Part shown: piece by piece, positions 1-56,522 of the stretch
How the letters are laid out: each line of letters starts with the position of its first letter
Position numbering within the stretch: position 1 is the first letter of the stretch
From: Rhizobium sp. Q54
Lineage (GTDB): Bacteria > Pseudomonadota > Alphaproteobacteria > UBA2966 > CAIVPW01
DNA: 56,522 bases
Direction: 5' to 3'
Assembly: GCA_945947575.1 (NCBI GenBank)
Contig: CAMEYM010000020.1
Location: 1 to 56,522, forward strand
Translations under genes and position numbers: made by a program
Notes under the pieces: model-generated
Told to the model about the DNA's origin: nothing
Database searches by the model: none
What the model saw: the letters and a program-made list of their open reading frames with translations, nothing else

Positions 1-7
1 TCACTTA

Positions 8-39
8 GTATTGACAGCAATACGGTACGTATGATATGG
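8..39 (+). promoter_or_regulatory. Candidate promoter overlapped by an inverted repeat
   Basis: A TTGACA hexamer at 11-16 is followed after 16-17 bases by a weak -10 (GATATG or ATATGG, around 33-39). The -35 lies inside a perfect 6-bp inverted repeat (GTATTG, 4-base loop, CAATAC; 8-23), which could be an operator. The stretch is clearly AT-richer than its surroundings and lies about 40 bases before the first gene. This is pattern-based only. Confidence 0.35.
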
Positions 40-75
40 TGGCCTCGACTTTCTTGGTCAGAGGAGACAGCGACC

Positions 76-528
76 ATGTCCGATCCGGATTTAACTGCGC
101 ATCCTGGCCCCGCCGCCCCAGGACCCGGCCCGACACAATCCGTGTCACAGGAGCGTGATCCGCCTATCGGCCGCCTAAATATGCGTGGCCGCCCCTTCGG
201 GAAGGGTCAGGGTGGTCGCCCCAAGGGTGCCCGCAACCATGCAACCCTGATCGCCGAATCAATGATCGGCAAATGCGCGGAACCGCTCGCTCTGCGCGCC
301 CTCACGCTGGCCCTGGAAGGCGACGCTACGATGCTCAGGTTCTGTCTGGAGAGGCTCGTGCCGCGGCGCGACCGCACCGTTACGTTCGATCTCCCCCCCA
401 TCCGCTCCGCCCTCGATGTCGCGTTGGGGTCGGCCCAAGTGGCTTCCTTGGTCGCCGACGGACAGCTCACTCCGCAGGAAGGCCGCGATGTGTCCGTCCT
501 CTTTGAGACCCAGCGGCGCGCCATCTAG
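76..528 (+). CDS. DUF5681 domain-containing protein
   Basis: The 150-residue product has a Pro-rich, disordered first 35 residues and then the hallmark RPFGKGQGGRPKGARN (about 39-54), typical of DUF5681, followed by a short helical region that ends in Leu/Arg-rich repeats. The ATG at 76 is preferred over the upstream ATG at 31 because GAGGAG lies 9 bases before it. DUF5681 proteins are small, of unknown function, and often found in accessory or phage-like regions of Alphaproteobacteria. No other phage gene is visible here, so a role cannot be assigned. The next gene runs the same way after 64 bases. Confidence 0.75.
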   Translation: MSDPDLTAHPGPAAPGPGPTQSVSQERDPPIGRLNMRGRPFGKGQGGRPKGARNHATLIAESMIGKCAEPLALRALTLALEGDATMLRFCLERLVPRRDRTVTFDLPPIRSALDVALGSAQVASLVADGQLTPQEGRDVSVLFETQRRAI

Positions 529-592
529 ACGGCCCTGCTGGAGAAGAGCCGGGTCGGGCTCGATCCCGATCCGCCGGAAGCATAGTGTTGGC

Positions 593-1591
593 ATGCTTCC
601 TGCTCGGGATTGCATCGTGCGCAACGTCGCCGTTATCGCCCTCGCCGCTCCGCTCCTCCTGGCGGCGGGAATCGCGCACGGCCAGGTCGCGGCCGAGTTG
701 GACAAGTGCGTGCGGGGCGCTACCGCGGCGCAACTCTACGGAACCTACGACCTCGCCATCCACCACTGCTCCCAGGTCATCCGCGAGGGGCGCGTGCCCG
801 AGGAGATCATGGAGTGGGTGCTGACGCAGCGCGGCACCGCCTACCAGGGCAAGGGCGCGGTGGCGCGTGCGGGCGCCGACCGCGAGACGGCACAGGCGCT
901 GGCCGCCCGCGCCACCGCCGACCTCACGACCGCGCGCCAGATGGCGGTGGTGCGTCAGATGAACGAGGTGGAGCGGCGTGTCGCCGAGGTGCAGCGCGCC
1001 ACCGACGCGGCCACGCGCGCCGTGCTGCGCGCCCAGATCAACCAGGTCGAGACCGACCGCCTGCAGACTCAGGCGGAGCTTGTCGCCGCGCTCTACCAGC
1101 AGGCCGCGCTCGACAATCCTCAGTCCGCGGTTGCCTACCTCTACCGCGGCATCATGGAGGGGGCGCGCGGCGAGTTCGAGGCGGCGGCACAGAGCATCAC
1201 CGCCGCGCTCGCCCTCGATCCGAGCATGGCGCTGTCTCATTACAATCGCGGCGTCGTGTACCTGCTGCTGGCGCACAACGACGAGGCGCTGGCCGACCTC
1301 GCCGAGGCGGCGCGCCTTGCTCCGGCGCGCGGAGCAACTTTCTACAATCGCGGCATCGCCCACGCGCGGGCCGGCGAAATGGTGCAGGCGGTCCTCGACT
1401 TCACAGAAGCGATCGCGCTCATGCCGAACTACGTCGAGGCCTTCAACAACCGTGGCTTCGCCTTCGAGGTGCTCGGCGAGCGTGAGCGCGCGCAAGCCGA
1501 CTTCCTCACCGCCTATCGGCTGCAGCCGGAAAACCCGCGCTTCCGCCGCAAGCTGGTGGACCTCGGCCTCGGCGCTGCCCTGACCCGGTAG
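593..1591 (+). CDS. Secreted tetratricopeptide-repeat protein
   Basis: The product (332 residues from this ATG) begins with a Sec signal peptide whose hydrophobic core reads VIALAAPLLLAAG and ends near AHGQ. A GTG at 617 is an equally good start and would give a more standard signal. A helical middle part is followed by about four TPR units between residues 180 and 320, each with the YNRG/NNRG signature and a closing ALxLxP turn. It is probably a periplasmic protein-protein interaction scaffold. Nothing identifies the partner. It runs convergently towards the P-loop ATPase gene, with 3 bases between the two stops. Confidence 0.75.
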   Translation: MLPARDCIVRNVAVIALAAPLLLAAGIAHGQVAAELDKCVRGATAAQLYGTYDLAIHHCSQVIREGRVPEEIMEWVLTQRGTAYQGKGAVARAGADRETAQALAARATADLTTARQMAVVRQMNEVERRVAEVQRATDAATRAVLRAQINQVETDRLQTQAELVAALYQQAALDNPQSAVAYLYRGIMEGARGEFEAAAQSITAALALDPSMALSHYNRGVVYLLLAHNDEALADLAEAARLAPARGATFYNRGIAHARAGEMVQAVLDFTEAIALMPNYVEAFNNRGFAFEVLGERERAQADFLTAYRLQPENPRFRRKLVDLGLGAALTR

Positions 1592-1594
1592 CGC

Positions 1595-2149
1595 CTAGCG
1601 CACCCGGCGACGCACGGCATCGAGACGCGCGGCGGGAGACCCGGTCGCGACGCATAGAGCCGGCGCGCCGCCATCCAGCAGGCCGAACGCGTTATCGACC
1701 AGGATGTTGCCCAGACATTCGTCCATCGCCGCACGCAGTTCCGGATCCTCATCCGCGGGGGCCGAGACGGTGCTGGGTCGGCCGAGGGGCAAGTACACGA
1801 TCAGGTCGAAAAGCGGACCCGCGTCGCGGACCCACTCCCGCGCCGTTTCAAACGACCCGGTCTCGTCGCGGCCCAGGTCGGCCAGCGCGCGCAGATACGC
1901 CAGGAAGTCATACGGACTGCGTTCGCAGATGACCCGTTCGTACCGGCGAAGCGCCGACCACTGGCCAAGCCCCGCCTCAAGCTGGCGCAGGAAGTCTTCG
2001 GCGGAAGGTTCGGCGGGAAACTCCTCGCCCAGCTCCAGCAGCAGGTCGTACGGCTCCGGCTCGGCCCGGTATTCCGGATGCGCCTCGACGAAGTCGTCGA
2101 TGAGCGTCGTCTTGCCCGAGCAATGGGTGCCGGCGACGGCGATGCGCAC
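1595..2149 (-). CDS. AAA-type P-loop ATPase/kinase-like protein
   Basis: The 184-residue protein opens MRIAVAGTHCSGKTTL, an N-terminal Walker A (GTHCSGKT, residues 7-14). It resembles small AAA_28-like or NadR/thymidylate-kinase-like P-loop proteins. The conserved ERSPYDFLAYL segment (about 75-85) fits the substrate/DRX-type region of that group, and FDLIVYLPL near 113-121 is the core strand of the fold. The phosphate acceptor is unknown. It starts 3 bases after the stop of the cyclase gene, so both are probably co-transcribed. A role in nucleotide signalling would be inference from that neighbour only. Confidence 0.7.
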   Translation of the reverse strand: MRIAVAGTHCSGKTTLIDDFVEAHPEYRAEPEPYDLLLELGEEFPAEPSAEDFLRQLEAGLGQWSALRRYERVICERSPYDFLAYLRALADLGRDETGSFETAREWVRDAGPLFDLIVYLPLGRPSTVSAPADEDPELRAAMDECLGNILVDNAFGLLDGGAPALCVATGSPAARLDAVRRRVR

Positions 2150-2152
2150 GGG

Positions 2153-2719
2153 CTACCAGCGCGCGGTGTTGTGGGCCGCGCTCTTGCCGCCACCTTCGAG
2201 CAGACCCGCGGCGGTGTCGAGATGGTAGATCGCCGGTGGCTTGTGCTTGCGCCAGGGGGAGCGTTGGTCGCTAGCAAGCGAGCGATAGACCGGTTCGCTG
2301 ATGCGGACCCCCGCGCCGCTTCCGAGCAGGAACGTCTGATTGACGCCGCGGCCAATGATGTCGCGGGCGCGCCGCGCGCCACCGAACTCGCCCTCGATCA
2401 CTCTGCCGATGTGCAGGTTCGCGCCAAGGGTGACGGGCATCTGGTGCCGGCGCGCATGGTCGTCCACCGCAACCTGCAACGCGCGCACGGCGGCGACGGC
2501 GCGCGCCCCCTCCTCTGCAGCAAACGTAGCGAGGCACGCGTCGCCCATGAACTTGATGAGGGTGCCGCCGTGGTCTGTGACCACGCGGTCGCAGGCCTCA
2601 TAGAAGGTCTGCAGCCAGCCGGCTACCTCGAGGTCGGCGCGCGATTGGAAGGTTTTTGCGAAGCCGGCGAGATCGATGAGGACGATCAGCCGCTCCGTCT
2701 CGAAAAAGGTCGACGACAT
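2153..2719 (-). CDS. Class III adenylate/guanylate cyclase-domain protein
   Basis: The 188-residue protein is essentially a lone class III nucleotide cyclase catalytic domain. The start at 2719 is supported by GGAGAACACGC just upstream. Visible motifs are VLIDLAGF (first metal Asp, about 14), IKFMGDACLATF (adenine-type Lys and second metal Asp) and ARDIIGRGVNQTFLL (purine Asp and catalytic Asn). In the canonical NxxxR motif the Arg stabilises the transition state; here the sequence is NQTFL, so Leu replaces it. The protein may be weakly active, depend on a heterodimer partner, or only bind nucleotide. It has no membrane segment or sensory domain and is coupled to the downstream P-loop ATPase. 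Confidence 0.8.
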   Translation of the reverse strand: MSSTFFETERLIVLIDLAGFAKTFQSRADLEVAGWLQTFYEACDRVVTDHGGTLIKFMGDACLATFAAEEGARAVAAVRALQVAVDDHARRHQMPVTLGANLHIGRVIEGEFGGARRARDIIGRGVNQTFLLGSGAGVRISEPVYRSLASDQRSPWRKHKPPAIYHLDTAAGLLEGGGKSAAHNTARW

Positions 2720-2825
2720 GCGTGTTCTCCGATGCCTGATGCCTGGAAGTGCGGGGGTTGCTCCCGCGGGTCCCGGCGCACCGGAGTTGGTGCGAGGGGA
2801 TACCGTTGCCCCAGGGTGCCACAAC

Positions 2826-2858
2826 CCCCTCCCCGATGGGGAGAGGGTCGCAGCGTCG
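2826..2858. repeat. Short intergenic palindrome (CTCCCC/GGGGAG family)
   Basis: CTCCCC, a 3-base loop and GGGGAG form a hairpin between the cyclase and TonB-receptor genes. It belongs to the same loose family as the elements near 16809, 32078 and 33317. It may act as a weak terminator or be a REP-like repeat. Confidence 0.5.
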
Positions 2859-2863
2859 CGATC

Positions 2864-4933
2864 TTAGAACCGCAATCCGGCTTCCACCTTCCAGCTGCGG
2901 CCGGGCAGCGGGTACGCGTTGTACGTGTCGATCTCCGTCGAGCTGCGCACCGCGTAGTTGTAGTACGTCGCGTCGGTCAGGTTGTTGAGTTGCCCGGCAA
3001 AGGTCCAGGCGCCCTGGCGTGTGGCGACCTTCATATCGACGAGGCCATGCCCAGCAATCATCGGGCCCCTCGCGTCGTCGTCGTTCTCCATGCGGCGCGG
3101 CCCGACGGCCGTGATCGTCGTCGTCAGGGTCCACGCCGGCCGGAAATCCCAGCGCAACGCGGCCGATCCCGTCCACTTGGACACGAGCGGCAAATCGTTG
3201 CCGGCATTCACGCCTTCGCGGAACGTGGCGCGGGTCCACGCGACGCCGAGATCGAGGCCGACGGTGCGCGACAGCACGATGTCCGCGCCCGCCTCGACGC
3301 CGCGGCGCTTGGTCGGCTCCAGGTTTTCGTTCAGGAACGTGTCGGCGTTGAAGTGGATCTCGTTCTCCAGGAGCATCTGGTAGGCGCTGAGGCGCAGGTT
3401 TGCCGAACCGACGCGCCAGCTCGTGCCCATCTCGGCGTCCCACGAAGTTTGCGTGCTGAGAGCGAACGAGTCGTACGCAGCACTCGACAGCACACGCTCG
3501 TCCACCGTCGGCATGCGGAAGGCGCGGCCGAGGCGGCCGAACAGCACCGGGCCGCTGCTAAACCCATGCTCGAAGCCGAGATGGCCCGCCCACTGGTAGT
3601 CGTTGAACCGTGCCGACTCGCGATGACCGTCGAACGGGTCGCCGCCGAAGTCGATGGTCGCAGCGGGGTTGAGGATGTCGCCGCCGATGAATTGCACGTG
3701 CTGGAGACGCAGGCCCGCGGAAAAGTCGGTCGTGGCGCCGATGGGGCGAGTGCTCTGACCGTAGACGCCAAGGCTGTGCTGCTTGAGGTCATAGCGGTGG
3801 ATAAGGATCTGCGGGTTCTCGCCGCGATTCAGCTGGTTGTAGTCCGAGTAGTAGTAGTCGAGGCCGGCGATGCCGCGCGCCGCGCCGCTGGCGCGCACTG
3901 CGGGCGACGGGCGTCCATCCGGCTCCCAGCGGACGCGCGGCGTGAACGAGTACGTGGCGAGGCGCGTATTGGTGTTGGTGTCGAAGTCAGGACCGAACGG
4001 GCTGATGACGATCGAGTCCTGCTGCTTGACGCGCAGGCCACCGTCCACCACGAGCTCGGCTCCGCTCGACAGGATGCGCGAGAACCCGAGGATGCTGCGG
4101 AACCCGGCCTGATCGACGAAGTCGGTCGGCGTCGCGGCGCCCTGCGGGTCGGTGACGAGACGGTTCTCACCGTCGCCGGGATCGACGCGGCGGGCGCCCG
4201 GCAGGCCCAGGTGCTGCGCGTCGGTGGCGACGGTGCCGTACCATTCGCGGCCGGTGCCGAAGCGGCGCAATTCGAGATTGATGCCCTTCTGCTCCAACGC
4301 GTTGTTGCGGCGCCAACCGTCGGCAAACATGGCGTTGCCGTCGATGCCGATGCTCCAGTCGCGCGTCGAGCGCGACACCGCTGTGGAGCCCTCGCGCAGG
4401 CCGAACGAGCCCGCAGCGGCGCGCACCGAGTTGCCGGCGACGACGCCCGCTCCGGGCCGCGCGACGATGTTGACCGCACCGCCGACGGCGCCGTCGCCGT
4501 AGAGCACGGCGGCGGAGTTGCCGCGCAGGATCTCGATGCGGCGGATGGCGTCCGGCGGGATATTGAGGAACTCGACGCCGGCGTTGTCGATGTCGTTGAG
4601 ACGGCGGCCGTTGAGCAGGGTCAGCGTGTTCTGCGTTGCCGTGGCGCCGAAGCCTCGCAGGTCGATGTACGCGCGCGAACCGGGACCGCCGAACAAGTCG
4701 CGGAACTGGACGCCCGGTTCCAGCGCCAGCAGCGCAGGCAGCGACGGCGCGGGCGAGCGGGCGATCTCGGCAGCATCGACGACGGTGGCCGCGACGCCGG
4801 GCGTGCCGGCCTCGAAGTTGGGCCGGGTGACGGTGAGCTCGAGCGGGGTGCGGGTCTCGCCGCTAGCTTGCGCGAGGGCGCTGCCCGCCGCGAAAACGAG
4901 CGGCAGTACGAGACATGTGGACAGGATTTGCAT
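2864..4933 (-). CDS. TonB-dependent outer-membrane receptor, probably for cobalamin (BtuB-like)
   Basis: The mature protein follows a signal peptide of about 22 residues (LVLPLVFAAGSALAQA). A plug domain covers roughly residues 35-160, with LTLLNGRRLNDIDNAG and IRRIEILRGNSAAVLYGDGA, followed by a beta-barrel ending in the terminal aromatic VEAGLRF. The length of 689 residues is normal for the family. An ATG at 4972 would extend it by 13 residues, but the ATG used gives a clean signal peptide. A cobalamin riboswitch lies upstream on the same strand, so vitamin B12 or a cobinamide is the likely ligand. No BtuCDF importer is in the window. Confidence 0.88.
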   Translation of the reverse strand: MQILSTCLVLPLVFAAGSALAQASGETRTPLELTVTRPNFEAGTPGVAATVVDAAEIARSPAPSLPALLALEPGVQFRDLFGGPGSRAYIDLRGFGATATQNTLTLLNGRRLNDIDNAGVEFLNIPPDAIRRIEILRGNSAAVLYGDGAVGGAVNIVARPGAGVVAGNSVRAAAGSFGLREGSTAVSRSTRDWSIGIDGNAMFADGWRRNNALEQKGINLELRRFGTGREWYGTVATDAQHLGLPGARRVDPGDGENRLVTDPQGAATPTDFVDQAGFRSILGFSRILSSGAELVVDGGLRVKQQDSIVISPFGPDFDTNTNTRLATYSFTPRVRWEPDGRPSPAVRASGAARGIAGLDYYYSDYNQLNRGENPQILIHRYDLKQHSLGVYGQSTRPIGATTDFSAGLRLQHVQFIGGDILNPAATIDFGGDPFDGHRESARFNDYQWAGHLGFEHGFSSGPVLFGRLGRAFRMPTVDERVLSSAAYDSFALSTQTSWDAEMGTSWRVGSANLRLSAYQMLLENEIHFNADTFLNENLEPTKRRGVEAGADIVLSRTVGLDLGVAWTRATFREGVNAGNDLPLVSKWTGSAALRWDFRPAWTLTTTITAVGPRRMENDDDARGPMIAGHGLVDMKVATRQGAWTFAGQLNNLTDATYYNYAVRSSTEIDTYNAYPLPGRSWKVEAGLRF

Positions 4934-5144
4934 GGCCGGATTCCTCTGGTTGGTGAACAGAAGAGTCCGCACGCAGAGGTTCGCGACAGCGCAGCTGCCT
5001 GCACCACCGGCACGATCGAAAGAACGTCATGGCAGAACGAGGATTGCGCCCCATTCCGGACCTCCCGCACGGCACCCATGCGTCACCACGCACGGAGGAG
5101 TCCGGATTCTCGAGCACCCCGCTCGGAGAAAAGGGTGACGCTGC

Positions 5145-5330
5145 GGCGGCAGGTCTCCTGGCTCGCGGGTCGCCGCCGGCGCCGGTCTTCCCAGGGCGCG
5201 GACCCCAGTGACCCGATGGCGCAAGCTCGCCGCTTACAGTTGCGGGGGCAGCCGCGGATCAGTGCCGCCTTGCTGAGCAAGGTTTGGCCACCTACCGCAG
5301 TTCCCTTTTGCTTCCCCGAAGGGAACCGTC
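5145..5330 (-). promoter_or_regulatory. Cobalamin (adenosylcobalamin) riboswitch
   Basis: Read on the minus strand, the region has the aptamer landmarks in order: a GGTTCCC...GGGAA 5' helix (about 5330-5300), the B12 box CCCGCAACTGTAAGCGG (5247-5230), and the closing CCAGGAGACCTGCCGC (5161-5146). It lies about 210 bases upstream of the TonB-dependent receptor start, in the same orientation. Such elements normally switch the gene off when adenosylcobalamin is plentiful. The expression platform between 5144 and 4934 was not resolved. Confidence 0.93.
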
Positions 5331-5399
5331 GCGGCGATCACCCTAAGCCACGCTGCGTGGCGTTGGCAACGCGGATAGGTGCGGCGGTTTGGAGCGCGA

Positions 5400-6101
5400 C
5401 TAGCGGACCGGATTCTCGGGGCCGCGGCCACGGAACTGGTCGATGAAGGCCGCCGCAGCCGCGGGCTCGAACTCGTTGAGGCGCAGAATCTTCTGCCAGG
5501 CGGTGAGGACGACGCCCCCGCCGAGGTTCGCTTTCGGCACGACGACGATGCCGTCCCAGTCGCCGCGATACATGTTCGACCACAAGGTAAGCAGGCGAAC
5601 GCCCTCGGCATTGGGCCGATCGATGTAGATGACGATGTGGCCATGCTCGAGCGAGTGCACGAGCGCCTCGTTGGGCACCGCCTGGGCGTAGCGCCCTGGA
5701 TCGGCCCACACCGGCCAATGGTCGCCGGCCACCGGCGGATCGGTGCGAAAGCGCAGCGGCGTGCCGACGGGTTGATGGTTCTGGCCGTCGTTGGGGAACG
5801 TCTCGACCCGAGCGAGCGCCGCCTGTCCGGCCGCCACGAGGCGGCCGAACTCGGCCTGAGGGGTTTCCGCCGGCGCAGCTGGGACCGGCGGCGGAGTCGC
5901 CTGGGCGACCGGCGGCGCGGGGGCCGGCGTCGGCGCCGCGGCAGCCTGGACGGCGGGCGGCGTGGCCGGCGCCGCGCGCGGCGCCGGATCGGCCGTCGTC
6001 AGCACGGGAGGGCTCGGAACGTCCAGGCCTGGGCGCAGGACCACGAAGGCGATGATGGCCACCGCCGCTGCGGCTCCGATCCCGATCAAGATTGCACGCA
6101 T
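5400..6101 (-). CDS. DUF3105 protein with N-terminal membrane anchor
   Basis: The 233-residue product starts MRAILIGIGAAAAVAIIAFV, a single N-terminal transmembrane or uncleaved signal segment. A Pro/Ala-rich linker covers about residues 30-85. The C-terminal domain (about 90-230) carries VPNEALVHSLEHGHIVIYI and LWSNMYRGDWDGIVVVP, which match DUF3105. That family has an invariant HxxEHG motif and unknown function; a metal-binding or sugar-related role has not been shown. The gene follows an unrelated membrane-anchored gene on the same strand with a 50-base gap. Confidence 0.75.
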   Translation of the reverse strand: MRAILIGIGAAAAVAIIAFVVLRPGLDVPSPPVLTTADPAPRAAPATPPAVQAAAAPTPAPAPPVAQATPPPVPAAPAETPQAEFGRLVAAGQAALARVETFPNDGQNHQPVGTPLRFRTDPPVAGDHWPVWADPGRYAQAVPNEALVHSLEHGHIVIYIDRPNAEGVRLLTLWSNMYRGDWDGIVVVPKANLGGGVVLTAWQKILRLNEFEPAAAAAFIDQFRGRGPENPVR

Positions 6102-6151
6102 CGCTGAAGCCCCCGATGAGAGATCGGCTGGCGACCTCTGTAGCCACGATC

Positions 6152-6889
6152 CTACGGGTAGGCGCAGGTCAACGCAGTAACGTTTACGAAAGACCGGTCG
6201 CCCGGCACCGCCGTGAAGCGATGGATCGTGTCGCCGGCGACCACCGAATAGTACAGCGGCAGCTTGCCGGTGACTTCCTGCGGAGTGCCGCCGCCGATGC
6301 GGTTGAAGATCAGTGTGACCGGTTGCTGCGGGTCGTACCAAGACTGCGGTCGGTTCTGCGCGTCGTTCTCCGACACGCCGGTACCGGTCACGGTGATGGC
6401 GCCGTTTGCAAAGCCGGCGACATCGTTGCCGGCCACCGTCGTCAGCGGCGTGCGCAAGATGAAGCGGCGCGTGACCGGCTCGCCGGTGCAGCGCCATTGC
6501 GCGGTCGCCGCGCGGATCACCTCAGCGAGGCGATCGGCGGGTACTCCGTCGGCGCGACGGGCGCGCACGAGCTCGACGATGCGGGCGGTCTCGGCATCGG
6601 GGACGTCGCGGCGATATTGCGCCGCGAGCTCGGCCGTGCGGACCTGCTCGGCTTCCAAGGCGCCGCGCAAGCCGGCGTTCTGCTCCTCGAGGCCCTCGGT
6701 CCGTTCAGTGAGGGTGACGACCTCGGTGCGCAGGCGCGCTTCTTCCTGACGCGCCAGGGACGAGCCGGTGCGGTACGACCACGCGCCAATTGCCGCCAGA
6801 AGGGCGAGCGCCATCACCCACCCAACGATGCGGGCAGCGCTCGGCCCGCGCTTCTTTCGTCCGCCGTACAGGCTATTTCCGAGAGTCAT
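6152..6889 (-). CDS. Uncharacterised membrane-anchored coiled-coil protein
   Basis: The 245-residue protein has a basic N-terminus, one transmembrane helix (about 20-41, IVGWVMALALLAAIGAWSY), then a predicted coiled coil (about 48-90) rich in Glu, Arg and Leu. The C-terminal globular domain (about 110-245) is beta-rich and contains two cysteines. The topology suggests a periplasmic domain held off the inner membrane by the coiled coil. No family was recognised. It lies head-to-head with the NUDIX gene, which starts 194 bases to the right, and is upstream of the DUF3105 gene. Confidence 0.65.
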   Translation of the reverse strand: MTLGNSLYGGRKKRGPSAARIVGWVMALALLAAIGAWSYRTGSSLARQEEARLRTEVVTLTERTEGLEEQNAGLRGALEAEQVRTAELAAQYRRDVPDAETARIVELVRARRADGVPADRLAEVIRAATAQWRCTGEPVTRRFILRTPLTTVAGNDVAGFANGAITVTGTGVSENDAQNRPQSWYDPQQPVTLIFNRIGGGTPQEVTGKLPLYYSVVAGDTIHRFTAVPGDRSFVNVTALTCAYP

Positions 6890-7083
6890 TCGTGTGGCGG
6901 GGCCCGCCGCCTCCCTGTGGGCACCCTAGCCCAAAGCATCGGCGGCGCGGAAGCGTCCCCTGCCCCGCCGCGTACAAGGCAATTTTGACTGAAGTGGGAC
7001 AGGGACCGCCGCGCGTCCTGCGAACTTGGCTTGACGCTGGGGAGGCCCACCCGTACACGGCGGGCTCATTTCTTGGAGGCCGT

Positions 7084-7692
7084 ATGCCGCACTCGCGCAA
7101 GGATGTTGAACTCTTGAGCAAGGAGGCCCTCTATCATGGGCGCTACGAGTTCGACCGATACCGCATGCGCTACCGCACCTTCTCCGGCGCGTGGAGCAAG
7201 GAGGTCGAGCGCGAGATGCTCGACCGCGGTAACACCGTCTCGCTGCTGCCGTACGATCCGATCCGCGACACCGTAGTTCTCATCGAGCAGTTCCGCCCGG
7301 GCGCGTTTGCTGGCGGCGACTCCCATCCATGGCTGTGGGAGATCGTCGCCGGCGTCATCGAGGATGGCGAGCAGCCGCTGGAGGTCGCCGCACGCGAGTG
7401 CGAGGAGGAGACCGGACTCAAGGCCTTGGCGCTGAAACCGATCCGCGAGTTCTACTGCTCGCCGGGCGCCATCGTCGAATACAACCGGATGTTCGTCGGG
7501 CGCGTCGACGCCTCGACCGCGGGCGGCCTGCACGGGCTGCACGACGAGGGCGAAGATATCCGCGTATTCACGATGACGGCCGAGGAGGCCTTCGCCGCTG
7601 TGGATCAGGGCAAGTTCCGCACCACCCCGGCGCTGATCGGGCTTGCCTGGCTCAAGGACCAGCGCGACCTGCTCCGCCGAGAATGGCGCTAG
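7084..7692 (+). CDS. NUDIX hydrolase, ADP-ribose pyrophosphatase type
   Basis: The 202-residue protein carries a complete NUDIX box (GVIEDGEQPLEVAARE followed by CEEETGL, about 95-117), fitting Gx5Ex7REUxEExGU. The upstream PWLWEIVAGVIEDGE segment is typical of the NudF/ADP-ribose branch. The family hydrolyses ADP-ribose to AMP and ribose-5-phosphate using Mg2+. The ATG at 7084 follows a GGAGG ribosome-binding site. Immediately downstream are cysK, a small membrane gene, sseA and metC on the same strand, so it may head a sulfur-metabolism transcript, although 125 bases separate it from cysK. Confidence 0.85.
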   Translation: MPHSRKDVELLSKEALYHGRYEFDRYRMRYRTFSGAWSKEVEREMLDRGNTVSLLPYDPIRDTVVLIEQFRPGAFAGGDSHPWLWEIVAGVIEDGEQPLEVAARECEEETGLKALALKPIREFYCSPGAIVEYNRMFVGRVDASTAGGLHGLHDEGEDIRVFTMTAEEAFAAVDQGKFRTTPALIGLAWLKDQRDLLRREWR

Positions 7693-7817
7693 GCACCCGG
7701 GGTTTCTTGAACGGTCCGAGTCCCAAGGCTACAGTCCGACACCCATTGTCGTTGAGCGACCGAGCCACCGGCGCTCCCAGGGCGCCGCATGCCAGCGGGG
7801 CCGGAAGCGCGCCGCTC

Positions 7818-8819
7818 ATGGACCTCCGCAGCAACTTCTGCGACCTCATCGGCAACACGCCGCTGGTCAAACTGCGCCGCCTGTCCGAGCAGACGGGCTG
7901 CACCATTCTGGGCAAGGCCGAGTTCATGAATCCGGCCGGCTCGATAAAGGACCGGCCGGCCCTGTCGATCGTGCGCGAGGCTGAGGCATCCGGCAAGCTG
8001 CGGCCGGGCGGCACGATCGTCGAGGGCACCGCCGGCAACACCGGCATCGGCCTCGCGCACGTCGGGCGCGCGCTCGGGTATCGAGCCGTCATTGTCATCC
8101 CTGACACGCAGAGCAAGGAAAAAAAGGACCTCATCCGTCTCGCCGGCGCCGAGCTGCGCGAAGTGCCGGCGGTGCCGGCCTCCGACCCCAATCATTACGT
8201 CAAGGTGTCGGGACGCCTGGCCGACGAGCTGGCGGCCAAAGAGGCCAATGGCGCCGTATGGGCGAATCAGTTCGACAACCTCGCCAACCGCCGTTCGCAC
8301 TTCCAGACGACCGGGCCGGAGATCTGGGCGCAGACCGGCGGCAAGATCGACGCTTTCATCTGCTCTGCCGGAACCGGCGGCACCCTGGCCGGAGTCGGCA
8401 TGTTCCTCAAGGAACAGAACCCGGACGTCGTCGTGGCGCTCGCCGACCCTCATGGCGCGGCGCTCTATCACTACTACCGCTACGGCACACTCAAGGCCGT
8501 GGGCTCGTCGATCACCGAGGGCATCGGCCAGGGCCGCATCACGGCGAACCTCGAGGGAGCGCCGGTGGACTTCGCCTATCAGGTCGGCGACGAAGACGCT
8601 CTGCGCGTCTTGTTCGACCTGGTGCAGGAAGAGGGCCTATGCCTGGGTGGCTCGTCGGGCGTCAACCTGGTCGGCGCGCGTCTCCTGGCACGCGAGCTTG
8701 GACCGGGCCATACGATCGTGACGATCCTGGCCGACCTCGGCGTGCGCTACAAAAGCAAGCTGTTCAACCCGGCGTTCCTGCGCGAGAAGAATCTGCCAAC
8801 GCCCCCCTGGTTGTCGTGA
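7818..8819 (+). CDS. cysK: Cysteine synthase (O-acetylserine sulfhydrylase), PLP-dependent
   Basis: The 333-residue protein has the fold-type II PLP signatures of CysK/CBS: the LIGNTPLVKL start, the Schiff-base lysine in NPAGSIKDRPA (about 40-50), the asparagine loop VEGTAGNTGIGLAHVG (about 72-87), and the phosphate-binding GTGGT. It would make L-cysteine from O-acetylserine and sulfide. The C-terminal segment is slightly longer than E. coli CysK and ends near the membrane. A cystathionine beta-synthase-like activity is possible because the next genes include metC and a mercaptopyruvate sulfurtransferase. The start is the first good Met before the conserved fold. Confidence 0.85.
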   Translation: MDLRSNFCDLIGNTPLVKLRRLSEQTGCTILGKAEFMNPAGSIKDRPALSIVREAEASGKLRPGGTIVEGTAGNTGIGLAHVGRALGYRAVIVIPDTQSKEKKDLIRLAGAELREVPAVPASDPNHYVKVSGRLADELAAKEANGAVWANQFDNLANRRSHFQTTGPEIWAQTGGKIDAFICSAGTGGTLAGVGMFLKEQNPDVVVALADPHGAALYHYYRYGTLKAVGSSITEGIGQGRITANLEGAPVDFAYQVGDEDALRVLFDLVQEEGLCLGGSSGVNLVGARLLARELGPGHTIVTILADLGVRYKSKLFNPAFLREKNLPTPPWLS

Positions 8820-8827
8820 GGAGTCCA

Positions 8828-9064
8828 ATGGTCGATCGTCAGTCGGGCGTCATGGGCATCCCCGGCCTTACTGCGTGGCGCGTCACGTTCCTGGTGTACG
8901 CGCTCGGCTACCTGATCTGGGTGGCGCGGGCGATGTACTGGGGCGCGCAGAACGACGTCGAGAGCTTCTGGGGATTCGTGCTCTGGCACATCTTCCTCTA
9001 CGGCCCGATGTGGCCGCTGATGCTCATCTCGCGCATCACGGGCATGGTGATCAGCACGGTCTGA
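8828..9064 (+). CDS. Small two-helix membrane protein
   Basis: The 78-residue product has two hydrophobic helices (about 17-34, VTFLVYALGYLIWVARAM, and 47-68), rich in Trp and Tyr. The ATG at 8828 follows a strong GTGAGGAG site in the cysK stop region, 8 bases downstream of that gene, so it is clearly part of the transcript. It resembles many small hypothetical alphaproteobacterial proteins. No function can be given. The position between cysK and sseA suggests a link to sulfur handling or simple co-expression. Confidence 0.7.
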   Translation: MVDRQSGVMGIPGLTAWRVTFLVYALGYLIWVARAMYWGAQNDVESFWGFVLWHIFLYGPMWPLMLISRITGMVISTV

Positions 9065-9068
9065 CGTG

Positions 9069-9908
9069 ATGCGCTCGGGCCTGCCTGACCTCGTGTCCAC
9101 CGAGTGGCTTGCAGCCAACCTCGGCAGCGTCGTTGTGCTCGATGCGACGTGGTTCCTGCCCACCGAGAAGCGCGATGCGGCGTCGGAGTACGTCGGGTCC
9201 CACCTTCCCGGCGCGGCGCGGTTCGACATCGACGCCATCGCCGACCGCACGACGCCGCTGCCGCACATGCTGCCGAGCGCGGCGGCGTTCGCGACGGCAG
9301 TCGCGGCGCTGGGCGTGAGCAACGACAGTCGCGTCATCGTGTACGATCGCAACGCGATGGCGCCTGCATCGCGCGTCTGGTGGACCTTCCGCGCTTTCGG
9401 CCATGATGCCGTCTCTGTGCTCGATGGAGGCTTCGCCCAGTGGACGCTCGAGCGCCGCCCGGTCGAGATCGGCGTGCCGACGCCGGTACTGGGACACTTC
9501 ACGGCGGAAGCGCGGTCCGAACTGATCGCGGACCTGCCGTGGGTCGAGTCGGTCATGCTCGAGCGCAACGCGCAGCTCGTCGACGCACGCACCGTCGGAC
9601 GATTCCACGCCACCGAACCGGAGCCGCGACCCGGCCTGCGCGGCGGACACATTCCCGGGAGCATCAACCTGCCCTTTCGTTCCTTGCTGACCGAGCGCGG
9701 CACGCTGTTGCAGGCGGCCGAATTGCGCGATCGCTTCGCCGAAGCCGGCGTCGATACGGCGCGGCCCGTGATTGCACTGTGCGGCTCCGGGGTTACGGCT
9801 TCGCTGATCGCCTTCGCGCTGCATCGCATCGGCGTTCCGGACGCGGCCGTGTACGACGGCTCGTGGGCCGAATGGGGCGCCCTGGCCTACACCCCGGTGG
9901 AAACGTGA
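9069..9908 (+). CDS. sseA: 3-mercaptopyruvate sulfurtransferase (tandem rhodanese)
   Basis: The 279-residue protein has two rhodanese domains. The N-terminal, non-catalytic one (about 10-130) has VIVYDRN and a Ser/Ala-rich loop in place of the active-site loop. The C-terminal catalytic one (about 155-275) has the active cysteine in CGSGVTA (about 237), the CGSGVT-type loop typical of mercaptopyruvate rather than thiosulfate sulfurtransferases. It transfers sulfur from 3-mercaptopyruvate to thiols or cyanide. A GTG at 9066 directly precedes the preferred ATG. The stop codon overlaps the GTG start of metC. Confidence 0.88.
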   Translation: MRSGLPDLVSTEWLAANLGSVVVLDATWFLPTEKRDAASEYVGSHLPGAARFDIDAIADRTTPLPHMLPSAAAFATAVAALGVSNDSRVIVYDRNAMAPASRVWWTFRAFGHDAVSVLDGGFAQWTLERRPVEIGVPTPVLGHFTAEARSELIADLPWVESVMLERNAQLVDARTVGRFHATEPEPRPGLRGGHIPGSINLPFRSLLTERGTLLQAAELRDRFAEAGVDTARPVIALCGSGVTASLIAFALHRIGVPDAAVYDGSWAEWGALAYTPVET

Positions 9909-11092
9909 GCGACACCAAGAAGGGGCACGGCGACGCGACCCGCGTTGCGCACACCGGCCGGGGCGGCACGCGCCATCATGGCGTCGTCAATCCGCCCGTC
10001 TACCATGCCTCCACCGTCACGTTTCCCTCGCTGAAGGCGCTCAAGGAGGCGACCGAGGGAACGCACTCCGACCGCGCGGTGACCTACGGGCGGCGCGGCA
10101 CACCGACGCACTTCGCGCTGCAGGACGCGATTGCCGCCATCGAAGGGTCCGGCTCGACGTTCGTGCTGCCGTCGGGACTCGCGGCGATTTCGGTAGCGCT
10201 GTTGTCGGTGCTCAACCCCGGTGACCACCTGCTCATGGTCGACAGCGTCTACGCACCGACGCGACACTTCTGCGACACCGTGCTGCGCACGCTCGCCATC
10301 GAGACTACCTACTACGATCCGGCCATCGGCGCCGGCATCAGCAAGGTGATCAAGTCGAACACGCGCGCCGTGTACTTGGAGTCTCCCGGATCGGTGACGT
10401 TCGAGATGCAGGACGTGCCCGAGATCACCATGGCCGCGCAGGTGCATCGCGTCGTGACGCTGATGGACAACACCTGGGCGACGCCACTGTTCTTCAAGCC
10501 GCTCGCGCATGGGATCGACATCTCGATCCAGTCGGTGACCAAGTACATCGGCGGCCACGCCGACGTGATGATGGGCTCGGTCACGGCGAGCGAGCCGTGG
10601 CTATCGCGGCTACGCCACTGGATTCACCAGCTCGGGCTGTGCGTCGGGCCGGACGACTGCAGCCTCGCCCTGCGCGGCCTGCGCACTCTCGATGTGCGCC
10701 TCGCCCGCCATCAGGCGAGCGGCATCAAGGTGGCGGAGTGGCTGAGCAACCGCCGCGAGATTTCGCGCGTGCTGCACCCGGCGTTGGTTGCCTACAACGG
10801 CCAAAGTATCTGGAAGCGCGACTTCACCGGCGCGAGCGGCCTGTTCGGCGTGCTGTTGAGGCCGTGCACCGACGAAGCTCTGGCCGACTTCATCGACGGG
10901 CTCGAGCTGTTCAGCATCGGATATTCGTGGGGCGGCTACGAGAGCCTGATCGTGCCGCAGGACCCGGTGCCGATCCGCACTGCGGTGCCCTGGAAGACGA
11001 CCGGGCGCCTGATCCGCATCCACGCGGGACTCGAGGATGCCGACGACCTGATCGCCGACCTCAGCGCGGGGCTGGCACGCCTCGCGACTTGA
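9905..11092 (+). CDS. metC: Cystathionine beta-lyase (PLP-dependent)
   Basis: The 395-residue protein belongs to the Cys/Met metabolism PLP family (fold type I). Visible motifs are VNPPVYHASTVTFP, the AVTYGRRGTPTH region and the PLP lysine in SVTKYIGGHADVMMG (about 213). YGRRGTPT and ETTYYDP favour cystathionine beta-lyase, which releases homocysteine, pyruvate and ammonia, over the gamma-synthase. The GTG start overlaps the sseA stop (GTGA), which indicates translational coupling. Its 3' end overlaps the oppositely oriented znuB by 32 bases. Confidence 0.88.
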   Translation: MSDTKKGHGDATRVAHTGRGGTRHHGVVNPPVYHASTVTFPSLKALKEATEGTHSDRAVTYGRRGTPTHFALQDAIAAIEGSGSTFVLPSGLAAISVALLSVLNPGDHLLMVDSVYAPTRHFCDTVLRTLAIETTYYDPAIGAGISKVIKSNTRAVYLESPGSVTFEMQDVPEITMAAQVHRVVTLMDNTWATPLFFKPLAHGIDISIQSVTKYIGGHADVMMGSVTASEPWLSRLRHWIHQLGLCVGPDDCSLALRGLRTLDVRLARHQASGIKVAEWLSNRREISRVLHPALVAYNGQSIWKRDFTGASGLFGVLLRPCTDEALADFIDGLELFSIGYSWGGYESLIVPQDPVPIRTAVPWKTTGRLIRIHAGLEDADDLIADLSAGLARLAT

Positions 11093-11870
11093 ACGCCGGC
11101 ACCGCGACACCGATAGCGAACATCAGCGCTGCCGCCAGGACGATTGCCGGACTGGCCGGCGCATCCCACAACAGCGACGCACCGAGCCCGGCCAGCACCG
11201 CCACCACGCCGATCGCAGATGCAGCCACCGCCATCGCCTCGGGGGTGCGCGTCAGGCGGCGGGCAGTCGCCGCCGGGATGATCAGCAACGAGATGATCAG
11301 CAGCGCGCCAACGATCTTGAGAGCCACCGCCGTGACCAGCGCCACCGCGAAGAGAAACGCGAGGCGCACGGCGGCGACGGGCACCCCTTCGACGGCGGCG
11401 AGCTCCTCGTGCACCGTCATGGCAAGCAGCGGCCTCCAGATGAAGGCCAGCACGCCGAGCACGACGGCACCACCGCCCCAGATCCACCACAGGTCGGCGG
11501 CCGCTACGGCGAGGATGTCGCCAAAGAGGAAGCCAAGAAGCTCGGTGCTGACGTCGCTGACGTAGACCAGGAGCACGAGGCCGAGGGCAAGCGCCGCATG
11601 AGCGACGATGCCCAGCACCGCGTCGTCGCTGACGCGCGGGTCACGGCGCAGCGCGACAAACAGAAGCGCGACGGCGAAGCACACCAGGATGGCGCCGGCC
11701 GTGACGCCGATACCGAGCGCCAATCCCAACACGACGCCCAGCAGAGCCGAGTGCGACAAGGCCGATCCGAACACCACCATGCGCCGCCACAGGATCAGGC
11801 TGCCGACCGGACCGGCGACCAGCGCCACCCCGACGCCGCCCGCGAGCGCGCGCCACAGAAAGTCGTACAT
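11061..11870 (-). CDS. znuB: Zinc ABC transporter permease
   Basis: The 269-residue protein has about eight transmembrane helices and the ABC-3 (metal) permease pattern, including GSLILWRRMVVFGSALSHSA and the loop near 140-150 (MTVHEELAAVEGVP). It imports Zn2+ across the inner membrane as partner of the ATPase encoded just upstream; the znuC stop and the znuB start are about 5 bases apart. The substrate-binding protein ZnuA is not in this window. The coding region ends inside the end of metC, an unusual convergent overlap. Confidence 0.9.
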   Translation of the reverse strand: MYDFLWRALAGGVGVALVAGPVGSLILWRRMVVFGSALSHSALLGVVLGLALGIGVTAGAILVCFAVALLFVALRRDPRVSDDAVLGIVAHAALALGLVLLVYVSDVSTELLGFLFGDILAVAAADLWWIWGGGAVVLGVLAFIWRPLLAMTVHEELAAVEGVPVAAVRLAFLFAVALVTAVALKIVGALLIISLLIIPAATARRLTRTPEAMAVAASAIGVVAVLAGLGASLLWDAPASPAIVLAAALMFAIGVAVPAFKSRGVPAPR

Positions 11871-11875
11871 CGGGG

Positions 11876-12658
11876 CTAATGGCCGTGCGGGTGATGATGA
11901 TCGTGCGCGAGCGGCACCACGGCGCCGGACGCGGCGTGGGCGTGGTCGTGGTGATGGGTGTAGACGGCCACGCCCGGCGGCAAGCCGCCGAACAGAGCCA
12001 AGTATTCGGGGTGCTTGCCCACGGACTCCGGCGCCCCCTCGCAGCAGACGTGGCGGTTGAGGCAGACGACGCGATCGGTCGTCGCCATGACGAAGTGCAA
12101 CTCGTGGGAGACCATGAGCACACCGGCGCCGCGTGCCGCGGCGGCGCGCGCGATGAGGTCGTAGAGGTCCGCCTGCCCAGCCATGTCCACGCCCTGGACC
12201 GGTTCGTCGAGCACCAGCAGGTCGGGCCGGCGCATCAGGGCGCGCGCCAAGAGAACGCGGCGCAATTCGCCGCCGGAAAGCTCCTGCAGGGCGCGACCGT
12301 CGAGACCGTGCGCGCCGACCTCCGTCATCGCCGCTTCGCGCTCCGCGGCCGTCGCCTTGCTGCTGAGCGACAACCAGCGCGCGACCGTCAGCGGCAGCGT
12401 CACGTCGAGGGAGAAGTGCTGCGGCACGTAGCCGATGCGCAGACCGGGTTGGCGCTGCACGGTGCCTGCATCCGGCACGATCAGCCCCATAGCGACGCGC
12501 AACAGCGTGGTCTTGCCGGCGCCGTTGGGTCCGACGACGGTGACCGTCTCGCCGCGATGCACCGAAACCTCGACCCGGTCGAGCAGCCGTTCGCCGCCGC
12601 GCGCCACGACAGCGTCGCGCACGAGCAGCAAAGGCTCGTTGACGGGTGCGTGCTTCAC
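11876..12658 (-). CDS. znuC: Zinc ABC transporter ATP-binding protein
   Basis: The 260-residue ATPase has Walker A GPNGAGKTT (about 41-49), the signature LSGGELRRV, Walker B LLVLDEP and the H-loop VSHELHFVM. Its C-terminus is extremely His-rich (HHHDHAH... ending DHHHPHGH), a zinc-sensing or storage tail common in alphaproteobacterial ZnuC. The GTG start at 12658 comes 1 base after the zur stop. Longer in-frame starts would add an implausible Arg-rich extension. It works with ZnuB and a ZnuA encoded elsewhere. Confidence 0.9.
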   Translation of the reverse strand: MKHAPVNEPLLLVRDAVVARGGERLLDRVEVSVHRGETVTVVGPNGAGKTTLLRVAMGLIVPDAGTVQRQPGLRIGYVPQHFSLDVTLPLTVARWLSLSSKATAAEREAAMTEVGAHGLDGRALQELSGGELRRVLLARALMRRPDLLVLDEPVQGVDMAGQADLYDLIARAAAARGAGVLMVSHELHFVMATTDRVVCLNRHVCCEGAPESVGKHPEYLALFGGLPPGVAVYTHHHDHAHAASGAVVPLAHDHHHPHGH

Positions 12659-12659
12659 G

Positions 12660-13157
12660 TCAGGCCCCGGTCTGTTGGCAGCGGCTACACAGGCCGCGCG
12701 CCTCGACCGTCTGCGCCGCCACGGCAAAGCCGAGCTCGGCCGCACGGCTGGCGATCTTGCGCGCCAGACCGCCGATCTCGATTTCCACCGCATCGCCACA
12801 AGCCTCGCACAGCAAGTACTGGGCAACGTGCCGCTGCTCCGGTTGGGGGCAGCCGACGAAGGCGTTGCGGGTCTCGATGCGGTGAACGAGCCCCTGCTCC
12901 ATCAGGAACTCCAGGGCCCGGTACACCGTCGGCGGCGCCGCTCGGGTGCCGTCCTTGCGCAGGCGCTCGAGGATCTCGTAGGCGCCGACCGGAGCGTGGC
13001 TCTGCCAGACGAGTTCCAACACCCGCCGGCGGTTCTCGGTCAGGCGCGCGCCGTGCTCGGCGCAGACGGCCTCTGCACGCGCGATTGCATCGGTCACGCA
13101 ATGGGCGTGATCATGGTCGCCGTGTGGGCGGGCGGAACGCTTGGTGGTCAAGGCCAT
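12660..13157 (-). CDS. zur: Zinc uptake regulator (Fur family)
   Basis: The 165-residue protein has a His-rich N-terminus (HGDHDHAHC), a winged-helix DNA-binding domain (LTENRRRVLELVW to PPTVYRALEFLMEQGLVHR, about 38-90), and a metal-binding dimerisation domain with CxxC pairs (LLCEACGD and GLCSRCQ) that hold structural zinc. It represses zinc-uptake genes when zinc is bound. It is the first gene of zur-znuC-znuB, and a 13-bp operator-like palindrome lies 32 bases upstream of its start, consistent with autoregulation. Confidence 0.9.
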   Translation of the reverse strand: MALTTKRSARPHGDHDHAHCVTDAIARAEAVCAEHGARLTENRRRVLELVWQSHAPVGAYEILERLRKDGTRAAPPTVYRALEFLMEQGLVHRIETRNAFVGCPQPEQRHVAQYLLCEACGDAVEIEIGGLARKIASRAAELGFAVAAQTVEARGLCSRCQQTGA

Positions 13158-13188
13158 GTCGTGCGCACGTTGGTGAAGTTGCGGCTTT

Positions 13189-13201
13189 GTTACTCTATAC
13201 C
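13189..13201. promoter_or_regulatory. Candidate Zur operator upstream of zur-znuCB
   Basis: GTTACTCTATACC lies in the divergent region between zur and hisI. It matches the reverse complement of the site upstream of the DUF2796 gene (GTTACTGTATAAC) at 11 of 13 positions, and it fits the bacterial Zur core GTTATAATATAAC at about 9 of 13. Position and pairing with zinc genes support a Zur box. hisI could be affected as well because it starts 24 bases to the right. Confidence 0.6.
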
Positions 13202-13224
13202 ATGATGCCGGCAGAGGAGCCGCC

Positions 13225-13650
13225 ATGCCCGACCCGCTCATCGACTCGTCCCTCGCCGGCGCCAGCCTGCTCGAAGCGATCCGCTTCGACGCCGACGGGC
13301 TGGTGCCGGCCGTCGCGCAGGAGTACAGCACGGGTCACGTGCTGATGTTGGCGTGGATGAACCGCACCGCTGTCGAGGCGACGGTGGCGTCCGGCGAGGC
13401 GCACTACTACTCCCGCTCGCGGCGCGCGCAATGGCACAAGGGCGAAAGCTCCGGCCAGGTGCAGAAGGTGCGCGAGATCCGCCTCGACTGCGACGGCGAC
13501 GCACTACTGCTGCTGATCGAGCAGAACGGTGTTGCCTGTCATACCGGCCGCCGCAGCTGCTGGTTCCATACCGTGCGGGAGGGGCGCATCCAGGTGCTCA
13601 CGGCGCCGGACGTCGATCCGGATGCGCTGTATGGCGCACCAAAGCCCTAG
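13225..13650 (+). CDS. hisI: Phosphoribosyl-AMP cyclohydrolase
   Basis: The 141-residue enzyme catalyses the third step of histidine biosynthesis (PR-AMP to ProFAR). Conserved features include VLMLAWMN, the SRSRRAQWHKGESSG segment, the metal-binding DCDGD motif, and the zinc cysteines in GVACHTGRRSCWF. The length is usual for the monofunctional proteobacterial form, with no HisE fusion. The ATG follows GAGGAG. No other his genes are nearby. It converges with the DUF3299 gene, their stops overlapping by 4 bases. Confidence 0.92.
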   Translation: MPDPLIDSSLAGASLLEAIRFDADGLVPAVAQEYSTGHVLMLAWMNRTAVEATVASGEAHYYSRSRRAQWHKGESSGQVQKVREIRLDCDGDALLLLIEQNGVACHTGRRSCWFHTVREGRIQVLTAPDVDPDALYGAPKP

Positions 13651-14141
13651 AACTTGAATTCATAGGCTTCGACCTTGTCGGCCGTAATGCGGTAGCCCGC
13701 CTCGGCAAGCTCGGTGTTCATTTCGGCCTGACGCAGTACGCCCGTCACGGTCACCGCATCGAACAGTCCCGTGATCCTCACGCCCTTGGCGCTGCGCACG
13801 TAGACCACCTGGTTGGGTGGCGGGGGCGGCACATGGATGCACGCTCCGATGTAGGGGACCAACAGGAATTCGGTCACCGTGGTTGCGTCGAGATCAAGGG
13901 GTACGACGAAGCCAGAGATAGCCACGCGCTTGCCGTCGAACTCCTTGACGGTACCGGCCGCGGCGATGGCGCCGGGATCGACGTCCAGGATGTTCTGGCC
14001 GTGCTGCACGAGACCCATGGCGACGAACGTCTGCAGGCCGGGAATGAGGTCCTCCCGTTGCAGTTCGATGGTCTCATCGGCGGCGCGCACCGGCGCGGCT
14101 AGGGCCAGAAGCGCGAAGGCAACGTACAACCAGGCACGCAT
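13647..14141 (-). CDS. DUF3299 periplasmic protein of the zinc-linked operon
   Basis: The 164-residue product begins with a Sec signal peptide (FALLALAAPVRAA). The DUF3299 domain (about 50-160) contains the conserved SGFVVPLD and FLLVPYIGACIHVPPPPPNQVVYV, where the Cys-His pair probably binds metal. It is the last gene of a four-gene set starting with the ZrgA-like DUF2796 protein. In Vibrio cholerae the related Zrg system is a zinc uptake system, so an accessory role in zinc import is inferred. The ATG at 14141 has GGAGGA upstream; a TTG directly before it is unlikely to be the start. Confidence 0.8.
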   Translation of the reverse strand: MRAWLYVAFALLALAAPVRAADETIELQREDLIPGLQTFVAMGLVQHGQNILDVDPGAIAAAGTVKEFDGKRVAISGFVVPLDLDATTVTEFLLVPYIGACIHVPPPPPNQVVYVRSAKGVRITGLFDAVTVTGVLRQAEMNTELAEAGYRITADKVEAYEFKF

Positions 14142-14152
14142 CAAACGTCCTC

Positions 14153-15403
14153 CTAGGTTCGGACCATCATGCCGTCGGCGACGGACAGACGATAGGCCCG
14201 CAGTGCAGGGATGACTCCCGCGGCAACGCCCCCGGCAAGAATGCCGAGGATCGCCAATCCTTCACGCGGGCTCGGCGCAGCGAGGGGCAGATATATACCG
14301 AAGCGCGCATCGACGATCGGCCGCGTCACGAGCAACGCAAGGTACAGGAACGCAACGCCCACCGCGACGCCGGCCGCAGTGAGTGCCGCAGCCTCCGCGG
14401 TAAGCAGCCCCACGATCGTGGCGGGTCGCGCGCCGACCGAGCGCAAGATCGCCATTTCACGGCGGCGCTCGTTGAGGGTTGCGAGGATCATTGTCGCCAT
14501 GCCGAGCAGCGCGGTCAGCACAGTGAGCGCCGAGACGATCGCCAACGCCGACTCGGCCGTGCCGACGATACTCCACAGCTCGAGCAGGGCGACGCCGGGC
14601 AGCACCGCAGTGAGCGGCTCCGCGGCGTACTCGTTGATCGCGCGCTGCACGCGGAACGCGGTCAGGCGCGAGTGCAGGCCGATAAGTGCGGCAGTGACGT
14701 CCTTGGGCGTGAGGTCGAGTGCGCGGACTTGTTCCGGCGTAAGGCCAAGTCCCGGAATGCGCGCCCCACCTTGCCAGTCGACGTGGATGGCGGTGATCGC
14801 TTCCAAGCTGACGTGCACGGAACGGTCGACCGGCGTGCCGGTCTTCGCCAGAACGCCTGCGATGGTGAAGGGCTTGTCGTTGTGCATCGCGAACGACGTC
14901 GCTCCAAGGCCGTGTGCGACAACAACGTGGTCGCCGACGCGGTAGCCGAGGTCCGCGGCGACGTCGGCGCCGACGACCGCCTCGAACAAGTCGGCAAACG
15001 GCCTGCCTTCGGCAAACGCCAACCCTTGGTCGCGCCGGTAGCGGTAGTGCTCGAAGTAGCCTGCGGTGGTGCCGACGATACGAAATCCAAGATGCGAATC
15101 GCCAAGCGAGATCGGCACCAGCCAGGCGACCTCTGGCCGTGATGCGATTTCCTGCACCGTGCTCCAACGGATGTTGTTGGTCGCGTTGCCGATGCGGAAC
15201 ACGGCGTAGAGAAGGAGATTCACCCCACCGGAGCGCGCGCCCAGGATCAGGTCGGTGCCGGAGATGGTGTCGGCGAAGCTGGCGCGCGCACCGGTGCGCA
15301 CCTTTTCGACGCCGAGCAGCAGCATCACGCTGAAGGCGATGGCCAACACCGTCAGGAACGCGGTGAGCCAGCGGTTGGCCAGCGACTTAAGTGCCAGGCG
15401 CAC
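14153..15403 (-). CDS. FtsX-like ABC transporter permease, zinc-linked
   Basis: The 416-residue permease has a first transmembrane helix, a large periplasmic domain (about 40-280) and three C-terminal helices typical of FtsX/MacB permeases, with the conserved RRREMAILRSVGARP motif in the cytoplasmic loop. The start is ambiguous: TTG at 15409 overlaps the stop of the ATPase, and GTG at 15403 gives a better N-terminus. Its pairing with the ATPase, the ZrgA-like DUF2796 protein and DUF3299 fits the Zrg-type zinc uptake system. The closest classical alternative, lipoprotein export (LolCE-like), is less likely with these neighbours. Confidence 0.82.
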   Translation of the reverse strand: MRLALKSLANRWLTAFLTVLAIAFSVMLLLGVEKVRTGARASFADTISGTDLILGARSGGVNLLLYAVFRIGNATNNIRWSTVQEIASRPEVAWLVPISLGDSHLGFRIVGTTAGYFEHYRYRRDQGLAFAEGRPFADLFEAVVGADVAADLGYRVGDHVVVAHGLGATSFAMHNDKPFTIAGVLAKTGTPVDRSVHVSLEAITAIHVDWQGGARIPGLGLTPEQVRALDLTPKDVTAALIGLHSRLTAFRVQRAINEYAAEPLTAVLPGVALLELWSIVGTAESALAIVSALTVLTALLGMATMILATLNERRREMAILRSVGARPATIVGLLTAEAAALTAAGVAVGVAFLYLALLVTRPIVDARFGIYLPLAAPSPREGLAILGILAGGVAAGVIPALRAYRLSVADGMMVRT

Positions 15404-15405
15404 GA

Positions 15406-16143
15406 TCAATGGCCGCGCTCCACCCGCGCGATATCGGCCAGGCGGAGGACGCGGTCGAATCGGCCCGCAAGGCTCGCGTCGTGGCTCACCATCACCACGG
15501 TAGTCGCGACGCGCGCGGCCTCGGCGAACAGCAGATCGAGGAACGCCTGTTGGCTGTCGCGGTCGAGGGCGGAGGTGGGCTCATCTGCGACAACGATCTC
15601 CGGCGCACCGATGAGCGCCCGGGCCGCGGCCACGCGCTGTTGCTGCCCGACGCTGAGGCGGGCGGCATCCGCGCGCGCAAGGCCGGCGTTGATCCCGAGA
15701 GTCTCCAGCAGCCGGGCCGCCTCCGCTGCCGTGCCGCCCCGCTCCGCCGCACGGCGGCGCCGACCGGGCGCGAAATGGAGAGGCAGGACGACGTTGTCCA
15801 TCACGCTGGCATAGGGCAGCAGGTTGAACATCTGGAACAAGATGCCGAAATGCTCGCCGCGAAAGCGGTCGCGCCGCGTACCGGGCAGGCCCGCGAGGTC
15901 GGTGCCGAGAACCTGGATAGTGCCGCTGTCCGGCGCGACGACGCCGCACAGCAGGCTGAGGAGCGTCGACTTGCCGGAGCCCGAGGGGCCGGCGAGCAGC
16001 ACACGCTCGCCGTGCTCAACGCGCAAGGTGTCCACGCTCAAGGCAAACGATGGCCGCCCGCGCCAATGGAACCTGACCGCGTGCAACTCGATCGCAGGCG
16101 GCGCGGCCGCGGTGGCAGCGCGCCCTAGCGCCCCGTCAGCCAT
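15406..16143 (-). CDS. ABC transporter ATP-binding protein, zinc-linked
   Basis: The 245-residue ATPase shows Walker A GPSGSGKST (about 45-53), the signature region LSVGQQQRVAAARAL, Walker B EIVVADEPTSALD, and the switch histidine VSHD. It is of the MacB/LolD subfamily that pairs with FtsX permeases. The start at 16143 overlaps the end of the DUF2796 gene by 19 bases, and its stop overlaps the permease start, so the operon is translationally coupled. Confidence 0.85.
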   Translation of the reverse strand: MADGALGRAATAAAPPAIELHAVRFHWRGRPSFALSVDTLRVEHGERVLLAGPSGSGKSTLLSLLCGVVAPDSGTIQVLGTDLAGLPGTRRDRFRGEHFGILFQMFNLLPYASVMDNVVLPLHFAPGRRRRAAERGGTAAEAARLLETLGINAGLARADAARLSVGQQQRVAAARALIGAPEIVVADEPTSALDRDSQQAFLDLLFAEAARVATTVVMVSHDASLAGRFDRVLRLADIARVERGH

Positions 16144-16670
16144 CGCAGCAGGAAGTTGCCGCGGTCGAGCCGCGGGTTGGCGCGGGTAACCTCGTATTCG
16201 GTCGGACCGCGTCCCGTCAGCACGGTCACCTCGATCTCTTGCGCGTTCTGGAACTTGTCGAAGAGCGGAAACTCGATGAACCGGATGCCTCCGGCGTCGG
16301 CGCACTTGAAGACGTAGACTGCCTCGAACTCCGTATGCGCGGCCGCCGCTGCTCCTGCGGCCGGCTGCTCGTATCCTTCCACCGTGACTTCGGCCTCGGC
16401 GACGGTACAGCGCGCGGTAGTCGGCAGCTGGACGATGCCGACGGGATTGCGCAGGGCCGCGGTAGCGCCCGCCAGCGCCGCCTCCTCGGCCGGGGTCTGG
16501 GGCGGGCGTTCGAAGCCCGCGATATCGGCGCCGGGCATGACGAGCTCGATGGCGAGCCGATTGCCTTCGAACGTCATGGTGGCCGTGCCATGCCCGTGCT
16601 GATGCGGCGCCTGAGCCGATGCCGCGGTCGCGAACAGTGCCAGCAAGATGGTCAGGCCGATCCGTCTCAT
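16125..16670 (-). CDS. zrgA: DUF2796 (ZrgA-type) zinc uptake protein
   Basis: The 181-residue product has a signal peptide (MRRIGLTILLALFATAASAQ), then the metal-binding start APHQHGHGTATM and the DUF2796 body with ELVMPGADIAGFERPP and a C-terminal ARFPL-like segment (IRFIEFPLFDKF). ZrgA-type proteins bind zinc and feed an FtsX-family ABC transporter. The gene heads the operon and has GGAGCGG upstream of the ATG. A near-perfect palindrome resembling a Zur box lies about 32-44 bases upstream of its start. Confidence 0.85.
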   Translation of the reverse strand: MRRIGLTILLALFATAASAQAPHQHGHGTATMTFEGNRLAIELVMPGADIAGFERPPQTPAEEAALAGATAALRNPVGIVQLPTTARCTVAEAEVTVEGYEQPAAGAAAAAHTEFEAVYVFKCADAGGIRFIEFPLFDKFQNAQEIEVTVLTGRGPTEYEVTRANPRLDRGNFLLRWLTGR

Positions 16671-16701
16671 CGCCGCTCCTCGGACGCTAGGCTGTACTGC
16701 T

Positions 16702-16714
16702 GTTATACAGTAAC
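16702..16714. promoter_or_regulatory. Candidate Zur operator upstream of the zrgA-type operon
   Basis: GTTATACAGTAAC is a 13-bp palindrome (GTTA...TAAC) located 32 bases upstream of the DUF2796 start. Read on the other strand it is nearly identical to the site before zur (11 of 13). It matches the classical Zur core at about 10 of 13 positions. Confidence 0.65.
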
Positions 16715-16751
16715 GCTCGCGGTCCGGGTCAAGGAGGGTGTTGACCTGACC

Positions 16752-16775
16752 CGTTGTATATGTTTGCATACGACG
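16752..16775. promoter_or_regulatory. Imperfect inverted repeat in the divergent region
   Basis: CGTTGTAT, 8 bases, then ATACGACG form an 8-bp imperfect inverted repeat (one mismatch) in an AT-richer patch between zrgA and the DUF2927 gene. This looks like an operator or promoter region for one of the two divergent genes. Confidence 0.3.
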
Positions 16776-16808
16776 TCGCTAAATCCGGACAGGAATATCG
16801 CTGGCCGG

Positions 16809-16842
16809 TCTCCTTCTCTCCCTCCCTCAAGGGGACTGGCGC
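16809..16842. repeat. Short intergenic repeat of the CTCCC/AGGGG family
   Basis: TCTCCCTCCCTCAAGGGGA is a member of the dispersed family that, when read through, translates to the familiar SPLEGGREG-type peptide. It sits immediately before the 22-bp hairpin. Other members are at 2826, 32078 and 33317. Confidence 0.5.
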
Positions 16843-16846
16843 ACAG

Positions 16847-16897
16847 AATACGAAAGCGCGGACGGCGGCTCCCTCCCGCCGTCCGCGCTTTCGTATT
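16847..16897. repeat. Perfect 22-bp-arm inverted repeat (strong hairpin)
   Basis: The left arm at 16847-16868 is the exact reverse complement of the right arm at 16876-16897. The 7-base loop is CTCCCTC. The arms begin AATACGAAAG and are followed by no T-run on either strand. The hairpin ends 46 bases before the start of the DUF2927 gene, so it lies in its likely 5' leader. It could be a bidirectional terminator, an operator or a mobile palindrome. Confidence 0.7.
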
Positions 16898-16943
16898 GGG
16901 AGGTGGTCTGGCGCGCTCCGGCCGGGGACGGTAGCTTCGGCGC

Positions 16944-17690
16944 ATGAGTTTGTTTCGTGCTGGCGCCGCGTGCATCGTGGCGCTCTTCGCTTGCGCGCTT
17001 GCGCCCTTCTCGGCGGCCCAGCAGACGCGGCCAGCCACCGAGAATGACCGCTACGTCCAGTATTTCGACTCGATCGTCTTCGGCAACGAGTTCGCAGGCC
17101 GCGCCGCCACCGTGGTGCGCAAGTGGATCGAGCCGGTCCGCTACAAGCTCGGAGGCAACGCTGCGGCTATCGCAAGATATCGGCCGATCGTTGTCGGCCA
17201 CATGGAACAGCTCGCGGTCTACTCGGGCGTCAAGTTCGAGGAGATCGGCGGCCGTGAGCCGGGAGAGAACTTCATCATCTGGTTCTCGACCACCAACAAG
17301 ATGATAGACGACGGCCGCATGCTGGCGGCGAACCCGGCGGAAGTCGCCGGACGCCAATTCGAATCCGCCAACTGCTTCTTCCTGTCGTACTACCTGCCGG
17401 ACGGCAAGATGGTGGCGGCGCGCGTCGTCGCCAACGCCGACCTGCCCGACCAGGAACTCGTGCACTGCCTGCTCGAGGAAATCGCGCAGACACTGGGATT
17501 GCCCAACGACGACGATCGAGTCGCTCCGTCGATCTTCAACGACAGCCTGAAGCTGATGAGCCTGTCACTGATCGACCGTGTGCTGATCCGTCTGGTGTAC
17601 GATCCGCGCATGCGGCCGGGAACGCCACGGGCCCAGGCGCTCCCCCTCGCCCGCGCCATCCTGACCGAGCTCAATCCCGGCGGAGGCTGA
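16944..17690 (+). CDS. DUF2927 family secreted protein
   Basis: The 248-residue protein has a signal peptide (ACIVALFACALAPFSAAQ) and the DUF2927 domain (about 90-230). The conserved HCLLEEIAQTLGLPND stretch sits where metalloproteases of this type carry their glutamate-rich motif; the family is thought to resemble zinc metallopeptidases, but activity is not shown. ESANCFF near residue 140 is another conserved point. The ATG lies 46 bases after a perfect 22-bp hairpin. The next small membrane gene follows after 6 bases. Confidence 0.8.
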   Translation: MSLFRAGAACIVALFACALAPFSAAQQTRPATENDRYVQYFDSIVFGNEFAGRAATVVRKWIEPVRYKLGGNAAAIARYRPIVVGHMEQLAVYSGVKFEEIGGREPGENFIIWFSTTNKMIDDGRMLAANPAEVAGRQFESANCFFLSYYLPDGKMVAARVVANADLPDQELVHCLLEEIAQTLGLPNDDDRVAPSIFNDSLKLMSLSLIDRVLIRLVYDPRMRPGTPRAQALPLARAILTELNPGGG

Positions 17691-17696
17691 GGACAC

Positions 17697-17939
17697 ATGC
17701 TGACAACGGCGCTGGTGTGGCTGGCATGCTCGGCGGCGTTGTTGGCCTTCATGGTGTTCGGACGCACGCGGCGCCTGCACCACAGGTTGCAGCGCGCCGA
17801 CTTCGATTGGAAGGCTGTGCTGCTGGCGCTGATCATCGGCGCGCTACCGGCCTTCGTCTTCGATCAGGTCAACCACCGTCCCGTCGAAGTTCCCGAAAAC
17901 ATCGCCAACGAGCCGGTGCTGCCGACGACGGTGCGCTGA
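17697..17939 (+). CDS. Small membrane protein
   Basis: This 80-residue protein has two hydrophobic segments (about 3-19 and 40-58), and the second reads VLLALIIGALPAFVFDQ. It is probably translated with the upstream DUF2927 gene, since only 6 bases separate them. The short cytoplasmic loop between the helices is basic (GRTRRLHHRLQR). No family was recognised. Confidence 0.65.
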   Translation: MLTTALVWLACSAALLAFMVFGRTRRLHHRLQRADFDWKAVLLALIIGALPAFVFDQVNHRPVEVPENIANEPVLPTTVR

Positions 17940-17946
17940 GCGGGCA

Positions 17947-18585
17947 CTAGAGGTCCAGTCCGAAGCCGCTGTAGGCGCGCTTCCATTTGGTGCCGTCGGG
18001 CTCAGCGAATACCAGCCCGTGGTCCTGGGCGACTACTACCCAACCGCCGTTCTGAACCTCGCGATCGAGCTGGCCGGCGCCCCAGCTGGTGTAGCCGAAC
18101 GTCATCAAGGTGGCGCGCGGCCCCCTGCCCTCGGCGATCGCTACGGCAATCGCCTCAACGCGGCTGACCGCCAGGTCGCCCGCCACCATCAGGGCGCCAT
18201 TGGTGCCGTAGTCGGTGGAATGGAGGACGAAGCCGCGCCCGGGCTCGACCGGCCCGCCCCAGTAGACCGTGACACGCGCGCCAGTCGGCTCGGCGCGCAA
18301 ACGAAACGCACGCAACACCTGCTCCAGCGGCCCGATGCCTTGCGGCTTGTTGACAACGAGCCCGAAGGCGCCTTGGGCGTCGTGGCGGCCGATGTAGATA
18401 ACGGTGTCGCGGAAGCGCGGATCGGACATGTCCGGCGCCGCCACCAGGATCTTGCCGACCAAGTCCTGCGCCCGCGCAGGAGCGTTGGCCTGGGCGTGCG
18501 CCGCGGCCGCGGACAGCAGCGTCGCGAGGGACAGCGCCGCGGCAACCAGCCCGAGCCTCACCTTGGCACTCCGCGAACAATGCAT
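17947..18585 (-). CDS. YqgE/AlgH family protein with N-terminal signal peptide
   Basis: The body (about 40-212) is a DUF179/AlgH domain: VGKILVAAPDMSDPRF at the start, GAFGLVVNKP, VYWGGPVEPGRGFVLH, and the FGYTSWGAGQLDRE signature near the C-terminus. Members are normally cytosolic. This one has a preceding 32-residue Sec-type signal (LVAAALSLATLLSAAAAHAQ), so an exported variant is likely. The gene converges with the small membrane gene (stops 8 bases apart). A function for AlgH proteins is not established. Confidence 0.85.
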   Translation of the reverse strand: MHCSRSAKVRLGLVAAALSLATLLSAAAAHAQANAPARAQDLVGKILVAAPDMSDPRFRDTVIYIGRHDAQGAFGLVVNKPQGIGPLEQVLRAFRLRAEPTGARVTVYWGGPVEPGRGFVLHSTDYGTNGALMVAGDLAVSRVEAIAVAIAEGRGPRATLMTFGYTSWGAGQLDREVQNGGWVVVAQDHGLVFAEPDGTKWKRAYSGFGLDL

Positions 18586-18637
18586 GCGAAGAGCCTAGCC
18601 AAAAGGGCTGATGGTGCCAATGCGGGGACCCCGCCGC

Positions 18638-19591
18638 TTAGGGGCGCACGAGCCCGCGTTCACGCGCTTGTGCGGCCTGGATCTCGGCTGCGGCGGCCTC
18701 GACCGTGTCGCCGGCGCGGCGCAGGAGGCGTGCATACTCCAGCAACTCCTCCGCGAACACGGCGCCGCGCTCGCCCTCCACCACTGCGCGCACGTTGATA
18801 ACTTGGCGCTGGTAGTCGACCGCATCGCGATGGCGTCCAAGGGTCTGCGAGACGTCGACGAGGGCCTCCAATGTGGTCAACAACTCGCCGGTCGGCGGCG
18901 GTCCGCCCGCGCGCCAGATTCCGAGCGCGCGGCGCAGCACCTGCACGGCGTCCAGGTTGCGGCTGACGGCCATGAAAGCGAGACCCTCGCGGGTGAGCGC
19001 CGGCGCCAGCGAGCGATGATTCGGACCGAATGTGCCCTCGCGGATGTGCACGACGCGACCGTAGATGTCTCCCACTTCTTCGTAGCGACCGAGATTGAGC
19101 AGCGTCTCGCCGAGGTGCTCCAGCACGATGGCGGTGAACGGGTGGTCGGCCCCGGCGATCTCCTCGACCCGGCGGATGGCGTCGCGGAATACTTCCTCGG
19201 CGCGGCCGGCAAGTCCGAGTTCGTGATAGACCTGACCGAGAGCGTCGAGGGAGACGACGAGGTCCGGATCGGCGGCCAGCTCCTGCAGGCGGATCGCGTC
19301 GAGGTAGTAGATCTCGGCCTGGTCGAGGCGGCGCAAGCGCCGGTACGTGACGGCAACGTTCAGCAGGCTGTTGATGAGGCGCTGGTCGGTGGGAGCGAAC
19401 CCTCGCGCGACGGCAAGCGACCGATGAAACTTGTCGAGCGCGTTGTCGTTGTCGCCGCGGTTGAAGGCCTCGACGCCCTCGATGGCCAAGCCCTCCCATT
19501 GGCCCGCAGGCTGGCCCGAGGCCGGAGTGCTTGCGAAGCACGCGAGCGCGATGGCGGCCGCCACCATGGTTGCGCGCGCGCACCCTGCCAT
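18638..19591 (-). CDS. Secreted TPR (kinesin light chain-like) protein
   Basis: The 317-residue product has a signal peptide (ATMVAAAIALACFASTPASG) and several 40-42-residue TPR_10/12-type repeats between about 35 and 290. Typical phrases are LNVAVTYRRLRRLDQAEIYYLDAI, in which leucines and alanines alternate in helix pairs. It is probably periplasmic and mediates protein contacts. Its divergent neighbour is the decayed Ig-like gene. Confidence 0.75.
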   Translation of the reverse strand: MAGCARATMVAAAIALACFASTPASGQPAGQWEGLAIEGVEAFNRGDNDNALDKFHRSLAVARGFAPTDQRLINSLLNVAVTYRRLRRLDQAEIYYLDAIRLQELAADPDLVVSLDALGQVYHELGLAGRAEEVFRDAIRRVEEIAGADHPFTAIVLEHLGETLLNLGRYEEVGDIYGRVVHIREGTFGPNHRSLAPALTREGLAFMAVSRNLDAVQVLRRALGIWRAGGPPPTGELLTTLEALVDVSQTLGRHRDAVDYQRQVINVRAVVEGERGAVFAEELLEYARLLRRAGDTVEAAAAEIQAAQARERGLVRP

Positions 19592-19797
19592 CGCTCGATC
19601 CTAGCGCCCCTTGCGGCATGGAGGAGCCGGCCATCCGAGCAGCTCCTCCTGCACCGTACAGCACCGAGCAAAGGCGCGGAACGACGAGGGGCGGCGCGGC
19701 GGACGGGATGGGCACGCATAGCGCGGCGGTGCTCACCTTGCGCCGCCGGCCCGTGCGATGTTAGTTCTCTCTTTGTTCCACCTAGGCCGACGGCGGA

Positions 19798-20696
19798 ATG
19801 TCCTCGCCCACTTCCAACAGTGTGCCCTCCACCGTGGTGGACCGGCCCGGGACTCCCCCTCAGTACCGACTCGCTGATCTACGGTAGCAAGTGGCGGCGG
19901 CGCGCTCGGTGGCGGCATCGACGTCACGTTCTCCTTCCTGTCGGGTACCGCACGTGCTGGTCGACGCGGACGCCATCGCCGATCGCGGCGGCAGCAAGTT
20001 CGCCGGCCTGACGACGCCAATCGATCTCGCCTTCGTCACGCTCGACAAGACCAAGCCCACGTTGATCGGCGCAACGCCGACCACGGGCGCCACGGGCGTG
20101 GGCCACGCGGCCAATATCGTCCTCACCCTTAGTGAGGCCGTACGCGCCGCCACCGGCACGGTCGAGCTGTGGCGCGCCGACACAAAAGTCCTGTCGCAGT
20201 CGTTCGCGATCGACGACGCGGGGCGGGTGTCGGTGTCCGGCAGTGTCGTGACGATCGATCCCGCCGCCGACCTCGCCGACGGCGCACGCTACTACGTCAA
20301 GGTGAGCAAGGGCGCACTGGTGCAGCCGGAGTGGCGGTGAGCGCCAACCTCGTCCTGCGCTTCAACGAGGCGCTGGCCCCGGGCCCGGGCTCCGTGCACC
20401 TGGTGCGCGCGAGCGATGGCGGCGTGCTCGCGATTGCGATCGGCGATGCGAGCCAGGCGACCATCTCCGGCAAGGTCCTGACAGTAAATCCGACTGCGAC
20501 GCTAAGCGCGGGCGGCGCCTATACGGTCGTTGTCGAGCACGACGCCGTGCGCGACCTGGCGGGCAACGCCTTCGCCGGCATCGCCTCGGGCGAGTACGGG
20601 TTTACGACGAAGGCACCGCCGGCTGCTGCCCGGGCTGCGGCCGCCGCGCTCGACGCTGCGCCGGTGGACCCGGCGGGGGATTGGATTCTGGTCTAG
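19798..20696 (+). pseudogene. Decayed gene for a repetitive Ig-like surface or protease protein
   Basis: Pieces of one former protein are spread over several frames. The first is MSSPTSNSVPSTVVDRPGT (from 19798). After a slip near 19850 come TDSLIYGSKW and then GGALGGGIDVTFSFLSG, which looks like the start of serralysin-type or calcium-binding secreted proteins. From about 19951 there is VDADAIADRGGSKFAG and one bacterial Ig-like (SbsA/Big_5) domain with KPTLIGATPTTGATGVGHAANIVLTL in two pieces. The frame breaks near 20325, and a second Ig-like domain (GVAVSANLVLRFNEAL to GEYGFTTK) follows in another frame and ends at 20696. The joint suggests an internal deletion plus indels. Confidence 0.7.
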
Positions 20697-20751
20697 GCGC
20701 GGCGTGTCCTGGCCGCTCCCGGCCATTCGTGCTAGTGCTTGGCACGCGTTC

Positions 20752-21666
20752 ATGCCGGCGACCGCACCCCCGTCCCCCCTTCGGAAAGGCATCCTGCTCG
20801 CCGGGGGGCGTGGCACGCGCCTGCATCCGCTCACGCGCACCGTCAACAAGCACTTGCTGCCGGTGTACGACAAACCCCTCATCTACTACCCGCTGACCAC
20901 GCTGATGCTGGCCGGCGTGCGCGACGTGCTGGTGCTGTCCGATCCGCACGGCATATCGGCGATGCGCGAGGCGCTGGGCGACGGCCGCCAGTGGGGTCTC
21001 GCCATTTCCTACGGCGCCCAGGCGCGGCCCGGCGGCATTGCCGATGGTCTGCTGGTGGCGGCGGACTTCGTCGGCAACGATCCGTTCAGCCTGGTGTTGG
21101 GCGACAACATCTTCTACGGCCGCGGCTTCATGACGGTGCTGACCCGCGCGGCGGAGCTCGCCGCAGACGGCAAGGCCGTGGTCTTCACGCAGCTGGTCGC
21201 GGAACCGCAGCGCTATGGCGTCGTCAAGCTCGACGCGGACCAACGCCCCGTCCAGATCGTCGAAAAGCCCGCCGATCCGCCGTCCAAGCACGCGGTCACC
21301 GGCCTGTACTTCTACGACCGGCGCGCCATCGGATTCGCCAAGACGTTGGCGCCGTCGCAGCGTGGCGAGCTCGAGATCACCGATCTCAATCGCCTGTATC
21401 TTGAACGCGGCGATCTCGTCGTTACCCAGCTCGGCCGCGGCATGGTGTGGTTCGATGCGGGCTCGCCGCAGAACCTGCTCGTCGCCGCCGACCTCGTGCA
21501 GATCTTCCAGGCGCGTCAGCGCACCGGCATCGCTTTCCCCGAAGAGGTCGCATTCCGCATCGGCCTGATCGACCGCACCGCGTTCAAGGCCCTGGTCGAT
21601 GCCATGCCGGAGAGCGAGTACCGCACCTACCTCGCCGCGCTGCACGAAGAGTTCGCGACGCGCTAG
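20752..21666 (+). CDS. rfbA: Glucose-1-phosphate thymidylyltransferase
   Basis: The 304-residue enzyme contains the nucleotide-binding signature [16 protein letters not shown], the [10 protein letters not shown] helix, VLGDNIFYG, and [19 protein letters not shown]. It makes dTDP-glucose from dTTP and glucose-1-phosphate, the first step of dTDP-rhamnose synthesis. Only one suitable Met lies before the conserved motif, so the start is firm. It converges with rfbB (4-base stop overlap). rfbC and rfbD are not in the window. Confidence 0.92.
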
Positions 21667-22727
21667 GGCGCGCGAGACAGACCGAGGCGCTCGCCGGCAT
21701 AGCGCCCGCGCAGCACCGGCTCCCACCAAGCGCGATTGGCGAGGTACCAGGCAACCTTGTCGTGCAGACCGCGCTCGAACGCCACGCGCGGTTGCCACCC
21801 GAGCTCACCGCGGATCTTGCCGGTGGCCACGGCGTAGCGCAGGTCGTGGCCTGGCCGGTCGGCGACAAACGTGATGCGGCGGGCGTGCGGCCCGCCAGCA
21901 TCCGGCGCCAGTTCATCCAGCACCGCGCAGACCGCGTTGACGACATCGATGTTGCGCCGCTCGTTGCTGCCGCCGATGTTGTAGCGCTCGCCGGGCCGGC
22001 CGCGCCGCAGGAGCTGCACGAGCGCGGCAGCGTGGTCGTCGACGTGCAGCCAGTCGCGCACGTTCTCCCCGCGGCCGTACACCGGTAGCGTCTCGCCGCG
22101 CAGGGCGCGGACGATGGTGAGCGGGATCAGCTTCTCGGGAAACTGGTAGGGGCCGTAGGTATTGGAGCCGTTGCTCGTGACCGTGGGCAACCCGTAGGTG
22201 CGGTGCCACGCGCGCACCAAGTGGTCGGCCGCAGCCTTGGTCGCCGCATACGGCGAGTTGGGGGCGTAGGGCGCGTCCTCGGCGGAGCGACCGGTCGGGC
22301 CGAGGCTGCCATACACCTCGTCGGTCGAGACGTGCACGAACCGGAACCGCTCCCGCATCGCGTTGGCTGGGTCTTGCCAGTACGCCGCCGCCGCCTCGAG
22401 CAAGACGGCGGTGCCGGTGATGTTGGTGCGCAGGAATGCCCCGGCGTCGTCGATCGAGCGGTCGACGTGGCTCTCGGCAGCGAGGTGCACGATGGCGTCC
22501 GGCCGGTGCTCGGCCAGCAGCCTGCGCACCAGCGGGCCGTCGCCGATGTCGCCGCGCTCGAAGCGATAGCGCGGCAGGCGCTCCAGCGCTGCGGCAGTCA
22601 GGGGATTGGCGGCGTACGTCAGCGCGTCGAGGTTGACGGCCGTTACGGCTGGGTCGGCCAGCAAGGCGCGCACGACCGCCGAGCCGATGAAGCCGCAACC
22701 GCCAGTGACCAGGATGGTTTGCGCCAA
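21663..22727 (-). CDS. rfbB: dTDP-glucose 4,6-dehydratase
   Basis: The 354-residue SDR-type enzyme has the Rossmann motif [15 protein letters not shown], the [10 protein letters not shown] segment, catalytic residues in [11 protein letters not shown] and the [12 protein letters not shown] (YxxxK) pair, and the C-terminal [12 protein letters not shown]. It converts dTDP-glucose to dTDP-4-keto-6-deoxyglucose. The proposed start is TTG at 22727 behind GGGGGT, giving a normal N-terminus. A GTG at 22757 would add 10 residues. Confidence 0.9.
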
Positions 22728-22878
22728 CGGACCCCCACTCGAACCCCGCGGGTGCACTCTACCTACGGAGTACCCCCAAGGGCTAGGCGGCGTGGCCATT
22801 TGGGTTGGTGTCACCGCCGCCGTGCGGGGCCATCTGTCCTTCGTGTGGGCGCGACGAGATGACGCTACCTGTCGCCGC

Positions 22879-22908
22879 ACGTGGAAGGCGCGAAAGCCTT
22901 CGCCACGT
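22879..22908 (+). other. Leader hairpin before the stress-protein-like gene
   Basis: ACGTGG-AAGGC, a 6-base loop (GCGAAA), GCCTT-cg-CCACGT make an 11-bp stem with a 2-base bulge. It lies just before the AAAGGAG ribosome-binding site of the gene beginning at 22929. It may influence translation or mRNA stability. Confidence 0.35.
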
Positions 22909-22928
22909 TCCAGCAAAGGAGACCCAAT

Positions 22929-23612
22929 ATGACCGCATCCATGGACAGAACATTCGAGGCGACTTCGTACCGGAGCGGCATCGACTCCGATGCGACGATC
23001 GTGTTCGAAGCGGTTGGCGTGTTTCACGATGTGAAGGCGCTCGAATCGGCGATCGACGAACTGCTGATGGAGGGCTTTGACCGGGCCAGCCTCAGCCTGA
23101 TCGCCAGCGAGCGCACCATCGAGGACAAACTGCGCCATCGCTATGAGCGCGCCGTGTCCGAGACCGATCGCCTCGACGACGCCAGCGCGCCGCGCATGGC
23201 ATACGTCGATCGTGACTCGGTCACAGAGGGCAAGGCGGCCCTGGCGGGCGGCCTCGGCTACCTCGGTGCGACCGTCGCAGCCGGTGCCGTGGTGTTCAGC
23301 GGCGGTGCCGCGGGACTCGCGGTGCTCGCCGCGGTCGCAGCGGGCAGCGGCGGTGCCGTGATCGGCACGCTGCTCGGCCGCTTCATCGGCCGCAATTACG
23401 CCGAGCAGCTGGAAAGCGCGCTCGAGCGCGGCGGCATCCTGCTGTGGGTCGCTGCCCCGGAGAAGGACAAGCAGGAGAAGGCGATGTTCATCCTGCGCAA
23501 GCACGGCGCCAGCGACGTACACGTGCACGAGCTGCCGTCGCCCGACCCGGCATTGTTCACGCCGGGCGGTGTGTCCTACGACCTGAGCTTCATGAACCGC
23601 ATCGGTTTGTAG
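22929..23612 (+). CDS. Uncharacterised membrane-associated stress-protein-like protein
   Basis: The 227-residue protein resembles YflT/DUF1269-type general stress proteins. An N-terminal domain (about 18-75, [20 protein letters not shown]) is followed by a Gly/Ala-rich hydrophobic hairpin (about 100-155), and a second small alpha/beta domain ends near 215. The start at 22929 lies behind AAAGGAG. An upstream in-frame ATG at 22881 has no such site. Function is unknown; the related families are induced by stress or heat. Confidence 0.65.
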
Positions 23613-23719
23613 GATTCCCTCCCAAGGGAAACACGGGCAGCCGGGACCTCCTGGCTGCACGTGTCGATTCTTGGGTACAGTGCGCGCTCCTGGATTTCGA
23701 CCGAAGGAGAGTTCTCACC

Positions 23720-24148
23720 ATGGCCAGCAAGCGCACGGCGTCCGCCACTTGGAGCGGCGGCCTCAAGGGCGGCAAAGGTACCCTCGGCACGGGCAGCGGC
23801 GCGCTGAAGAACACGCCCTACTCCTTCTCCATGCGCTTCGAGAACGCGCCCGGGACCAATCCCGAAGAGCTGATCGCCGCGGCCGAAGCAGGTTGCTATG
23901 CCATGGCGTTGTCCGCCGACCTCGAGGGCGCCGGGTTCACCCCCAACCGCGTCTCCGCCCAGGGCACTGTCACCCTCGATACGGTGGACGGCAAGCCGAC
24001 CCTCACCGGCCTGCACCTCGTGGTGTCGGCCAAGGTGCCGAAGATCGACGCGAAGAAATTCCAGGAAGTCGCCAACGGCACCAAGGCCGGATGCCCGATC
24101 TCGCGCGCGCTAAAAGTGCCGATCACCCTCGACGCGAAGCTGGAATAG
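23720..24148 (+). CDS. osmC: OsmC family peroxiredoxin
   Basis: The 142-residue protein matches OsmC: ASATWSGGLKGGKGTL at the N-terminus, NPEELIAAAEAGCYAMALS with the first catalytic Cys (about 60), and ANGTKAGCPISRAL with the second Cys (about 126). It would reduce organic hydroperoxides in the cytoplasm. The ATG follows GAAGGAG. The gene stands alone, in the same direction as the preceding stress-like gene. Confidence 0.92.
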   Translation: MASKRTASATWSGGLKGGKGTLGTGSGALKNTPYSFSMRFENAPGTNPEELIAAAEAGCYAMALSADLEGAGFTPNRVSAQGTVTLDTVDGKPTLTGLHLVVSAKVPKIDAKKFQEVANGTKAGCPISRALKVPITLDAKLE

Positions 24149-24153
24149 CGCGT

Positions 24154-24552
24154 CTAGCGTGGCGCAATCGGCAACCGGCGCCAACGCCCCCACAGAACGT
24201 ACAGCGACAGAGTGAGCAGCAGGACGTTGATCGGCAGCGTCATGGCGGTTTCGCCGCGCGTGGCATGCAACCCAATTGCCGCGACCTGCACGACGGCAAA
24301 GCCGGCCGCAGCCAGCGGCGTGAGCCATGGCAGGATGCGCGTCGCCGCGGGTAGGATCATGCCAACCGCGCCGGCAACCTCAGCGACGCCGATGAAGCGC
24401 GTGAACCAGGCCGGAAAATCGCCGGGCCAGCCCATCATCGTGGTGAGCTCGGGGATGGGGGTGACGGTCTTCAGGTACCCGGCCGCGCCGAAGGCGAACG
24501 CCAGCAAGACCTGGGCAATCCACAACGAAATTTGAAGCCAGCGTTCGCGCAT
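24154..24552 (-). CDS. DoxX family membrane protein
   Basis: The 132-residue protein has four transmembrane helices and the DoxX-type segments AQVLLAFAFGAAGYLK and PAWFTRFIGVAEVAGAVGMIL. Family members include quinone-related and thiosulfate-linked proteins, but this one is generic. ATG at 24552 is preferred over a GTG at 24561 because a GGGGGGTG run sits at proper distance. It converges with the OsmC gene (6-base gap). Confidence 0.8.
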   Translation of the reverse strand: MRERWLQISLWIAQVLLAFAFGAAGYLKTVTPIPELTTMMGWPGDFPAWFTRFIGVAEVAGAVGMILPAATRILPWLTPLAAAGFAVVQVAAIGLHATRGETAMTLPINVLLLTLSLYVLWGRWRRLPIAPR

Positions 24553-24646
24553 ATATGTCACCCCCCCGGGCGCCGGACGCCTATAGCCAAGTCCGCGCTT
24601 TGCTCTTAATTGATGCCCATCGCTCCGAAGTCAAGGAACCCGCCGC

Positions 24647-25171
24647 ATGTCTCTATCCGTCCATCAAGTCTCTGTCGCCGTGTTCGAGCGGATGCTCACC
24701 AACCTCTTCGGCGTGCTCGACAAGGCCGGCGCCCACGCGGCCGCCAAGAAATTCGACCCGAACAACTACCTCGCGATCCGCCTGGCGCCGGACATGCTGC
24801 CGTTCGTGAACCAGATCCGGCTCTGTAGCGACCACGCCAAGCGCGCCACCGCTCGCATGGCCGGTGTCGAGGCGCCGGTGTACGAGGACAACGAGAAGAC
24901 CTTCGACGAATGCAAGGCGCGCGTCCAGAAGACCCTCGATTACATCAAGGGCTTCAAGCCGGCGCAGTTCGAGGGCTCCGAGACCAAGCCGCTGGTCGTG
25001 CCGGCGGGCGTGAACAAGAAGCGCACCTGGCCCACCGCCGGCGACTACTTGCTCGTGAACGCCATCCCCAACTTCTTCTTCCACGTCACCACCGCCTACG
25101 CGATCCTCCGCGAGTCCGGTGTGGATATCGGCAAGAACGACTTCATCGGGGCGCAACCACCGGCGCTCTGA
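24647..25171 (+). CDS. DUF1993 domain-containing protein
   Basis: The 174-residue protein is a DUF1993 four-helix (DinB-like) protein. Recognisable parts are AVFERMLTNLFGVLDKA, the DPNNYLAIRLAPDMLPFVNQI stretch (here broken in two) and the C-terminal NAIPNFFFHVTTAYAILRE with conserved histidine. Such proteins are uncharacterised and lack the full DinB metal triad. No operon partner is apparent. Confidence 0.85.
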   Translation: MSLSVHQVSVAVFERMLTNLFGVLDKAGAHAAAKKFDPNNYLAIRLAPDMLPFVNQIRLCSDHAKRATARMAGVEAPVYEDNEKTFDECKARVQKTLDYIKGFKPAQFEGSETKPLVVPAGVNKKRTWPTAGDYLLVNAIPNFFFHVTTAYAILRESGVDIGKNDFIGAQPPAL

Positions 25172-25346
25172 GACTCGGCGAGCGCGTCGCGAATCACCCG
25201 CTCGGGCCGGCGAGTAGGCACTGTCGGTGCGCCCAAGGATGGCGCGCGCCTCATCCGCGACGACGCGCGGAAAGGCGTCGTCGATCCTCAGGTACCATGG
25301 CGCTCGAGCTGCTCGACGCCGGCGTCACTAGGCAAGCAACCCTTGG

Positions 25347-25970
25347 TTAAGCCGAGCGCTTGAGCTTCGCGCTGAAGCTCTCGCGCAGCGCTTCGACCTT
25401 GGGCCGCGCCACGGCCATGACGTAGCCCTGGCGCGGATTGCGGGCGGCGAAGTCCTGGTGATAGGCCTCGGCGACAAAGAACTCCTGCAGGGGCTCTAGC
25501 GTTGTCTTGATGGGCGCCGAGTACGCCTTGGCCGCTTCGAGCTGGGCGATGTAGCGTTTTGTTGTCTCGCGTTGGTTCTCGTCGGCGGTGAACACCGCCG
25601 AGCGGTACTGGCGCCCGCGATCGTTGCCCTGGCGATTCATCTGGGTCGGGTCGTGGGCGACCGAGAAGAATATCTTCAGCAGCTGACCGAACGACGTCTT
25701 GCGCGGATCGAAGGTAATCTCGATGGCCTCGGCATGATCCGTGCCACCGCCGCACACCGCATCGTAGTTCGCCGTCTCGCGCGTGCCGCCGGCGTATCCG
25801 GAGCGCACGGCGGATACGCCGTCGAGCTCCTTGAACACGGCCTCGGTGCACCAGAAGCAACCGCCCGCCAGCACCGCCTTGGCGGCAGCGACGCCTTCGG
25901 CCGGCGCCGGGTCGTACTTGGGATCCGGCATGTCGGCGGGGTCGATGCGCAGGGCCCAGAATCCAGCCAT
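25347..25970 (-). CDS. msrA: Peptide-methionine (S)-S-oxide reductase
   Basis: The 207-residue enzyme holds the catalytic GGCFWCTEAVF (about 36-46), the YAGG, and GGTDHAEAIEITFDP motifs and the AHDPTQMNRQGND loop. It reduces methionine sulfoxide in proteins using a thiol relay. A short extra N-terminus (about 30 residues) precedes the usual start of the fold. The ATG follows GAGGAG. It stands apart from other genes. Confidence 0.93.
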   Translation of the reverse strand: MAGFWALRIDPADMPDPKYDPAPAEGVAAAKAVLAGGCFWCTEAVFKELDGVSAVRSGYAGGTRETANYDAVCGGGTDHAEAIEITFDPRKTSFGQLLKIFFSVAHDPTQMNRQGNDRGRQYRSAVFTADENQRETTKRYIAQLEAAKAYSAPIKTTLEPLQEFFVAEAYHQDFAARNPRQGYVMAVARPKVEALRESFSAKLKRSA

Positions 25971-26066
25971 GGAACTCCTCCTTGGGTGTGCGCCAAAGAT
26001 GGGCGGCAGCGAGCGCCGAAACTAGGCCGTCACGACGAGTTCATCTAGCCCCTCGCCTCGAACCAG

Positions 26067-27128
26067 TCAGGCGATCAATGGACGCACCACGCTGAGCACC
26101 AATAGGGCCGCGCATGCGGCCGCCCCTGCGATCGGTACAAAGCGGGGCACACGCGTGGTGCCCGCGGGCGCAATGGGGTCCTTTCTCTTCAACTGCCACA
26201 GAGACGCATTCACGGCCGTGAATACCGCGAGGGTCAGGCCGCTCGTCACGTGGACCAGCGACTGAAAGGGCACGACCGTCGCCAGGAGCAACACGATCGC
26301 GCCGACCACCAGTGTCGCGTGCACGGGTGTACGCGTGCCTTTGTTGAGCTGGCCGAGCCAGGGCGACCAATGTCCGCGCCGTGCCATGCCGAACGCCAGG
26401 CGCGAGACGACGACGATTTCGATCAGGACGCCGTTGAGGGTGGCGACGACACCGATCGCAATGAACAGGCCAACTTGGTTTGGCGCATAGCGCTCGAGCA
26501 CGGGCGCGAGCGGCGATGGATTGCCGGCGAGTACATCCAGCGGAACGGCTAACACCGCGACCAGCGAAACAAGCGCGTACAGGACCGCGGAGATGGCGAT
26601 CGCAATGATGATCGCGCGCGGCAGCGTGCGGCCGACATCGCGAGTCTCCTCCGCCATGTTGGCCATGCCTTCGAAACCGATATACGCGAAGAATGCGATG
26701 AAGGTTCCGCTTGCCAAGCCGAACCACGCGTCGCCGGAGCTGGGAACGAGATCGCGCGCGTAATCACCGAGATCGGCGAAGACCGGGGCGCCAGCCCACA
26801 GGACGAGACAAAGCCCCAGGATCTCGACTGCGCTCATGAGCGCCGCGATGCGGACGCTTTCCGTGACGCGCAAGCTGGCGACGACCGTGAAAGCGGCGAC
26901 CACGAGGCCCGCCAAGATCGGCGCCGGCACCGGAACCCAGCGCGCCAAGTAGCCGGCACCGCCCAGCGCGATGGACGCCGCGGCGACGATGCCGATTGCC
27001 GCAAACGCGACGCCGGTCAGCCCCGTCAAGAATCGCGACCGAAACGCCTCATGGACGAACGCTACGGAGCCCTCGGCGGCCGGATGCCGCGCCACGAGCT
27101 CGGCGTACGAGAGGGGAAATGACGTCAC
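26067..27128 (-). pseudogene. APC-family amino acid permease, 5'-truncated
   Basis: The 353-residue product has about ten transmembrane helices and the APC features FIAFFAYIGFEGMANMAEET and VSRLAFGMARRGHWSPW. It begins at LSYAELVARHPAAEGSVAF, which in complete permeases comes after TM1 and TM2 (some 50-70 residues in). The missing start abuts HtrA protease DNA, so the gene was truncated by a deletion. The ATG at 27128 is newly available inside the HtrA frame. Whether a functional product is made is doubtful. Confidence 0.75.
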
Positions 27129-28017
27129 CGGCTTTCAGGCCGGCAAGAGCGGCAGCCGAGCCCGGCGTGGTCCGGTAGACCATGGCGCCACCATGGCCGA
27201 GGTCTGCAATCATTGCCGCGCTGAGATCGACGAGCTCGATGCCGACGCGCGGGCGGCGCATCTCGCCGAACTCGACGAGCTGTTCCATGACAGCCCGGGC
27301 TAGGTCGATGGGCACAGCAAACGCAATGCCGATGTTGGCGCCTGGCCCAATGATGGCGGTGCACAATCCTACGACGCGGCCCTCCATATCGACGAGGGCG
27401 CCGCCCGAGTTGCCGGGATTTACCGCGGCGTCCGTCTGGATGAAGTCCTCGAACCCTTCGAGGCTGAGACCGCGCCCAAGCGCGCTGACGATGCCGGAGG
27501 TGACGGTTTGGCCGATGCCGAAGGGATTTCCCACGGCAAGCACCAGGTCACCGACGCGCAAGGACGAGGACTTCCCGAGCTCGACTTGCGGCAGATTGTC
27601 GGCCTCGATCGACAGCACCGCAATGTCGGTGGCGGTGTCGGCGCCCAGGAGTTGAGCGTCGAAGGTACGACCGTCGATCAACTCGACGACAACCCAGTCG
27701 GCGTTCTCCACCACATGCGCGTTGGTGAGAACATAGCCATGACCCGCATCGACGATGACTCCGGAGCCACTGCCCCGAGCAATGGTCAGCGCATCCGGGC
27801 GTGCCGGGTCGGGGGTCATGGACATCACGATCACGGTTACGACGCCGCTGGCGACTTTGTCCACGACCGGCGCCAGCGTGGGAATCCCACCGCGCAGAAG
27901 GTCCACGGGAAAGCCGGCGACCGCGGCCGGCGTCACCTGCAAGGCAGCCGCAAGCAGGGCGAGCGCCAAGCCAATCCAGCGAGTGGCGATCGTGACGATA
28001 GACGCGGCCGTCTCCAT
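27049..28017 (-). pseudogene. HtrA/DegP-type serine protease, truncated in the PDZ domain
   Basis: The N-terminal signal or membrane segment (about 12-38) is followed by a complete trypsin-like domain with His in LTNAHVV, Asp in ATDIAVLS and Ser in NPGNSGGA. A first PDZ domain starts (PRVGIELVDLSAAMIADLG) but stops at GLKAGDVI near 27125. After that the frame continues out of phase through permease DNA (about 22 residues) to a stop at 27049. A normal protein would have a whole PDZ or two. The protease core might still fold. Confidence 0.8.
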
Positions 28018-28115
28018 TGGATGTGACACCTGTACGCTGGGGAGAGGAGTGCCGCCATTCGGGAACCCACCTACATACACACGCGTACGCAGTGAGGGGA
28101 CTGACGAGGAGGAAG

Positions 28116-28183
<68 letters not shown>

Positions 28184-28193
<10 letters not shown>

Positions 28194-28531
28194 GGAGTCT
28201 TTGCCGATTGCTCCAGGAGCGGCGGCTCTTGGCCGGCGCGCGCTTCGATGCGGTCCCACTTGAAGTTGTCGGCGTAGGCCTTGGGCCGCACCTTGCGCTC
28301 CTGCGGCACGTCGAGGGTGTAGGTGATGGCGCGCTTCTTGGCGAACGCCTCGGCGGCCTCGCGCGTCGGGAAGCGCAGCTTGAGCTCGCGGTCCATGTCG
28401 CGCGTCGCGGTCCAGCCCATCAGCGCCTCGACCTCGCGGCGGTACTTAGGCTCGAACTCGAGCACCCACTCGCGCGAGGCGCGGCCTGACTGGGTGGCGG
28501 TCTTGGACGGTTGGAAGATACGTGCCTGCAT
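28184..28531 (-). CDS. NDUFS4-type accessory subunit of respiratory complex I
   Basis: The 115-residue protein has the NDUFS4/ETC_C1 family pattern: ARIFQPSKTATQSGR at the N-terminus, then PKYRREVEALMGWTATRD, LRFPTREAAEAFAKK and a C-terminal YADNFKWD. It is an accessory subunit of NADH:quinone oxidoreductase, characteristic of Alphaproteobacteria and mitochondria. The start is ATG 28531 (a TTG precedes it). The last codons and the stop lie inside the 5' end of the tRNA-Arg gene. It lies between tRNA-Pro and tRNA-Arg. Confidence 0.9.
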
Positions 28532-28549
28532 CAAACGAGTCTCTCTAGT

Positions 28550-28626
28550 TGGTCGGGGAGACTGGATTCGAACCAGCGGCCCTCTGCTCCCAAAGCAGAT
28601 GCTCTACCAGGCTGAGCTACTCCCCG
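28550..28626 (-). tRNA. tRNA-Pro (anticodon TGG)
   Basis: On the minus strand the acceptor CGGGGAG/CTCCCCG, anticodon loop TTTGGGA (TGG), T arm CTGGTTCGAATCCAG, discriminator A and encoded CCA are all seen. It stands between DUF192 and the NDUFS4 gene, a common alphaproteobacterial order. Confidence 0.95.
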
Positions 28627-28683
28627 GCCCTGAAGGCCGCCGTTGAGCGGCCTTCGATCCTCGGTTCAGGGGCGGAATATAGG

Positions 28684-29184
28684 TCACGGGCGCGGCGCCG
28701 TCCCGAAGAACGGATGGATGACCCGGTCGCCCGGCCGGATCCGCAGGCGAGCGGCGGTGCCGCCGGCGACCTCGAGCACGCCGATCGCCGGGCCGGCCGA
28801 GGGGATGATAGCCAGGCTCTCGGGCACCGTGCGCTCGGCGACGTTGATGACACGGCCGTCGGCGCCGATGAACACCATGTCGAGCGGGATGAGGGTGTTG
28901 CGCATCCACATCTGGATGACCTGGGGTGTCTCGTAGGTGAACAGCATGCCGGCGTCGGCGGCGAGCTCGCGCCGGAACATCAGGCCGGTGGCCTTCTGCT
29001 CGGGGGTCACGGCGACCTCGATGCGGAACACATGGCGGACGCCGCCTCCGCTCTCGATGGTCAGCGAATCGGTGGCGCGCGGTGCGGCGGCGGGCACTTG
29101 GGCCTGCTGCTGCGCGTTCGGCTCGCACGCGGCGAGGCCAACCGCGAGTGCGGCCGCCGTGGCGACAAGGACGCGCGTCAGCAT
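28684..29184 (-). CDS. DUF192 family lipoprotein
   Basis: The 166-residue product is a predicted lipoprotein: the signal ends at GLAAC with Cys as attachment site. The DUF192 domain (about 50-160) shows KATGLMFRRELAADAGMLF, MWMRNTLIPLDMVFI and AIGVLEVAGG. Function is unknown. The ATG at 29184 overlaps the corA stop (TGATG), so the two are probably coupled. Confidence 0.85.
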   Translation of the reverse strand: MLTRVLVATAAALAVGLAACEPNAQQQAQVPAAAPRATDSLTIESGGGVRHVFRIEVAVTPEQKATGLMFRRELAADAGMLFTYETPQVIQMWMRNTLIPLDMVFIGADGRVINVAERTVPESLAIIPSAGPAIGVLEVAGGTAARLRIRPGDRVIHPFFGTAPRP

Positions 29185-30164
29185 CACAACCAACCCCGCT
29201 TGCGGAAATATAAGACCGGCAACGCTCCGGCAAGGAAGATGGTGACGAGGGCCAGGGGGTATCCGAACCTCGAGGAGAGCTCGGGCATGAACTCGAAGTT
29301 CATGCCCCAGATGCTGGCGACCAGGGTGGGCGGCAGGAAGATCACCGCGACCACCGAGAAGATGCGCATCACCTCGTTCTGCTCGATGCTGATGGTACCG
29401 AGGATCGCTTCGAGCAGGAAGGTCACCTTGTTGGACAGGAAGGTGGCGTGATCCGAGAGCGACGCGATGTCGGCGTTCATCACCTTGAGCGACGGACCGC
29501 TGTTGTTACCCTCGGCCTTGGCCCCCGCCTTGGCGGTGGGACCGTAGAAGGTGAGCAGGCGGCCGATGGTGACGAGGCTTTCGCGGCCCTTGGAGGTGAG
29601 GTCGCCGATGCGCCCGACCTGGGCGAGCAGGCGCGCATGGTCGCGGCCGCGGCTGCGGCGCTTGGTGCGGCGGTCGGGCAGGAACACCTCGCGCGAGATG
29701 CCATCCACGCCGGCGTTGGCGCGCTCGAGGATGTCGGCGAGGCGGTCGATGATCGCCTCCAGGATGCCGAGAAAGGCGAGCTCGCCGTTGGCGCAGGTCT
29801 GCGGCCGGCGCTCGCAGACCTGGGCGAACATGCGGAACGGCTGCGGGTCGGCGTGGCGCACGGTGATGAGCACGCCGTGGGCCAGCACGAAAGTGATGGC
29901 GGCGGCCTGGGGCGTCTCAGTCTCGGCGCCCACGATAACGGTCGCCGTCATGAACGTGGCTTCGTCTTCTTGATAGAGGCGGCTGGATACCTCGATCTCG
30001 GCCATCTCTTCGCGGGTCGGGACGTCGACTTTGAGCGCCTCCTCGACCGCCGACTCCTCTTCCTTGGTGGGATTGAGGAGATCGACCCAGACGGCGTTGC
30101 CGGCGTACTTGGTGGTGTCGTCCTTCAGCAGGCCGCCTGCGCTTACCCGGTAGGTCCGAATCAT
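29184..30164 (-). CDS. corA: CorA-type Mg2+/Co2+ transporter
   Basis: The 326-residue protein has a long cytoplasmic domain and two C-terminal transmembrane helices; the signature GMNFEFMPEL (about 290) lies at the end of the first (IFLPPTLVASIWGMN). Basic residues close the C-terminus (YFRKRGWL). It forms a pentameric channel for Mg2+ and sometimes Co2+. The ATG at 30164 gives a standard MIRTYRV start; longer in-frame starts lack support. No magnesium riboswitch was recognised in its leader. The TPP riboswitch lies just upstream in the opposite orientation. Confidence 0.9.
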   Translation of the reverse strand: MIRTYRVSAGGLLKDDTTKYAGNAVWVDLLNPTKEEESAVEEALKVDVPTREEMAEIEVSSRLYQEDEATFMTATVIVGAETETPQAAAITFVLAHGVLITVRHADPQPFRMFAQVCERRPQTCANGELAFLGILEAIIDRLADILERANAGVDGISREVFLPDRRTKRRSRGRDHARLLAQVGRIGDLTSKGRESLVTIGRLLTFYGPTAKAGAKAEGNNSGPSLKVMNADIASLSDHATFLSNKVTFLLEAILGTISIEQNEVMRIFSVVAVIFLPPTLVASIWGMNFEFMPELSSRFGYPLALVTIFLAGALPVLYFRKRGWL

Positions 30165-30245
30165 GCACACCCCCGACGCTGTACTGCGTGCGGCGGATAC
30201 GCCCATTTGTCGCTGTAGGCAAGGCAGCTTATAGTCCTCGCGCTC

Positions 30246-30348
30246 CACTAGGGGGGAGCCGCGAAGGCCAGCTGGCCGTCCGGCTGAGAGGTCCCACAGG
30301 GACGACCCCACGAACCTGATCCGGCTCGTACCGGCGTAGGGAATAGTG
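30246..30348 (+). promoter_or_regulatory. Thiamine pyrophosphate (TPP) riboswitch
   Basis: The thi box shows GGGGGGAGCC, CGGCTGAGAGG, CGAACCTGATCCGG, and CCGGCGTAGGGA in the right order. CACTA at the start pairs with TAGTG at the end (P1, 30246-30250 with 30344-30348). The AGGGAA that serves the following gene's ribosome-binding site lies inside the closing part. TPP binding would therefore hide the translation start directly. Confidence 0.93.
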
Positions 30349-30351
30349 CTC

Positions 30352-31206
30352 ATGACACCTCCTCCCCCGCACCTTGGGGCATCCGATTATTTTGGCGGCG
30401 GCTCCGGCGGCGGTATGGCCTGGGGCACGCCCGAGCCTGTGGCGCTGCCGGCCACCGGAGCGAACTCGATTCATGTCCGGGGCGCGCATGTGTCCTTCGA
30501 TGCGGGCGGCGGACGCAGCGGGCCGCTGTTCGACAACCTCGAGGCCGAGTTCTCGGCCGGCATGTTCACCTGCATCCTGGGCTCGTCGGGCGTCGGCAAG
30601 TCGAGCCTGCTGCGGCTGATCGCCGGACTGCCGCCGCGGCGCGGCACGGCCAGCGGCGTCGTGACCGACGGCGACGGCCAGTCGCTGACCGGGCGCATCG
30701 TGTACATGGACCAGCGCGACCTGCTGCTGCCGTGGATGACGGTCCTCGACAATGTGCTGCTCGGCGCGCGGCTGCGCGGCGAGCCGCGCCAGCGCGGGCG
30801 CGCGCTCGGACTGCTGCAAGCGGTCGGCCTGTCGGGGTGGGAGGACGCGCGGCCCGAGGTGCTGTCGGGCGGCATGCGCCAACGCGCCGCGCTCGCGCGC
30901 ACGCTGATGGAGGACCGTCCTTTCGTGCTGATGGACGAGCCGTTCCAGGCGGTCGACGCGATCACCCGGCTGGTGCTGCAGGACTTGTCGGCGCGGCTGC
31001 TGGCGGGACGCACAGTGGTTCTCGTCACCCACGATCCGATCGAGGCGCTACGCCTGGGCCACCACGTGCAGGTGCTGGCGGGCAGCCCGGCGCGACTGGA
31101 CCCGCCGGTGGCGCCGCCCGGCGTGCCGCCGCGTGACCCGGCCGACCCGGCGCTGGTCGGCTTGTACCGCGTGCTGATCGCGCGTCTGCAGCAGGCGGCG
31201 AAGTGA
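30352..31206 (+). CDS. thiZ: ABC transporter ATP-binding protein for thiamine precursor (HMP)
   Basis: The 284-residue ATPase has a Gly/Pro-rich N-terminal extension (about 1-45), Walker A LGSSGVGKSS (about 85), the signature LSGGMRQRAALARTL, Walker B FVLMDEP, and VTHDPIEALRLG. It powers a NitT/TauT-type transporter. The upstream TPP riboswitch and the next genes make hydroxymethylpyrimidine the likely substrate (ThiXYZ type). The ATG at 30352 lies just beyond the aptamer. A GTG at 30346 would lie within its P1 helix. Confidence 0.88.
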   Translation: MTPPPPHLGASDYFGGGSGGGMAWGTPEPVALPATGANSIHVRGAHVSFDAGGGRSGPLFDNLEAEFSAGMFTCILGSSGVGKSSLLRLIAGLPPRRGTASGVVTDGDGQSLTGRIVYMDQRDLLLPWMTVLDNVLLGARLRGEPRQRGRALGLLQAVGLSGWEDARPEVLSGGMRQRAALARTLMEDRPFVLMDEPFQAVDAITRLVLQDLSARLLAGRTVVLVTHDPIEALRLGHHVQVLAGSPARLDPPVAPPGVPPRDPADPALVGLYRVLIARLQQAAK

Positions 31207-32033
31207 CCACCCACGGACCCTTCGACGTGACGCGGCCGCGCGGCATGGCGCGCTGGTGGGGTCCGGGCTTGCGCAACATCGGCCGCGCCCTGGTGACCAT
31301 CGGCGGCCTGTTGATGCTGTGGCAGGCGGTGGTGTGGGCGACGGGTGTCGCTCCGTACATCCTGCCCGCGCCGCGCGTCGTCGCCATCGCGTGGCTGGGG
31401 CGGCCGGACTACCTGCTGACCAATGCCGCGGTGACCGCCGCCGAGATGCTGCTCGGACTTCTGTTCGGCGGATTCCTGGGCGCCGCGAGCGCCATCCTCA
31501 TTGCCGCGGTGGCGCCAGCGCGGCGCTGGCTGATGCCGGTGCTGATCGTCAGCCAGGCGATCCCGGTGTTCGCCCTCGCCCCGGTGCTGGTGCTGTGGTT
31601 CGGGTACGGCATGGCGTCGAAGGTCGTCATGGCGACTCTCATCATCTACTTCCCGGTGGCGGCGGCCTTCCTCGATGGGCTGCGGCGCACGGAGCCGGGG
31701 TGGCTCGACCTGGCTCATGTCATGACCCGCGACCGCTGGGCGATCGTGCGCACGGTGCGCATTCCGGCGGCGCTGCCGGCGCTGGCGAGCGGACTGCGGG
31801 TGGCGGCGGCGGTGGCACCCATCGGCGCGGTGATCGGCGAGTGGGTCGGCTCGGGCGCGGGGCTCGGCTTTGTCATGCTGCATGCCAACGGGCGGGCGCA
31901 GACGGACTTGATGTTCGCGGCGCTGGCGACGCTGTCGGCGTTGGCGCTGGTCACGTATTTCGCGATCGACTGGGGATTGCGGCGCGCGCTGCCGTGGCAG
32001 CCGGAGTCGCCGCCTGACGATCGGCATTTATAG
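31203..32033 (+). CDS. thiX: ABC transporter permease for thiamine precursor (HMP)
   Basis: The 276-residue permease has about six transmembrane helices and the BPD_transp_1 EAA loop, seen as the conserved FLDGLRRTEPGWLDLAHVM segment. It belongs to the TauC/SsuC branch. GTG at 31203 overlaps the upstream stop codon (GTGA), which indicates translational coupling. It works with the ATPase and with the binding protein gene 11 bases downstream. Confidence 0.87.
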   Translation: MTTHGPFDVTRPRGMARWWGPGLRNIGRALVTIGGLLMLWQAVVWATGVAPYILPAPRVVAIAWLGRPDYLLTNAAVTAAEMLLGLLFGGFLGAASAILIAAVAPARRWLMPVLIVSQAIPVFALAPVLVLWFGYGMASKVVMATLIIYFPVAAAFLDGLRRTEPGWLDLAHVMTRDRWAIVRTVRIPAALPALASGLRVAAAVAPIGAVIGEWVGSGAGLGFVMLHANGRAQTDLMFAALATLSALALVTYFAIDWGLRRALPWQPESPPDDRHL

Positions 32034-32044
32034 GAGATAGGCCT

Positions 32045-33040
32045 GTGCGACCCCCCATCCGCTCGCTGCCGCTCGCGACTTCCCCCGCAAGGGGGGAAGT
32101 GACTCTGGTTCGAGTCCTCCTTCTTGCACTTGCGCTCACCTTTTCGAGCGGGCCTGCGCTGGCATTGGAGAAACTCACCGTGATGCTGGATTGGTTCGTC
32201 AATCCGGACCATGGGCCGATCATCGTGGCGCAGCAGATGGGGTACTTCGCGGCCGCGGGGCTCGAGGTGACGATCATCGCGCCGTCGGACGCCAACGATC
32301 CGCCCAAGCTGGTGGCGGCGGGACGCGCGGACCTGGCGATCTCGTATCAGCCGCAGCTGTACCTGCTGGTGGCGGAAGGACTGCCGCTCAAGCGCGTCGG
32401 CACCCTGGTGGCGACGCCGCTCAACTCGCTGGTCGTGCTGGCGGACGGGCCGATCAAGAGCATCGCCGACCTGAAGGGCAAGCGCATCGGCTTCTCGGTG
32501 GCGGGCTTCGAGGAGACGATGCTGAGCGCGATGCTGAAGAAGCACGGCCTGACCCTGCGCGACGTGCAGCTGGTGAACGTGAATTTTGCCCTCACCGCGG
32601 CGATGCTGTCGGGCCAAGTGCAGGGCGTGATCGGGGCGTTCCGCAACTTCGAGCTGACGGAGCTGGAGCAGCTTGGCAAGGCCGGGCGCGCGTTCCTGCC
32701 CGAGGAGCACGGCGTGCCGGCGTACGACGAGCTGATCGTGGTGGCGCACAAGGACAAGACCAACGACCCGCGCATCCGCGCGTTCCTGAACGCCATCGAG
32801 CTCGGCGTGCAGTACATGCACAACCACCCGAACGAGGCGTGGGCCGCGTTCGTGCGCCACGACCGCGACCTCGACGACGCGCTGAACAAGCGCGCCTGGG
32901 CCGACACCCTGCCCCGCTTCGCCCATTCGCCGGCGGCGTTCGACCGCGCGCGCTATGAACGCTTCGCCCAGTTCCTGGTGCAGGAGGGCCTGATCAAGCA
33001 GGCGCTGCCGGTGGAGCAATACGCCGTCGAGGTGCGCTGA
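32045..33040 (+). CDS. thiY: HMP (pyrimidine) ABC transporter substrate-binding protein, ThiY-like
   Basis: The mature part begins after a signal (VLLLALALTFSSGPALA) and shows the NMT1/THI5-like fold: LDWFVNPDHGPIIVAQQMGYF near residue 47 (split here), AISYQPQLYLLV, and IGAFRNFELTEL. Under the TPP riboswitch operon it should bind hydroxymethylpyrimidine. The GTG at 32045 follows TAGGAG. A second GTG at 32099 gives a cleaner signal and lies within a short palindromic repeat. Confidence 0.85.
   Translation: MRPPIRSLPLATSPARGEVTLVRVLLLALALTFSSGPALALEKLTVMLDWFVNPDHGPIIVAQQMGYFAAAGLEVTIIAPSDANDPPKLVAAGRADLAISYQPQLYLLVAEGLPLKRVGTLVATPLNSLVVLADGPIKSIADLKGKRIGFSVAGFEETMLSAMLKKHGLTLRDVQLVNVNFALTAAMLSGQVQGVIGAFRNFELTELEQLGKAGRAFLPEEHGVPAYDELIVVAHKDKTNDPRIRAFLNAIELGVQYMHNHPNEAWAAFVRHDRDLDDALNKRAWADTLPRFAHSPAAFDRARYERFAQFLVQEGLIKQALPVEQYAVEVR
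32078..32100. repeat. Palindromic repeat inside the 5' end of the thiY frame
   Basis: ACTTCCCCC, a 5-base loop and GGGGGAAGT form a perfect 9-bp hairpin. It belongs to the dispersed CTTCCCC/GGGGAAG repeat family. It overlaps the alternative start GTG at 32099, so its insertion may have changed the N-terminus of the binding protein. Confidence 0.55.
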
Positions 33041-33369
33041 GGCGCGGCGTGCCGCTCTAGGAGTTGTGGCGCTCGCCAGAAGTATGGGCGATGTATGGCG
33101 GCGTTTTCTAGATGTAGTGGGCTGAGTCGCGCGCTGTTCGAGGGAGCGCGCGGCGATCACCGGGCGAGATCGCGCGCGTTCGCGCAGGCGTGAGACAGCA
33201 AGTGTGGCGTGCGGGTCGCGGTCATCGTTCGGCTTCGCAGCGGGGTCGCGGCGTATGTAGGATGTGTGCGGGCGAGGTCAAGGCGGCGCACCTAGAATCG
33301 CACACCGATTCTCTTGCCCCTCACCCTACCCTCTCCCCGTACGGGGCGAGGGAATACAGGAGACGGGAC
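33041..33369. other. Intergenic stretch between thiY and the SDR gene
   Basis: No gene is supported here. The stretch contains short GC-rich inverted elements such as GCGCGCTG...GAGCGCGCG near 33132-33153. At about 33317-33353 lies another member of the CTCTCCCC/GGGG intergenic repeat family. It ends with the AGGAG site of the SDR gene. Confidence 0.5.
33317..33353. repeat. Intergenic CTCTCCCC/GGGGCGAG repeat element
   Basis: The element has the common CCCTCACCCTACCCTCTCCCC form followed by a GTAC centre and GGGGCGAGGG. It sits just before the ribosome-binding site of the SDR gene. Related elements occur at 2826, 16809 and 32078. Confidence 0.6.
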
Positions 33370-34419
33370 GTGGCGACACCGGACCAAGCTCTGGCGGGCA
33401 AGGTTGCCGTGGTGGCGGGAGCAACCCGAGGCGGCGGGCGCGGCATTGCGCGGGCGCTCGGGGCAGCCGGCGCGCTCGTCTATTGCAGCGGGCGCAGCGG
33501 CGCTGGGCACAAGGGCATGGACCGGCCCGAGACGATCGAGGAGACGGTCGCGCTGATCGAACAGGCCGGCGGGCGCGCCGTGGCGGTGCGTGTGGACCAC
33601 ACGCGCGAAGAGGAAGTCGCGGCGCTGGCCGCGCGCGTGCGCAGGGACGCCGGGCGGCTCGACGTGCTGGTCAACAGCATCTGGGGCGGCGATCCGCTGG
33701 TCGACTGGTCGAAGACATTCTGGGAGGTCGACCTCTCCGGCGCGCGCGCGTACGTGGACCAGACGATGCTCAGCCACCTGTTCACCAGCCGGCACCTGGC
33801 GCCGCTGATGGTGGAGGCGGACCGCGGCTTGATCGTCGAGGTGATCGACGGGCACTTCGCCGGATATCGCGGGCACATCCTATACGACATGACCAAGGCG
33901 GGCCTGGCGCGCATGGCATACGAGATGGCCATGGAGCTGGCGCGCACGAACGTCGTGGCGCTGTCGCTGTCGCCGGGCTTCCTGCGCTCGGAGGCGGTGC
34001 TCGACCACTTCGGCGTTGGGGAGGCCAACTGGCGCGACGCGATCGCGAAGGATGCGTTCTTCGCGGAGTCCGAATCGCCGCTGCTCGTGGGGCGCGCCGC
34101 GGTGGCGTTGGCGGCGGACCCGGACGTGCGGCGCAAAGCCGGGCTCATTCATTTCGCCTCCGACCTCGCGCGCGAGTACGGCTTCACCGACGTGGACGGC
34201 CGCGTGCCGGACTTTCCGCGCCTGTTCGACGAGAGGGTGCGGGAGATGGCGGCCGGGCCGCTCGACGATACGGCGCGTTTCCTGGTGTGGGCGCGGTATT
34301 GCCAGATTCACCAGGACCCAGAGCGGCTGGAACTGGCGATGGTGTTGGCGAAGGCGCTGGGGGTCGAGGGGTTAGGGGTGGGGCTCGGGTCGAAGGCGGC
34401 CGTGCGCTCGACGAAATGA
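33370..34419 (+). CDS. Short-chain dehydrogenase/reductase
   Basis: The 349-residue protein has an SDR Rossmann fold: VAVVAGATRGGGRGIARALG (about 12-31) as nucleotide-binding site, LVNSIWGG, and the YDMTKAG YxxxK pair (about 176-180). The residue pattern RSG near 45 favours NADP(H). The last 70 residues exceed the usual 250-residue length and could form a separate helical cap. Substrate is unknown. The GTG start follows AGGAGACGG. It reads toward the lower-GC gene that follows in the opposite orientation. Confidence 0.82.
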   Translation: MATPDQALAGKVAVVAGATRGGGRGIARALGAAGALVYCSGRSGAGHKGMDRPETIEETVALIEQAGGRAVAVRVDHTREEEVAALAARVRRDAGRLDVLVNSIWGGDPLVDWSKTFWEVDLSGARAYVDQTMLSHLFTSRHLAPLMVEADRGLIVEVIDGHFAGYRGHILYDMTKAGLARMAYEMAMELARTNVVALSLSPGFLRSEAVLDHFGVGEANWRDAIAKDAFFAESESPLLVGRAAVALAADPDVRRKAGLIHFASDLAREYGFTDVDGRVPDFPRLFDERVREMAAGPLDDTARFLVWARYCQIHQDPERLELAMVLAKALGVEGLGVGLGSKAAVRSTK

Positions 34420-34455
34420 ACAGTCACAGCGGCGACAACTTCGTCGGTTCGCGAG

Positions 34456-37400
34456 TCAAGCACCCGCCGCAGCTTGACCATCTTGCAGGGCGGGTACCGG
34501 CGGCGCATGACGCAGCTCAATGATGGGGCCGTCCCTCCAACGAAGTTCGCGCTTGAAACTGAAAACGAGGTTCCCGACTTGCTCATTGGTCTCTTCAAAA
34601 CTCAGACCAACGATGGAGCCAGATGCGCCTTGCTCGAACACAATCGATTCGAGTAGGTCCTCCCGCACCAACATTGAGCGACCCTCCAAGAAATCCGCGC
34701 CATAGATGTCAACGCCTTCGGCGGTTCCAAGGTAGAGCCCAGACCTAATCTCGCTGCGCTTGGGTGGTCGCTGGCTACGCGCAACGCCTGCAGGCCTTAG
34801 CCAAGCACGAATCCACGTCGGTTCATTCCAACCCGGCACTAAGAGAATCGGCGTACCGCCGAGGCGAACCCGATCTCCGTGTTGTCGCACACAGGCCCGG
34901 TAGTTAGCCTCATCCAAAACGTCAATCACTTCCCGCGGACGGTCCAAGAGGCTCCGCCACACGTCGTCGAGCGCTGCTCGCTCTATGATCTTGCTGACGG
35001 CCTCAAGGAAGTTCGATGCTTCGCTCGCCATGGGCGGCTCAATGAGCGCGCCTTTTGCCACCCCGGAAATGCGCTTTTCGGTTAACTCAGCATCCACCGG
35101 TTCGAAGAGCCAGCGACACCTCCGAAAGACATCGATTCCACCCGTCGGCGCGGCGAGGCGATCGGCGATGTGCACGCGTATTGCTTCCACCCGCCGGACG
35201 TCTACAGCAGAAGCTCGAAGGCGAGTCACGCGCTGCTCTTCGATCGCACTGACGGCACTCGTGACAATCGCGTGCAGCCGGGGCACGCGCTGCTCGACGT
35301 CCAGACCCCTGACAAGGGCACGGCCCCCTTTTCCGAAGTAGGGATGGTGGTCTTGCGTGAGCAATCCGATAAGGTGGTGGAGATCTTGGACGAGACTACG
35401 GAGCGAGAGGTCCCCGTCCGGCAGGATTCGAGTATCCGACGTCCACTTTGATACCGCAGCAACTGCTCCGTCGTCGCCTTCGTCAGGGAGCAACGCGATC
35501 ATGCATGCGGCCCACGGCAGCAAGAGGTCGTCGCGATTCGACTTCGTAGTCACCTCATAGGTGCGACCAGAGATGTGGTGAGGTGCCGCCACCCCATCGA
35601 GGGTACTGATGTGTCCATCAATCGTTGCGCCGTATCCCTCGTCGTCGTATCGCTGCCCGGCCATCAGCATGCGCACGACCCCTAGGAGCATGTCCTTGAA
35701 CACACCCGCGCGCGCGCCCCCTTGGCCTCTAAGGCCGAGGAGGCCGCGAACGACCGACGGACATGTCAACGACTCCTGTTGTCCCTCCGCATACCACGCG
35801 AGCAGGACCCCGGACGCAACCAAGGTCGCGTCTTGCCACGCGCTTTGCAGCGCCGCCCCGAACACGTCGGGCGGATCGAACGGGTACAGCGCAAAAGCCT
35901 CCGCTAGGCCTTCGTCATCGATCCACGCCCGGCTGAAGAACGCAGGAGTCAGGGGACGCTGGAGTCCGTCGATTCCGCCTTCCATGTCGAACTCAAAGAC
36001 CTTCAGCCAGCGCACCAAAGACTCGCGGTACATCTCGCTGCCAACGACGTCTTCATTTCGACAAGCGGCTGCCACCAGATAGGTGGTGTTTCTGAGGTGC
36101 CGGAGGAGATATGGCCAACTCTGGACGTAACGCTTCCACGCCTCGTCCCGTGCGACCTCCTTCCGCCGCCACAAATACATCTGACCGGCGAGCGTGCTAG
36201 CAGCCTCCCAACCACCGATGAATCCTCGCAACGCACGTTCGTAGCTTTCTTGGTCGCTGCCGGGCAGGTGCCCAGGAATATCCGGTTGCGAGCGCGGAAG
36301 CCGACGCTCGGTCACCCAGTTCTCCAGGCGGTGCACCATCATGTTGGCAAGGTCGAGCGGGGCGGCCGCGAGCTCTGATGGAAGGAACCGCGCACTTCGC
36401 GATAGCAGCCGAACGTGAACGTTCGACAGCGAAGAAACGAAACGTCCAGTTCGGGGCAGAGCCTCGACTGCGCGTTCAAAGATGCGGACGTACTCCTGAA
36501 TCCAGTCTCGGTACAGCGGACCCCAGTCCCCGAGTTGCGAAAAGTTTACTCTGTCACCGGCGGTATTGACCGTCGCGTACGAGTCGATCAAGAAACGATG
36601 GAACGACAACATTTCGTCGAGGGCCGACCCAAAGCTCGTTTCCGCTAGGCGCCCAACATGAGAAACAACTCGGTCGCCGAGTTCCTCGAGCATGTCTGAC
36701 GGGTCGGCAGGTTCGTTTGAGCGCGCGTCGCTTCGGAATCGGAAACAAATCCGAAGGACGTGGTGCTCAAACTTCGTCAGCGGCGCGCCTCCGTTCTGTC
36801 TGCAAACCACGCCATCGGGCGGGACTCGAAGGCCGAACTGAGGAGCGAACTGCAGCGCAGGCCCCGCGCGCGGAAATGTTTGATCGATTCCCCGTTCGAC
36901 ACTCCGCCGCCACCAACGACGGATGACCCAAACCAGCGGTCGCAGCCAGACGTCATGCAGGAGGTCGTTGGAATCTCGCGCCGTGGTGACCTCGGAAGTG
37001 CCCCAGTCCTCCATCGCCATCCCGAACATCAGTGACGGCTGTTCGACGTTTTCGTCATCCGTGACCAATCCGGTCTGCCTGCCGGCGTCCATGTAGTGAT
37101 GTTGCCCATACCGGCGCGCGATGTCTCCGAGCACCGCTGAGTTCGCCGCAAAACGCCGGCGCAGGATGGCACGCTCAGACGGTCGAATGAACGAAAGGCT
37201 CGTCCTCAGGAAGTTCCAGAGGGCCACGAGATTGGCAACAAGCCACACCGTCAGCAACGTCACGACCGCTTGTGGAAGCAGCTCCGTCGGGCTGAATCCA
37301 AGATGCACCACGACTGCCTCGGCAGGCCAAACCAACTGAAGGACAAGGACTAGTGAGAGGCCGATGGCGCTCGCCCCGACTCGGTAAGCCAACGATTGGT

Positions 37401-37773
37401 CGTAATAGACCTGGATATCCGACAGCGTGTTCGAGGTCTCGTCCCGTTGAACGAGGAGCGTCACTAGCGCGATCGCAATCGGGAAAACCAAGCCGATTAG
37501 CGTCGCCTGAGCTGCCAACATTGCCGCCACCAAGCTGCCGCTTTTTGAAGAACCTTCGTCTAAGGGCTCGAACCCACTTAGACCGGCTGCATCCGCCAGA
37601 AGGACCCCGAAGAAGACAGCAACAAGCGCGATGAATGCCTGCGGACGCAGAGACAATCGAACGAGACGCGGGAGGCCCGAATAGCGTTCCTCAACCAGCG
37701 CTGGGTTCTTACGTCGGTGCTCGCGGATTTCCGCGGCAACTTCGGCCCTCACGCTGCCGAGCAGCCCTTTCAA
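34456..37773 (-). CDS. Large uncharacterised membrane protein
   Basis: This 1105-residue protein has four transmembrane helices near its N-terminus (about 46-67, 83-110, 131-152 and 165-192). About 900 residues of soluble, mainly helical sequence follow, with many Trp and Arg clusters. I recognise no domain, no P-loop, protease or nuclease motif. Start is TTG 37773 behind CAGGAAATAGC, with a GTG at 37752 as alternative. GC is visibly lower than that of its neighbours and codon choices are less extreme, which suggests horizontal acquisition. A sensory, transport-like or defence-related role is only speculation. Confidence 0.75.
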   Translation of the reverse strand: MKGLLGSVRAEVAAEIREHRRKNPALVEERYSGLPRLVRLSLRPQAFIALVAVFFGVLLADAAGLSGFEPLDEGSSKSGSLVAAMLAAQATLIGLVFPIAIALVTLLVQRDETSNTLSDIQVYYDQSLAYRVGASAIGLSLVLVLQLVWPAEAVVVHLGFSPTELLPQAVVTLLTVWLVANLVALWNFLRTSLSFIRPSERAILRRRFAANSAVLGDIARRYGQHHYMDAGRQTGLVTDDENVEQPSLMFGMAMEDWGTSEVTTARDSNDLLHDVWLRPLVWVIRRWWRRSVERGIDQTFPRAGPALQFAPQFGLRVPPDGVVCRQNGGAPLTKFEHHVLRICFRFRSDARSNEPADPSDMLEELGDRVVSHVGRLAETSFGSALDEMLSFHRFLIDSYATVNTAGDRVNFSQLGDWGPLYRDWIQEYVRIFERAVEALPRTGRFVSSLSNVHVRLLSRSARFLPSELAAAPLDLANMMVHRLENWVTERRLPRSQPDIPGHLPGSDQESYERALRGFIGGWEAASTLAGQMYLWRRKEVARDEAWKRYVQSWPYLLRHLRNTTYLVAAACRNEDVVGSEMYRESLVRWLKVFEFDMEGGIDGLQRPLTPAFFSRAWIDDEGLAEAFALYPFDPPDVFGAALQSAWQDATLVASGVLLAWYAEGQQESLTCPSVVRGLLGLRGQGGARAGVFKDMLLGVVRMLMAGQRYDDEGYGATIDGHISTLDGVAAPHHISGRTYEVTTKSNRDDLLLPWAACMIALLPDEGDDGAVAAVSKWTSDTRILPDGDLSLRSLVQDLHHLIGLLTQDHHPYFGKGGRALVRGLDVEQRVPRLHAIVTSAVSAIEEQRVTRLRASAVDVRRVEAIRVHIADRLAAPTGGIDVFRRCRWLFEPVDAELTEKRISGVAKGALIEPPMASEASNFLEAVSKIIERAALDDVWRSLLDRPREVIDVLDEANYRACVRQHGDRVRLGGTPILLVPGWNEPTWIRAWLRPAGVARSQRPPKRSEIRSGLYLGTAEGVDIYGADFLEGRSMLVREDLLESIVFEQGASGSIVGLSFEETNEQVGNLVFSFKRELRWRDGPIIELRHAPPVPALQDGQAAAGA

Positions 37774-37902
37774 GCTATTTCCTGGGCAGGACCGGACATC
37801 GAAACGCCAACGTTGGGGGGCGGCACGATTCTCGAGCGGCGAGCGGCGTGAAGCAACGTTGCGCGCCCCGTTGCCGCGCCAGTCGGACAGATGCGCGTCG
37901 GA

Positions 37903-38100
37903 CTACAGCAGCTGTATCTCCGCCACCTGCGGGCCCTTGGGCCCGCGGCCGACGCGGACGCGGAGGGGTTGGCCGGGGAGCAGCTCTTCGATGCCGACGC
38001 GGCGCAGCGCTTTGATGTGGATGAAAACGTCGGGCGTGCCTTCGCCGCGGGTGACGAAGCCGTAGCCCTCTTCGACGTTGACCCACGTGGCGGTGGCGTC
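37903..38100 (-). pseudogene. Truncated 3' copy of the double cold-shock-domain gene
   Basis: From a stop at 37903 this segment runs back through [20 protein letters not shown] and the [19 protein letters not shown] end of a cold-shock domain. It is about 95% identical (roughly 10 differences in 193 bases) to the 3' part of the intact gene at 38709-38902. No start codon exists for it, as the frame runs back into the hicA stop. It must be a duplicated fragment. Confidence 0.88.
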
Positions 38101-38121
38101 GAGACGAACGTCAAAGCGGAG

Positions 38122-38364
38122 TCACGAGAACAGCCGCGAGCGAAGCTCATCCTCGTCCATTTCAAAATGCACGGCCACGTCGCGAACAATCGCCGCTACC
38201 GTGCCTACGCGGAGCGCCTTGTGCCTGGGTACCGTGATGTGATGAGTCCCGCGTGTCTCAGTCGTCAGCCGCACGTGGCTACCTGTTTGACGGGTTGCGC
38301 GGTAGCCGAACTGGGCGAGAGCGCGAACAAGGTCCTCGCCCCGGACATCCCGCGGCAGTCTCAC
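38122..38364 (-). CDS. hicA: HicA family toxin (mRNA interferase)
   Basis: The 80-residue protein matches HicA/YcfA: RLPRDVRGEDLVRALAQFGY at the N-terminus (a double-stranded RNA-binding fold), the catalytic His in RQTGSHVRL (about 29), then HHITVPRHKALRVGTVAAIVRD. HicA cleaves mRNAs. GTG 38364 overlaps the TGA of the upstream hicB (GTGA), a usual coupling. The stop comes just before the truncated cold-shock fragment. Confidence 0.88.
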   Translation of the reverse strand: MRLPRDVRGEDLVRALAQFGYRATRQTGSHVRLTTETRGTHHITVPRHKALRVGTVAAIVRDVAVHFEMDEDELRSRLFS

Positions 38365-38585
38365 GCAGAGATCACTTCGTCCCGGACAAAGTGCAACCGA
38401 ATGACCTTGGGTCCGGCGCCCTCGTCGAAATGCGCTGCGACTGCATCGCGCACCGCATTGCGCAACTCGTCGAGCGAGTCCGCCTCGGTGAAAATGGAGG
38501 CGCCGAGGGCGCGCGCGAGAAGGCCTCCTTCTGGCGCTTCCTCCACCAGAAAGACGACCTCGCTCTGCGGAAGGGCAGTATCCAT
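38361..38585 (-). CDS. hicB: HicB family antitoxin
   Basis: The 74-residue protein has the short HicB fold: VVFLVEEAPEGGLLARALG, IFTEADSLDELRNAVRDAV and the KVIRLHFVRDEV end. Short HicB proteins of this type have the partial RNase H fold but no separate DNA-binding domain. The order hicB then hicA, with overlapping stop and start, matches a reversed-order hicBA pair. Its start follows no strong ribosome-binding site. Neutralisation of HicA by complex formation is the expected role. Confidence 0.83.
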   Translation of the reverse strand: MDTALPQSEVVFLVEEAPEGGLLARALGASIFTEADSLDELRNAVRDAVAAHFDEGAGPKVIRLHFVRDEVISA

Positions 38586-38654
38586 ACGGCGAGTGTAGGA
38601 CTGGTGCGATTGGTTTGAAATGCCTCCGGCGATGGCGCGTCGCCGGGACAATCG

Positions 38655-38697
38655 GACAATGGATTGCTTCGTCGCTGCGCTCCTCGCAATGACGATG
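38655..38697. repeat. REP-type intergenic repeat (CEERSDEAI type)
   Basis: GGATTGCTTCGTCGCTGCGC...CTCGCAATGACG is the widely dispersed alphaproteobacterial element which read in one frame gives HCEERSDEAI. A related copy lies near 49641. Here it separates hicB from the intact cold-shock gene. Confidence 0.75.
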
Positions 38698-38708
38698 CGG
38701 TGAGGCGG

Positions 38709-39239
38709 CTACAGCAGCTGTATCTCCGCCACCTGCGGGCCCTTGGGACCGCGGCCGACGCGGACGCGCAGGGGTTGGCCGGGCAGCAACTCTTCGATGC
38801 CGACGCGGCGCAGCGCTTTGATGTGGATGAAGACGTCGGGGGTGCCTTCGCCGCGGGTGACGAAGCCGTAGCCCTTTTCGATGTTGAACCACTTGGCGGT
38901 GGCTTCGAAGAACTCGCCTTCGGCTTCAACGGAGGGGAATTCCGCCTCGCGCGTTGCACGCAATGGAACGGCGACGGCGGTCGTCGTGTCCACCGTTAGA
39001 ACACGTACCGCCTGAAGACCCTTTGGACCACGCACGGCCTCACACTTGACCGTCGCGCCCTGCTCTACCCCGTCGTGTCCGGCCTGCCTAAGCGCGGAGT
39101 GGTGAATGAAGACATCGCCCGGCATTCCGTCCGGCGTGATGAATCCGTACCCCTTTACCGCGTTAAACCACTTCACTTTACCAAGGATCTCGAACGCTTC
39201 TTGGCGGACATCGACGGAGCTCTCCTCCAGCATGCCCAT
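38709..39239 (-). CDS. Cold-shock protein with two cold-shock domains
   Basis: The 176-residue protein has two CSDs: the first (about 18-88) with [18 protein letters not shown] and [13 protein letters not shown], the second (about 112-176) with [18 protein letters not shown] and [11 protein letters not shown] Glu-rich linker joins them. Double-CSD proteins are typical of Alphaproteobacteria and bind single-stranded nucleic acid. ATG 39239 is chosen (a second ATG at 39233). Its 3' half is duplicated 800 bases downstream. Confidence 0.92.
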
Positions 39240-39420
39240 CTCTGGGCGCTCCGTTCTCCCTGGCCTACTCGCCCAACTAATCCCACCCCAGGGTGAAATG
39301 CGACTCTGACACGATTGGGGGGCGACCACAATCAGAGCGCGACTTTCTGAACACCCCGGTGTGGCGAGCGTGCATCATGGCGTGCGTGCGGAGCGCTTCG
39401 GTCGCGCGCTGGACTCGCCG

Positions 39421-40605
39421 CTAGAGTTTGTGGGGCGGAGCGAGCCGAAGCACCAGATAGCCGACCATGGCCGAGAGCAGCGATCCGGTCAGCACGCCAA
39501 GCCGAACGTCGTTCAGGTGTGCCGCGTCGCCGGGGAACGCGAGCACGCCAATAAAGAGACTCATGGTGAAGCCGATGCCGCACAGAACTGCGACGCCCCA
39601 CACCTGCGGCCAGGTGGCGCCGGCGGGGCGCGCCACGAGGCCGAGGCGCACCGATACCCACACGGCGGTGAAGACGCCGAGTTGCTTGCCGGCGAACAGG
39701 CCGGCGGCGATGGCGAGGGGCACGGGCGCGAACAACGCGGCCAACGTGAGACCGGAAAGGTCGACGCCGGCGTTGGCGAGGGCGAACAGCGGCAGGATGC
39801 CGAAGGCAACCCATGGATGCAGAGCGTGCTCGAGGCGAAGGATGGGCGAGGCGCGCCGTTCGGCCTCGGTGTCGGCGACGCCGTCGGGAACGCCGAGCGG
39901 AATGGTCATCGCCAGGAGCACCCCGGCGATGGTGGCGTGGATGCCGGAGTGGACGACGGACATCCACAGCGCACCGCCGACGATGAGGTACGGCCACAGG
40001 CGCGTGACGCCGAAATAGTTCAGACCGACCAGCACGGCGAGACACGCGGCCGCGCCGCCAAGCGCCGGCAACGAGAGCGCGCCCGCGTAGAACAACGCGA
40101 TGATCAGGATGGCGCCGAGGTCGTCGAGGATGGCGAGCGCGAGCAGGAACACCTTCAGCGACGGCGGCACGCGGCTGCCGACCAGGGCGAGCACACCGAC
40201 GGCGAAGGCGATGTCGGTGGCGGCGGGAATCGCCCAGCCGCGCAGCACCGTGGGATCGGCCCAGGTGATGGACGCGTAGATCGCGGCGGGCACGGCCATG
40301 CCGGCGGCGGCGGCGATGATGGGGAGCGCGGCGCGCGACCAGCCAGCGAGCTCGCCCTCGACCATCTCGCGCTTGATCTCGAGGCCGACGAGCAGGAAGA
40401 AGACGACCATGAGGGCGTCGTTGATCCACCACTCGATGGGCAGGTCGGGACCGGGACCGGGCGTCGGCACGGCGAAGTGCAGGAATCCGTGATAGGCGGG
40501 CGCGAGGGCTGAGTTGGCGAGCGCTATGGCAAGCACGGCGGCGGCCACAAGGACGATGCCGCTGGCGGCTTCCAAGCGCAGGAACTGGCGGAGCGTGGCG
40601 ATCAC
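39421..40605 (-). CDS. nhaA: Na+/H+ antiporter NhaA
   Basis: The 394-residue protein has about 12 transmembrane helices and NhaA motifs: LMVVFFLLVGLEIKREMVEGE, AATDIAFAVGVLAL with the first Asp of the ion site, and AILDDLGAILIIA with the Asp pair, then GGALWMSVVHSGIHATIAGVL (two parts). It exports Na+ in exchange for H+. Start GTG 40605 gives a typical N-terminus. It is divergent from the ChaN-like gene with only 35 bases between the two starts. Confidence 0.93.
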   Translation of the reverse strand: MIATLRQFLRLEAASGIVLVAAAVLAIALANSALAPAYHGFLHFAVPTPGPGPDLPIEWWINDALMVVFFLLVGLEIKREMVEGELAGWSRAALPIIAAAAGMAVPAAIYASITWADPTVLRGWAIPAATDIAFAVGVLALVGSRVPPSLKVFLLALAILDDLGAILIIALFYAGALSLPALGGAAACLAVLVGLNYFGVTRLWPYLIVGGALWMSVVHSGIHATIAGVLLAMTIPLGVPDGVADTEAERRASPILRLEHALHPWVAFGILPLFALANAGVDLSGLTLAALFAPVPLAIAAGLFAGKQLGVFTAVWVSVRLGLVARPAGATWPQVWGVAVLCGIGFTMSLFIGVLAFPGDAAHLNDVRLGVLTGSLLSAMVGYLVLRLAPPHKL

Positions 40606-40640
40606 GCCGGATGCATAGCCGGAATGGACTACAGTGGGCC

Positions 40641-41573
40641 ATGGGATTTGCGCGGCGAGTCGTCCTCGGGCTGGCGCTGCTGTTCGCGACAACGGCGGCG
40701 GCGCAAGAGCATCCCCTCGCCGGCCGCATCTGGCATGTCGCGGGCGAACGGTTCGTCACCGAGGACGAGCTGATCGATCTGCTGCGGCCGGCGCGCTATG
40801 TGCTGCTCGGCGAATCGCACGACAACGCGGACCATCATCGGGCGCAGGCGTACGTGATCGAGCGGCTGGCGCGCGCGGGACGCAAGCCGATCGTGGCGTT
40901 CGAGCAGATGGACGCGTCGCAGCAGGCGGCGCTCGATCGCTACGTGCTGGCGAGTCGCGCCGAAGGCGCGCCCGAGGCGCAACGCGACGCGGCGGGACTG
41001 GGGCGCGCGGTCGCTTGGAGCAACACGTGGCCGGAGTGGCGCCTCTATCAGCCGATCGCCGAGGCGGCGCTGCGCAACGGGCTGACCATGGTCGCGGCCA
41101 ACGTCACTGACGATCTGGCGCGGCGGGCGATGCGCGACATGGGCGTGCTCGATGCCGCGTTCGTGGCGCGCACGAAGCTGAGCGACCCGCTGCCCGAGGC
41201 GGCGCACCGGCTGCTCGAGCGCGAGCTGGTGATGATGCACTGCGGCACCACCGGGCCGGTGATCCAGATGATGATGACGGCGCAGCGCGTGCGCGACGCG
41301 GCGTTCGCCGATGCGCTGACGCGGCGCGACGAAGGCGACGGCGGCGTGCTCATCGCCGGCACCGGACACACGCGCACGGACTTCGGTGTGCCCTGGGTGC
41401 TGGGCAGGATGGGCCCAAGCGCGAGCGCCGCGTCGCTGGCGATGGTCGAGGTGGCGGGGCCGTTCGTGCGGGCGCAGGACTACGCCCAGCTGTACGACTC
41501 GGCGCGGCTGCCGTTCGATTACGTGTGGTTCACGCCGGCGGCAGGCCGCAGCGGCGGCGACCCCTGCCGGTAG
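40641..41573 (+). CDS. ChaN family haem-binding protein
   Basis: The 310-residue product has a signal peptide (VLGLALLFATTAAAQ), then the ChaN/Cofac_haem_bdg domain with YVLLGESHDNADHHRAQAYV, IVAFEQMDASQQ, and GTGHTRTDFGVPWVL. ChaN proteins bind haem at an outer-membrane-linked site and are thought to serve iron uptake. There is no lipobox, so it is probably soluble in the periplasm. It shares a short divergent promoter region with nhaA. Confidence 0.82.
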   Translation: MGFARRVVLGLALLFATTAAAQEHPLAGRIWHVAGERFVTEDELIDLLRPARYVLLGESHDNADHHRAQAYVIERLARAGRKPIVAFEQMDASQQAALDRYVLASRAEGAPEAQRDAAGLGRAVAWSNTWPEWRLYQPIAEAALRNGLTMVAANVTDDLARRAMRDMGVLDAAFVARTKLSDPLPEAAHRLLERELVMMHCGTTGPVIQMMMTAQRVRDAAFADALTRRDEGDGGVLIAGTGHTRTDFGVPWVLGRMGPSASAASLAMVEVAGPFVRAQDYAQLYDSARLPFDYVWFTPAAGRSGGDPCR

Positions 41574-41637
41574 GACTCGCGAAGGACGAGCACGGCAGTG
41601 AGCTGTCGCGGCGCCTCGAAAAGCGTATTGAGGGAGG

Positions 41638-41664
41638 ACGGCGGCCGCGTCCGACGGCCGCCGT
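41638..41664. terminator. Bidirectional hairpin between convergent genes
   Basis: ACGGCGGCCG, a 7-base loop, then CGGCCGCCGT form a 10-bp stem. On the plus strand TTT follows. It lies between the ends of the ChaN-like gene and of the CTERM gene and probably terminates one or both transcripts. Confidence 0.6.
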
Positions 41665-41676
41665 TTCCCGGGTTCG

Positions 41677-42282
41677 CTAGGCGATCGCCGCGACGCTTTG
41701 CGCCTTGGCGCGTGCCTTGCGGCGCAGGCCGACGAGCACGCCGACCCCCGTCATCAGCAGGAGCAGGGCGGGCGGCACCGGGACCGGGCTCGGCACCGTC
41801 TCGCCCCAATACGCGTTGATGTGGGAGATCGCGTGGGGCTTGCCGTTGCGGTTGTGGGTCTGGCCGAGCAGGTCGCTGGAGTACAAGCCCGTGTCGGCCG
41901 GATTGGTGGGGTCGTATTCGAAGATGCTGAACTGGTTCGAGTACTTGACCGCCACGTAGAGGACGATCGGGTCGTCGCCGGGCGGCGTCAGAAGCGGGAA
42001 GCCGTTGTACAGCCAGGTGCCGCCGATCGGCTCGGCGGGGTTGCCGTCCTTGAACACGGTGTGGGTGAACACGATGTTGGTGCCGACGTCGCCGAGATCG
42101 AGGCCCGGCCGCAGGATGGCCAACGCGTCCTCGACGTCCTCGGCGTCATTCACGTTGCCGCCATACTCGCCGAGGAAGGTTCCGTAGCCGAGCGCCGCTG
42201 CCTGTGCGGTGACCGGCAGGGACATGGTCACGCCCGCTGCCAGGGTTAGGGCAACGACGAACCGACGGGTTGAGATATCCAT
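41677..42282 (-). CDS. Secreted protein with VPxP-CTERM sorting signal
   Basis: The 201-residue product has a signal peptide (VALTLAAGVTMSLPVTAQA), a beta-rich central part, and at the end VPVPPALLLLMTGVGVLVG followed by LRRKARAK. This is the usual PEP/VPxP-CTERM tripartite signal recognised by exosortase-type transpeptidases, linked to extracellular polysaccharide. No exosortase is in this window. The ATG at 42282 and a GTG at 42288 are both possible, behind AAGGAGAG. Confidence 0.75.
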   Translation of the reverse strand: MDISTRRFVVALTLAAGVTMSLPVTAQAAALGYGTFLGEYGGNVNDAEDVEDALAILRPGLDLGDVGTNIVFTHTVFKDGNPAEPIGGTWLYNGFPLLTPPGDDPIVLYVAVKYSNQFSIFEYDPTNPADTGLYSSDLLGQTHNRNGKPHAISHINAYWGETVPSPVPVPPALLLLMTGVGVLVGLRRKARAKAQSVAAIA

Positions 42283-42436
42283 AAGCACAGCTCTCTCCTT
42301 CTTGCTGTTTCAGTCGCGCAAGAAGGTTGGCGCAGGCGCGGCGGTGCCTCCACGGCGCTTACGTTGTATGCGGTAGCGGACATTGTACGAAGGCAATATG
42401 CCGAACGCACAACGGCGGAGGAAAAGCGGTGGGCGC

Positions 42437-42970
42437 CTAGCGGCGCGGGGCTTGTCCCGGAATCCACTTGGTGGCGCGCTTGCCTTCCGGAGTCCAATAG
42501 GACGGCTCCGGCGCGGGCTTGGCGCCGCCCTTCACCTTGACGGCACTCCGGCCGCCGTAGCCGGCGCACATGATTTCGGCGGTGATCTCGGTGTTGCGGC
42601 CGCCCTTCAGCGCCAGCGCGTAGGCACCATCGGCGGCGATGGTGGTGAGCAGGTCCTCGGCGGGACGCGGGCCGTAGCGATCCCATAAGCCCATGAGGAA
42701 CTCTTCGACGATGGCGGTGGGGTCGGCGTAGACCATCTTCGGGTCGCCGCCCTGCATCAGGTAGTAGACGTTGGGCTCGAGCGGCCCGAGCTCGGTGGCC
42801 AGGAACACCGCCGGCATCAGCTTGGCGCCGTCGTGGGCGCCGGCATAGTGGGCCTGGGCCAGATACAGCAGGCGCTGCAGCTTCTGGGGCTGCAACCGCT
42901 CCCCCGCGGAGTCGGCGCGGGCCATCAGCCACAGCGCCACGTCGAGCGTTGACCGGACCGCAGGGACCAT
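42437..42970 (-). CDS. Panacea/SocA-like (DUF4065) domain protein
   Basis: The 177-residue protein matches the Panacea (DUF4065) domain: LDVALWLMARADSAGERLQ, PQKLQRLLYLAQAHYAGA and ELGPLEPNVYYLMQGG. Panacea proteins serve as antitoxins of many toxins or as ClpXP adaptors (SocA), but some are stand-alone. No toxin partner is seen on either side. Start ATG 42970 follows AAAGGG; an earlier in-frame ATG (42988) is less good. The Pro-rich C-terminus (about 150-177) may be unfolded. Confidence 0.75.
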   Translation of the reverse strand: MVPAVRSTLDVALWLMARADSAGERLQPQKLQRLLYLAQAHYAGAHDGAKLMPAVFLATELGPLEPNVYYLMQGGDPKMVYADPTAIVEEFLMGLWDRYGPRPAEDLLTTIAADGAYALALKGGRNTEITAEIMCAGYGGRSAVKVKGGAKPAPEPSYWTPEGKRATKWIPGQAPRR

Positions 42971-43048
42971 TAAGCTGCCCTTTCGCAATACTCGCCCCTA
43001 TATAACGGGGGCGGCAGCACATCTTCTTCCCGGCACGGTTAACAAGCC

Positions 43049-43399
43049 ATGAACGACGTCACAGCCGCAGCCCCCCGGAGCTTTGAAACAGAGGACGTTC
43101 TCGGTATCGCCCATGCCTGGAAGGCCGAGGGGCGCAAGGTGGCGCTGGCGACCGTGGTAACGACTTGGGGCTCCAACCCGCGCCCGGCCGGCAGCATGCT
43201 GGCGGTGGATTCCAAGACCCAGTTCTGCGGCTCGGTTTCGGGTGGCTGCATCGAGGGCGCCGTCATCCGCGAGGCCATGGACGTAATCGAGGACGGCAAG
43301 CCGCGCCTGCTCGACTTCGGGGTGACCGACACCCAGGCCTGGGACGTGGGCCTAGCCTGCGGCGGCAAGGTGCAGGTCTTCGTCGAGCGGCTCGACTAA
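43049..43399 (+). CDS. XdhC family protein, N-terminal (CoxI) domain only
   Basis: The 116-residue protein has the XdhC/CoxI start: RKVALATVVTTWGSNPRPAG, SMLAVDSKTQFCGSVSGG with Cys, and C-IEGAVIREAM. XdhC proteins insert the molybdenum cofactor and sulfurate it for xanthine dehydrogenase or CO dehydrogenase-type enzymes. Here the two XdhC halves are split: the Rossmann half is the next gene, 21 bases downstream. The operon continues with a fused cofactor protein. Confidence 0.87.
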   Translation: MNDVTAAAPRSFETEDVLGIAHAWKAEGRKVALATVVTTWGSNPRPAGSMLAVDSKTQFCGSVSGGCIEGAVIREAMDVIEDGKPRLLDFGVTDTQAWDVGLACGGKVQVFVERLD

Positions 43400-43420
43400 T
43401 AAGAGCGTGGGTGCGCCGCG

Positions 43421-44122
43421 ATGGAACGCGAGATCCTGAACCGGATCGTCCAGGACCGCGCCGCAGGGCGCTCGGTGGTGCTCGCCAAGAACCTCACCAG
43501 CGGCCGTAATATCGTTCTGTATCCGTTTGAGAATACGGAGAAATCTCCTATCGTTGATGCGGCACGCGAAGCGGCCAGCAGCGACACGTCAGGGTCGGTG
43601 GCGGCCGCCGACGGCACCTGGTTCCTGCAGGTGTTCAACCCGGCCCTGCGTATGATCCTGGTGGGAGCCGTGCACATCTCGCAGCCGCTGACGCGCATGG
43701 CCGCGATGGCCGGATATGAGGTCACCGTGATCGACCCGCGCCGGGCGTTCGCCACCGAGGCGCGTTTTCCCGGACTGACGGTGCTGACCGACTGGCCGGA
43801 CGAGGCGATGGAGAAGCTCAAGCCGAACCGGCGTACGGCAGTCGTGGCGCTTACCCACGATCCCAAGATCGACGACCCTGCCCTGCTCGTGGCGCTCAAG
43901 TCCGACGCCTTCTACATCGGCGCGCTGGGCAGCTCGAAGACCCACGCCAAGCGCAAGGAGCGGATGCTGGCGGCGGGGTTCTCCGAGGCGACCTTCAACC
44001 GCATCCGGGGTCCGGTCGGATTGAAGATCGGCGCGCGCTCGCCGGCCGAAATCGCCGTGGCGGTCCTCGCGGAAGTGATCCAAGCCCAGCACGCGACCGA
44101 AAAGGCAAAGGAGGCCGCGTAA
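43421..44122 (+). CDS. xdhC: XdhC family protein, Rossmann domain
   Basis: The 233-residue product includes the XdhC C-terminal Rossmann fold: MILVGAVHISQPLTRMAAM, YEVTVIDPRRAFA, VALTHDPKIDDPALL, and IGALGSSKTHAKRKERM. Together with the preceding gene it makes a complete XdhC. It delivers sulfurated molybdenum cofactor to an apo-dehydrogenase. Stop codon and the next start overlap by one base (TAATG). Confidence 0.88.
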   Translation: MEREILNRIVQDRAAGRSVVLAKNLTSGRNIVLYPFENTEKSPIVDAAREAASSDTSGSVAAADGTWFLQVFNPALRMILVGAVHISQPLTRMAAMAGYEVTVIDPRRAFATEARFPGLTVLTDWPDEAMEKLKPNRRTAVVALTHDPKIDDPALLVALKSDAFYIGALGSSKTHAKRKERMLAAGFSEATFNRIRGPVGLKIGARSPAEIAVAVLAEVIQAQHATEKAKEAA

Positions 44123-45765
44123 TGCGCTTCGGTCCCCTGCCCCTCGCCGAGTGCGACGGCGCCATCCTGGCGCATACGGTGAAGTTTGGCACCGACGCTT
44201 TCAAGAAGGGTCGCGTGCTCACCGCCGAGGATGTCGCCAAGCTGAAGGCGGCGGGCTTCAGCCACGCCATGGCGGCGAAGCTGGAAGACGGCGACATGCA
44301 CGAGGACCCGGCCGCCAATGCCCTCGCCGAGGCGTGCGTCGGCTCGGGCGCGCGGGCGGCAGCGGCGTTCACGGGCCGGGCCAACCTGATCTCCGAGGTG
44401 CACGGCGTCGTGCTGGCGGAACCGGACCGGGTCAACGCCATCAACGCGGTGGACGAGGCGTTGACCATCGCAACGGTACCGCACTACTCGATCGTGCGGC
44501 CGCGCCAGATGGTGGCGACCATCAAGGTGATCCCGTTCTCGGCACCCAAGGCCTCGGTCGAGGGCGCGGTGCGGCGGGCCCAAGCGCACGGCATGCCGCT
44601 GGTCAGTGTCATCCCGTTCCTCAACAAGCCGGTAGGGCTGATCCAGACGTGGGCCGAGGGCACCAAGGAGTCGGTGCTCGACAAGACCACCCAGACCATC
44701 AAGGACCGCCTGGCATCGTTCGACTCGCACCTGAAGCGCGAGATCCGCGTGCCGCACAACACCCAGTCGGTGTCGGGCGCGCTGATGACGCTGCTCGACG
44801 ACCACTGCCACCCCATTCTGATCATCGGCGCCTCGGCGATCGTCGACCGGCGCGATGTGATCCCGGCGGCCATCGTCCACGCCGGCGGCGTCATCGAGCG
44901 CTTCGGCATGCCGGTGGACCCCGGCAACCTGATGCTGCTCGCCTACCACAACGACACCGCCGTGGTCGGCGCACCCGGCTGCGCGCGCTCGCCCAAGACC
45001 AACGGCTTCGATTGGGTGCTGGCGCGCCTGTGCTGCGAGATCCCGATCGGCCGCGCCGACATCCAGGCGATGGGCGCGGGCGGCCTGCTCACCGACATCG
45101 TGTCCCGCCCCTTCCCGCGGGCCGTGGAGGACGAGCACGAGGAAGTGCCGTCGGCGGCGAATATCGCGGCGGTCATCCTGGCGGGCGGCAAGTCGAGCCG
45201 CGCCGGCGGGGTCAACAAGCTGCTGGCGACCCTCAACGACAAGCCCCTCATCGCCCATGTCGCCGACGCCATGCTGGCGACGACGGCGCGGCCGGTGGTA
45301 GTGGTCACCGGACATCAGGAAGACGCGGTGCGCAACGCCCTGGGCGCGCGCAACGTGCACTTCGTGCACAACCCGAACTATGCCGAAGGGCTATCGACGT
45401 CGCTGCGGACGGGGATCGGCAAGTTGGCGGAAATCGCGCCGGATGCCGACGGCGCCCTGGTGGCGCTCGGCGACATGCCGCGCGTCAGGGCGAAGCAGCT
45501 CGACAAGATCGTTTCGGCGTTCGCGCCCCACGAAGGTCGCTCGATTTGCGTGCCGACGTTCGGCGGCAAGCGCGGCAATCCCGTGCTGTGGAGCAAGGAC
45601 TACTTCGCCGCCATGATGGCGGTAGCCGGCGACACCGGCGGCCGTCATTTGATCGGCGAGCATGCCGACGTGGTGTGCGACGTCGCGATGGACGACGACG
45701 CCATCTTCGTGGATGTGGATACTCCAGAAGCGCTGGCGGCGATCGGCGCAGTGGCAACAAGGTGA
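44122..45765 (+). CDS. Molybdopterin-binding/MobA-like nucleotidyltransferase fusion
   Basis: The 547-residue protein has two parts. The first (about 1-335) is a molybdopterin-binding domain of the MoeA/MogA type, with VHGVVLAEPDRVN and LIIGASAIVDRRDVIP. The second (about 345-547) is a MobA/MocA-type nucleotidyltransferase with AAVILAGGKSSRAGGVNKLL, LVALGDMPRV and KRGNPVLWSKDY. It probably makes the cytosine- or guanine-dinucleotide form of the cofactor (MocA-like). The ATG overlaps the stop of xdhC. The target enzyme is not in the window. Confidence 0.88.
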   Translation: MRFGPLPLAECDGAILAHTVKFGTDAFKKGRVLTAEDVAKLKAAGFSHAMAAKLEDGDMHEDPAANALAEACVGSGARAAAAFTGRANLISEVHGVVLAEPDRVNAINAVDEALTIATVPHYSIVRPRQMVATIKVIPFSAPKASVEGAVRRAQAHGMPLVSVIPFLNKPVGLIQTWAEGTKESVLDKTTQTIKDRLASFDSHLKREIRVPHNTQSVSGALMTLLDDHCHPILIIGASAIVDRRDVIPAAIVHAGGVIERFGMPVDPGNLMLLAYHNDTAVVGAPGCARSPKTNGFDWVLARLCCEIPIGRADIQAMGAGGLLTDIVSRPFPRAVEDEHEEVPSAANIAAVILAGGKSSRAGGVNKLLATLNDKPLIAHVADAMLATTARPVVVVTGHQEDAVRNALGARNVHFVHNPNYAEGLSTSLRTGIGKLAEIAPDADGALVALGDMPRVRAKQLDKIVSAFAPHEGRSICVPTFGGKRGNPVLWSKDYFAAMMAVAGDTGGRHLIGEHADVVCDVAMDDDAIFVDVDTPEALAAIGAVATR

Positions 45766-45776
45766 CGGGGGCAGCG

Positions 45777-46376
45777 ATGAAAAAAATTCTGGCGGCTGTG
45801 GTTGCATGCGTCTGCGCCGGCGTGGGAGGTCCTGCCCTGGCGCAACTGGCGCCCTACGCGGGCGTCGATCTCGGCTACGGGCACGTCGAGTACGCGCCGA
45901 ATGCGGTGCTGCCGAATGACGCGGGTGGCCAGGGCTTTGCGCCCGGCATCTTCGGCGGGATCGAGTACGGCATGGGTCCGCGGCTGACCCTCAACGGCGA
46001 ACTCGATTGGGCGATGACCAACTTCAAGGGCGGTCAGCGCGTCGGCGGCCGGGTCGTCGACCACGAGATCCACATGCCCATCAACATGAAGGTCTCGATG
46101 GGTTACCGCTTCCGCCAGACGACGCTCTCCGCGGGCGTCGGCATCGGCCGCGCCAGCATCGAGACGACCGACAGCCTGACCGCGGCCACGGTCAAGGAAA
46201 GCGCCAACGGGACCTCACTGCTGCTCGGCTTCCGCCGCGACCTGGCGCAGCGCCTGTTCGTGCGCGGCGAGTACGCGCGCACGAACTACGGCTCGGTCAA
46301 TTTCATCACCGGCAACGCGGCGCAGATTGCCGTAAGCGCCGAGGTGTTCCGCGTCGGTCTGGGCCGCAGGTTCTGA
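45777..46376 (+). CDS. Outer-membrane beta-barrel protein
   Basis: The 199-residue product has a signal peptide (ILAAVVACVCAGVGGPALAQ) and an eight-stranded OmpA/OmpW-like barrel pattern with alternating aromatic residues. It ends with the terminal VFRVGLGRRF (aromatic at the end). The strand pattern starts at APYAGVDLGYGHVEY. It lies 11 bases after the cofactor fusion gene and a GGGGGCAGCG site, but a functional link is doubtful. A strong hairpin follows the stop. Confidence 0.8.
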   Translation: MKKILAAVVACVCAGVGGPALAQLAPYAGVDLGYGHVEYAPNAVLPNDAGGQGFAPGIFGGIEYGMGPRLTLNGELDWAMTNFKGGQRVGGRVVDHEIHMPINMKVSMGYRFRQTTLSAGVGIGRASIETTDSLTAATVKESANGTSLLLGFRRDLAQRLFVRGEYARTNYGSVNFITGNAAQIAVSAEVFRVGLGRRF

Positions 46377-46417
46377 GGTCGACGGATGCGCGCCGCACGG
46401 GTCCGCCGGAACTGGGA

Positions 46418-46449
46418 AGCCCTGCCGCTGGTCTCCAGCGGACAGGGCT
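46418..46449 (+). terminator. Hairpin downstream of the barrel gene
   Basis: AGCCCTG-CCGCTGG, a 3-base loop, CCAGCGG-a-CAGGGCT form a 14-bp stem with a bulged A. It lies 42 bases after the stop of the barrel gene. No T-run follows, so it is either a Rho-dependent stabiliser or a weak terminator. Confidence 0.5.
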
Positions 46450-46591
46450 CCCGGAGGCATTGCCTCGGCTCGCCAAGCGAGCAGTTTTCGCAAGTGCGCC
46501 GGTGGAGTCCCGCGGGAACTGCAGCGCCGCGCGTTCTTGCGCTCAATCGATGCAAGTTTTCGGAGTTAGGCAGCCCAGCTGCCCGTACCGT

Positions 46592-46613
46592 GGCCCCGCC
46601 CAAAGGCGGGGCC
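46592..46613. repeat. Perfect 9-bp GC hairpin
   Basis: GGCCCCGCC, CAAA, GGCGGGGCC form a perfect hairpin between the barrel gene and sufS. It could terminate transcription in either direction. Confidence 0.5.
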
Positions 46614-46804
46614 CAAACTCTCGCCCGGTGGAGTCATGCAGGTCGCATCCTCCCTATCGCGCCAGCGAAAACCGAACCCAACCTCGCCCTGGCGACCACA
46701 AGCTGGGTTGCGAGATCGGTGGCCGCCGTGAGTTCGAGCGGCACTCCAATCCTGCGCGCCCTCTGCGCCGAAGTCAAACCCGCGCAATGAAAGTGCCGTC
46801 ACAG

Positions 46805-48043
46805 ATGTCCTTTGACGTCGAGGCGATCCGGGCGCAATTCCCGATCCTGCGTACCCTGGTGCACGGCAGAGTGCCGCTGCACTACCTCGACAACGCGGCG
46901 ACGGCGCAGGTGCCGGAGGCGGTGCTGGACGCGGTACGTGCCCACGACGAGCTGCGCCGCGCCAACGTCAAGCGCGGCGTGCATGCCCTCGCCGAGGCAG
47001 CGACGGACGCCTATGCCAACGCCCGCACCAAGGTCGCGCAGTACGTGAACGCGCGCGAGGACCGCGAGGTAATCTTCACCAGCGGCACCACCGGCGCCAT
47101 CAACCTGGTGGCGCACGCTTTCGGCGCGACGCTCAAGGCCGGCGACGAGATCGTGCTGTCGGGGCTCGAGCACCACTCCAACCTGGTGCCGTGGCAGCTG
47201 CTGCGCGAGCGCACCGGGGTAAAGCTGCGCTTCCTTGGGGTCACCGAGGAGGGCCGCATCGACACCGGCGATCTCGAAGAGCTGGTGAGCGAGCGCTGCA
47301 AGCTGATCTCTGTCACGCACGTCTCCAACGTCACCGGCGCCATCACCGACGTCGCCGCCGTGGTGCGCGCCGCACGCACGGTGGGAGCGCGCGTCCTGCT
47401 GGACGGCGCCCAACGTGCCAGCCACGGACCCGTGGACGTGCAGGCCCTCGGCGTCGATTTCTATGCCCTCTCCAGCCACAAGATGTTCGGGCCATCGGGC
47501 GTCGGCGCCCTGTGGGGGCGCGCCGAAATCCTGGCAGCGCTGCCGCCGTTCCTGGGCGGCGGCGAGATGATCCGCACGGTGACGCTCGAGAAGAGCACGT
47601 GGGCGGACATTCCGGCGCGCTTCGAGGCCGGCACACCGCCCATCACGCAAGCGGTGGGCATGGGCGCCGCAGTCGACTGGCTGGCGCAGGTGGATGCTGC
47701 TGCCGCCGCCGCACATACCGGACACCTTGCCGACCGGATCCTCCACGGCTTGCGCGCCATCGGCGGCGGCAACCGGCGGGCGCGGGTGATCGGACCGCAG
47801 ACCATGGAGCGGCGCTTTCCGGTGATCGCGTTCGCCGTGGACGGCGCACACCCCCACGACATCTGCCAGATCCTGGACAGCCACGGCGTGGCGCTGCGCG
47901 GCGGGCACCACTGCGCGCAACCGTTCCACGAATCGCGCGGCCTCGCCGGGACCACGCGCGCTTCCCTCGCCCTCTACAACAACGCCGCCGACGTGGACGC
48001 GTTTCTAAGCGGCCTCGACGACGCACTCAGCAAGCTGACCTAG
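46805..48043 (+). CDS. sufS: Cysteine desulfurase, SufS type
   Basis: The 412-residue protein has the class V aminotransferase fold. Motifs are LHYLDNAATAQVPEAV, the IFTSGTTGAINLVAHAFG loop, the PLP-lysine in SSHKMFGPSGVGALWG (about 228), and the catalytic Cys in LRGGHHCAQP (about 369). It supplies sulfur for iron-sulfur clusters by forming a persulfide. The adjacent SufU would accept it. There is an alternative start at 46787. The rest of the suf operon (sufBCD) is not in view. Confidence 0.92.
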   Translation: MSFDVEAIRAQFPILRTLVHGRVPLHYLDNAATAQVPEAVLDAVRAHDELRRANVKRGVHALAEAATDAYANARTKVAQYVNAREDREVIFTSGTTGAINLVAHAFGATLKAGDEIVLSGLEHHSNLVPWQLLRERTGVKLRFLGVTEEGRIDTGDLEELVSERCKLISVTHVSNVTGAITDVAAVVRAARTVGARVLLDGAQRASHGPVDVQALGVDFYALSSHKMFGPSGVGALWGRAEILAALPPFLGGGEMIRTVTLEKSTWADIPARFEAGTPPITQAVGMGAAVDWLAQVDAAAAAAHTGHLADRILHGLRAIGGGNRRARVIGPQTMERRFPVIAFAVDGAHPHDICQILDSHGVALRGGHHCAQPFHESRGLAGTTRASLALYNNAADVDAFLSGLDDALSKLT

Positions 48044-48045
48044 CA

Positions 48046-48462
48046 ATGGACACACTGTACAAGACCGACGTGCTGCGCCTCGCGGCGCAGGCCACCGGCG
48101 CTGGCAAGCTCGCCGACGCCACCAAGAGCATCACGGTGGACAATCCGCTGTGCGGCGACCGCGTCACCTTCGACGTGAAGATGGGCGCCGACGGCAAGAT
48201 CGCCGCAGTCGGTCACACGGTGAAGGGCTGCGTTCTGTGCCAGGCCTCGGCCAGCGTCATCGGCGCCAACGCCAAGGGCGAGAACGCCGCGAGCCTGGGC
48301 GCCATCCGCGAGTCGCTGAAAGCGATGCTGAAGCAGGGAGCGCCCGCACCCGCCGGCGCGTGGGCGACGCTGGCAACCTTCACGCCCGTCTCCGGCCACA
48401 AGAGCCGGCACGAGTGCTTGCTGCTGCCGTTCGAAGCGGTGATTCAGGCGTCGTCGGATTAG
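48046..48462 (+). CDS. sufU: SufU-type iron-sulfur cluster assembly protein
   Basis: The 138-residue protein is a NifU-N/IscU-like scaffold. Cysteine ligands are in NPLCGDRV (Cys36), KGCVLCQASAS (Cys62 and Cys65), and RHECLLLPFEA near the C-terminus. The extra C-terminal stretch and position next to sufS (3 bases) favour SufU, a zinc-dependent sulfur acceptor from SufS. It may work with SufS alone, as in Gram-positive systems, or with SufBCD coded elsewhere. Confidence 0.87.
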   Translation: MDTLYKTDVLRLAAQATGAGKLADATKSITVDNPLCGDRVTFDVKMGADGKIAAVGHTVKGCVLCQASASVIGANAKGENAASLGAIRESLKAMLKQGAPAPAGAWATLATFTPVSGHKSRHECLLLPFEAVIQASSD

Positions 48463-48537
48463 CCAGCCGGAGCGACACTGGAGCGAGGACCGACAGGAGT
48501 GCGGAGTGGACGCTTGTGCGCCCACTCCGCACGTCGC

Positions 48538-49206
48538 CTAGCCAATCTCGAAGTTCATCGTCGTGTTCTGGTCACCATCGCTCGGATTGGTGAACCACAA
48601 GAACTGAGCATTGGACGCGCTGAACACGTTCTTCTGGAACCGGCCAAATGGCTGGACGTGTTCGGCCCACAACCAAACCCCGTCGACCTTGAGCTCATAT
48701 GCGTGCGGACTCGCGGCGATGGAGATGGTGTGCCACTCGTTTTGCACCACATTGGCGACGGCGACGACGCGCCAGCCCTCGCCGACCTTGTTGGTTGAGA
48801 CCGTGACGCGACTGGCCTCGGCCTTATGGCGGCAGAAGTTGGCGCGCACCGCTTTTCCTGCCGGGATCGTCAGGATGTTCTCGGGCGGCGGAGACGCCGC
48901 ACGGACAACCGAGCGACCTTGCGGCACGATCGCGTTGCCCGATGCGGGAGACATGTTGAGGATGCGAACGTTGTACGAGTCCGAGACATAGTAGTACTGG
49001 GCCGCGCCCGACTTGGGCAGCGCAGAGACCGTAAGGATGCCATTCTCGTTTGCTTCAACGGCAGCAGCCAGCAAGGCTTGCGCCCGCTCGATCTCAACGC
49101 CGGACTGCGACAGCACCACCACACCGGTCCCGTTTGGGCTCGTGAAGTTGCCCAACGCAAGGCCGAGCATGCTTGTGTCGACGATGGTTTCGTCTCTCGT
49201 ATCCAT
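48538..49206 (-). CDS. Uncharacterised protein, beta-rich
   Basis: The 222-residue product starts MDTRDETIVDTSMLGLALGN with no signal peptide. A beta-rich, Ser/Val/Asn-containing body has many Trp (VWLWAEHVQPFGR, QFLWFTNPSDGD) and ends at FEIG. No domain was recognised; the pattern could be a jelly-roll or phage-tail-like fold. ATG 49206 is the best start, as no other suitable Met lies nearby. Composition is a little less GC-rich. It is isolated, in opposite orientation to sufSU. Confidence 0.6.
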   Translation of the reverse strand: MDTRDETIVDTSMLGLALGNFTSPNGTGVVVLSQSGVEIERAQALLAAAVEANENGILTVSALPKSGAAQYYYVSDSYNVRILNMSPASGNAIVPQGRSVVRAASPPPENILTIPAGKAVRANFCRHKAEASRVTVSTNKVGEGWRVVAVANVVQNEWHTISIAASPHAYELKVDGVWLWAEHVQPFGRFQKNVFSASNAQFLWFTNPSDGDQNTTMNFEIG

Positions 49207-49724
49207 GATTTCCCTATGACGTAGGCGCTGACGACGGTCAGCGGGAGTTCCTCGGGTACGGAGGGAATGGTGGCAGGGAGTCGGAACGTGTGCACTGTGA
49301 GTTCTCTCACCCGCCGGGTGTTCACCGGACTTGGGGTGGAGCACCGAGTTCCACGACGCGCCTTGATTGAAGGGCCCGCCAGGGCGAGGTGCGCGCTAGG
49401 CGCGCAGAAACACGGATCGGTCGGTGACTGCTTCGTCCGTTCTTGCGAACTTCTGAAACGAATCTCCGGCCGGTCCTGTCATCCAGTCTGAACTCGCTTT
49501 CAACCTGCGTTGTGCGCTGTGCGTCGTGGACAGTTCAAAGATAGGTCTTGGTGTCGCGGGGTCGCCACGCTGCGATGGCGGTAGTTCGATGGAGAGACAC
49601 GGGAGCGGAGCTGTTCCTGACAAGACAACACGACCACGCCTGGATTGCTTCGCTGCGCTCGCAATGACAACAAGAAAAGCGTGGATGGCCGGTTCACGCC
49701 CGGCCATGACGCGCATTGTCTGAG
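49207..49724. other. 518-base stretch with composite REP-type repeats
   Basis: No gene is supported in this stretch. At about 49641-49675 is CTGGATTGCTTCGCTGCGCTC-type sequence, a member of the same repeat as at 38655. It is followed by TGGATGGCCGG...CCGGCCATGAC (49682-49711), a second known inverted alphaproteobacterial repeat. The rest is GC-rich and shows no coding pattern on either strand. Confidence 0.55.
49640..49712. repeat. Composite REP-type repeat
   Basis: Two common repeats lie in tandem: the GGATTGCTTCGC...CGCAATGAC element and the GTGGATGGCCGG...CCGGCCATGAC inverted element (11-bp arms). Such repeats are widely dispersed in Rhizobiales-like genomes. Confidence 0.7.
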
Positions 49725-50201
49725 CTAGTCGCCGACGCGCGGGATGAAGCTGTCGCCGCGGAACATGCTGCCGCCGCCGAACAGACTGTCGTCGAAGAAG
49801 TCCCGCCGAGTATTGCCGCACGGGTAGAGGTCGGCCATGGCGTTGAAGGCGGCTTGGCCGGCGCTCATGCGCGCGACGTTGTGGCGGCGCACCCAGGTGA
49901 CGTAGCTGTCGCGCAGCTCGGACAGCGAGACGCGCGAGGGCGGACACATCACCATCGCTTCGGGCGGCAGCACGCGCTCGCCGCCGCGCCGGCGCATGTC
50001 GCGGAATTGCGCGGCCGCCTGGATGGTGCCGTAGAGCATGCCGTGGCAGAAGTTGCGGTCGCCCTCGTCGCGCGAGGCGCACGCCTGGGCGAGTCCGCCG
50101 GCGGTGCCGAGGTTGAGGGCCGCCGTGTTCTGGGCTGTTGCCGCCCCGGCGTAGGCGCAAACCGTCACCGCGGCGACGGACAGCCCGAGAACCCAGCGCA
50201 T
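49725..50201 (-). CDS. Rap1a/Tai-like secreted protein, copy 1
   Basis: The 158-residue product has a signal peptide (VAAVTVCAYAGAATAQ) and a Rap1a/Tai-type domain with four Cys: AQACASRDEGDRNFCHGML, VMCPPSRVSLSELRDSYVTW and LYPCGN. In this family many members are periplasmic immunity proteins against type VI effectors, but others have unknown functions. Two paralogues follow upstream on the same strand. No effector gene is visible. Confidence 0.72.
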   Translation of the reverse strand: MRWVLGLSVAAVTVCAYAGAATAQNTAALNLGTAGGLAQACASRDEGDRNFCHGMLYGTIQAAAQFRDMRRRGGERVLPPEAMVMCPPSRVSLSELRDSYVTWVRRHNVARMSAGQAAFNAMADLYPCGNTRRDFFDDSLFGGGSMFRGDSFIPRVGD

Positions 50202-50211
50202 GGACTGCTCC

Positions 50212-50748
50212 CTAGCGGGCCTCGAGGCCCCGGAACAGCTCCTCGAACAGGTCGGCCGGTTTGGCGTTGCCCTGTCCGCCTTCGTTGTTCAGGTAGATGG
50301 GGCGGCCGAAGCGGTCGTTGTCGCGAGCCGCGTTCTGCCGGTCGTTGCCGCACGACCACTCCTCAGCCATGAAGTTGAACAGCGCGCTGGTCGCGTTCAT
50401 GCTGCGAGCGGCCGGCTCGTTCTCGTACCACTGCAGATAGCTGCGGCGGATGTCAGCGAGGGAGAGGCCCTGGCCCGGCGGGCACACGATGCGGTCGTTG
50501 CGGGCAATCATCGGATCGCCGTTGCCGAGCTCGACGCCGTTGAAGGCGCGCGCCGTGATCATTCCACCGTAGAGGATGCCGTGGCACAGGTTGCGGTTGA
50601 CGGCCTGATCGGCGTCGCAGAGTTGGGCGAGGCCTTGGGCCGTGGTGAAGTCACCCGCCGCTTGCTGGCCGAGCGCGGGCAGCGCCAGAGCAGAGCCAAG
50701 AGCGAGCGTAGCCATGAACGCCATGCTGGATGTTTTCATCCTCAGCAT
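50212..50748 (-). CDS. Rap1a/Tai-like secreted protein, copy 2
   Basis: The 178-residue product has the signal ATLALGSALALPALG and the same pattern: LAQLCDADQAVNRNLCHGIL, IVCPPGQGLSLADIRRSYLQW and EEWSCGN. A longer acidic and Gln/Asn-rich C-terminal tail (about 140-178) sets it apart. The next copy starts 10 bases downstream of its stop, so they are probably co-transcribed. ATG 50739 is an alternative start. Confidence 0.72.
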   Translation of the reverse strand: MLRMKTSSMAFMATLALGSALALPALGQQAAGDFTTAQGLAQLCDADQAVNRNLCHGILYGGMITARAFNGVELGNGDPMIARNDRIVCPPGQGLSLADIRRSYLQWYENEPAARSMNATSALFNFMAEEWSCGNDRQNAARDNDRFGRPIYLNNEGGQGNAKPADLFEELFRGLEAR

Positions 50749-50900
50749 GTGTGGTGCGTGCCGTCCATTTGCCGCTGCGCGGACGAGGCATCCCAGGCGC
50801 GGGTGTCAGCGCGCTGGTAACCATGCCGGTTCGGCGCCGCGAAACGCGGAGCGGGCCGACATCCGCCCAACGAGTTACCCCGTTGGGCGCAAGCACCGCC

Positions 50901-51353
50901 CTAGCGCGCCTGTGGCGTCAGGATAGGCGGCAGGGGCGCCGGCGGCGCGACGGTGGGCGGCGCCAAGGTCGGCGCCTGCACGCCGCATGGGAACAGCTGC
51001 GACAGCCCAAAGAACAAGACGCCGGGATAGGTGAGCTGTTCCGCGCCCTGGGTGGAGTTGATCCACGTCACGAAGGCGTCGCGTACCTCGGCCACGTCAA
51101 AGTTGACGGGCGGGCAGATGACGCGGCCGGGGTCCCGCAGCACGGGCTCCTGGTCGACGCGCATGGTGCCGTAGGTTCGCGCGATGCCGACCGCGCCGAA
51201 GATCATGCCGGTGCAGAAGTTGCGGACCGGGGCGTCGGTGCTGCCGCACGCGCTGGCGATCCCCTTGCCGGTGGTGAAGTCCGGGGCGATCTGGGCCGAG
51301 GCCGGCGTGGCACAGCCGAGCGCGAGTGCGGCAAGGACGGTCAGGGTACGCAT
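50901..51353 (-). CDS. Rap1a/Tai-like secreted protein, copy 3
   Basis: The 150-residue product has the signal VLAALALGCATPASA, then IASACGSTDAPVRNFCTGM, VICPPVNFDVAEVRDAFVTW and QLFPCGV. It ends in a Pro-rich tail (APPTVAPPAPLPPILTPQ). It shares only the motif cysteines and a few flanking residues with the other two, so the duplications are old. The start has ATG 51353 with GGAGCATCC upstream. Confidence 0.72.
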   Translation of the reverse strand: MRTLTVLAALALGCATPASAQIAPDFTTGKGIASACGSTDAPVRNFCTGMIFGAVGIARTYGTMRVDQEPVLRDPGRVICPPVNFDVAEVRDAFVTWINSTQGAEQLTYPGVLFFGLSQLFPCGVQAPTLAPPTVAPPAPLPPILTPQAR

Positions 51354-51406
51354 GGATGCTCCTTGAGCTCGGTGGTACGCGCGCGAAGCGGCTGCGCAAA
51401 CGCGAA

Positions 51407-51433
51407 GGGCCGGCCAGTTTGCCCGGCCGGCCC
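51407..51433. terminator. GC-rich hairpin before copy 3
   Basis: GGGCCGGCC, a 9-base loop and GGCCGGCCC form a perfect 9-bp hairpin. On the plus strand CTCCTTTT follows. On the minus strand it lies between the lectin-like and Rap1a-like genes and may end the former's transcript. Confidence 0.55.
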
Positions 51434-51453
51434 CTCCTTTTACAACAAACGCT

Positions 51454-52158
51454 CTACTGGCGGGCGAAGCAGTAGAAGAAGCCGGCGCCGCCGCCTTGGC
51501 TGATGTTCTGCTGCGTGCAGCCGGTGGAGGCGTGCGCGAAGTTCCAGTAGTTGTCCGTCGGCGCGCCCTGCAGATCGTGGTGACCGAGCTGCATGCCGCC
51601 CGGAGCGCCGGCGGCATTCGAAGTGTAGTTCGAGCAGGTGCGGTCGGTGCCGGCCGCAAACGCGGTACCGTCCTTCTGCGTGCCTGTCATGATGTCGTGC
51701 TGGAGCGGCGTGTCGCCGCGGCCGTTGACCAGTTCGCCCTTCTCGTTGAGCGCGGTCGCCTTGTTGATGTTGCCCGGCGCGTGCAGCGTGTTGGGGTTCG
51801 TCGCGATCAGGACGGCCTTCTGGTTGTACCAGGGGCCTGTGCCGATGCGATCCTTGGCGTTGACCGCCGGTTCGGTTGCGGTCGCCTGGGTGGACAGGTA
51901 CGCGGCCCACGTGCGGTTGCCCGCGCCAACCGCGGCGGCGAGGGTCTGGCAATGCGCGTCGGCGCCGGTGAGGCCGCCGAGGTTGCCGCCGTCACCCTTG
52001 CCCACCGACGTGATGAAGAAACCCATGGCCGTGTTGACGGCGGCTGCGGCGCCACCGGCCGCACCACCTGCCGCCTGGCCGAGGGCGGCGCCGCCCGACA
52101 GCATGGTCAAGGAAACGGCCGCGACGATGCGGACGGCGTTGTTGGCGATCTTGTTCAT
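51454..52158 (-). CDS. Lectin-like secreted protein
   Basis: The 234-residue product has a signal peptide (VAAVSLTMLSGGAALGQ) and a Gly/Ala-rich linker. The C-type-lectin/DUF1554-like body has FFITSVGKGDGGNLGGLTG, AHCQTLAAAVGAGNRTW, NGRGDTPLQHDIMTGT and a Cys-rich end GGAGFFYCFARQ. Similar proteins are annotated as lectins in Alphaproteobacteria; a ligand has not been demonstrated. ATG 52158 lies after GGAGGCTT. It is followed by a GC-rich hairpin. Confidence 0.72.
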   Translation of the reverse strand: MNKIANNAVRIVAAVSLTMLSGGAALGQAAGGAAGGAAAAVNTAMGFFITSVGKGDGGNLGGLTGADAHCQTLAAAVGAGNRTWAAYLSTQATATEPAVNAKDRIGTGPWYNQKAVLIATNPNTLHAPGNINKATALNEKGELVNGRGDTPLQHDIMTGTQKDGTAFAAGTDRTCSNYTSNAAGAPGGMQLGHHDLQGAPTDNYWNFAHASTGCTQQNISQGGGAGFFYCFARQ

Positions 52159-52327
52159 GAGGAAGCCTCCCTGGAGGAATGCAACGCGCGCTCCCAGCGC
52201 GCGTGCGGTTCGGATGCGGCGCACGCGCGACGCGCGAAGGCCACTCCCGCAGCCCTCCTGTTGACCACGATAGCGGGCGGATATGCGCGACGCTACTGCC
52301 CGCGCCCGCCCGGCAGGGTTGTGCCAA

Positions 52328-52555
52328 TCAACGGTGAGTCTGGTGCGGTATGCGCGAGTGTGCGCAGCGATGGCGCCCGTGCGAGCTTGCGGATGCCCGC
52401 GCCGGACGTCGGGCGACAACGACCGCTGCACCCGCTTCAGCGAACTTGAAGGCGGCGCCGCGGCCGAATCCAGAAGTCGCGCCTGTGACGACGACGACCT
52501 TGTCGCGCAGGCTCAACTCGTCAGACTTGTCGTTCCTCACTGCGGCCGCGGGCAC
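52328..52555 (-). pseudogene. Truncated SDR dehydrogenase remnant
   Basis: From 52510 leftwards a frame reads LRDKVVVVTGATSGFGRGAA and FKFAEAGAAVVVARRP, clearly the first beta-alpha-beta unit of a short-chain dehydrogenase. After about residue 50 it loses similarity and ends at a stop. No catalytic YxxxK follows in any frame, so it is a leftover 5' fragment. It lies between the lectin-like gene and an unrelated gene. Confidence 0.7.
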
Positions 52556-52602
52556 TACCCTTGCGGCTTGTCCCGCAACTGCACGCTATCTATTGTGTCG
52601 CC

Positions 52603-52914
52603 ATGCGGTACGTGGCGAGAGACGCCAAGGGCATCATCGTGGCGGTATTCGACCGGCCGCATGCGGCTGCGCCTGAGGCGATGAAAGAGTCCGATCCCGA
52701 GATGCTGGCGTTCGTCACCGGCATGGGCTCCGAGGAGGCGCTGCGCCAGCACCTGGCGAACTCCGAGAACGACCTTTTGCGCATTCTCGAAGACCTCATC
52801 AACGTGCTGATCGACAACAACGTCATCCTGCTCACGGACTTCCCGCCGGGGGCCCAGCGCAAGCTGATGCAGCGCCAATCCATCCGCGACAAACTGCGGA
52901 CGACCCGCAGGTAG
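52603..52914 (+). CDS. Uncharacterised small helical protein
   Basis: The 103-residue product begins MRYVARDAKGIIVAVFDRP and has a conserved helical C-terminus (LLRILEDLINVLIDNNVILL, then TDFPPGAQRKLMQRQSIRDK). It matches a family that database entries often call tryptophan synthase beta-like protein, although no enzymatic motif is present. Cytosolic location is likely. The start follows GTGTCGCC with no strong ribosome-binding site. Confidence 0.7.
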   Translation: MRYVARDAKGIIVAVFDRPHAAAPEAMKESDPEMLAFVTGMGSEEALRQHLANSENDLLRILEDLINVLIDNNVILLTDFPPGAQRKLMQRQSIRDKLRTTRR

Positions 52915-53060
52915 CCGGGCCATCGGTCCTGCGGTGGTTTCGGCTGGTGGCTACCGGCACCGATGCGTTGGGCGGCGGCGCCTCCCCGCCTGGTCGCGGC
53001 TGGGCTAAGGTACGCCGGTCATTGTGGGGCGCGCCGGTCGTGCCCAGACCGGGGACCTCC

Positions 53061-54245
53061 ATGCAGCGCAGCAGTATTCTCGTCCGCACCGTCGCCGTCG
53101 GAATGATCGCCGTTGGCGCGGCCGCCGCTGCGATAGCACAGGTGCGCACTGCGGATGGCGGCGCCGGAGCGGCGAAGCCCGAACCCTTCTACGAGCACAC
53201 GGTGGACCTGAGCCGTGCCTTCGGCCTCGGCATGATTGAGCGCCGCCTGCGCATCATCGAGACGTATGAGACCCTGAACTTCGAACTGCACATCCAGGTT
53301 GCCAAGATGGCGACGGTGGACTTCCAGCGCTTCGGCGGCTCCCTGCGCCTGAAGGACCAGGCGCTGCACGACGAGATGTTCATTGCGCTGTGGCATGTCA
53401 TCCAGTCCACCCAAGCAGGGAAGGAAGTCCCGGCGGCGATCGCCAAGATGCGTGGCCTGTTGGCCCGCGCGACCGAGTTGGTGCTCGACCCGGCCCTGCA
53501 GAAGGACGAGGTGTTCCGCGCCGCGCAGACGGCCGACCTGCTGATCGCCGGCGACGGCATCGCGGAGGCGTTCGAGGAAATGTTCGTCGAGCCGTGGGAG
53601 TACGCCAACGGCGTCGTCGCGCTGCGCCGCATCAAGGAGCAGTGGGCCGCGCTGGCGCCGCGCGCCGACGAGACCGCCAGGGCCGAGGCGCAGGCGGCGC
53701 TCGCCGCGCTGGACGACCTGTATCGCACCACCACCCCGCCCGACGTTCGCGAGCGCCGCCTGACGCCCGAGGAGGCGGAGGCGCCGGCCCAGCGTCTGGC
53801 GGGTATCGTCGAGGGCGTGGTGGGCGCCGACCTGTTCCCGGGACGCGACTTCGTCAGGCTCGCCAAGCACCTGCACGCGCTTACCAAGCAAGCGTGTCTG
53901 GCGTACGACAACGGCGACGACGACGTCGGCGACGAATACATCTACGCGGTCGGCCACCACTACGGCACCCAGCTGTCTGCGTTCATGGAGCTGACCGAAC
54001 CGCAACTTGCGGCCGGCATCGTCGAGTTGATGGGCATGCTGGTCACCGTCGACGACCTGGTGGAAGGCGCCGAGAAGGCCGAAGAGGAGCGCGAGCGCCA
54101 GCGGCTGGCGGCGGCACTGGCCGCCCTGCCGCCCGGCCAGATGCTCGACGATGACGACGACGAGAACGGTGGCAACCCTGGCTGGGTCATCTGCCCCGAC
54201 CTCGAGTTCCTGCTCGAGATCGCCATCGGCAAGCTCGGCGGCTGA
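53061..54245 (+). CDS. Uncharacterised secreted helical protein
   Basis: The 394-residue product has a signal peptide (VAVGMIAVGAAAAAIAQ) and is mostly helical after that, with several conserved Trp/Tyr/His patches (EPWEYANGVVALRRI, YAVGHHYGTQLSAFM). The C-terminal part has an acidic DDDDDENG loop before WVICPDLEFLLE. No family was recognised. ATG 53061 is the best start, as it gives a signal peptide. Neighbours do not suggest a role. Confidence 0.65.
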   Translation: MQRSSILVRTVAVGMIAVGAAAAAIAQVRTADGGAGAAKPEPFYEHTVDLSRAFGLGMIERRLRIIETYETLNFELHIQVAKMATVDFQRFGGSLRLKDQALHDEMFIALWHVIQSTQAGKEVPAAIAKMRGLLARATELVLDPALQKDEVFRAAQTADLLIAGDGIAEAFEEMFVEPWEYANGVVALRRIKEQWAALAPRADETARAEAQAALAALDDLYRTTTPPDVRERRLTPEEAEAPAQRLAGIVEGVVGADLFPGRDFVRLAKHLHALTKQACLAYDNGDDDVGDEYIYAVGHHYGTQLSAFMELTEPQLAAGIVELMGMLVTVDDLVEGAEKAEEERERQRLAAALAALPPGQMLDDDDDENGGNPGWVICPDLEFLLEIAIGKLGG

Positions 54246-54377
54246 CGCCAGTGCGTCAGCATCGCGCACGAGCGACGGTCCGGGAGGCCGGAGCCGCTTC
54301 GCGCAGTTGAAATCTGCCTTGGGCAATGCGACAACGCGGCCAGCCAAGCCTTATCTGCACCGAGTGGGGGATTTTGA

Positions 54378-54647
54378 ATGAGCAAGACGATTCTCGCCAA
54401 CGCGATCCGCGAAGCGACAGGCTGCACGATCGCCCAGGCGAAAAAGGCCGTTGAGGGCGTGACCCGCTCGGTGACGAAGGTGCTGAAGAAGGATGGCCGC
54501 TTCCCGATCTTCGGCTTCGGCACCTTCCACGTCAGCAAGCGCGGCAAGCGCCAGGGCCGCAACCCCCGCACGGGCGAGCCGGTCGTGATCAAGGCTTCGA
54601 AGTCCGTCCGCTTCAAGGCGGCACCCGGCCTGAAGAAGAGCATGTAG
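54378..54647 (+). CDS. HU family DNA-binding protein
   Basis: The 89-residue protein fits HU/IHF: KTILANAIREATGCTIAQAKK at the N-terminal helical part (split here), FPIFGFGTFHVSKRGKRQG, and GRNPRTGEPVVIKASKSV before VRFKAAPGLK. It is a nucleoid protein that binds and bends DNA. ATG 54378 follows GGGGG. It stands alone in a well-separated region. Confidence 0.9.
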   Translation: MSKTILANAIREATGCTIAQAKKAVEGVTRSVTKVLKKDGRFPIFGFGTFHVSKRGKRQGRNPRTGEPVVIKASKSVRFKAAPGLKKSM

Positions 54648-54877
54648 CTGGCGGCGCCGGGCGGCTTGCGACAAGCCACCGGGCAATCCGCCCGGAGAAG
54701 GCGGCGCTGGCCGGCATCCCAGAAGACCGCACGCTCTGGAGACGCTGCGCTGATTGGTTGCTGTCCGGAATCGGCGCCGGGCTTGCGGCGTGCGGGCGGC
54801 GCTAAGGCAGGTCGTTTCGCATCAAGAGGCTGTGCACCGATGACGGGCAACCAGTGCGAGTTGGCCGACGTCGAGCC

Positions 54878-55426
54878 TCAGAGGCGAGACGACTCGCGAC
54901 CAACCCCGCGCGTGGGCACCAACATGCGCGTCAAGGTGCGGTCTTTCAGCCAGAACTGGTGGTACAGCGCGCCGGCGACGTGAACGGCGATCAATCCGAG
55001 GAAGGCCGGCTTCGAGATTGCGTGGATCTCGCTCCACGGGTCCTTGAGGTAGTAGCCCAGCAAACCGGTAACCGGGACGGACACCAGCAGGACGTAGAAC
55101 AGGTTGTGGGCGAGGTTTGACGCGGCCACCGCCCAGCGGGGACTCGCATCGGTTGCTTCGGGAACGCCAACCAGGGTGCGCAACCCGAACCGAATAGCCA
55201 CGAGGACCAGAACGCCGATGCCGATCCAGTAGTGAAACGCTGCCAACTGGCTATCGAGCGCAGAGACGGACCTGCCGCGCTCTTCGGCCTCCATAACGGC
55301 CCCCATGCTCTCACCGAACAGAAGTTGAAACGCGACCAGCGCAGCGATGACCCAATGAAGGGCCACCTGCGTCGTGGAATACCCTCGTGGCGCGGCGGGG
55401 CCGGGCGATGGGAAACGATATTTCAT
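54878..55426 (-). CDS. Cytochrome b561 family protein
   Basis: The 182-residue protein has four transmembrane helices with haem-ligand histidines: YSTTQVALHWVIAALVAFQLL, LAAFHYWIGIGVLVLVAI, LAHNLFYVLLVSVPVTG, and LIAVHVAGALYHQFWLKD. It is a diheme cytochrome b of the YodB/YceJ kind that passes electrons between quinol and periplasmic partners, often to protect from superoxide. ATG 55426 is chosen over a longer start. Confidence 0.88.
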   Translation of the reverse strand: MKYRFPSPGPAAPRGYSTTQVALHWVIAALVAFQLLFGESMGAVMEAEERGRSVSALDSQLAAFHYWIGIGVLVLVAIRFGLRTLVGVPEATDASPRWAVAASNLAHNLFYVLLVSVPVTGLLGYYLKDPWSEIHAISKPAFLGLIAVHVAGALYHQFWLKDRTLTRMLVPTRGVGRESSRL

Positions 55427-55657
55427 TGCTCGTCGCTCGCAGGTACCGACGTCCACCGCTGTCCGGTGCTCGCGCACTCTGTGCGCCGGACACCTCGAAG
55501 CCAATCCGCATCAGTACTTGGAACTTGTGCAGGTGGAAAGCCGGCGCGGTCCCGTCCACCCCCGGCCGGCGCGAGACTTGCGCCGGCAGATCACAACGAA
55601 CGGTGCACCGCTCGGACACGCCGAGAAGCTGGCGCACCTGTTCGTTGCCGCAGCAGC

Positions 55658-56185
55658 CTAGTTCGTTGCCTTCTTCTCCAGCTTGGTGACGGTGATGGCG
55701 CCGTCCACGCGCGCGGCCTCAAACGTCACCTGGTCGCCGAGCTTCACCCCGGCAAGCAACGACGGATCTCCCAGCCGGAACACCATGGTCATTGCCCGCA
55801 TGTCGAGGTTCGGGATGGGCTCATGGCGCAGGGTGATGCGGCCATTGGCTTCATCGATGCGCATGACCTCGCCGACGACTGGAACGGGCGAGACGGCATT
55901 GGCTGGCGGCAAAGCCGCGAGCGGGCCCGGCCCGGCATTCTCGGCCCCCATCTCCGCGCGGTCGTGCCGCATCTGCGCGTGGTCTTGCATTGGGGCGTGG
56001 TCGGTCATGTGGTTCGGCATTCCCGTGTGCATCTCACCGTGCTCGCCCTTGGCCATGCCCATGCCCATGCCCATGCCCATGTGCATGGGCATTTGCCCTT
56101 GCCGTGGCATCTGCATTTGCGCGTTGGCGATGAAAGCGGTCGCTACGATGCCCACGCCAAGCGTTGTCGCTAGTACCTTCAGCAT
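55658..56185 (-). CDS. CusF-like periplasmic copper-binding protein with Met/His-rich tail
   Basis: The 175-residue product has a signal peptide (LATTLGVGIVATAFIANA), a Met/His-rich segment (about 24-80, such as MGMGMGMGMAKGEHGEMHTGM) and a C-terminal CusF-type OB domain (about 100-172). In the domain RHEPIPNLDMRAMTMVF carries the His and the MxM copper ligands; the position of Trp44 in E. coli CusF is Met here. It probably binds Cu(I) and Ag(I) in the periplasm. The next gene to the right encodes an unrelated membrane protein end. Confidence 0.85.
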   Translation of the reverse strand: MLKVLATTLGVGIVATAFIANAQMQMPRQGQMPMHMGMGMGMGMAKGEHGEMHTGMPNHMTDHAPMQDHAQMRHDRAEMGAENAGPGPLAALPPANAVSPVPVVGEVMRIDEANGRITLRHEPIPNLDMRAMTMVFRLGDPSLLAGVKLGDQVTFEAARVDGAITVTKLEKKATN

Positions 56186-56328
56186 GTCGTTCGTCCTTCT
56201 CGATTCCGAGCGGCGCCGGGGGCGCCAGTCGGGGGTTTCTTCATACAGAGGACGTGGGAATACCCGCGCGGGAAGGTCAACGGTCGCGGCCGCGGATTTC
56301 GCGTAACGTTATGTTTCGAGCGCGGCAT

Positions 56329-56522
56329 CTACTCGGCATCGCGCTTGGGGCGTTCCTCCGTCGCCGGGGCGGCGGGGCTGCCAGGGATCCATCCCGTCCT
56401 CAACGGCTGCGGCGCCACGCCCTTGCGCGTACGCAGCAGCGACAGCGCGATTGAGCCCGAGATCAGGACGGCGGTTGCCAACAGGGCCCAATGCGTCGGG
56501 ATGAATTTCCCGCCATAGAAGT
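56329..56522 (-). CDS. Partial membrane protein (3' end only), possibly TerC-like
   Basis: The frame enters from the right edge and reads GGKFIPTHWALLATAVLISG, SIALSLLRTRKG and then a Pro-rich tail ending RPKRDAE. A single transmembrane helix and a basic cytoplasmic tail are seen. FIPTHWALL and the helix pattern resemble the end of TerC-family membrane proteins, but the fragment is too short to be sure. The true start is beyond the window. Confidence 0.45.
   Translation of the reverse strand, partial: FYGGKFIPTHWALLATAVLISGSIALSLLRTRKGVAPQPLRTGWIPGSPAAPATEERPKRDAE

Follow-up and report, generated by a model that had tools for sequence, protein, structure and literature searches.

A rare two-part membrane protein with a predicted HK97-like domain, linked to antiphage defence genes

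A large, low-GC gene at a variable locus

The window (the whole 56,522-nt stretch of DNA that was analysed) carries on its minus strand an intact open reading frame (ORF) for a protein of 1105 amino acids, with a TTG start codon, an AGGAA-like site directly upstream and a possible alternative start (GTG) at codon 8. A preliminary description of the DNA had seen in it a single protein with four N-terminal transmembrane helices, lower in GC than its flanks and standing beside a toxin-antitoxin pair and a duplicated fragment. All of these features were confirmed. The four transmembrane segments are conserved among relatives, the toxin-antitoxin pair is HicAB (HicA by Pfam, HicB by position rather than by a Pfam match), and the fragment repeats 200 nt from the end of a cold-shock gene at 95% identity. 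The GC content of the ORF is 60.8%, against a genome mean of 68.1 ± 1.9% (z = -3.9) calculated from 102 same-length windows drawn from 17 stretches of 20 kb of the same genome. None of the 102 windows reaches a GC as low as this, and the GC3 of the ORF is also low (0.68 against a mean of 0.80 in the same windows). The features of the locus are as follows.

32045..33040, plus strand: substrate-binding-protein-like gene, one fixed flank of the variable locus
34456..37773, minus strand: coding sequence of 1105 amino acids, fused A and B membrane protein with a C-terminal HK97-like domain (predicted)
34501..35214, minus strand: B module, predicted HK97-fold (capsid/encapsulin-like) domain, residues ~854-1091, from AlphaFold models and structure searches
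35314..36708, minus strand: B module, helical region, residues ~356-820, from the AlphaFold model
36700..36732, minus strand: fusion junction, residues ~348-358, a stop/start overlap in relatives (ATGA, TTGA, 8 nt, 11 nt)
36724..37773, minus strand: A module, residues 1-350, four transmembrane helices with a small alpha/beta part in the cytosol; five relatives encode it as an ORF of its own
37903..38102, minus strand: 200-nt second copy of the 3' end of the cold-shock gene (95% identity to 38709-38908)
38122..38364, minus strand: HicA toxin (PF07927, 2.6e-13), in the variable locus
38361..38585, minus strand: HicB-like antitoxin, by position and conservation with no Pfam match; also present in G002
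38709..39257, minus strand: two-domain cold-shock protein gene, the other fixed flank

A DNA search of seven related genomes revealed differing gene content between the two flanks, so the locus is a variable integration site. The substrate-binding-protein-like and cold-shock genes lie side by side with nothing between them in G005, G006 and G007, which represent three related genera; the large gene is thus not in the same place in all relatives. The genus-mate G002 has kept an SDR gene, HicB and both flanks and carries a 405-amino acid gene in place of the large ORF. Other genes occupy the locus in G004, one of them with the look of a carbonic anhydrase gene, and on a G001 contig transporter and HicA-like genes lie close to the same flank. 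The absence of the gene from the equivalent place in relatives, its low GC and the patchiness of its family bear out the earlier proposal of an accessory island.

Several smaller features of the site were also recorded. The 405-amino acid gene of G002 (L046:4848-6062), which had no Pfam or PADLOC match, contains a PD-(D/E)XK-like motif by eye (QVGYDG...VEVKTTDTY), and the site looks like a hotspot. In the window, the two copies of the 200-nt direct repeat (37903-38102 and 38709-38908) bracket the HicAB pair, so the duplication probably arrived with the HicAB insertion. Two short dispersed repeats (38660-38706 and 33299-33352) have numerous further copies in this genome or in related ones.

The whole protein had no sequence-level match in Pfam, NCBIfam, PADLOC (E<=1), PHROGs or the PDB, and phage records and viral contigs yielded no relatives of the family. 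Within the class, 4 of the 385 genomes carry a member of the family, and within the phylum 3 of 398 (this genome included in each count); 1/229 genomes of another class and 2/196 of another order also have one, with further relatives on four plasmids and in two species genomes. The family is rare and patchy, with a prevalence of about 1% or below of the genomes sampled. Within the genus, one further copy was found, in G002; it is 24-34% identical and lies in a different genomic place, and the closest relatives of the window protein are those of a Kiloniellaceae metagenome-assembled genome (MAG; 39%) and G389. This combination of rarity, a distant copy in the genus and such nearest kin points to horizontal movement of the family. 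Low prevalence, gene-free flanks in G005-G007 and low GC are likewise the marks of a patchy, horizontally moved accessory gene. No earlier description was found in the libraries and open-access papers searched, a scope that excludes subscription journals and most preprints. The first suspicion that the gene encodes something undescribed was right.

A membrane module and a soluble module, split or fused

Relatives of the protein come in two forms. In G002, G389, Paracoccus, Rhizobium and the Kiloniellaceae MAG, two ORFs encode an A protein of ~350 amino acids with four transmembrane helices and a soluble B protein of ~760 amino acids. The ORFs overlap at residue ~350, by TTGA, ATGA, 8 nt, 11 nt and ATGA, respectively. 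The window protein and the copies of Megaera, Ciceribacter, G610, G709 and G1026 (n=6) are single ORFs. On an IQ-TREE tree, the split and fused states need about three changes, with well-supported branches alone forcing two, and the window protein clusters with the split forms (two inner branches of the tree are weak and some end branches are long). The window protein is a natural fusion of A and B. The interchange of split and fused forms across the tree indicates that A and B are probably parts of one complex, and translational coupling together with repeated fusion is strong evidence that they act together. We rejected a frameshift artefact as the source of the two-ORF relatives, which have clean stop/start overlaps in the same place in five lineages. 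Programmed frameshifting between A and B is less likely because B has its own start codon and, in the Rhizobium copy, a strong AGGAG-like site as well.

The transmembrane segments of A (residues ~47-65, 90-108, 137-155 and 165-183) are hydrophobic, and the placement of positive charges suggests an N-in/C-in topology with both ends in the cytoplasm. Neither a catalytic site nor a known pore motif was found in the A part. A Bradyrhizobium plasmid (L010:7842-8918) carries the A part alone, with an early end (359 amino acids), and is perhaps a decayed copy.

A predicted HK97 fold in the C-terminal third

The AlphaFold model of the whole protein (mean pLDDT 78.8, pTM 0.69, from a shallow alignment of 13 rows) has a small alpha/beta part in addition to the four transmembrane helices, then a long helical region, with a mixed domain at the C terminus. 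The C-terminal domain was also modelled alone (pLDDT 82.3, pTM 0.72, from a shallow alignment of 9 rows). The models divide the protein into three modules: a membrane anchor, the helical region and, at residues ~854-1091, a C-terminal HK97 fold. With VIA-align, residues 854-1091 of the full-length model matched encapsulins and phage capsids, with Z-scores up to 12.2 (4.5 A over 211 residues, for encapsulins). All 50 of the top 50 Foldseek matches of the isolated domain in the PDB were HK97-fold proteins, either phage capsid proteins or encapsulins (best E 9.3e-7, probability 1.00). The VIA matches of the isolated domain included the Thermotoga maritima encapsulin (Z 12.0, 4.6 A over 201 residues), the Pyrococcus furiosus VLP (Z 11.9, 3.4 A over 193), the T5 prohead (Z 11.8, 3.4 A over 215), lambda gpE (Z 11.0, 4.2 A over 223) and HK97 gp5 (Z 10.4, 4.0 A over 187). 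Among the named matches in the BFVD viral library, most were capsid or head proteins, with a best E of 7.2e-7. TM-scores were moderate, at about 0.3-0.5 for most structural matches of the domain. Full-length Foldseek matches to the exportin CRM1 were set aside as a likeness of helical repeats only (TM 0.08-0.11).

The order of HK97 elements is complete in the model, with E-loop strands (887-906), a spine helix (922-943), A-domain helices and strands and a terminal sheet. The E-loop, long spine helix, A-domain and P-domain sheet of an HK97 fold are thus all present, in the predicted structure only. The prediction that residues ~854-1091 adopt this fold is well supported. The preliminary description had recognised no domain in the protein, which holds for the sequence but not for the predicted structure, where the C-terminal third has a recognisable fold. 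At the sequence level, the domain matched no capsid family in Pfam at E<=10, and PDB profile searches retrieved no capsid protein. Profile-profile comparison (hhalign) with 18 members of PF05065 gave probabilities of 1.3-1.8%, against 0.1% for a negative control. The fold is therefore present by prediction, and membership of a known capsid family is not established by sequence.

One relative, in G065 (781 amino acids, L022:9546-11891), is similar to the membrane part (E 1.5e-43), has a weak match to the helical region and ends before the HK97 domain. For this reason, the domain looks like a detachable module added to a membrane and helical core. Phage-like genes apparently lie near this relative (by eye).

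The predicted fold is what the family shares with the HK97-fold major capsid proteins (PF05065, lambda gpE, T5, T4 gp24). It differs from them in having no detectable sequence similarity, in being joined, by fusion or coupling, to a membrane module and a ~460-amino acid helical region, and in lying outside a virion gene cluster, none of which was found beside members that carry the HK97 domain. Encapsulins (Families 1-4) are cell-encoded HK97-fold proteins, as predicted here, and are among the best matches of the domain (Z ~12), but their hallmark is a dedicated cargo in a conserved operon (PMC8346489). The present family has instead a membrane anchor, a large helical extension, variable defence neighbourhoods and no conserved cargo gene.

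Antiphage neighbours and possible roles

Known or candidate antiphage genes occur at 7 of the 10 loci with readable neighbourhoods and in none of eight random windows (Fisher p 0.004), a small sample in which the neighbours were picked for scanning. The controls were 16-kb windows, all chromosomal, from four of these genomes, and their 116 proteins matched only housekeeping-like models (QueC, mad2/8, QatD, E1-E2). The Rhizobium locus has Avs3a (E 5.6e-123), and the Ciceribacter locus has GajB of the Gabija system (2.9e-250) and an LmuA-like protein of STAND size. Type I restriction-modification, FRG and DUF3883 genes adjoin TniB/TniQ genes in Paracoccus. The remaining loci carry a fused PtuA/PtuB-like gene of the Septu type and Mrr (G610), Vsr and a C5 methylase (G1026), HEC-03A/B (G709) and AbiJ (Megaera). 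No recognised antiphage system lies beside the gene in the window, where HicAB is a toxin-antitoxin pair only, or in G002 and G389. Neighbours differ from locus to locus and none is conserved, including any cargo-like gene of the kind that encapsulins have.

The link between the family and antiphage defence genes is well supported. Because the rare relatives mostly adjoin antiviral genes, the protein is probably an undescribed defence protein, one that uses a look-alike of a coat protein against phages. A defence role, which the preliminary description had called speculation, has thereby gained neighbourhood evidence. None of the catalogued defence models (PADLOC, E<=1) matched the protein. 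The family resembles Zorya (ZorA/ZorB) and other membrane defence systems in having an inner-membrane part and a large cytosolic part and in residing in defence islands, but it lacks a PADLOC match to ZorA or any other model and a MotA-type Pfam domain.

Our tentative preference is for a two-part membrane antiphage protein whose HK97-like domain engages capsid protein or procapsids and then either triggers A or jams assembly. The A module (residues 1-350) would span the inner membrane, its two ends facing the cytoplasm, and be followed by B with its helical region and putative capsid mimic. Phage SPP1 procapsids start at the inner side of the membrane (PMC13212656). A tethered domain facing the cytosol would be at the site of procapsid growth and could attach to capsid subunits or to the edges of the lattice, so that during infection it would meet newly made capsid protein or a procapsid lattice on the inner face of the membrane. 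Such binding could cluster or bend A/B complexes, and clustered A might damage the membrane and cause abortive infection; binding may also jam capsid assembly. The narrower proposal, that a capsid fold has been turned into an immune receptor whose membrane-tethered look-alike engages phage capsid or procapsid and triggers a membrane effector, is possible but doubtful. It has precedents for the trigger. Phage major capsid proteins directly activate CapRel (PMC9712102), and Sau-Thoeris is directly triggered by the phage major capsid protein, sensed in its hexameric form (PMC11312562). The likeness to these systems holds only if capsid protein is the trigger, which we infer here along with the role of A as effector. 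Both differ from the present family in binding the capsid through non-capsid domains and in having known enzymatic effectors, and they are unrelated to it in sequence.

Cells are known to contain capsid folds as viral coats and as the shells of encapsulins. If the preferred reading is true, the presence of such a fold in a membrane protein next to antiviral genes would add a third use, and it would suggest that bacteria can identify a virus through mimicry of its coat. A and B would then be a pair of genes open to direct testing, and would represent a new class of defence directed at the capsid.

The main rival to this reading is a pure assembly poison, in which the tethered domain is built into assemblies of phage capsid subunits, so that procapsid formation is blocked or goes astray without killing, A being only an anchor. 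The predicted fold and the nucleation of SPP1 procapsids at the membrane (PMC13212656) would both suit such a poison. Co-assembly usually needs a close sequence match, though, and none to any phage capsid was found. The helical region, N-terminal to the HK97 domain, is on the same side as the scaffold (delta) domain of many phage capsid proteins, again as a poison might have it. But the G065 relative lacks the HK97 domain while retaining A and the helical region, which implies that the remaining part has a role of its own, and we consider a pure poison unlikely. The same relative bears on another reading, in which pentamers or hexamers of the HK97-like domain, formed by self-assembly, are only an oligomerisation platform and something else triggers defence. 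Rings of 5- and 6-fold symmetry are common among HK97-fold proteins (PMC8346489) and the defence neighbours agree with such a platform, but oligomerisation through the domain is not always needed if G065 does without it, and this reading seems to us just as improbable as the poison.

A role outside defence, in metabolism or stress, as an encapsulin-like compartment or scaffold that is bound to the membrane and carried on accessory islands, appears decidedly unlikely. Encapsulins are among the best structural neighbours and the G389 and G002 copies lie among metabolic genes; against this, no cargo-like neighbour is conserved across loci, defence genes make up most of the neighbours, and an N-terminal membrane anchor would be ill-suited to a closed shell. 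Least probable of all, and very much so, is that the HK97 match is an artefact of AlphaFold or the structural searches and the C-terminal domain has another alpha/beta fold. The moderate TM-scores and the lack of sequence-level support would fit an artefact, but two models from separate inputs agree, the PDB matches are uniformly HK97-fold proteins and the order of HK97 elements is complete.

Beside the B gene of Rhizobium, near Avs3a, is a gene for a 1461-amino acid STAND-like protein (L015:12624-17009) with no Pfam or PADLOC match, possibly an undescribed defence gene. Upstream of the G610 copy, two overlapping genes (L023:4154-7074), one with DUF5677 and the other of no known family, may form a system of their own.
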